Source: Microcaldota archaeon
GTDB taxonomy: Archaea > Micrarchaeota > Micrarchaeia > Anstonellales > Bilamarchaeaceae
Reading direction: 5' to 3'
Length of the DNA: 32,027 nucleotides
NCBI GenBank assembly: GCA_013425455.1
Contig: JACCLI010000023.1
Location: forward strand, 1 to 32,027
Made by a program: the position numbers and the translations under genes. The notes beneath the pieces were generated by a model that saw only the letters and a program-made list of their open reading frames with translations, made no database searches and was not told the origin of the DNA. Positions 1 to 32,027 of this stretch are shown here, in pieces; within the stretch, counting starts at the first letter, position 1, and every line of letters starts with the position of its first letter.

Positions 1-49
1 GTAAATACTACGCTTTGTGCGTATGTTGCCTGAACGGAGGGTGATTAAT

Positions 50-580
50 TTGGGAGCGTACAAATACATCAAGGAAACGTACCAGAACGAATTGAGGGAA
101 AGGCCTAATTTCTACAAGGAGAAGCTTACGCTTTGGAGAAAAGGCGAGGCGGTTGTGCGTGTTGAGAGGCCGTCTAATCTTTCAAGGGCGCGCATGCTCG
201 GCTACAAGGCAAAGGTGGGGTATGCGATTGTCCGCATTAAGATGGACAAGGGAAGGAGAAGGAGGCCGACCGTGCGCATGGGCAGGCATCCGGGGCACAT
301 GTACGTGTATGTGCAGCCCGGGCTTTCGCACCAGGCGATTGCGGAACAGAGGGCCAATCGTGTTTACAAGAACATGGAGGTTTTGAATTCCTACATTGTC
401 GGGGAGGACGGGAACCACAAATTCTACGAGGTCATTCTCGTTGACATGGCAAAAGCGCAGCCGGGGCTGAAACTGGCGAAGGGGAGGGCCTTCCGTGGCC
501 TCACTTCACAGGGAAGGAAGGCGCGCGGTCTCCGGGCGAAAGGAAGGCAGAGCCAGAGGCCAGGGCCGAAGAGAAAGTGA
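50..580 (+). CDS. rpl15e: 50S ribosomal protein L15e (eL15)
   Basis: GAYKYIKETYQNELRERPNFYKEKLTLWRKGEAVVRVERPSNLSRARMLGYKAKVGYAIVRIK... is characteristic of eL15. Start inferred at TTG (50), giving canonical MGAYKYI, about 10 nt after GGAGG at 36-40; the ORF track extends to 17. Confidence 0.95.
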   Translation: MGAYKYIKETYQNELRERPNFYKEKLTLWRKGEAVVRVERPSNLSRARMLGYKAKVGYAIVRIKMDKGRRRRPTVRMGRHPGHMYVYVQPGLSHQAIAEQRANRVYKNMEVLNSYIVGEDGNHKFYEVILVDMAKAQPGLKLAKGRAFRGLTSQGRKARGLRAKGRQSQRPGPKRK

Positions 581-621
581 ATTGGTCATTCCTTTACTTT
601 TTTCACATTTTTACTATTCCT

Positions 622-630
622 TTTTAAACA
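622..630 (+). promoter_or_regulatory. TATA-box-like element (TTTTAAACA) for the 651 gene
   Basis: TTTAAACA 28 nt upstream of ATG 651, with TTACAC at 636-641; spacing fits a leaderless or short-leader archaeal promoter. Confidence 0.5.
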
Positions 631-650
631 CTTACTTACACTCCTATTTC

Positions 651-1367
651 ATGCAAAAACAAGCACCCAGAAATAACACTGCGATGCAATGGGGACCGAG
701 GCTGGACGGCGACCTTCGGAAGCCCAGAATCGCGAAGTGCACGAACGAGGAGGAGATAATGAACCTCATGGCGAGCGTGCGCTGGGAGCACATGAAGCTG
801 GGGCTGAAGGAGGCGGCGCTTAGTAAAAAGGATTCGCTTGTGCCCGCGGTAGCATACCTTGCGAAGCACGGGTGGAACGACAACCTCAGCGCGCAGCTCA
901 ATGCGAGGGAGGAGCAGTTCAAGAACATAGAGGCGAGGATTCTCGCGGAGAAGCTGGAGGCGCAGGGGAAGATAGGGAGGAGCACCATGAGCCTGCTCAT
1001 ACCTGCATATGTGATGGATGAAGTGAGGAGTTCCCCGGATCCGAGGAAAACCGCACTTGAGTGGAGGGAAAAGCTCGCAAACCTTGAGAGGCTTGAGCGC
1101 AGGATAATCAGGAAGAGAGCTGTGGAGGCGCTCGGGGAGATAGGTACCTCCGCAGCGATCGCCGAGCTTGTGAAACTGCTCTTTTGCACCGAAGGAAATG
1201 CGGATATGTGGGTGGCGAGTGCCCTGAACCATGCGGCTTCTGAAAATCCGAAGGAGGTTATTCCTGTATTGAGGAATGAGATGAAGGCTCTCGGGGATGG
1301 GGATGGTGCGGAGAAGGCTATGCAAATCCTGAATGCCACTTGCGAGAGGGTTGAGGGGAAGGCTTAA
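651..1367 (+). CDS. HEAT-like alpha-helical repeat protein (first gene of the island)
   Basis: The ORF opens at 495, but the ATG at 651 follows the TATA element; HEAT-like segments such as RAVEALGEIGTSAAIAELVKLL. Confidence 0.7.
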   Translation: MQKQAPRNNTAMQWGPRLDGDLRKPRIAKCTNEEEIMNLMASVRWEHMKLGLKEAALSKKDSLVPAVAYLAKHGWNDNLSAQLNAREEQFKNIEARILAEKLEAQGKIGRSTMSLLIPAYVMDEVRSSPDPRKTALEWREKLANLERLERRIIRKRAVEALGEIGTSAAIAELVKLLFCTEGNADMWVASALNHAASENPKEVIPVLRNEMKALGDGDGAEKAMQILNATCERVEGKA

Positions 1368-1394
1368 TTTACACATTTTTCCATTTTCGATAGG

Positions 1395-1402
1395 TTTAAA
1401 TA
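1395..1402 (+). promoter_or_regulatory. TATA box (TTTAAATA) for the HEAT operon starting at 1426
   Basis: TTTAAATA 31 nt upstream of ATG 1426. Confidence 0.6.
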
Positions 1403-1425
1403 CTCTTTTTGACACTTATTTACAC

Positions 1426-1821
1426 ATGCACAGGAGCCCCAAAGAAACCCCATCCCCACAGCCAGATATGGGAATGAAAAGGCCCTTTACTGCAAAGCCT
1501 GCGCCGGATGCTTACGAGGCGGTCAGGCTTAAGCTTATCCGTGGCCACCACGACGATCTTGTACTTATGGGAAGGGAGGCGGTCCCTTCGCTTTTTGAGG
1601 CCCTTGGGGAGGAAGGCGAGATGGTTCCGCATGCCGCGATGCAGGTCCTGAGGGCGATAGCGAGGCGCGACCCGAAGGGGATGGCTCTTTTGATTACTGA
1701 TTATGTTAATGGGGAAGGCGGGGATTTCCTTGCGCAGCCCGGGAAGGCGAGCGAGGAGCTCCTGAAGGGTCTGCATGAGCTGATGGTTTTGTGCGGGAAG
1801 GGGATGAAAGATGCAGCGTGA
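1426..1821 (+). CDS. Short HEAT-repeat paralog (about one HEAT unit plus conserved C-terminal cap)
   Basis: MHRSPKETPSP...MGREAVPSLFEALGEEGEMVPHAAMQVLRAIARRDPKGMALLITDYVNGEGGDFL...; start chosen after the promoter (ORF track opens at 1333). Confidence 0.75.
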   Translation: MHRSPKETPSPQPDMGMKRPFTAKPAPDAYEAVRLKLIRGHHDDLVLMGREAVPSLFEALGEEGEMVPHAAMQVLRAIARRDPKGMALLITDYVNGEGGDFLAQPGKASEELLKGLHELMVLCGKGMKDAA

Positions 1822-3004
1822 GTTGAAGAAACCTGAGAATGGCCCTGTGCAGGGAAAGGGGTTCCCAAAGGAACCCATGGAAAATGTTCCTGCGGAAAGG
1901 ATACGGGAAATGCTTCTTGGGCGAAAGTTCGAGGAGGCTGCCGCAATGGGGGAGAGGGCCATCCCTAACCTTATTTTGGCTTTGGGGGATGAAGACAAGG
2001 GGGTGCGGAGTGAAGCGGTTTGTGCGATTGTTGCAATCGGCGCGCCTGCGGTTCCTGCGCTTGCTTCGGCTTTGAAGGATGGGAATGGAAGGGTGCAGGA
2101 GCAGGCGGCTTTTGTGCTTGTGAAGATAGCTGAGGGGCATCCGCTTCGCGACTGGAGGGCGGCTCTTCCCACGCTTGTTGAATCCCTGAGGAGCGGGAAT
2201 ACATGGGTGCGGGGGCATGCGGCCCAGGCGCTTGAGATTCTTGTGGAGAAGCATCCGGAGTATGAATGGGCGGGCGCGGTTCCTGTTTTTATCGAGGCCC
2301 TCGGGTGCAAGGACCCATCGGTGCGGGCGCGTTCAGCCGGGGCGCTGAAGGAGATTGCGAAGAGGCATCCTGAGTATGACTTGGAGGAGGCTGTTCCTGT
2401 TCTTATTGAAGCTCTGAATGATGAGAATGCATGGGTGAAGAGGTGCACGTATGAGGCGCTCAAAAATATTGTGAGGGGACACTCTGAGCATGGGTCGGGG
2501 AAGGCCATTGCTGCCCTTGTTGAGTGTTTGAGGCGTACTGATGAATGGGTGAAGTTTCGGGCGTCGGAGCTGCTTGTGGAGATAGGCGCACCCGCCGCCC
2601 CCGCGCTTATCGGACTCCTTGGGGATGTGGATGACGATGTGAGGAAGATTGCTGCTACGACGCTCGTGAAAATCGGCCTGGGCACCCTGACGCTCAAAGA
2701 CAGGGTGCTGTGCCTGCTGGCGCTCAGCGAGACAGATGACGTTATCGCCATCGGGATTTCTGCTGTTCCCGCGCTTGTCGAATGCATGAAGCACAGGGAC
2801 GAGGACATGTGGCAGAAGGCTGTTTTTGTGCTCGGGGAGATGGCGAAGGCGCGGCCGGAAGAGGTTGCCCATGCCATTGTTGATTATGTGAACGGGAATG
2901 GCGGGGATGCGCTTCTTGAGATAAATGAAGGGAACGATGGGGCCGCCCGAGGGATAAGCCAGGTTTTGCTGAAATGCGGAGAGGTAATGCAAAATGCAGC
3001 GTGA
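1811..3004 (+). CDS. HEAT-repeat protein, type-A N-terminus
   Basis: MQRELKKPENGPVQGKGFPKEP..., many HEAT units (EKHPEYEWAGAVPVFIEALGCKDPSVRARSAGALKEIAKRHPEYD), C-terminal cap IVDYVNGNGGDALLEINEGND..CGEVMQNAA; 11-nt overlap with the previous gene. Confidence 0.9.
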   Translation: MQRELKKPENGPVQGKGFPKEPMENVPAERIREMLLGRKFEEAAAMGERAIPNLILALGDEDKGVRSEAVCAIVAIGAPAVPALASALKDGNGRVQEQAAFVLVKIAEGHPLRDWRAALPTLVESLRSGNTWVRGHAAQALEILVEKHPEYEWAGAVPVFIEALGCKDPSVRARSAGALKEIAKRHPEYDLEEAVPVLIEALNDENAWVKRCTYEALKNIVRGHSEHGSGKAIAALVECLRRTDEWVKFRASELLVEIGAPAAPALIGLLGDVDDDVRKIAATTLVKIGLGTLTLKDRVLCLLALSETDDVIAIGISAVPALVECMKHRDEDMWQKAVFVLGEMAKARPEEVAHAIVDYVNGNGGDALLEINEGNDGAARGISQVLLKCGEVMQNAA

Positions 3005-3875
3005 ATTGAAGCACTCCGGAAACCCCGAGGGGATTTCAAAAAAGGAGAAGCTGAGCCGCAGGGTTTGGAAGCACCTGATGGACACCGACAAGAGTGAAAC
3101 CATCAACGCATTCAGGTGGATTAAGGCAAATGTTGATTTATGGAGGGGGAACTGGAGCTCTGGCCACCCGGGAGGGCTTGGCAGCACATCTGGATGGGGC
3201 GTGAAGGTCCTTGAGAAGGCGCTCATAAGAGGAGATGAAGAAACGCGCTTGAAGGCTGCAACTGCGATGGGGCTTGCAGATTATCACCGCCCGTCACGCA
3301 CGGCTCCGGCGCTATTAAGCGCCATGGAAGGCGATCCCAGCGAAGGGGTGAGGCTTGAAGCCGCAACTTCCCTAGGGCTGATTGCCTATCAGGCGATTCA
3401 TATGGAGTATGAATGGGGATGGGAATTGCTGATGCCGCGCCTGGAAAACCTTCTTGGCGACTCTTTGTTGAGTAGGAGCGCGCTTCGCATAATAGGTTCT
3501 GTTCTGGAATACCAACCATACGCTGATTGTGACTCTCTAGTGAAAAAGGTGTTGGGCATCATCATTGCGGAGAGCAACGATAATTATATTGAAGCGATAA
3601 CCCGCGAAATCCTTGAGAGGCTCGGCGTCCATGGGATTCCCAGCCTGGTCAAGGCAATCGGAAATGCAAACGAAAAGGCGGGCGAGGAGGTTGCATATGC
3701 GCTCTGTAAGATTGCGAAAAAGCATCCGGAAGAGGTTGCTTCCGAGATTATTGACTATGTGAACGGGAGAGGCGGAGATATTCTTCTTGAAATAAACGCG
3801 CAGAATGATTTTGCTGCCAGCGCGCTTAATGAAGTGCTGAAAGAATGCGGAGAGGCGATGGAAAATGCAGCATAA
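2994..3875 (+). CDS. HEAT-repeat protein, type-B N-terminus
   Basis: MQRELKHSGNPEGISKKEKLSRRVWKHLMD...; cap IIDYVNGRGGDILLEINAQND..ECGEAMENAA; 11-nt overlap with the previous gene. Confidence 0.88.
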   Translation: MQRELKHSGNPEGISKKEKLSRRVWKHLMDTDKSETINAFRWIKANVDLWRGNWSSGHPGGLGSTSGWGVKVLEKALIRGDEETRLKAATAMGLADYHRPSRTAPALLSAMEGDPSEGVRLEAATSLGLIAYQAIHMEYEWGWELLMPRLENLLGDSLLSRSALRIIGSVLEYQPYADCDSLVKKVLGIIIAESNDNYIEAITREILERLGVHGIPSLVKAIGNANEKAGEEVAYALCKIAKKHPEEVASEIIDYVNGRGGDILLEINAQNDFAASALNEVLKECGEAMENAA

Positions 3876-4905
3876 CGAGCCTCCGGTGATAAAAATCAGA
3901 TGCATAGTGCTGGACGACACGAAGCGCGGCAAATTTCCGAAGGAGCCCCTGAGCGATGGGGACAATTCAATGCACTACGAACGGGTGGAGGGCCTTCTCC
4001 GCGCTGGAAAAACCGCTAAGCTCCTTAGGATCGGCATTCCCGCAGTAAAGGGGCTCATTAAGGCGTTTGAAAACCCGGAGCTGAAGGCTGCCGCTTCGGA
4101 AACTCTCGGGCGCATTGTGGCGCAGCATCCTAAGTCGGACTGGGAATTTTCCGTGGAATTCTTCCTGAAAGCTTCTGAGGATGCGGACAAGCGCATGCGC
4201 GAAAATGCAATTGCCTGCGCCCTCAGGATTGCGCTCGCCCATCCGGACTACGACTGGTCTGGTGCTATCCCATTGCTGATGCTGGCTTTTGGGATGGAAG
4301 CCCCTATCGATTTTGATGCGGCGGGATTGTTCAGGAGAATCTCGGAGGCCCATCCGGAATATGACCTTGGGAAGGCGGTGTTCCATCTTGCGATGATGGT
4401 CGAAAAGAGGCATTATGGATGGGAGGACGCGATTGTTGCGATGGGAAACATAGGGGATGTGTCTGCGGTGCCTGCGCTGGAGAAGGTTTCGGGCTATTCA
4501 TGGAATGTGCAGAAGGCTGCTGCTGAGGCGCTCGGGAAGATTGTGGAGAGGCATCCTGAGTACGATTGGGGGAGAACCGCGAGGGCCCTTATCTCATTCG
4601 GTTCATTTGATGAAGGCATCCTGCTGGAAGTGAGTGCCGCGCTTTTGAAGATGGGGCCGAAGGCCGTTCGTGCGCTTGTCGAGGCCCTGGGGGACGAGAA
4701 TGTGCTGATGCGGGAGCGTGCCCTTCATGCGCTCGCGAATATGGTGGAGAGCCGCCCCAGGGAGGTCGCGCTTGAGATTGTCGGGATGGTGAATGGAAAT
4801 TTCGGGGACAGGCTGCTTGAGATACACAGCTCAAACGAGCGCATGGTGCAGGGGCTCCATCATTTGCTGCTCAAATGCGGAGAGGCGATGGAACATGCAG
4901 CGTGA
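3865..4905 (+). CDS. HEAT-repeat protein, type-A-like N-terminus (RGKFPKEP)
   Basis: HEAT units with HPEYDW-like motifs; cap IVGMVNGNFGDRLLEIHSSNE..KCGEAMEHAA; 11-nt overlap with the previous gene. Confidence 0.88.
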   Translation: MQHNEPPVIKIRCIVLDDTKRGKFPKEPLSDGDNSMHYERVEGLLRAGKTAKLLRIGIPAVKGLIKAFENPELKAAASETLGRIVAQHPKSDWEFSVEFFLKASEDADKRMRENAIACALRIALAHPDYDWSGAIPLLMLAFGMEAPIDFDAAGLFRRISEAHPEYDLGKAVFHLAMMVEKRHYGWEDAIVAMGNIGDVSAVPALEKVSGYSWNVQKAAAEALGKIVERHPEYDWGRTARALISFGSFDEGILLEVSAALLKMGPKAVRALVEALGDENVLMRERALHALANMVESRPREVALEIVGMVNGNFGDRLLEIHSSNERMVQGLHHLLLKCGEAMEHAA

Positions 4906-6322
4906 ATTGAGGCACTCCGGAAGCCCTGAGGGGCATGCGAACGTTTTCAGGAGGGCATGGAATCATCTTACTGATTGGGAGATTAGCCCAGTGCTGAGAG
5001 GGATCAGGGAGAGGAGGATGAGAAAAGCCGAAGAGCTAATCGGCGAGCAGAAATGGGAGTCGGTCATGAAGATGGGCCGCGCCGCAGTCCCGGCCCTTAT
5101 CAGAGCCTTTGGAAAATTTGGCCCGGCAAGGAGCATGGATATCGTATGGGCGCTGGTCGGGATAGGAACCCCGGCGATTCGCGGGCTTGTTGGCGCGCTG
5201 AAGGATGAGGACGATTTTATCCGGGAATTCTCCGCCAAGGCGCTTGCGGAGATAGCAAAAAAGAAACCTAAATACAAATGGGATAAGCACGTTCCTGCAC
5301 TCATGAAGGGGCTCGAATACGGGGTGGGAAAGGGCGCAAGGGCAAATGTCGCAACATTGCTTGGCGAAGTTGAAGATGCGCGGGCATTGCCCGCCCTCAT
5401 CCTGGCGCTCAAGGATGATGATACCCATGTGATGACCTGCGCAAGGGATGCCCTGGTCAAGAAGGGCAAGCCTGCAATAGATGCATTGTATGCAGCATTG
5501 GGCAACGAAGACCCCGAAATCCGTGCGCATGCCGCATGGGCAATCTCTGGAATGAAAAGTGAACTTAAAATCGAAGGGCTCGAAGTGGCTGTGCCTACGC
5601 TCATAGGGCTGTTGGGGGACGGCAACCATGAGGTGCAGAGAAATGCCTGCGATGCATTGAGATATGTCGGGGATTCTTCCGCCATTTTGCCGTTGTATGA
5701 ATTGATGATGGGAAAGGATTCGTCTTTCCTTGAACTCCCTGCCGGAAAATTTGTTGAACTGATGGAGGGGGGTGGAACTAGGGCCGGCGAAATCGTAAAG
5801 GCAAGGGGCATCATAGCAGGCGCTGTCCTTGCGCTGGAGGACCTCGCAAAGAGGCACCCCGATTATGCATGGGAGCCCATGTTGCCGGGCTTCCTAAAGC
5901 TGGTGGAGAGCAACGACGCGTGGCTCCAGCAGATAGCCTCGGGGGCGCTGGGCTCGATAGCGGAAGGCCATCCTGAATACGAATGGAGTGATATAGCGCC
6001 CAAGGTTGCGAGAACATTATGCGTGGACCGGGGGCGTGTTGGAACACAGGCCGACAAGGCGCTGGTGAAAATGGGCATGGTTTCCGCAAAACCGCTCATC
6101 CTTGTAATGAATAACGAGCACGCGGCCCCATGGGCGGCGAGCGCACTTACGGAACTCGCAAAAAAGCACGCGGAAGATGTTGCGAAAGAAATAATCAAGG
6201 CAGTAAATGGGAAATTTGGGGAAACGCTGCAGGAAATCAGCACCGCAAACGGAATGGCTGTGCAGAATTTGAGCGACATATTGCTGGAATGCGGAAAGAG
6301 GATGGAAAATGCAACATCTTAA
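4895..6322 (+). CDS. HEAT-repeat protein, type-B N-terminus, largest paralog (about 475 aa)
   Basis: MQRELRHSGSPEGHANVFRRAWNHLTD...; multiple HEAT units; cap IIKAVNGKFGETLQEISTANG..ECGKRMENATS. Start placed at the overlap ATG (ORF track 4793). Confidence 0.88.
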   Translation: MQRELRHSGSPEGHANVFRRAWNHLTDWEISPVLRGIRERRMRKAEELIGEQKWESVMKMGRAAVPALIRAFGKFGPARSMDIVWALVGIGTPAIRGLVGALKDEDDFIREFSAKALAEIAKKKPKYKWDKHVPALMKGLEYGVGKGARANVATLLGEVEDARALPALILALKDDDTHVMTCARDALVKKGKPAIDALYAALGNEDPEIRAHAAWAISGMKSELKIEGLEVAVPTLIGLLGDGNHEVQRNACDALRYVGDSSAILPLYELMMGKDSSFLELPAGKFVELMEGGGTRAGEIVKARGIIAGAVLALEDLAKRHPDYAWEPMLPGFLKLVESNDAWLQQIASGALGSIAEGHPEYEWSDIAPKVARTLCVDRGRVGTQADKALVKMGMVSAKPLILVMNNEHAAPWAASALTELAKKHAEDVAKEIIKAVNGKFGETLQEISTANGMAVQNLSDILLECGKRMENATS

Positions 6323-6791
6323 GGGAAAGAAACCTGAGAACGGCCCTGTGCGGGGAGCTTTTCGGAAGGAGCCTTACGCGAGCCCCGCGGAAGTGGAAAA
6401 GATGAACCTGCTTCTAAGGGAAAGGAAAGAGCAGGAAATCTTGAGGATGGGAAAGGGCGCCATTCCTGCGCTGGTAGGAGTGGTGAAGGAGGAAAGCCTT
6501 GTGTGGATGGGCACGGCCGCCCTCATGCTCGGAAAGATAGGAGTTCCCGCGCTTCCAGCGCTGGTTGAATGCCTTTGGAGCGACAGGCTCCAGGTGTCCA
6601 CGAGCCCGGTGTTGGCGCTGAGGATGATCGCATCAGCGCATCCGCGGGAAACTGCAAGGTGGATTGCATCTTATGTGAACGGGGAGGGTGGAGAGAGGCT
6701 CGCCAGGACTGATGAGAAGACAAAAAGGGCTTTTGATGTACTGAATAAGATGATGGAAATTGCAGGAGAGAGGATGGAAGATGAAGAGTGA
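6309..6791 (+). CDS. Short HEAT-repeat paralog, type-A N-terminus
   Basis: MQHLKGKKPENGPVRGAFRKEP...; cap IASYVNGEGGERLARTDEKT; 14-nt overlap with the previous gene. Confidence 0.85.
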   Translation: MQHLKGKKPENGPVRGAFRKEPYASPAEVEKMNLLLRERKEQEILRMGKGAIPALVGVVKEESLVWMGTAALMLGKIGVPALPALVECLWSDRLQVSTSPVLALRMIASAHPRETARWIASYVNGEGGERLARTDEKTKRAFDVLNKMMEIAGERMEDEE

Positions 6792-7773
6792 GAAGAAAAA
6801 ACCCCAAGAAAACCCTTTGCAGGGAAAAGAATTCCCCAAAGAGCCAGCAGTGGAAGGAAAACAATCTGCAGAATACAAGAATATTAGGTCTAAGCTTTAT
6901 GCGGCAGAAGTAGAGGAGGTTTTGGGAATATGGAAGGAAAATCTAATCCCTTTCCTGAGATGCCTGAAAGACGAGAACATAAATGTAAGAATGAATGCAA
7001 AAATTGTCTTCGATAGGATACATGATGAGGCGGTCCGGTTCATCATCGGCGAGTTGCAGAAAAACAACGAAGAATTCTGGGTTGTTGCCTCCGATGCGCT
7101 GGGGGAAAGGGCGCTGGACCAGCCGGAATATGACTGGGGCCCCGCGGCCCTGACGCTGAACAGGGCAATGAGGATTAACAACAGCAGAATGCACGAGCAC
7201 GCTTCTGACGCGCTCGTGAATATGGGGAGGCACGCCGTTCCGATACTGACTGAGGACCTTAGGTCGTCCAAGAACCGGGCCAGGTGGCGCGCCGCAACCG
7301 CGCTGGGGAAGATTGCGGAGAATCACCCGGAGTACGATTGGAGTGCTACAGCCTGCGAGCTGGTCATATCATTAAGCGACGACGAGGAATGGGCGAGGCA
7401 GGAGGCCTGCAAGGCGCTTGGGAAAATGGGGAAATACGCGCTGGAAGAGTTGAAGAAAGGCATGAAAATGGGCAGCCCCATCTCCCGCAAATACTTCATG
7501 GAAGCCTTCGGCCTTGTCGGGGATGTTTCCGCATTCCGAATTCTCCTAGAAGCTGTGAATGATGGGGATAATGCCGTGAGATCCCATGCAGTGATTTCGC
7601 TTTCCAGTATCGCGGAAAGGAACCCGAAGGAGGCTGCCGCCATTGTAACTGATTTGATAAACGGAAGGATGGGGGACGAACTCATTGAGATAAGCCAGAA
7701 GAACGACCGCATAATAAAAGCCCTGAACAACGTGATGGTCGTTTGCGGGGTTAGGATGCGCGATGGGGAGTAA
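6781..7773 (+). CDS. HEAT-repeat protein, type-A N-terminus
   Basis: MKSEKKKPQENPLQGKEFPKEP...; cap VTDLINGRMGDELIEISQKNDRIIKALNNVMVVCGVRMRDGE; 11-nt overlap ATGAAGAGTGA. Confidence 0.87.
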   Translation: MKSEKKKPQENPLQGKEFPKEPAVEGKQSAEYKNIRSKLYAAEVEEVLGIWKENLIPFLRCLKDENINVRMNAKIVFDRIHDEAVRFIIGELQKNNEEFWVVASDALGERALDQPEYDWGPAALTLNRAMRINNSRMHEHASDALVNMGRHAVPILTEDLRSSKNRARWRAATALGKIAENHPEYDWSATACELVISLSDDEEWARQEACKALGKMGKYALEELKKGMKMGSPISRKYFMEAFGLVGDVSAFRILLEAVNDGDNAVRSHAVISLSSIAERNPKEAAAIVTDLINGRMGDELIEISQKNDRIIKALNNVMVVCGVRMRDGE

Positions 7774-7803
7774 AGTGTTGTAGAAAATGGATAAACAGCA
7801 ATA

Positions 7804-7811
7804 TTTATAAA
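7804..7811 (+). promoter_or_regulatory. TATA box (TTTATAAA) for the MoxR-VWA-HEAT operon
   Basis: TTTATAAA 30 nt upstream of ATG 7834, with TTACAC at 7815-7820. Confidence 0.6.
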
Positions 7812-7833
7812 GAGTTACACGCAGTATATTATT

Positions 7834-8817
7834 ATGTCCGCACCTACAGAAGTAAAACCAGGGAAGATTCTCTCCCCCAACGGAGTGATAGTTCCGACGA
7901 GGGAGTTCGCCAGGAAGCTGCTTGAGGGGAAGGCAGTGGATGGCAGGGTAAGCCCGTACGTGAGCCAGGACCATGAAGTACAGGTGGTCAAGGCGGCAAT
8001 AAGGGTCGGCCTTCCGATAGCGCTCTGCGGCTCCCATGGAATGGGAAAGACCACGCTCATCGCGAACATCGCGAAGGGCACGGGCCTCCCGATGGTGACC
8101 GTGATGGGGGACAAGGTAAGGGCGGCGCAGCTCCTCGGCGAGGAACGCGACTTCCCGGACGGGAGCATAGAATGGAAGAGCGGCCTCGTGGACATTGTCG
8201 TGAGGGCCAACTATGGAATACTCTTTATAGATGAGTTCGTGAACATGAGGGCCGACGCTCTCACCTCGATCTCGAACCTCCTTGACGACAGGAAGAAAAT
8301 CGCGCTCAGGGAGACCGGGGAGGAGCTGGACGCCCTGGATGTGGTGCTCGTGGCGGCATTCAACCCGCCGCCCAGCGACATGAGGGTCTCGCTGCCGACC
8401 CCGGCGACCTTCGACAGGTTCGTGATGTGGAAGTGGGGCGTGGCGGACCCGGTCGGGACGCTCCTGAAGATGTACGATGCGATAAAGGCGGGGAACACCA
8501 GCGGGATAAAGGTGGACCGCATGAGCCCGGACGAGGTGCTCGACAAGGAGCCCTACATCGCAAAAAAGCACGGCGCAGCGCTTGGCGAGATCGTGAAGGC
8601 GATAAACTCCGAGGCAACCAGGATAATGCTCACCCCTTACAAAGATTTGGAAGACCCGGTGAGGGCGATAAGAAACGCAATCAGGCTTATTGTGGGCGGC
8701 CTGGAGCCGCGCCTTGCCGCGATGGCCGCGCTCGTCTATCCAATGAACCCGGTCAAGGGGCAGGAGATAGCCGAATTCGAGACCGCGGCTAGCAAGCTCA
8801 TAGACACGAAGATATAG
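7834..8817 (+). CDS. MoxR/NorQ/CbbQ-type AAA+ ATPase
   Basis: Walker A GSHGMGKTT, Walker B ILFIDEF, and the fold order of MoxR-family ATPases, followed directly by a VWA gene. Confidence 0.88.
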   Translation: MSAPTEVKPGKILSPNGVIVPTREFARKLLEGKAVDGRVSPYVSQDHEVQVVKAAIRVGLPIALCGSHGMGKTTLIANIAKGTGLPMVTVMGDKVRAAQLLGEERDFPDGSIEWKSGLVDIVVRANYGILFIDEFVNMRADALTSISNLLDDRKKIALRETGEELDALDVVLVAAFNPPPSDMRVSLPTPATFDRFVMWKWGVADPVGTLLKMYDAIKAGNTSGIKVDRMSPDEVLDKEPYIAKKHGAALGEIVKAINSEATRIMLTPYKDLEDPVRAIRNAIRLIVGGLEPRLAAMAALVYPMNPVKGQEIAEFETAASKLIDTKI

Positions 8818-8827
8818 GTGCTAAAAT

Positions 8828-11413
8828 ATGGCCGTCGGAACCCTCCGCTCCCCGACGCGGGCAGAGGCCCGCGAAGCCCTTGTGGCCAACCTCAGGGAGA
8901 TGAAGAGGGCCGGCGAGATAAGCGAGAGGACGCTGGAAAACGCGCTGAAGGACATCGCGCAGCTCACCGCGATGGAGCCCACGAAGGAGGACATAAAAAT
9001 CCTAGACAAATTCTACGAATTCGCAGGAAGCAAGAGCAAGATGAGCGGGTTCATAGCGAAGGCGCAGGCATCCTCCCTCCTTTACATCCTGAGGAAAAGA
9101 GGGCCGGAATTCCTGGAATCCTGCGCAAGGGCTTTCGTGATGCTGGAGGGGCATGCGCTGCCCCAGCTCGGGATGCTCAGGCCCAAATCCCTCAAGGAGC
9201 TCTGCCTGTTCAAGGAAGGCGCCGTGGAGGAATACGTGAAATGGGCGCTGGAAAAGTATGAGAAGGAGTGGGGGAAGAACGAGCAGTACCTGTTCAGGGC
9301 CTCCACGTTCGAGGTGGACAGGGAGGAGGTGAAGAAGTACCAGATTTCCGAGAACGCAGTTTTTCTCGTGGATGTGATGGGGAGCCTGACGCAGTTCGCA
9401 AGGATGCTCTTTAGGAGGGAGCTGAATGTGCGCAAATCCAGGGGCTCGGTCTCTTACACCACGGAAGAAAGCTCGGTGAGGCTGTACCTGGTCCCTGTTT
9501 CAGACATTTATGATACAAAGGAGGAGAACGAGAGGCGCTATTACCTGACCACGGGGCACGAGGCATCCCACCAGTGCAGGGGAAGCTTTTTCGTGGACGT
9601 GCTAAAATTGGCCGCGGAAATGGAGAAGAAGGGGGTAAAGATATTGGAGGTGGAGTTCGAGGAGAAAAGCCTGAAGCTGAAGAGCATGAAGGTGCAGGAG
9701 GAGGGGAAGGCGCCATGCACCATTGTGAGGTTCTGCGACCTTTTGACGCTCGCATTCAAAGAGGATGCGAAATTCCTGCACCACCTCTGGAACATCCTCG
9801 AGGACTGCAGGATTGAGTGCTGGATGTATGACGCGGACATAAAGGGGACGATGCGAAGGGGCGCCCAGGAGCTCAAGAGGAAACTTTTCACAAAGATGCA
9901 TGAGGAGGGGGTGGTGAAGGAGAATCTTGAGGGTGCGATTTCGTCCCTCCTTGCATTCGGCTCATTGTGCTCTGCCGCGGACTCAAGGAAGGATGTCATT
10001 TGCGCACTCCGGGGCCAGCCCCATGAAGAGCTTTCGGAGCACGATTCGTTCATATTGGAGGCCGTGGGCAAAATGGCACCGAAGAACCGCGAGCTGCTCT
10101 TTTCGATGATTGATGATTATGAGATTCTTTTTGCGGAGAGGAGAAACGAAAGCACGAAGAGCTACCTTTCCGCCCTGAAATTGTACGACAAGCTGAAGGA
10201 CATGCCTGGCAAGGAGAATATTGGCCCGGACATCCCGTCCGGAGGCACGGACATAGACCCCGAGAACATGATAATCAAGATAGGGGAGAAGGGGGAGGGG
10301 GATGGAGAGGTAGACATAGACGACCTGCCCCCTGAATTGAGGAAAAAAGTGCTTGATGCGATGAAGAAGGCCGGGATTGAACCGAAGGAAGGGAAGAAGC
10401 CCGGAAAAGAAGGCGAGGAAGGCAAGGTTCCGGGGGAAGAAGGGAAGGAGGATGGTGGCGGGAAACCCGGAACGGAAAACCGGAAACCGGAAATCGGGAA
10501 CAGGAACAAGATATACGGGGACTGGAGGGAAAGGGAGCACGGAAAGGATGAATATTCGCTCGTGAAGACCATGGAACTGCCGGAGGGGGCGTGCCATTCC
10601 GACCCGGCGCTCTCACGCATCATTTTCAGGGAGGTGAGGAGGCTCCTCGTTACGGAAGTCAGGCAGGTGGAGGGGCCTTCAGGTGACATGGTGGAAAGGG
10701 ACCTGAAAAGGGAGTGGGTGAGGGATAGGAAGAGGGGGATATGGCGCCCGAGGGACTATTTCATAGAGGAGGAAACCATCAGCACAAGGAGCCTCGCCGT
10801 ATTCGTGCTCGCGGATGCGAGCGGCTCACAGGGCATGCTCATCAACGGAAAGAGGAAGATAGATTACATCAACATGGCGACCCACAGCCTCGCGGAAGGG
10901 CTGCATGGGATACCGGGGCTCTCCTTCGGTTACGGGTACTTCCAGAGCTCGGGGAGGGAGGACACGCGCCTTTACATCGGGAAGGAGCTGGACGGGCCCC
11001 TAAGGTTCGGCTCCGTGGAGCCCGGATTGGCGAACAGGGACGGGGTGGCGATAAGGAGGGCGGGGAAGATACTCCTGAAATCCAACTCCTCGGTGAAGAT
11101 TCTCATACTCGTGACTGACTCGATGCCTGCGGATGACGGCGAATATACCGGAAAGTATGGATGCGAGGACGTGCAGCAGGCGTTCTCGGAACTCAGGAAA
11201 AAGGGGATAATTCCTTTTGCGATAACCGTGAAGCCTGAGGAGGCCTACTGGAAGGGGATTGGCTCCAAATTCGAAACCGTTGAGCAGTACCTGGATTTTC
11301 TTTATGGAAGGAATTACCATCATCTTATCCATTCGGAGAAGGAAGTGTGCGACGCCATTTTCAGGTTCGTGCGCATGACTCTGCCCAGGCTGAGGACGGT
11401 GGAGTACGAATGA
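8828..11413 (+). CDS. VWA-domain protein (NorD/CbbO/CobT-like) with putative HExxH metallopeptidase region
   Basis: C-terminal MIDAS-like FVLADASGS...NRDGVAIRRA...ILVTDSMPADD; central TTGHEASHQ and LWNILEDCRIE; acidic Gly/Lys/Glu linker between. Confidence 0.85.
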   Translation: MAVGTLRSPTRAEAREALVANLREMKRAGEISERTLENALKDIAQLTAMEPTKEDIKILDKFYEFAGSKSKMSGFIAKAQASSLLYILRKRGPEFLESCARAFVMLEGHALPQLGMLRPKSLKELCLFKEGAVEEYVKWALEKYEKEWGKNEQYLFRASTFEVDREEVKKYQISENAVFLVDVMGSLTQFARMLFRRELNVRKSRGSVSYTTEESSVRLYLVPVSDIYDTKEENERRYYLTTGHEASHQCRGSFFVDVLKLAAEMEKKGVKILEVEFEEKSLKLKSMKVQEEGKAPCTIVRFCDLLTLAFKEDAKFLHHLWNILEDCRIECWMYDADIKGTMRRGAQELKRKLFTKMHEEGVVKENLEGAISSLLAFGSLCSAADSRKDVICALRGQPHEELSEHDSFILEAVGKMAPKNRELLFSMIDDYEILFAERRNESTKSYLSALKLYDKLKDMPGKENIGPDIPSGGTDIDPENMIIKIGEKGEGDGEVDIDDLPPELRKKVLDAMKKAGIEPKEGKKPGKEGEEGKVPGEEGKEDGGGKPGTENRKPEIGNRNKIYGDWREREHGKDEYSLVKTMELPEGACHSDPALSRIIFREVRRLLVTEVRQVEGPSGDMVERDLKREWVRDRKRGIWRPRDYFIEEETISTRSLAVFVLADASGSQGMLINGKRKIDYINMATHSLAEGLHGIPGLSFGYGYFQSSGREDTRLYIGKELDGPLRFGSVEPGLANRDGVAIRRAGKILLKSNSSVKILILVTDSMPADDGEYTGKYGCEDVQQAFSELRKKGIIPFAITVKPEEAYWKGIGSKFETVEQYLDFLYGRNYHHLIHSEKEVCDAIFRFVRMTLPRLRTVEYE

Positions 11414-12258
11414 CACTCAAGCTTCTTCTGCCAAACAATCCTGTGCAGGGAAAGGCCCAGCCTCCGGAGCCGCTTGGGGAAAGGAGGGCAGACATCACGC
11501 CGGAGAGATTGAAGCAGATGCTGAAGGAAGGGGCACATAACGATATCATAAGGATGAGGAAGCCGCCAATCACAGTGCTCATCGGAGCGCTTGGGGATGA
11601 AAATGAAGACATTGCCCAGGATGTGAGCAGGCTGCTTTCGGAAATGGTTGAGAGAAAAAAGAAATTCGATTGGAGCGTGCATATCGACAAACTTGCGGAG
11701 GCAATGGGGGGGAATGGCATGGGGCATGTTTATGCGGCAGCCATTGTTGCGAAAATCGCATTCAAGCATCCGGAATATGATTGGAGCCCCGTGGTGCCGC
11801 TTATGATCGAGGATGTGCGGAATGGAGGGGCGGGCGACAGGACGCGCGCAATTAATGCGCTGGGGAACATGGAGGAAGTTTCTGCAGTGCCTGCAATAGT
11901 TGAAGCTCTTGAAAAGGAAATTGGAAGCGGCCCTCTCGGGGCGGCTGTGCGCGTGGAGGCCGTGAAGGCTCTTGCAAAGATTGCGGAAAGGCACCCTGAA
12001 TGCAACTTTGTTGATGCCATCCCTGCAATTCTCGATGCCCTGGTGGATGAAAACCTGGATGTGCGGGGGCACGCGGGTGCGCTGATGAAAAGGATGGCTG
12101 AGCGGCACCCGAAGGAAGTTGCCTCCAAAATAATAGAGTTGGTGAATGGCAGGCTTGGGGACGAACTCAAAGAGGTAAATTCAAGGAATGGGGCGCTTGC
12201 GGCAGTGATAAACAAAATCCTGCTCAAATGCGGAAAGGCGATGGAAGATGCAGCGTGA
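11410..12258 (+). CDS. HEAT-repeat protein, type-A-like N-terminus
   Basis: MTLKLLLPNNPVQGKAQPPEP...; FKHPEYDWSPVVPLMIED; cap IIELVNGRLGDELKEVNSRNG..KCGKAMEDAA; ATGA overlap with the VWA gene. Confidence 0.87.
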   Translation: MTLKLLLPNNPVQGKAQPPEPLGERRADITPERLKQMLKEGAHNDIIRMRKPPITVLIGALGDENEDIAQDVSRLLSEMVERKKKFDWSVHIDKLAEAMGGNGMGHVYAAAIVAKIAFKHPEYDWSPVVPLMIEDVRNGGAGDRTRAINALGNMEEVSAVPAIVEALEKEIGSGPLGAAVRVEAVKALAKIAERHPECNFVDAIPAILDALVDENLDVRGHAGALMKRMAERHPKEVASKIIELVNGRLGDELKEVNSRNGALAAVINKILLKCGKAMEDAA

Positions 12259-12261
12259 ATT

Positions 12262-13476
12262 GTGCACTCCGGAAGCCCCGAGGGGATTGCGAAGAAGGGG
12301 GTGTTCCGCAGGGCTTGGAATCACCTTACTGATTTTAGCGAGAGCCCTGCGCTCAATGCGATGAGGAGGATGAAGGCGGAAAGGCTTGTGAAGGAAGGCA
12401 GATATGATAAGGCGGTTGGGCTTGGGAAGAATGCGGTTCCCGCACTGGAAAAAGTGCTCTTCGGAAAGGACCCGGAGAAGAGGTTCTTGGCTCTGGATGC
12501 GCTTTTGAAAATCGGCAATCCGGGAATCCCTGCGCTTGGAAAAGCGCTCCATGACGATGTTATTGCAATCAGGGCGCGGGCGGCCACTTCGCTTTATGAT
12601 AATTCAAATTATTTGAGGCTGGAGAGCGTTGGGGACAGGGTCCTCTGCCTGCTTCTTAAGGAGGAGCCGGAAGCTGCAGCGGAGTACGGGGCAGAAGCCA
12701 TTCCCGCATTGGTTGACGCCCTGGATGACAAGCTGGGGTCGGTAACCTCCCAGGCCCTCAAAGCGATGGTTCTTATCTCACAAAAAGGCGTGGAATGCGG
12801 CTGGGAAGGCATTGGGGAGAAGCTAAAGGAGAAGGTTATGAAAAAAGGAGTTGTGCTGCAGGCAGATTTCATCGTGGCGCTCGCTAAGATAAGGGGCCTT
12901 GCGGCCGCGCCATTCCTTGTGGGGCTTCTGGAGAGAAATGACAATCTGGCGCAGGATGCAGCACACCAGCTTATGGATATTGTGAGGAAAGGCCCGGAAG
13001 AAGATTGGAGGTGGGCGATGGGCGCATTCGCCAGGGCGATGATGTGCGGCGGGGATGATGCCCTAAGCATATACATGCGGTCGAACATATCTGGCGCAGT
13101 CTTCGAAATAGTGAAAAGGCACAAGGATTACGATTTTACAGAAGTGGTTCCTGCGCTTGTCCGGGTTCTGGGGGACAACCACCCGAACTTCGGTAACTGG
13201 GCTGGGGACGCACTAGAGGAGATAGGGCTTCCTGTGGTTCCTGCGCTTTTGGAAGGGGTGAAACACGGGGAGGGCCTCATAGGGATGAGGTCCGCCTATG
13301 CGCTTGGGAGGCTTGGGAAAAGGCATCCGCAGGAGGTTGGCAATGCCATTATCAGGCTAATCAATGGCGAGTTCGGGGACAGGCTGGCTGAAATCAATGA
13401 GAGGAATGATGAGATTGCAACCGGGCTGAACGAAGCCCTGCTGGAATGCGGAAAAGCGCTTGAAAATGGCGCATAG
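12262..13476 (+). CDS. HEAT-repeat protein, type-B N-terminus, GTG start
   Basis: (V)HSGSPEGIAKKGVFRRAWNHLTD...; cap IIRLINGEFGDRLAEINERND..ECGKALENGA. The ancestral ATG at 12248 is out of frame. Confidence 0.85.
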   Translation: MHSGSPEGIAKKGVFRRAWNHLTDFSESPALNAMRRMKAERLVKEGRYDKAVGLGKNAVPALEKVLFGKDPEKRFLALDALLKIGNPGIPALGKALHDDVIAIRARAATSLYDNSNYLRLESVGDRVLCLLLKEEPEAAAEYGAEAIPALVDALDDKLGSVTSQALKAMVLISQKGVECGWEGIGEKLKEKVMKKGVVLQADFIVALAKIRGLAAAPFLVGLLERNDNLAQDAAHQLMDIVRKGPEEDWRWAMGAFARAMMCGGDDALSIYMRSNISGAVFEIVKRHKDYDFTEVVPALVRVLGDNHPNFGNWAGDALEEIGLPVVPALLEGVKHGEGLIGMRSAYALGRLGKRHPQEVGNAIIRLINGEFGDRLAEINERNDEIATGLNEALLECGKALENGA

Positions 13477-13481
13477 AAACA

Positions 13482-13489
13482 TTTAAATA
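13482..13489 (+). promoter_or_regulatory. TATA box (TTTAAATA) for the 13513 gene
   Basis: TTTAAATA 31 nt upstream of ATG 13513, with TTACAC at 13496-13501. Confidence 0.6.
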
Positions 13490-13512
13490 CACTTTTACAC
13501 ACTAATACATAC

Positions 13513-14145
13513 ATGAGCATCTCCCCTGCAACTGAAGAAGTTAGCCCTGCGAAGACGCTTAGGGGATTCCATGTGCCGAGGGAGCTTGTTGAGTCCATAA
13601 GAAGGCAGGAGGAGGCGAGAAATAGGGAGATGAAGGACAGGATAATGGTTGTGCAGAAGTGCCTGGTGGAGAAGCCCGCAGATGAGAAGGGGAAGGCGGA
13701 GCTCAATTCTGCGATAAGGTGGCTGGGCGAGAATGCAGGAATAATGGATGATGCGCAAAAACTGGGCGCATTCTTCCCGATTGCGAGGCTTGCTGAAGAG
13801 GGATGCGGCTGCGTGGACCCGCTGGAGGCGGGGCTGGCGATGGGCGCAATAGCCGGGAAGCTTGATATCCTGAATGCTATTTTTGACATTATGCGGGAAA
13901 ATCTGATCACAAAGATGAAGAGCGTAATGGAACGCGAAATAGTCAGTGGCATGAACGAAATAGGATATTATGTGATGCTCGTTGCCGCGTTGGGGGAGCC
14001 GAAGGCCGTGAGGCTCGTGCTGTTCTGGGGGAAGATGGGCATGGTTTCGGATGCAGCGGATAGGATTGCCTCCGTACGCCCGGAAATGGTGGAAGGCGTA
14101 AGGAAGGATATTGAAGCTGGGGCGAAGGCCTCGTTGCAAAGGTAA
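13513..14145 (+). CDS. Hypothetical alpha-helical protein, possibly a degenerate HEAT paralog
   Basis: Well-placed promoter; helical segments (EAGLAMGAIAGKLDILNAIFDIM; VAALGEPKAVRLVLFWGKMGMVSDAADRIASV). Confidence 0.7.
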   Translation: MSISPATEEVSPAKTLRGFHVPRELVESIRRQEEARNREMKDRIMVVQKCLVEKPADEKGKAELNSAIRWLGENAGIMDDAQKLGAFFPIARLAEEGCGCVDPLEAGLAMGAIAGKLDILNAIFDIMRENLITKMKSVMEREIVSGMNEIGYYVMLVAALGEPKAVRLVLFWGKMGMVSDAADRIASVRPEMVEGVRKDIEAGAKASLQR

Positions 14146-14149
14146 TCGC

Positions 14150-14679
14150 ATGGAGGAGCGTATCAGCTATTTTCGCAGGGCGTGCGCCTTCATTTTTAGC
14201 CCAAGGAAGGCGTGGATTAGGCACAAATTGGACAATGCGATCAGGCTTATGGAAAGCCCGGGCTTTCCTTAAGAGAGAGAATTGAGAGGGACAAGGTCGT
14301 GGAATGGCTCGGGAATAACGGGGGGTGGGAAGGGAATTCGCTGCTCAAGAGCTGGGCGATAAGGGGGGAGGCAAGGCTCAGGCCGGACTCGGACATTCTC
14401 GGGAGGGCGATTGCGAGGGGAGGGGAGGACAGCTTCCATCTGCATCTGGTTGCACATGCTTCGGTGGAAAGGGACGCGGATTTCAGCACCAATTACTATT
14501 TTGCGAGGCTCCTTGCGGCGGAATGCAGGGTGCTTGGGGAGGCAGGCCATGAGTTCGAGCCGAGGAAATCCCTCACGCATTTCATATGCTCCGGTGCAGA
14601 GAAGATGGTAAGGTTCATGGAAGAATCAAATGCGAAGCTGGTGAGGGAGTTTGAAAGGGAAAGGAAAGGCATGAAATAG
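14150..14679 (+). pseudogene. Candidate frameshifted ORF: 40-codon 5' part (14150-14272) and 3' part in another frame (GTG 14299-14679)
   Basis: MEERISYFRRACAFIFSPRKAWIRHKLDNAIRLMESPGFP* abuts the open -1 frame ...LRERIERDKVVEWLGNNGGWEGNSLLKSWAIRGEARLRPD...; the break sits near GAGAGAGA. Confidence 0.4.
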
Positions 14680-14684
14680 CATTC

Positions 14685-16460
14685 TCACCTAAGGCGCACT
14701 CCAGCCAGCCTGAATGCGGCTTCAAGAACTTCCTGTGCGCGGTCCATTATTAGCCTTCCTTCAGTATTGAGAGTCTCTGCGCTGAAGGGAACACCGCGAG
14801 CGATTGCCCTACCCCGCTCGTCAGTCTTATCTCTTGACAACATATCGTCCATCCACTTCAATGACCCCTCTAAAGTGTAGGGATCATCACGTTCGTTTTC
14901 AACAGACCCGGACCTTTCTTCTACAATACGCGCCCCTAGATTTGTATACCCGGCTTGTATTGCACTCACAATTGCATTCAGGTATTCCGGAACCACGCCA
15001 AGCCTTTCTGCCTCAGCGCGGACTTCTGCGGGTATCTCACCTCTGGGAGCCATGGCAGGCCCAGCAGCAATTTCCTCAGGCGGAAGGACGAGCCTCTCAT
15101 CCTCCCTGCCTTCTGTACGGCCGAAAGCTACCTGCACGGCCTCAAGGCCCGCGCGGTTTTTCCTCAAAAGGGCGTATTGCCCGTTTTCGTTCAAAGCAAG
15201 GTTTTCGCCAAGGACCCTTGCGAATGCCCATGTGCCTCCGTACCTCTCGGCGATGCCCTCCATCGTAGCCTCATCCAGGCGCCCTATCTTTGTGGCCCAT
15301 AAGTAAAAGGCAGTTGCCTCGCTGAGCGTCGCTGCGTTCAGATTGGAGCCATACTCCCTGTTGTATTCCTTTACCCAATCGTTGAATATCGTCCTCACGC
15401 CGCGGCTGAAGAGCTCTTCGGGCTTGCGCGCGATTCTTGCATAGTAAGCAGAGAATTGATCTTCTGCTGATACCTCCGCCGGAGCTGCTTCCTCGCGCCC
15501 GGAAACCACACTGGGAACTATGGCTGCAAGCTTGCTTGGGCTCGTTATGGGCGCAAGCCCGCGCAAATTTTGTAAAGTCCGCTCTGTTGTCGAATCCTCG
15601 CCTCCATGCAACAGCCAATGGCCATCCCTGAATTCCAGGTTCTCTCCGATAGCCCTTGCATAGTCCCATACGCCTACATACGCCGCCCTGCCGGCCTGGT
15701 CAATGAAATCGTTGTCAAATCCCATCTGCTTGGCACGGGCATAGAAGACTGAAGCGGCAACAAGGTCATCAAAATTCTGGCTCGTCCACTCGCGCTGCTG
15801 TGAAAGGCTCATATCCCCAAGCACAGTTGCAGATAGTGCGCCTGTTTCATTTGGGTTTCTGGTGACCTTGCTCAGCCATGCCCTGGTGCCCTCGCTTATG
15901 GTCTGCTCACCGCCTTGTGCGCGCAGGTAAGCGGAAAGGGTGGTCCCAAACAATGCCATCATGCCTTCTTCGCTCTTTGCGAATTCGGCAATGCCCCCCC
16001 TGCACCGTTGCTTGGTGAATATGTCGAACATATCCAGTGCGGTTGCGATTTGCCATCCCTGGTCGCGCATATACTCGCCTAATGACTCTTCAAGCGGAGT
16101 TCCAACATTTACCGCTTGTTTGATCAGGTATGTATCGAGATCAAGCAGTGAAGAGGGAGTTACGCCCAATTGCTCGAGGTTTCCAAGAAAGTTAAAGAAT
16201 CTTTCTCGGCTCTCCGCAGAATCAAATTTTTCAAGAAGCTGGATGAATTGGTTTCTCTTTTCGGCACTAAAATAGCCCTGCTCGGCATACTGCGCAATTA
16301 TGGAATCAAACATCCTGAATACCATGTCTCTTTGCCCTGCGTCTAGTTTGCCAAAAAGAGTGAGGGCTGCTGCCCGCTGGTTGTCGTCAAGGCCTTCAAG
16401 AAGATACTGTTTTTCCCTAGGGACAACTGTTTCCGCGATGCGTGGTGATGCAGATACCAT
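14685..16460 (-). CDS. Uncharacterised alpha-helical protein with an internal duplication
   Basis: Long ORF (track end 16484, GTG). ATG at 16460 fits a TATA element (AATATAAA on the minus strand) at 16490-16497. Internal repeat FYARAKQMG...ARAIGENL / FYLWATKIG...ARVLGENL. Confidence 0.8.
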   Translation of the reverse strand: MVSASPRIAETVVPREKQYLLEGLDDNQRAAALTLFGKLDAGQRDMVFRMFDSIIAQYAEQGYFSAEKRNQFIQLLEKFDSAESRERFFNFLGNLEQLGVTPSSLLDLDTYLIKQAVNVGTPLEESLGEYMRDQGWQIATALDMFDIFTKQRCRGGIAEFAKSEEGMMALFGTTLSAYLRAQGGEQTISEGTRAWLSKVTRNPNETGALSATVLGDMSLSQQREWTSQNFDDLVAASVFYARAKQMGFDNDFIDQAGRAAYVGVWDYARAIGENLEFRDGHWLLHGGEDSTTERTLQNLRGLAPITSPSKLAAIVPSVVSGREEAAPAEVSAEDQFSAYYARIARKPEELFSRGVRTIFNDWVKEYNREYGSNLNAATLSEATAFYLWATKIGRLDEATMEGIAERYGGTWAFARVLGENLALNENGQYALLRKNRAGLEAVQVAFGRTEGREDERLVLPPEEIAAGPAMAPRGEIPAEVRAEAERLGVVPEYLNAIVSAIQAGYTNLGARIVEERSGSVENERDDPYTLEGSLKWMDDMLSRDKTDERGRAIARGVPFSAETLNTEGRLIMDRAQEVLEAAFRLAGVRLR

Positions 16461-16495
16461 ATTATCACAGTAATACTCCTGCACAAAGGTTTATA

Positions 16496-17359
16496 TTATT
16501 GTAATTTATGGCCGGTAATGCGTTCGTATGCATCCAGATATTTCTTGCTGAGGTCGTCCACGACCTTTTTCGGGATTGGGGGCGGAGGGGGAGTTTTGTT
16601 CCAGTTGAGGGTTTCTAGGTAATCACGAAGGTATTGCTTGTCCGAAGAGACCAATTTCCCCTTCTCGTATTCCTTCTTGTCCCAGTAGCGGGAGGAGTCC
16701 GGGGTCATGCACTCGTCTATTAGAATTATCTCCTCCTCAAAAATGCCGAATTCGAATTTCGTGTCTGCGAGAACGAATCCCTGCTTGAGGAGGTGCGCAT
16801 GGCCGAAATTGTACAGCTCAATTGCCTTTTCCCGGACGTAGGCCGCGGCCTCGTGGCCTATGGTTTTCTTCACTTCATCGAAACTTATGTTCACATCGTG
16901 GCCGTGCTCTGCCTTTGTGGACGGGGAGAATATCGGGTCGGGAAGCTTGCTCCCATTCTTCAGGCCCGGGGGAAGCTTTATGCCGCAGACCTTTCCATCC
17001 TTTTGGTAGTCCTTAAGGCCGGAGCCGGTGAGGTAGCCGCGCACAACCGCCTCTATTTTGAGCGGGGTGGCTTTTTTCACAATCATGCTCCTTCCTCCCA
17101 AATAGGAAGGAAGGGCTTTTGAAATATCAGTGGTAATCATGTGGTTGTCTATTATCTCCTCAGTTTTCCTGAACCAGAAGGAGGATAAAGAGTTGAGCAC
17201 CGCACCCTTGTATGGAACTCCCTCGTTGAATACCACATCAAATGCGCTTACGCGGTCCGTGGCGACCATGAGCACATTCTCGCCGAACGCGTAGACGTCC
17301 CTAACCTTCCCCTTGGAGATAAGGGGCAACTTCAGGTCCGTATTAGTGATAACTTCCAT
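16496..17359 (-). CDS. purC: Phosphoribosylaminoimidazole-succinocarboxamide synthase (SAICAR synthetase)
   Basis: GKVRDVYAFGENVLMVATDRVSAFDVVF, RGYLTGSGLKDY, LADTKFEFGI, IDECMTPDSSRYW. Start MEVITNTDL at 17359 preferred over the ORF track's 17446. Confidence 0.95.
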   Translation of the reverse strand: MEVITNTDLKLPLISKGKVRDVYAFGENVLMVATDRVSAFDVVFNEGVPYKGAVLNSLSSFWFRKTEEIIDNHMITTDISKALPSYLGGRSMIVKKATPLKIEAVVRGYLTGSGLKDYQKDGKVCGIKLPPGLKNGSKLPDPIFSPSTKAEHGHDVNISFDEVKKTIGHEAAAYVREKAIELYNFGHAHLLKQGFVLADTKFEFGIFEEEIILIDECMTPDSSRYWDKKEYEKGKLVSSDKQYLRDYLETLNWNKTPPPPPIPKKVVDDLSKKYLDAYERITGHKLQ

Positions 17360-17403
17360 GCTTGGAGAATAGGGAGAAAAGAAATAAAAAATAGGGGGAA
17401 TCG

Positions 17404-18225
17404 CTAGTTCCCCTTTATTGCCTTCCAAACCCTCCAGATTAACCAAATCACAATGAGTATCGGAAGGAAGAATCCTAGCCCGCCCGCGAGAAGCATTATC
17501 CCGAAGGAGAGAGCCCCAAGGAAGACCTGCAGGAGCTGGCTAAGCGGAAGGACTAGGTTCGTGTCCACCGCCGGTTTTTCTTCGTATACGCGCACGGAGA
17601 TGGTGCTCATCGCACTCCTCCTCTCCAAATTGAGCTTCTGCTGCTTGTACATCTCCAGCTCGGTCTGGACGCGCGTCACTTCCCTTTCTATCGAGAGGAT
17701 ATCGGAGATGTTTTCGGTCCTGTTGTAGAGGGAATTCAGGCGGCCGAGCTCTATTTCAAGGTTTGAGATTCTTGTGTTGAGGTCGGTGTACTGCTCGGTG
17801 ACATCCTCCAGGGAGGTGTCGATGGACTTGATTTCCCCTATGCCCTTGAGGTCTGTCACGAATTCGTCAAATTTGGAAGGAGGGACTTTAACCGTTATGT
17901 AATAGCTTTTGTCCGTATCGGTTTCGTAATATGAGATGCCCGTATAAGTGCCGCGCACCTCCGCCACAAAACCCTTGACTGCGGCAACTTTTTCCTCCAG
18001 AGTCCCCTGAGGAACCTTTAGGGAAAGCGAGCCGGTCTGGATGACCATCCGGTTTTCCCCTCCGTAGGATGAATCGTAGCTCGCCTCACCGGAAGAAGGG
18101 GCTGCGGCACCCTGGTAGTAGCTGCCGGTGGAGCCGGAGCTCTTTGGGAAGATCTCTTCGCTGCCTATGCAACCCGCAAAAAGAAGCAGCAGCGCAAACA
18201 CCACAAGAATATTTTTCCATTCCAT
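17404..18225 (-). CDS. DUF4349-family membrane lipoprotein
   Basis: Signal peptide with lipobox (LLFAGC); RMVIQTGSLSLKVPQG; coiled coil and C-terminal TM helices typical of DUF4349. Confidence 0.85.
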   Translation of the reverse strand: MEWKNILVVFALLLLFAGCIGSEEIFPKSSGSTGSYYQGAAAPSSGEASYDSSYGGENRMVIQTGSLSLKVPQGTLEEKVAAVKGFVAEVRGTYTGISYYETDTDKSYYITVKVPPSKFDEFVTDLKGIGEIKSIDTSLEDVTEQYTDLNTRISNLEIELGRLNSLYNRTENISDILSIEREVTRVQTELEMYKQQKLNLERRSAMSTISVRVYEEKPAVDTNLVLPLSQLLQVFLGALSFGIMLLAGGLGFFLPILIVIWLIWRVWKAIKGN

Positions 18226-18291
18226 GGGTAGGGTAGGAATTGAAAGGAATATAAATGCAATTAATTTGATTTGGGAAAAGCCTGACCTGCA

Positions 18292-18678
18292 TCAGCGTGC
18301 ATGCATTTGCGGGGGCGCGCCGCATGTGCGGAGGAGGCCGAAGTAGCATTCGGAATCCATCTCTGTTTTCTTGAATACAACAAGCAAATGGGAAAGCGCA
18401 TCCTGGCGGAAGTGGGCCGAGAGGGAATGCGCGGCACGCATAGCCTCTGCGAATGTGTTGTAGGATATTGCCACCTGCCCCGTCTTGTAGATGGCAAGCG
18501 CAAGCTCAGAAAGCTCCCTCACCTTATCCATGGACGCTGGCTTGGCCCTTGCAGCCTCGAGGCTGCGCGTGAGCCCCTCAACATTGGGGCTGGGAGGCTT
18601 GTCCATGGGCGCCCTTCTGCGCGGCTTCGGCGCCTGGGGCTGCGAGCGGGCAGTTTCATCCTGGTGGTTCGCTTTCAT
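18292..18678 (-). CDS. Hypothetical small alpha-helical protein
   Basis: ORF immediately downstream of NAC (4-nt gap), same strand; plausible helix-pair sequence. Confidence 0.5.
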   Translation of the reverse strand: MKANHQDETARSQPQAPKPRRRAPMDKPPSPNVEGLTRSLEAARAKPASMDKVRELSELALAIYKTGQVAISYNTFAEAMRAAHSLSAHFRQDALSHLLVVFKKTEMDSECYFGLLRTCGAPPQMHAR

Positions 18679-18682
18679 AAAA

Positions 18683-19015
18683 TCAACCCTGCAATGAAAG
18701 TATCGCTTCGGCCAAATCCCCGTTTGCGTTCTTCAGCGCCTCAACAGCTTTTTCCCGTGAAGCTCCTGTCTTCTCCATAATTAGGGAAACATCTTCCTCA
18801 TTCAGCTTCTCTTCCTTTCTTATTTTTCCGGAAATCTGGAAGGAGGACTGCCCCTGCGCGATTATCTCCACTATTTGCGGTTCTTCAATTATGATTTTCT
18901 CATCCGCGCCTTCTATGATTACTCTATCTGCGGGAATTTCCTTCGTGTTGATTCCCATCTGCTTCATCATTTTTGCCATTTGTTTCGGATCCATGCCTCC
19001 AAGCATAACAATCAC
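18683..19015 (-). CDS. nac: Nascent polypeptide-associated complex protein (archaeal NAC)
   Basis: GGMDPKQMAKMMKQMGI...IISGKI-like NAC core plus C-terminal UBA (EEDVSLIMEKTGASREKAVEALKNANGDLAEAILSL). Confidence 0.93.
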   Translation of the reverse strand: MIVMLGGMDPKQMAKMMKQMGINTKEIPADRVIIEGADEKIIIEEPQIVEIIAQGQSSFQISGKIRKEEKLNEEDVSLIMEKTGASREKAVEALKNANGDLAEAILSLQG

Positions 19016-19692
19016 TTCCTTTCCAACCGCAAATCCGCATCAATTATTTTTGCGAATTTTTCTACGATTTCTTCCATCATCTTTTCCCCGCGCTCCTTGG
19101 AAATGTTTCCGATTTTTCCGTGGTAGCCGGAGGGAGTGAACATATCATCCGGAGTGGGAATCACTTCGCCCACATAATCCTTGCTCTTTTCCTGAACTGG
19201 TTTTGCGCGAAGAGTTCCGCCGGAAGCAAGGGTGAGGGAAGCCTCCACCTCGTCCGCGTGGCCCGCCTCCTCCTTTATGAGCGTCCACCATTCAACGAGG
19301 CAGGCGTGGAACCTGTGCGATTCGGAAAGCTCGCGGAGCGCATATTTTACGGGCGCGGTGTTTCCTCCGTGCCCGATGATTACGAAGAAACGCGTAAAGC
19401 CTTCCTTCAAAAGGGAAGAAAAGATGTCCTTGGAATAGTTCTTCAAACTATCAAAAGAGATTGCGATTGCGCCCGGGTATTTTTTCATCGAGTACAAATA
19501 GCCGAAATTAACCGGGGGGAAAAGCAAAATATCTTTTTTCTTCTCCAGGCGCTTCGCAAGCTCCCAGGGAATAATATTGTCCACAGATAAGGGAAGGTGC
19601 TTCCCGTGTGGCTCCATCGCCCCGAACACGAGGACGCAAACCTTTCCCTTCTGCGGCTTGAATTCTTCCCAGGAGATGTCCTGCGCGTACAT
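19012..19692 (-). CDS. Creatininase-family amidohydrolase
   Basis: GAMEPHGKHLPLSVDN and GHGGNTAPV motifs; overlaps NAC by 4 nt. Confidence 0.85.
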   Translation of the reverse strand: MYAQDISWEEFKPQKGKVCVLVFGAMEPHGKHLPLSVDNIIPWELAKRLEKKKDILLFPPVNFGYLYSMKKYPGAIAISFDSLKNYSKDIFSSLLKEGFTRFFVIIGHGGNTAPVKYALRELSESHRFHACLVEWWTLIKEEAGHADEVEASLTLASGGTLRAKPVQEKSKDYVGEVIPTPDDMFTPSGYHGKIGNISKERGEKMMEEIVEKFAKIIDADLRLERK

Positions 19693-19699
19693 GTCCAGC

Positions 19700-20287
19700 T
19701 CACGCTAACGTTTCCTTGAGCTCGCTCTTGCGGAACTCCACGCGGCCCATCGGGGTTATGTCCTTCGCCTTGTTGAAGACGCGCGTCGCGAACCTCCCGT
19801 ACATTATCTCGTCCATCATATCGTAGTAGGAGAATTCCCTGGAGGCGACCCTTACTTCCTCCTCAATCACGCGGCGGAGGTTCCTCCTCTGGGTCTCGCT
19901 GATCTTGTCGCGGGTGACCGCGACGAGCTTGAGGCGGACGGACTTGTCATCCTTGGTGGAAACATCCACCACGGAATGCAAAACTGTCCTTCTCCTGCGG
20001 ATGAAGGTGCGCAAATAAGAAGGAGAAAGGTTGTGGCCGATCAATTCGGTGTGGGCCGCCTTCCCGCGGACGTCCTTCACGCGGAAGTCCAGCGTTGTGT
20101 ACAGGGCGGTCTGGGAGAACCTCCCGGTCAAATCGCTCAGGCTTATGGGGATGACCCTGTTCAACAGGAGCTTTCCGTCCGAAGCGACCACTTCCCCAAG
20201 TTCCTTGGAGTCGTATTTCTCCGGGGCGAGCACCTTGTACCATTCCTTGAGCTTCTGCTTGTCCGACGCCTTTTTCTTGACAACCAT
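19700..20287 (-). CDS. rps3ae: 30S ribosomal protein S3Ae/S1e (eS1)
   Basis: KEWYKVLAPEKYDSKELGEVVASD...LYTTLDFRVKDVRGKAAHTELIGH. Confidence 0.94.
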   Translation of the reverse strand: MVVKKKASDKQKLKEWYKVLAPEKYDSKELGEVVASDGKLLLNRVIPISLSDLTGRFSQTALYTTLDFRVKDVRGKAAHTELIGHNLSPSYLRTFIRRRRTVLHSVVDVSTKDDKSVRLKLVAVTRDKISETQRRNLRRVIEEEVRVASREFSYYDMMDEIMYGRFATRVFNKAKDITPMGRVEFRKSELKETLA

Positions 20288-20297
20288 TCATTCACCT

Positions 20298-20753
20298 TTA
20301 CTTAATCAGCAGGGCCGCCGTCTCCGGGTCATATGCCCATCCAGCAGGGACCTTTCCCTTCTCCCTGTAATATTTCACCAGCCTGTGGATCTTGGATTCC
20401 ACGTGCGAAAGCTTCACCTTGTTGTGCAGGTCCGAATTGTTTTCGCGCATGTGGCTCCTCATCACGACCGCCTTCTTCATGAGGCTCAGGAGGTCGTCCG
20501 GGAACCTGGGGGAGAGCTTCTCCTCCTCCAAAAACTGCCCGATGGTTTTCCCGAGGTAAGTTTTTGCGAGCGGGACGCCGTACTCGTCGCGCAGGATGAG
20601 CCCGATTTTCGTTGCGGAAACCCCCTCCTTCGCGAGCTTGCGTATCAAGTCCTTTATCTCCTCCTCGCCGTACACCGCCCATTCCGGCTTCACCAGGTTT
20701 TTTGGCCTGCTTGAGCCGGATTTTCCTTTCTTTCCTGAATGCAATCTTGCCAT
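20298..20753 (-). CDS. rps15: 30S ribosomal protein S15 (uS15, archaeal/eukaryotic type)
   Basis: MARLHSGKKGKSGSSRPKNLVKPEW...LLSLMKKAVVMRSHMRENNSDLHNKVKLSHVESKIHRLVKYYREKGKVPAGWAYDPETAALLIK. Confidence 0.96.
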   Translation of the reverse strand: MARLHSGKKGKSGSSRPKNLVKPEWAVYGEEEIKDLIRKLAKEGVSATKIGLILRDEYGVPLAKTYLGKTIGQFLEEEKLSPRFPDDLLSLMKKAVVMRSHMRENNSDLHNKVKLSHVESKIHRLVKYYREKGKVPAGWAYDPETAALLIK

Positions 20754-20762
20754 TGTATTACC

Positions 20763-21311
20763 TCATCTTTTGGAGAGAGATTCTCCGAACTTTTGCAAGG
20801 CCCTCGCGCGGTGCGAGAGGGAATCCTTGAGGGAGGGTTCCTCGGCGAAGGTCTTTTCCTCCCCTTCTGGAATGAATACCGGGTCGTAGCCGAACCCGCC
20901 GTTGCCGCGGATGGATTCGGAGACCCTTCCCCCCACGCTGCCCGTGAAGAGCCTCACTTCCTTTCCTTCTGTGAACGCGATTGCGCACCTGAACTCCGCC
21001 TCGCGATTCTTTCCCTCGAGAAGACGGAGAACCCCTTCGTTTCCGAGTTTCTTGAGAACCCATGCGGAATAGGCGCCCGGGAAGCCGTTCAACGCCGGCA
21101 CAAACAAGCCGGAATCCTCGACAAAGAGGGGCTTCCTCAGGATGGAATAGGCGCGGAGGGCGCAGCCCTCGGCGATTTCCTCCACCGACTCGCTCCTTTT
21201 CTCTTCTAAAGGAAGAGGAGCCTGGGTGATATTTATACCGTATTTGTTTAAAATCTTTTGCGCCTCGGAAAACTTACCATTATTCGTGGTAGAGAAACAA
21301 ATTTCCAACAA
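20763..21311 (-). CDS. XTP/dITP diphosphatase (RdgB/HAM1 family)
   Basis: CFSTTNNGKFSEAQKIL, FVEDSGLFVPALNGFPGAYSAW, GFGYDPVFIPEG. Confidence 0.93.
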   Translation of the reverse strand: MLEICFSTTNNGKFSEAQKILNKYGINITQAPLPLEEKRSESVEEIAEGCALRAYSILRKPLFVEDSGLFVPALNGFPGAYSAWVLKKLGNEGVLRLLEGKNREAEFRCAIAFTEGKEVRLFTGSVGGRVSESIRGNGGFGYDPVFIPEGEEKTFAEEPSLKDSLSHRARALQKFGESLSKR

Positions 21312-21414
21312 TCCACCGAATTAAGAATGCGGAAAAGGGTTTTAAAGGGGCACTGGTGGGCGAAGATGGTTAAGAATAAAAACAAATCCCTGCCTAATAT
21401 AATATGAGATTTTC

Positions 21415-23112
21415 ATGGGGGAAGAGAGGAAGGACTCGGTCCTTTGGGGCAAGGGATTCCAGAGCTGGAGATACTCTTACGAAACCCTGCGGAATTCCAT
21501 AAAGGCCATAAAGAACAGAACCGGGGTCAGCAGCGCAATCCTGGGCAGCACGCAGGGGGTGGAGAGGCACCCGCAGCTTGAGGAGATGAAGCTCACCATG
21601 ATGGAGATCTACATGGAGGCTGCACAGGACCCGCGAATTGGGGCTGTGAAAAGGAAGAGGGGGGAGTTCGAAGCGGCGAAGGAAGCCAATCTTAGCGAGA
21701 TAATGAGAATGTGCGAAAGCCTGTTTGACATCCTGCAGAAAACAGATGAGATAAGGGAAAGGCCCAAGGCAGATACGGGGGACCGGGTGGCTGATGTGTG
21801 GGATGATGTCGCCTATGAGGAAGGGGTGGTCACAAATCCGGAGCTTGATTATCTGGAAGGCAAGGTGGCAGAGATTTGCGCGGACCTGAAGAGATTCCTT
21901 GAAAGCAAGAGCAGCGAGGTTAGGCTTGCGGCGGCAGAGGCGCTCGCAGAGGCAAGGGATGTGCACACGCTTGTAAAGTATGCTTTTAACGAGGTTTTTG
22001 CAGAGAACAGGGCAAGGATTTTGGACAAAATACTGGTCGCGGTGAGGCTTGGCGCTGCGTTGGGCAGCGAAGAGAAATCCATGCTGCTGAAAATGACCGA
22101 GGACATGGATGGGAAGTGCGCGGAGAAGGCGTGGGCGATTGCGCTTAAGCTTTTCGGGAGGAACGAGCTGAACGATGAGCAGATTAGATATCTGATGGCG
22201 AGGCAGACAATAGAGGATGGGGAGGAGAGGGCGGATGCGGCAAAGATGGCCGGGCTGAGGCTGAAGCTCGCGTGCAGCGAAGAGAAGATGGAGCCGGTGG
22301 AGAGAGCGAGCCTTTTCGCAAGGGTGGAGGAGGCGGTCTGGCTTGGGGCGGTGCTGAGGGCCGGAGAGATTGGAATGCTCGTAGGGCTCATTGGGAAGGC
22401 GGAGGGGCAAGTGGCATGCGCGGCGTGGGGCCTCATGATGGAGCTGCTGGGGAAGGATGCGCTGGGAAAAGAGGAGATTGCGGAACTGCTTCGCGTAAGT
22501 GAAAATATTGCGGATGGGCGGGAAAGGAAAAGAATGCAGGCGAGGCTGGAGGAGAAGATGCCTGCGGAAGACAAAAAAGCGGAACCCGAAGAAAAAGCTG
22601 GGGCTGCTGCACCGCCGGTTGTGGGAGAGATAGCCATTGGGACGGAGGAAAGTGCAGGGGAGGCTCCTGCGGAAGAAGCCGGGCCCAGGGTTATTGAAAT
22701 AGATGATAATAGCGCGGATGAGGCGGAGAAACCTGCAGAGGTCAGGGTCATTGTGATGGATGATGAGGACATTCCCATCGACCCGCTGAGCCAGGCGATG
22801 GGGCAGCTGGAGCGGGGCGAGCTTGGGGATGGGCAGGTTACGGAGCTGGTTCTGCTTGCGGACGCGGTTGAAGATAAGGATGGGAGAAAGAGGGTATTTG
22901 ATAAAATATTGATGGTGCTCGGGCCCGGAAAACATTTTAGGGACGAAAGGGCTGATGGAATACTGAATGTGGAAAGGATGTCGCGAGTCTTCCTGGAGAC
23001 GGTAAGGGACGAGAGGCCGAGCGGAGTTCCGATGAGGAAGAGCCAGCCCCCAGCAGCGAACGGGAAGAGGGACAGCGTCCCTCCCGCGGAGAAGGTTTTG
23101 GCAAAGGGTTAG
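21415..23112 (+). CDS. Uncharacterised alpha-helical protein with internal repeats and an acidic Pro/Ala/Glu linker
   Basis: Long ORF, divergent from rdgB; repeated about 75-aa module (see findings). Confidence 0.8.
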   Translation: MGEERKDSVLWGKGFQSWRYSYETLRNSIKAIKNRTGVSSAILGSTQGVERHPQLEEMKLTMMEIYMEAAQDPRIGAVKRKRGEFEAAKEANLSEIMRMCESLFDILQKTDEIRERPKADTGDRVADVWDDVAYEEGVVTNPELDYLEGKVAEICADLKRFLESKSSEVRLAAAEALAEARDVHTLVKYAFNEVFAENRARILDKILVAVRLGAALGSEEKSMLLKMTEDMDGKCAEKAWAIALKLFGRNELNDEQIRYLMARQTIEDGEERADAAKMAGLRLKLACSEEKMEPVERASLFARVEEAVWLGAVLRAGEIGMLVGLIGKAEGQVACAAWGLMMELLGKDALGKEEIAELLRVSENIADGRERKRMQARLEEKMPAEDKKAEPEEKAGAAAPPVVGEIAIGTEESAGEAPAEEAGPRVIEIDDNSADEAEKPAEVRVIVMDDEDIPIDPLSQAMGQLERGELGDGQVTELVLLADAVEDKDGRKRVFDKILMVLGPGKHFRDERADGILNVERMSRVFLETVRDERPSGVPMRKSQPPAANGKRDSVPPAEKVLAKG

Positions 23113-23144
23113 TTTTTTAACCGCTCCTGGAGAAAGGGCGCCCT

Positions 23145-23921
23145 ATGAAAAAGAAATCTATTCCTAAAAGTAGAAAGAAGACCGCGAAAAACACGGTGAA
23201 AAAGGAGGCGACGCCGGAGGTTGCGGCGCTTCCTGCGGAAAAGAAGGTGCCGAAGGAAATAATCGAGAGAAGAAAGAAGCTGATGAAGGACGCGGAGATT
23301 GCGCTGGGCGTCATAAACTCCTACCCGATGCTGAGGACGAGGCAGGAGGTGGAGGCTGCAGAGAAGCAGGTGATGGATTCATACGCGAGGGGCGATGCAG
23401 TCATAAGGCAGTTCATACTTTTTGTAATACACGAGCACCTCTCCAAGGCGGCGAACATGCGCGTGATGGAGAACTTCGAACTCTTCAAGAAAATGATGGG
23501 CGAGAAGGCGGAGGTGCTGGAGGTGAGGAAGAACGTTTACCGCTCCATGTTCAACTATTCCAATTCATTGGAAGGGACGGTGGAGCTGCTCCTCCTCCTC
23601 GGGGATATCGGGGATGTGGGCGCGGCAAAAGTGCTTTCGCGGCACCTCGCGTTCTACATGAGCGGGGAGCAGGGCGGCCTGCACATGCTCAGGAACGCCG
23701 CGGTGGAGGCGCTGGAGAACTGCGGCTGCACCTATGCGCTGGACGTCATTCTTGCATATGCGAAATATGCGGAGAAAAACGAACGTTTTGTGTTCGCGCT
23801 GAGGGACTGGGAGGACAAATTGCAGAAGATGAACCTTGCGGCTGCGGATATGGATGCGTATATGTCTGCGATAAACGAACTGATGATGGTGCGGAAGGAG
23901 AAAGACGTCCATTACGGGTGA
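23145..23921 (+). CDS. HEAT-like protein with a basic N-terminal tail
   Basis: MKKKSIPKSRKKTAKNTVKK...; LLLLLGDIGDVGAAKVLSRHLAFYM...LRNAAVEALENCGCTYALDVILAYAKY. Confidence 0.75.
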   Translation: MKKKSIPKSRKKTAKNTVKKEATPEVAALPAEKKVPKEIIERRKKLMKDAEIALGVINSYPMLRTRQEVEAAEKQVMDSYARGDAVIRQFILFVIHEHLSKAANMRVMENFELFKKMMGEKAEVLEVRKNVYRSMFNYSNSLEGTVELLLLLGDIGDVGAAKVLSRHLAFYMSGEQGGLHMLRNAAVEALENCGCTYALDVILAYAKYAEKNERFVFALRDWEDKLQKMNLAAADMDAYMSAINELMMVRKEKDVHYG

Positions 23922-23945
23922 GCTGCAGGGAACCGCGCACTGCCA

Positions 23946-24935
23946 CTACGCGGGCGGGATTTCTAAAGTGGAATCGCAGTTCGTGGTTTCGGAGAAGAAT
24001 CCCGAGATGAAGAGCTTCAGGTATCCAATGTAAGGTATTCTTCCGATAACTTTTCCCTTATATTGCGAATTTCCGGGCGGGGAGTTGCCCATCACCCTGG
24101 GATAACTGTATTCCTGGATGTCCATTACCGGGTTGTTGTCCCCTTTTGTAAGATAATAGGTGGAGTCGCCGACATGGACCTTGAAATAGAGGCGGTGGAT
24201 TATGTCGCCCGCGAGCGAGTACAAATCCCCCTGCGCCGGGCCGTAAACAATGGTGTCGTGCGTGAAGTCCGGGGAGTAACGGACCCCCTTCACCTCCACA
24301 TAGGAAAGGCACGGAGTTGTGAGGCTGTATTTGTTTTCCCTGCTTTCCCTCAGGCAATTGTCATAATGGAAAGTGAACGGACCCCGGGTCTCGTAAAAGG
24401 AGGCGGGGCTGGAAAGGAAGTTCCTGCATGCCGGGTCGGAAGGATATTGGGCACAATAGGTGTAGATGGAGCCCTTGAGGGTGACATTTGAGCCGGAGGG
24501 AGCGTGCACCGTAACGGAGCCGTTTAGCTGGGCGAATTCCTCGGGAGTAAGCTGGATTTCATATCCAATGGGTTCAGTGCCCTGCACGACAACAAGGTCG
24601 CCGCGCTCTATGTTCGGGAGCATGCTGCAGGAGACCACCGCATTGAGCGGAACCGGGGTTTTCATTATGAACATCGCGGCCAGCCAGATGATGAGTATCG
24701 CGCCGAGGGAGATTGCGACCTCCCTCAATTCGTTTTTCCAACCGTGCTTTTTCACCCCGTGCCTCACCTCCAGGGCGACTATCCCCACTATCTCCAGCAT
24801 CACAAGGACGCCGAAGATGCTGCTCTTGGTGAGGATATAGAGAACGAGAGTAACTGCGATTACGGCGAACTGGAGAACGGTGTCCGTGGCCAGGCGTTCG
24901 GTCAGTTTGGAAAAATCAGGCTCCTTCTTCTCCAT
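23946..24935 (-). CDS. Signal peptidase I-like membrane protease (archaeal S26B type)
   Basis: N-terminal TM helices; SCSMLPNIERGDLVVV (Ser box), DIIHRLYF (His box), LTKGDNNPVMD (Asp box). Confidence 0.85.
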   Translation of the reverse strand: MEKKEPDFSKLTERLATDTVLQFAVIAVTLVLYILTKSSIFGVLVMLEIVGIVALEVRHGVKKHGWKNELREVAISLGAILIIWLAAMFIMKTPVPLNAVVSCSMLPNIERGDLVVVQGTEPIGYEIQLTPEEFAQLNGSVTVHAPSGSNVTLKGSIYTYCAQYPSDPACRNFLSSPASFYETRGPFTFHYDNCLRESRENKYSLTTPCLSYVEVKGVRYSPDFTHDTIVYGPAQGDLYSLAGDIIHRLYFKVHVGDSTYYLTKGDNNPVMDIQEYSYPRVMGNSPPGNSQYKGKVIGRIPYIGYLKLFISGFFSETTNCDSTLEIPPA

Positions 24936-24948
24936 GATGGGCCCCGGG

Positions 24949-25221
24949 CTACTTTGCCTTTCCGAGCGCTTCCCTGAACGCGGCCACTTCCCCCTTTAGC
25001 TCCTCCAGGGTTTCGGAAATGAGCGTGAGCGCCTTCCCCGAGGAAACGCGCACGTATATGCGCGGGTTGGAGATGAGCGGGTGCGCAATCCTGTAGGATG
25101 CGAACTCCACTTCCTTCTTGTCGTTGAGGCGGGTGGTGAGCAGTTCCGCGAGGGTGTATTCCCCCCCGACTATCTCGAATTCCACCTCCTTGTCCGCCGC
25201 GGTTATGATTTTCAGTTCCAA
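24949..25221 (-). CDS. rpoL: DNA-directed RNA polymerase subunit L (Rpo11)
   Basis: EYTLAELLTTRLNDKKEVEFASYRIAHPLISNPRIYVRVSSGKAL. Confidence 0.92.
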   Translation of the reverse strand: MELKIITAADKEVEFEIVGGEYTLAELLTTRLNDKKEVEFASYRIAHPLISNPRIYVRVSSGKALTLISETLEELKGEVAAFREALGKAK

Positions 25222-25230
25222 ACCAACACC

Positions 25231-25812
25231 TCAGAAGTTAATCTTTCCGAAAGCACGGTAATCCGTCGCCATCTTGCGCCTTTCCCTTCCCTTGCAGGCC
25301 GGGCACACGAGGTCGCGGCCCTCCTTCACGAGCGGGGTCTTGTCCCTTGAGCAGAACGCCTTTATCACCCCGTATTCGGGGAAGGCGGTGGTGAGCATCG
25401 CGGTGTCGCCGTCTATTTCGCTTACCTTCGCGCGCACTATGTCGCCGATCTTGTAGGCGTCCCGCATGGAGCGGGTGTATTCCTTGGACGCGAATTTCAC
25501 GAGGATTTTGCCCTCGTCCACGCCCGCGAACTTTCCCTCGGGGCTCTTCTCGGGCGCGAGCACCACTATTGCAAAATTATCGAACACGTTTATGACTATC
25601 CCGTATACGACGCTGCCCCTCTCCAGCTGGAGCTTCTTCACGTGCGTCTTGAGGCCGCGCGCGCCCTCCTCCAGAATCCCCATGGTCGAGGCGTAGACCT
25701 CGTCCTTGTCAACGTAGGTGGAGGCGCTCGCCTCGTACACTTCGCCGGGCCCGACATGGTCCCCGGGGAGAAGGATTTTCTTATGGTGTTCGTGATGTTC
25801 GTGATGAGTCAT
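25231..25812 (-). CDS. csl4: Exosome complex RNA-binding protein Csl4
   Basis: LLPGDHVGPGEVYEASASTYVDKDEVYAS...; S1-like domain; C-terminal zinc-ribbon cysteines (AFCSRDKTPLVKEGRDLVCPACKGRER). Confidence 0.93.
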   Translation of the reverse strand: MTHHEHHEHHKKILLPGDHVGPGEVYEASASTYVDKDEVYASTMGILEEGARGLKTHVKKLQLERGSVVYGIVINVFDNFAIVVLAPEKSPEGKFAGVDEGKILVKFASKEYTRSMRDAYKIGDIVRAKVSEIDGDTAMLTTAFPEYGVIKAFCSRDKTPLVKEGRDLVCPACKGRERRKMATDYRAFGKINF

Positions 25813-25850
25813 AATATCCACTCAATAGAGGTTAGAATTAGCTTGAGAAC

Positions 25851-25858
25851 ATTTAAAA
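25851..25858. promoter_or_regulatory. Shared TATA-like element of a divergent promoter (csl4 / DUF373 gene)
   Basis: ATTTAAAA lies about 30 nt from the + strand ATG (25882) and about 40 nt from the - strand ATG (25812); it is the only obvious AT-box of this type in the 69-nt gap. Confidence 0.45.
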
Positions 25859-25881
25859 ACAATAGGGAAGAGAAAAGACCG

Positions 25882-27120
25882 ATGGTAAAGCCCATACTCG
25901 TGCTCTGCATAGACAGGGACAACGACCTCTATGAAAAGGCCAAGGTTAGCGGCCCGCTCATAGGGAGGCAGGAAAATCTCGAAGGGGCGACCAAGCTCGC
26001 GCTCGCGGACCCGGAGGACACGGATTCCAACACCATATTCTCGGCCGTAAAGATGTACGACCAGATGAAGGCGGAGAAGAAAAATGTTGAAATAGTCACG
26101 CTCACCGGCAACAAGAGGCTCGGGTACAAGGCGGACATGGAGATAAGCGGCCAGCTGAACAAGATACTCGCGGAGATACCCGCGGAGAGCTGCGTGTTCA
26201 TCTCGGACGGGGCATCAGATGAGGAGATAATGCCCATCATCCGCTCCCGCATCAAGATAGACGCCGTCAAAGTGGTGGTGATGAAGCAGGCGAAGGAGCT
26301 GGAAAAGACATACTTTGTGATTCTGGAAAAATTGAAGGACCCGTATTATGCAAGGATAATATTCGGGGTGCCCGCAATCCTTGTGCTCCTTTTCTCCGTT
26401 TCCAGCTATCTGGACTGGGGATGGAAGCCGGTCGGCGTGCTCGTCGGGCTGTACCTGCTCATAAAGGGATTCGGAATCGAGGAGAGCATATTCAGCATCG
26501 GAAGGGAGTTCCGTTTCTCGATAGAGAAAACAAGCTGGCTCGCGTACATCTCCGCATTCGCGCTCCTGCTGGTTTCCTTCTGGGCCGGGCAGGAGGCGTA
26601 TTCCGAGGCGCTTGGATTGGGATTGGACGGGGGGAAGACGGTCGCATACGTGCTAAAGTCTCTTTTGTTCCTTTTCCCGTGGGTCTTCCTGCTGATAATC
26701 GGGGGCAAGACAATAGATTCAATTACGGAGAACAAAAAGTTCATCATCACCAGGTATTCGCTTTATGCGATTGCGGTCCTGCTTACGGCGATGATTTTGA
26801 GCATCGGCGCGCAGTGGGTGCTGAACCTGGAGGAGCCCTATGTGAGCTTCGGGGACTTCCTTTTCTCTATCATAATCGGGCTGTTCATCGGATATGCGGC
26901 GATAATGATAATAGGGATGGTGAGGAGGGGCAGCATACTCGCGATGAAGCTGGATGGAAAAGATGTCATAAATGAGAACGGGAACTTCCTTGGGAAGGTC
27001 CTGGGCGTGGACGCGAAGAAGGAGCAGCTTGTCCTGCAGAACCAGCTCGGGAGGAAGTTCAACCTCGCCTTTCGGCACATATATTCAATCGAGGAGAGTG
27101 TTTTCGTGAAGAGCGTCTGA
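25882..27120 (+). CDS. DUF373-family integral membrane protein
   Basis: MVKPILVLCIDRDNDLYEKAKVSGPLIGRQENLEGATKLALADPEDTDSNTIFSAVKMYDQM is typical of DUF373; several TM helices. ORF track opens at 25642. Confidence 0.9.
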   Translation: MVKPILVLCIDRDNDLYEKAKVSGPLIGRQENLEGATKLALADPEDTDSNTIFSAVKMYDQMKAEKKNVEIVTLTGNKRLGYKADMEISGQLNKILAEIPAESCVFISDGASDEEIMPIIRSRIKIDAVKVVVMKQAKELEKTYFVILEKLKDPYYARIIFGVPAILVLLFSVSSYLDWGWKPVGVLVGLYLLIKGFGIEESIFSIGREFRFSIEKTSWLAYISAFALLLVSFWAGQEAYSEALGLGLDGGKTVAYVLKSLLFLFPWVFLLIIGGKTIDSITENKKFIITRYSLYAIAVLLTAMILSIGAQWVLNLEEPYVSFGDFLFSIIIGLFIGYAAIMIIGMVRRGSILAMKLDGKDVINENGNFLGKVLGVDAKKEQLVLQNQLGRKFNLAFRHIYSIEESVFVKSV

Positions 27121-27121
27121 G

Positions 27122-29128
27122 CTAATGGAACTGCTTCTTTATTTCCGCCAATAGCTTCTTCTTCTCCGGGCAATCCTTCAGCACGAGGGTGAGGACGTCC
27201 AGGATGTTTTCCGCCTCGTAAATCTTCACCTTCCCCTTCAGCTCGCCCCTCAGGTAGACATCCTTCACGTTCGCCTTCGGGATGAGGACCTTGGTTATGC
27301 CCGCGTCGTATGCCGCCTCAACTTTAGCAGTTACGCCGCCGACGGGGAGCACCTCGCCCCGGACAGAGAGGGAGCCGGTCATCGCATATGAGTTGTCAAC
27401 GGGTATCCCCTCCAGGTCCGATATTACTGCTACGGCGATGGAGATGGATGCGGAATCCCCCTCCACTCCCTCATACGTCTGTAGGAACTGGATGTGGATG
27501 TCCTTTTTTGAAAGGTCCTTGTCCGTGTATTTCTTTATGATCGCGGAAACGTTCTCCACGGCCTCCTTTGCGATTACTCCCAGTTTTCCCGTGGCGATTA
27601 TTTTCCCTCCGCTCTTGGAGGAGGAAGGGGTGACCTCCGCGACAATCGGCAGGACTATTCCTGAAAAAGCGTCGCCTATGACCGCGAGCCCGTTCACCTT
27701 TCCCACGGAATGGCCCGTGGTCGGGAATATCTGGTATTCCTTCTTTTGTTCAACTATTTTCTCCACGACCTGGGATTCGATGGGCCTGGCGACCGTGCGC
27801 CCCTTGCGGATGTGCTCAACATCCACGTATTTGGCGCCCTCCTCGCTGGCGAAATCCCCTGCGGCGCGCACCAGCCCCCCGATTTCCCTGAAATTAAGCG
27901 TGAATTTCTTTCTCCTCCCGGAAAGCCTGCGTGCCTCCTCGATTACCTCCTGCACCGCCTCGAACGTGAAGGGAGGAATCCTTCCGTCCTTCTTCACCTC
28001 CTGGGCGACGAACCTCGCTATTTTTTCCTCATTGTTTTCGTCGTCGTCCATGGAGTCCTCCACATAAATCTCATATCCCTCCCCGCGTATCCTGGAGCGG
28101 AGCGCCGGATGGATGTGCTGCAGGTCGGGAAGGTTTCCCGCGGCGACGAGGACGAAGTCCGAAGGCGCCGGCTCTGTTTTTACTAGTGCGCCCGATGAGA
28201 GCTCGCTCTGCCCGGTGATCGGGTATTTCCTCTCCTGGATTGCGGTGAGGAGCTCGGCCTGCCAGTTCATCTTCAGGGATGCGATCTCATCTATGAAAAG
28301 GACACCCTTGTTCGCCTTGTGGATTGCCCCTGCCTCCACGCGGAGGTGGGCGGGCGTCCCCAGCCCCCCTGTCTGGAGCGGGTCGTGCTTCACGTCCCCC
28401 AAAAGCGCTCCCGCCCTGCTTCCGGTCGCGTCCACGAACGGGGAGGTGATGCGGCCCGAATTGTCCACAATCACGCGGAAATTGACCTTCTGCATCGAAG
28501 GCATCATCCTCCTGGAGAGGCCGGACGCGGCCGAGGAAAGCACGTAGAATATCGAAAGGCCGAAAAGGATTGCGAGCACGAGCGTCTTCTGGTCCTGGGA
28601 GATATCCAATAGGAATACCACTATTATGGCGATTATGGCCATTATCAAAAGGATGAATAGGGGGGAGATGCCCTGGTGGTCGTCCTTCTGCCTCTCCGCG
28701 GTGCGGAAGGCCTGCGCCATCCTTCTCCCGAGGGAATTTTTTAGCGCTTTCGGAAGCTGGAACGCCTTGTTTTCCCTGGTGTATTTCTCTATCAGGCCGA
28801 GTTCCTGCGGCGCGTAAAAAGGGGCGTGCTCCTTGTGCTTCATGAGGTATGAGGAATCCGGGAACGAAGGGACGACTTTTATTAGCGGCTCGGAATCGTT
28901 GTTCGGGTTCTCGAAGGCGAGCACATCCTGCAGTTCCCCGGCGGAGAGCAATTCGGCCATCCCCTGCGCGAGCATGCTTTTTCCGGTTCCTGGCGGGCCG
29001 ATGAGGAGGACGTGCCTTTTCTGCTTCGCAGCTTTTTTAACTATCTCCACCGCCTTGTCCTGGCCTATCACCTGGTCTATGAGCCTGGGAGGTACCTCTA
29101 TGTCTTCGGTCGTCTTGAATTTTTTCAT
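27122..29128 (-). CDS. lonB: Membrane-anchored archaeal ATP-dependent protease LonB
   Basis: Walker [12 protein letters not shown]; two TM helices; Lon catalytic [11 protein letters not shown] and [11 protein letters not shown]. Confidence 0.96.
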
Positions 29129-29180
29129 CGCATCACTTCGGTGATGTCTGACAAAATTCTGCTGAATTTTATCATCAATC

Positions 29181-30449
29181 TCAACCCTTGGAACCCACCA
29201 CCTGCACGTCCTTGAACCAAATCTTCGGGGCGATTAGGTTGTTCCAGGTGGCCTGTGTGTCACCTATCCTGCTTATTGAGTTAAAAAGGTTAAATATGTT
29301 TCCGGTGAGCAAAAGGTTCGTGACCGGGAATTTTTCGCCCTTGTCCTTTATGAAAAAGGCGATGTCCACCTCCACCCCGAATTCGCCGCTTATGGAATTT
29401 GAGGTGTGCATGCCGTGGAAGGATTCTATGTAGATGTAATGGGAGGCCGCGTGCTCCGGGTAATCCCCTTTCCCCATTATTATGTTGGAATGGGACGGGG
29501 CCGGGGGGGCGGAGTAAGCGGAACGGCAGCAGTTGCCTTCCCTCCACGAGCCGAGCCTTGCGGCGGTGTAGGTGTCGTAAAGGAAATCCTCGAGGACGCC
29601 GTCCCGGACAAGGGAGATGTCCTTTGCGGCAACGCCCTCCGCGTCAAAGGGCCAGAGGTTCGCCGCGTTCGCCTTCAGGGAATCCCGTATCGATAGGGTG
29701 TCGCTGAAAATCTTCTCCCCCTGCCTGCCCGAGAGCTTGGAAACGCCGCGCCTTTTGTTTTCGGAAGAGAGGTGGAACATCAGGAACTCGGCCAGCTGGG
29801 AAAGGCAGTACGGGGAAAAGCAGACCTCGTATTTTCCGGTGGGGAGGGATTTTGCGCCCTCCATCTCCTTCGCCATTATTGCGGCCTCCTCGCCCAGTTT
29901 TTTGAAGTCTTTCGGAAGGAAGGTCGAGGAATAGAAGGAGAAGCCGAAAAGGTTTCCCTTCTTCGCCTCCGTATAGATGGAGCAGAAGCTTCCGTCCATG
30001 GATGCGGAGAGGCCGTTCGTGTTTTCTATCTCTTCCTTTCCGAACGAGAGTGAGAGCGAGACGCGGGTGGGTTCCGCATGCTCGAGTATCCCTTCAACGG
30101 CCTGCTGGGCGCATTCCATCGCGAACTTTTCCTCAAGTTTCTCTATGTCCCAGCTCTTGGTGCGCAGGTATTCGTATTTCTGCGCTCCGGGGAAGGAATA
30201 TTTCACTTCGGGCGAGAGCGCCGCGGAATGCATCGCCGCATCCACCGCCTTCTGGAAGCCGTCCTCGGAATTGCAATAGGAAAAGCCGAGCCTGGAATTC
30301 TTTATCACGCGGAGCGCATGCCCCCTCTCGTGGGAGAACTTCTTCTCCCGGAAGCATCCGTGCGCATATTCCACGGTGAGTGTTGAGAAATCGGAAAGGT
30401 AGGATTCCGCCTCGTCCGCGGAGGCTTTTGCGAGTGAGAGAAGGCTCAT
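29181..30449 (-). CDS. TldD/PmbA-family metalloprotease
   Basis: [20 protein letters not shown]..., [33 protein letters not shown]...[37 protein letters not shown]-like AATTTAAATA at about 30469-30479. Confidence 0.9.
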
Positions 30450-30493
30450 GCAGGGATAACGCTGACAAAATTTAAATATGATGCCAAGAGGAT

Positions 30494-30585
30494 GAGAAAA
30501 GAGAAAAAGGAAAAAAGAAAGAAAAGAAGGGATGGGCGCAAACCCCGCAGGGTTTGTGTCCCAGACACATCGCCGAAGCGATGTG
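30494..30585 (-). terminator. Compound 3'-UTR/terminator: stacked hairpins followed by a pyrimidine-only tract
   Basis: On the minus strand, downstream of the stop at 30599-30601: CACATCGC-TTCG-GCGATGTG, TGTGTC-TGG-GACACA, AAACCC-TGCG-GGGTTT, then 39 uninterrupted pyrimidines (30494-30532). Confidence 0.65.
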
Positions 30586-30598
30586 CGAGCTAGTCCCT

Positions 30599-32027
30599 TC
30601 AGTTCCTCGTGACGCCTGCAACGAACTGCTGGCCTGCGGCTATTGTGTCCTCGGGGTTAAGGCCTGCGACAACAATCTTGTTGCCGATCGCCCTCACCAC
30701 CACGGGCTGTGCCACAAAGTCAATGCCAGAGCCTGCAATTGCGTTTGCAGTTACTGTGTTGACAACGTCACCACCGACTGTGATGACAGTGCCGGTCTCA
30801 AGGCCGGTTGCAGCACTGTCCAGCACCACCATGTTGCTGGTGACTGGGAACATTTCTTTCGCCGCCACGGATGGTGCGTTGTTCGGCATCAGGACCGCGG
30901 AAACGCCGCTCATGTCGCAGGTCGGTGCAGCTCCGGCGCCGGTGCCGAATGTGCACGGGGTCAGGGACTCCGTGATGTTCAGCACCTTAATCTTTACGCC
31001 GCTCGTTCCAATCGTTGCCTCATCGCCCTCGCCAAGTACCAGCGTTGTCGCATCCGGCTCGGATGTCGCCGCAGCTACTGTCGCGAAGGTGTAGGTGGCC
31101 TTCAGGACGCTCTTCGGCACCTTGAAGGTCTTCGAGGTCGCGGACGGGCTCACGAACTGCGTTCCCCTCGGGGAGACGAACTTCGCCTGATAGTCGGCTG
31201 CAACTGTCCCGTAGCCAAGTTCTGGTAGGTCAAACGGGGTTGTGAGGGTATCATCCCACATCTGGAAGGTGATCTCCTCGTCATCATTCGTGTTCAGGCT
31301 GAGGAGCTCATCTTTGGTGCCAGGTCCAAAGAGATCATACCAGAGGGTCAATTGATCCACCGCAGTGTACGTATTCGCAGCAGGCGTGCCATCCTTGACC
31401 TTGCCCATGTCTTCGTAGAGGTCTACATATCCCCAGAAAACATTTCCGAATTCAATCATCCCGTTGCTTCCTGCCCATCTATAATCGAAGCTAGCCGGGC
31501 CAGCAATAATTGCCGGGTCGAACAACCACCAGTCCCCATCACTGTCTTTGAGAAGGACGGAGTCCGTGGCTATCCAGACAAGGCCGCAGGTGTCATCCGT
31601 GGCGCCTCCGGGCAGCCAGTACATTTCGGAACCCTTCTTCTGGGTGGGTGCAGTGCCTCCCGCATACCATGGGATAGCTTGGCTCCTGAATTCGCCCTTG
31701 GAGGAGGTAACCTTCACATAAGGCTCGCCCCACACTGGCCAGAAAAATCCTGCGTTAGCACCGCTTATGTTTATGTAGCAGGTATCTGTGCTCAGGGTGC
31801 CGTTCCTTATCTTCATCCTCTTGGAGTTGGTTTCCACCTTGTACCTGAGGTCATCGTAGTCCGCATCCTCCTCGTCAATGCCGTTGTAGGTCAGGTCAAA
31901 CTTCTCGTAGTCAGGCAGGTCCACGACCGGGAACTTGGCTCCGGGCTCCATCTCGTCCATGCCCTCATAGTCCTCTGTCCAGAGGGATATGGTCCTGAAG
32001 TACTCAGGAAGGTCGGATGATTCCGTG
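30599..32027 (-). CDS. S-layer-like / secreted cell-surface protein, 5' end beyond the window (partial)
   Basis: Frame remains open from 31960 to the window edge (...TESSDLPEYFRTISLWTEDYEGMDEMEPGAKFPVVDLPDYEKFDLTYNGID...); Thr/Val/Asp-rich beta-type composition resembling archaeal S-layer proteins. Confidence 0.65.
   Translation of the reverse strand, partial: TESSDLPEYFRTISLWTEDYEGMDEMEPGAKFPVVDLPDYEKFDLTYNGIDEEDADYDDLRYKVETNSKRMKIRNGTLSTDTCYINISGANAGFFWPVWGEPYVKVTSSKGEFRSQAIPWYAGGTAPTQKKGSEMYWLPGGATDDTCGLVWIATDSVLLKDSDGDWWLFDPAIIAGPASFDYRWAGSNGMIEFGNVFWGYVDLYEDMGKVKDGTPAANTYTAVDQLTLWYDLFGPGTKDELLSLNTNDDEEITFQMWDDTLTTPFDLPELGYGTVAADYQAKFVSPRGTQFVSPSATSKTFKVPKSVLKATYTFATVAAATSEPDATTLVLGEGDEATIGTSGVKIKVLNITESLTPCTFGTGAGAAPTCDMSGVSAVLMPNNAPSVAAKEMFPVTSNMVVLDSAATGLETGTVITVGGDVVNTVTANAIAGSGIDFVAQPVVVRAIGNKIVVAGLNPEDTIAAGQQFVAGVTRN

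Follow-up and report, generated by a model that had tools for sequence, protein, structure and literature searches.

Several described systems pair a MoxR-type AAA+ ATPase with a VWA protein. In the NorQD structures, a finger of the VWA protein sits in the MoxR pore and the partner is twisted by ATP (PMC13036017), while jumbo phages encode MoxR together with a metallopeptidase-fused vWA protein, in CobS/CobT-like pairs for which a role in virion assembly has been proposed (Iyer et al. 2021, PMC7824862). MoxR-vWA ternary conflict systems add VMAP, iSTAND, FtsH or beta-propeller proteins as third components, some of them hypervariable, with HEAT repeats appearing only as vWA-fused domains (Kaur et al. 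2020, PMC7159879).

The window analysed here, the whole stretch of 32,027 nt, is one complete contig (G000:C67) of the 1-Mb genome of a tiny, probably symbiotic micrarchaeote (Micrarchaeota). Like NorQ-NorD and CbbQ-CbbO, which provide the best PDB profile and fold matches, the locus combines a MoxR ATPase with a VWA/MIDAS partner, but it differs by the long N-terminal part of that partner with HExxH, by a linked array of solenoid paralogs and by having no cofactor-enzyme client gene nearby. With the jumbo-phage pair it shares a vWA protein with an N-terminal metallopeptidase motif, putative in our case, although the present locus is cellular and archaeal and carries arrays of HEAT or helical paralogs. 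The ternary conflict systems likewise supplement a MoxR-vWA core, whereas the third component here consists of many separate, constant-tailed solenoid proteins; VMAP, iSTAND, FtsH and beta-propeller were absent from the scanned window proteins, and the core is flanked by HEAT proteins only. Midasin (Rea1/MDN1) and its UBL partners also employ a MIDAS-type VWA with an AAA+ ring, but the subunits here are separate and small, and a partner repertoire replaces the two UBL proteins. The core pair has precedent; the repertoire is provisionally undescribed, no account of such a solenoid repertoire having been found in open PMC text.

Organization of the locus

Ten HEAT genes (H1–H10), all co-directional, flank the MoxR and VWA genes (Table 1). 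Nine of them carry a C-terminal cap. The earlier note was right to place a MoxR ATPase and an HExxH-bearing VWA protein inside an array of at least nine HEAT paralogs, and the ATGA that it described between the VWA stop and a HEAT start was recovered at H9. Two small corrections apply to the interval it assigned to the array: H1 is HEAT-like but lacks a full cap, and the 210-aa product of the last gene showed neither HEAT repeat nor cap in the domain scan. A ribosomal protein L15e-like gene precedes the array, whose surroundings in the window consist of common housekeeping genes.

In the unbroken chain H2–H8, neighbouring genes have 11 or 14 nt in common. Such an overlap, in its usual 11-nt form ATGCAGCGTGA (variants occur), encodes the NAA-stop end of the upstream gene together with the MQREL start of the next. 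Judged from the DNA sequence, this unit would start behind the TATA-like box TTTAAATA, with operon limits that are likewise predicted. H10 begins 3 nt after H9 with a GTG start, shifted by one base compared with H6.

Table 1. Positions of the array, the core and candidate promoter elements in the window.
Feature	Position	Strand	Properties and basis
TATA-like box of H1	620–629	+	sequence
H1, HEAT-like, 238 aa	651–1367	+	HEAT_PBS 3e-5; without full cap
TATA-like box TTTAAATA	1395–1402	+	candidate from sequence; ~25–30 nt 5' of H2 ATG
H2, HEAT cassette, 131 aa	1426–1821	+	cap 1633–1818; cap profile
H3, HEAT cassette, 397 aa	1811–3004	+	HEAT_2 2.5e-33; cap profile; 11-nt overlap with H2
H4, HEAT cassette, 293 aa	2994–3875	+	cap profile; 11-nt overlap
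H5, HEAT cassette, 346 aa	3865–4905	+	cap profile; 11-nt overlap
H6, HEAT cassette, 475 aa	4895–6322	+	HEAT_2 1.7e-23; cap profile; 11-nt overlap
H7, HEAT cassette, 160 aa	6309–6791	+	cap profile; 14-nt overlap
H8, HEAT cassette, 330 aa	6781–7773	+	cap profile; 11-nt overlap
TATA-like box ATTTATAAA, 5' of MoxR	7803–7811	+	candidate from sequence
MoxR/NorQ-type AAA+ ATPase, 327 aa	7834–8817	+	Pfam AAA_5 5e-12; profile matches; alignment; Walker A GSHGMGKT 8029–8052; Walker B ILFIDE 8218–8235
VWA protein, 861 aa, putative zincin motif and MIDAS	8828–11413	+	motifs, profile, predicted model; HEASH (residues 244–248) 9557–9571; invariant N..(E/D)D 9791–9805; MIDAS DASGS (residue 663) 10814–10828
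H9, HEAT cassette, 282 aa	11410–12258	+	cap profile; ATGA overlap with VWA stop, 11410–11413
H10, HEAT cassette, 404 aa	12262–13476	+	HEAT_2 7e-15; cap profile; GTG start
210-aa protein, membership uncertain	13513–14145	+	own TATA-like box 13482–13489

The MoxR protein, an AAA+ of the MoxR clade, has intact Walker A and B motifs and, in the alignment, the invariant N177 (sensor Asn) and R195; its top profile matches are NorQ, CbbQ and Midasin. Both the VWA domain profile and the predicted model match NorD of the NorQ-NorD complex and Rea1-MIDAS (PDB matches of VWA/MoxR: NorQ-NorD 9qhd, 9qh6 and 9qh8; Rea1-MIDAS 6qta and 6qtb). Across ten VWA relatives, HExxH, the downstream N..(E/D)D and DxSGS show no or almost no variation, DASGS and D764 being invariant, and HExxH and MIDAS are kept in all ten array-bearing VWAs, two of Woesearchaeota type included. 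CobT-like PHROG families match the VWAs of relatives in alignments spanning the HExxH region. No Pfam peptidase match was obtained for the VWA protein, and the putative zincin assignment draws on motif conservation; the predicted model is reliable mainly in the VWA part and weaker around HExxH, and therefore lends the zincin fold no structural support.

Pfam HEAT, HEAT_2 and HEAT_PBS recognized several window cassettes above the cut-off and the rest more weakly. The cap comprises about 60 aa (HPxEVAxxIxxxVNGxxGDxLxEI...CGxxMExAA), and its NGxxG(D/E)xL signature is C-terminal in nine of the ten HEAT genes. The corresponding DNA pattern has seven matches in the window compared with 0.01 expected in shuffles, and within its own genome the cap profile matches at nine sites, every one of them inside the array (E 1e-26 to 1e-31), whereas elsewhere in the 301 genomes it gave only weak matches (E above 1e-3). 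HEAT_2 also occurs on about 13 further contigs of the same genome, in every case without the cap. In duplicated genes, whole-gene omega is ~0.5 and identity climbs at the cap; between genera, caps aligned by hhalign reached a probability of 28%, which is not convincing as homology.

Core and arrays in other genomes

According to the earlier note, its reading would fall if homologous MoxR-VWA pairs in related genomes showed no linkage to HEAT genes; instead, most of them are linked. The VWA protein occurs at 10 loci in 8 of 301 Micrarchaeota genomes, and HEAT genes adjoin eight of these loci, up to a maximum of 18 at one of them, with a linkage that spans other genera and one other family. Gene order reads MoxR-H-H-H-VWA-nine HEATs in G007, over two contigs overlapping at their ends, H-H-VWA-H-H-H in G078, over two contigs with the same VWA end, MoxR-VWA-H in G016, and MoxR-VWA-12 HEAT followed by a thermosome-like gene in G020. 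Genome G009, in addition to these eight loci, has MoxR then HEAT as far as the contig end. Genome G087 has three loci (C22, MoxR-11 HEAT-VWA-7 HEAT; C27, MoxR-VWA-six HEAT; C25, MoxR-VWA-HEAT), and the separate cores on C22 and C27 each lie beside an array with a different constant tail. These C-terminal tails are array-specific: KPHDFGxRDT..KDVPKAK on C22, RPSGVREVSERPKD on C27 and PPxRFR..AIGG in G020. The VWA loci without HEAT neighbours are in G050 and on the phage-like contig G048:C46. IMG/VR held no relatives of the MoxR, A4 and A5 queries, leaving a viral home unsupported at that sensitivity, and a comparison with PADLOC anti-phage system proteins yielded weak generic AAA and HEAT-ARM matches and nothing for the VWA proteins.

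The distribution of the core is rare and patchy, and it is absent from all four same-genus genomes searched. The genes flanking core and array vary from locus to locus, and a shared client gene was not noticed beside them. The patchiness and the lack of a common client weigh against a reading in which core and solenoids are a housekeeping factor that assembles or loads a cellular complex as NorQD, CbbQO or Midasin do, the number of array genes being a matter of dosage or of numerous stable clients. The closest relatives with a solved structure insert cofactors or assemble ribosomes, and the array's neighbours in the window are of the housekeeping kind; nevertheless, a VWA protein confined to so few genomes and missing within its own genus, the lack of a common client and the unconstrained concave faces described below render such a role unlikely.

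Shared tails are also seen in HEAT arrays that lack MoxR-VWA: in G285, ~12–13 HEAT genes surround an unknown protein of 554 aa, and G021 has four HEAT genes. Array-core coupling is therefore not universal, and either these arrays connect to other machines or array and core are less tightly coupled than they seem. Regarding the related concern that the HEAT family might be equally frequent at unrelated loci, the answer is divided: HEAT arrays in general do occur apart from the core, but the cap family is, within its genome, confined to the present array.

As a single-protein query, the window VWA gave no match among the genome contigs. Searching GTDB contigs with the VWA alignment led to two Woesearchaeota-type genomes (L086/G301 and L087/G302), in which overlapping paralogs, at least 14 in the former and at least 23 in the latter, flank MoxR-VWA. 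Similarity among these paralogs lies mainly in the final 150–250 nt; the G301 members are 64% identical over their last 50 aa and ~27% in their bodies, and in G302 the constant C-terminal end is weaker. No Pfam domain, HEAT families included, was detected in the array members, and the one member that was modelled is helical (pLDDT 57, only the C-terminal 120 aa good) with no significant match in the PDB; given this low confidence, we do not claim a HEAT identity for these bodies. Other Woesearchaeota and bacterial VWA relatives carry no arrays, and several of them lack HExxH. As the VWA-domain tree requires at least two changes of array label, the array was likely gained or lost repeatedly.

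Variation at the concave face of the HEAT repeats

In the G087 arrays the repeat is nearly invariant except in x-x-V-R-x-x-A-A-x-A-L-G-x. Libraries of artificial alphaRep HEAT binders are randomised at six positions, 18, 19, 22, 23, 26 and 30 (PMC3754942), and the variable positions of G087 map onto these same concave-face positions, where entropy peaks and W/Y/F/H account for up to 36%. Nature and designers vary the same sites, but the repeats here are natural ones, encoded in a genome and linked with an ATPase core, in contrast to an engineered library.

For pN/pS, homologous repeats of paralogs were compared at the five most variable alphaRep-equivalent positions. The first G087 array (G087a) gave 1.16 at this paratope (jackknife 1.15–1.19) versus 0.43 at other exposed positions (0.41–0.46), the second (G087b) reached 1.11 at the paratope, and the window 1.04 versus 0.47; over all arrays, exposed positions elsewhere in these repeats lay at 0.43–0.49. 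At core positions (0.27–0.39) the search pattern itself imposes some of the residues, so that the exposed positions provide the fair comparison. Since paratope pN is near saturation, a ratio of about 1 indicates missing constraint and is not proof of positive selection. The search for an ordinary-HEAT ortholog as a control found none. These values show that constraint is absent specifically at the concave binding face, with other exposed positions remaining constrained. Binding faces free of constraint point to partners that change quickly, for instance proteins of viruses or hosts, more than to a single housekeeping client.

A ratio near 1 that is not clearly higher, together with the core-less arrays of G285 and G021, could also be expected if a HEAT family had been amplified locally beside MoxR-VWA by chance, with relaxed selection on its faces. 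We consider this very improbable, as the linkage at eight of ten VWA loci persists across differing genomic contexts, all 87 array genes examined have intact frames with no internal stops, exposed positions outside the paratope are still constrained (0.43), core and cassettes overlap translationally, and a similar design with related cores but non-HEAT bodies recurs in a second phylum.

A diversity-generating retroelement was rejected for the window's genome, in which no reverse transcriptase was found; RVT_1 was absent from G000, G016, G087, G285, G301 and G302, and its matches in G007, G020 and G078 are not on the array contigs.

The solenoids might instead be clients or effectors, with the core as a threshold switch by which variable HEAT effectors are set free, assembled or proteolytically matured through their constant tails. 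MoxR-vWA cores governing hypervariable effectors have been described by Kaur et al. 2020, conserved extended tails such as those on C22 and C27 of G087 resemble processing or recognition peptides, and HExxH is retained in every array-bearing VWA. However, scans of array members turned up no effector or enzymatic domain, the variation sits on the binding face and is not protein-wide, and none of the third components known from the conflict systems was seen, which leaves this explanation somewhat doubtful.

Proposed working of the core and its repertoire

We regard a MoxR-VWA-putative-peptidase core with a diversified repertoire of HEAT-solenoid receptors, docked through their constant ends, as the best explanation of the data, at a probability of roughly 0.5. 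Its functional steps, all of which we infer, would begin with a MoxR hexamer holding the VWA finger in its pore, by analogy with NorQD. Whichever solenoid is at hand would then dock on the VWA protein by its constant cap or tail, plausibly with an acidic residue contacting the MIDAS metal, in the way that UBL partners engage Midasin, and the concave face of each solenoid would pick a different target protein. ATP-driven twisting or pulling may remodel the selected target, and cleavage by the HExxH domain is conceivable. The earlier note had cast the HEAT proteins as interchangeable adaptors or sensors on one core: constant ends and a variable face are consistent with that part, but a client or effector role would fit them too, and arrays exist that have no such core.

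Only tentatively do we extend this receptor model to a general solenoid-binder repertoire with a logic like that of antibody/VLR repertoires or F-box receptors, in which constant docking ends and hypervariable concave faces would serve one ATP-driven unfoldase/metallopeptidase core, assembled more than once in DPANN from different folds. The similar rows that related archaea keep around the same machine look like a tool with interchangeable recognition heads. If true, reduced, small DPANN genomes would spend about 10–20 kb on a modular recognition system that, being coupled to an AAA+ machine, would constitute a natural counterpart to designed HEAT binders and to variable-receptor immunity. 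Such a system would also offer a testable principle of substrate selection for the poorly understood MoxR-VWA class and a way into the conflicts or host interactions of uncultured archaeal symbionts.

The N-termini of the window's family also share recurring elements, either an (E/K)-E-P-L-like motif or FRRxW; the former, picked after inspection, is present in 12 of 29 N-termini compared with 8% in shuffles.

Start of H10 and further genes in the window

The HEAT cassettes H10 and H6 have their N-terminal coding sequence in common, and a one-base shift in H10 relative to H6 relocates the start to GTG with the frame still intact, which is why the usual 11-nt overlap is missing at H10. Two more genes lie beyond the array; the product of one has 565 aa and a weak resemblance to HEAT proteins, and that of the other has 258 aa.

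HEAT arrays in two other Micrarchaeota genomes

The HEAT genes of a divergent array in G285, about 12-13 in number, have the tail HINPxxYPKSF..HWKLTAKQLMAMEGRLK in common and surround one 554-aa protein; neither MoxR nor VWA was seen near this array. Four HEAT genes in G021, a genome in which MoxR-VWA was not found, share the basic tail KPxxxFRRR; an AbiEii-like nucleotidyltransferase gene lies close by.

Coordinates of the features described
Feature	Location	Positions	Strand
H10 start with one-base shift	window	12249-12270	
Gene pair, 565 and 258 aa	window	21415-23921	
HEAT array (L128)	G285:C11	4501-14100	
554-aa protein	G285:C11	8443-10107	minus
HEAT genes (L129)	G021:C22	2155-8870	
HExxH/VWA, TIR-like (L091)	Leptospiraceae MAG	682-5806	

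HExxH and VWA in other neighbourhoods

In a Leptospiraceae MAG, a 1295-aa protein with HExxH and VWA is followed by a TIR-like protein (domain judged by eye), possibly a conflict-type neighbourhood. The HExxH-containing MoxR-VWA pair of G048:C46 (L081) shares its contig with phage-like replication genes, which by eye were single-strand-binding, recombination-like and transposon-like.
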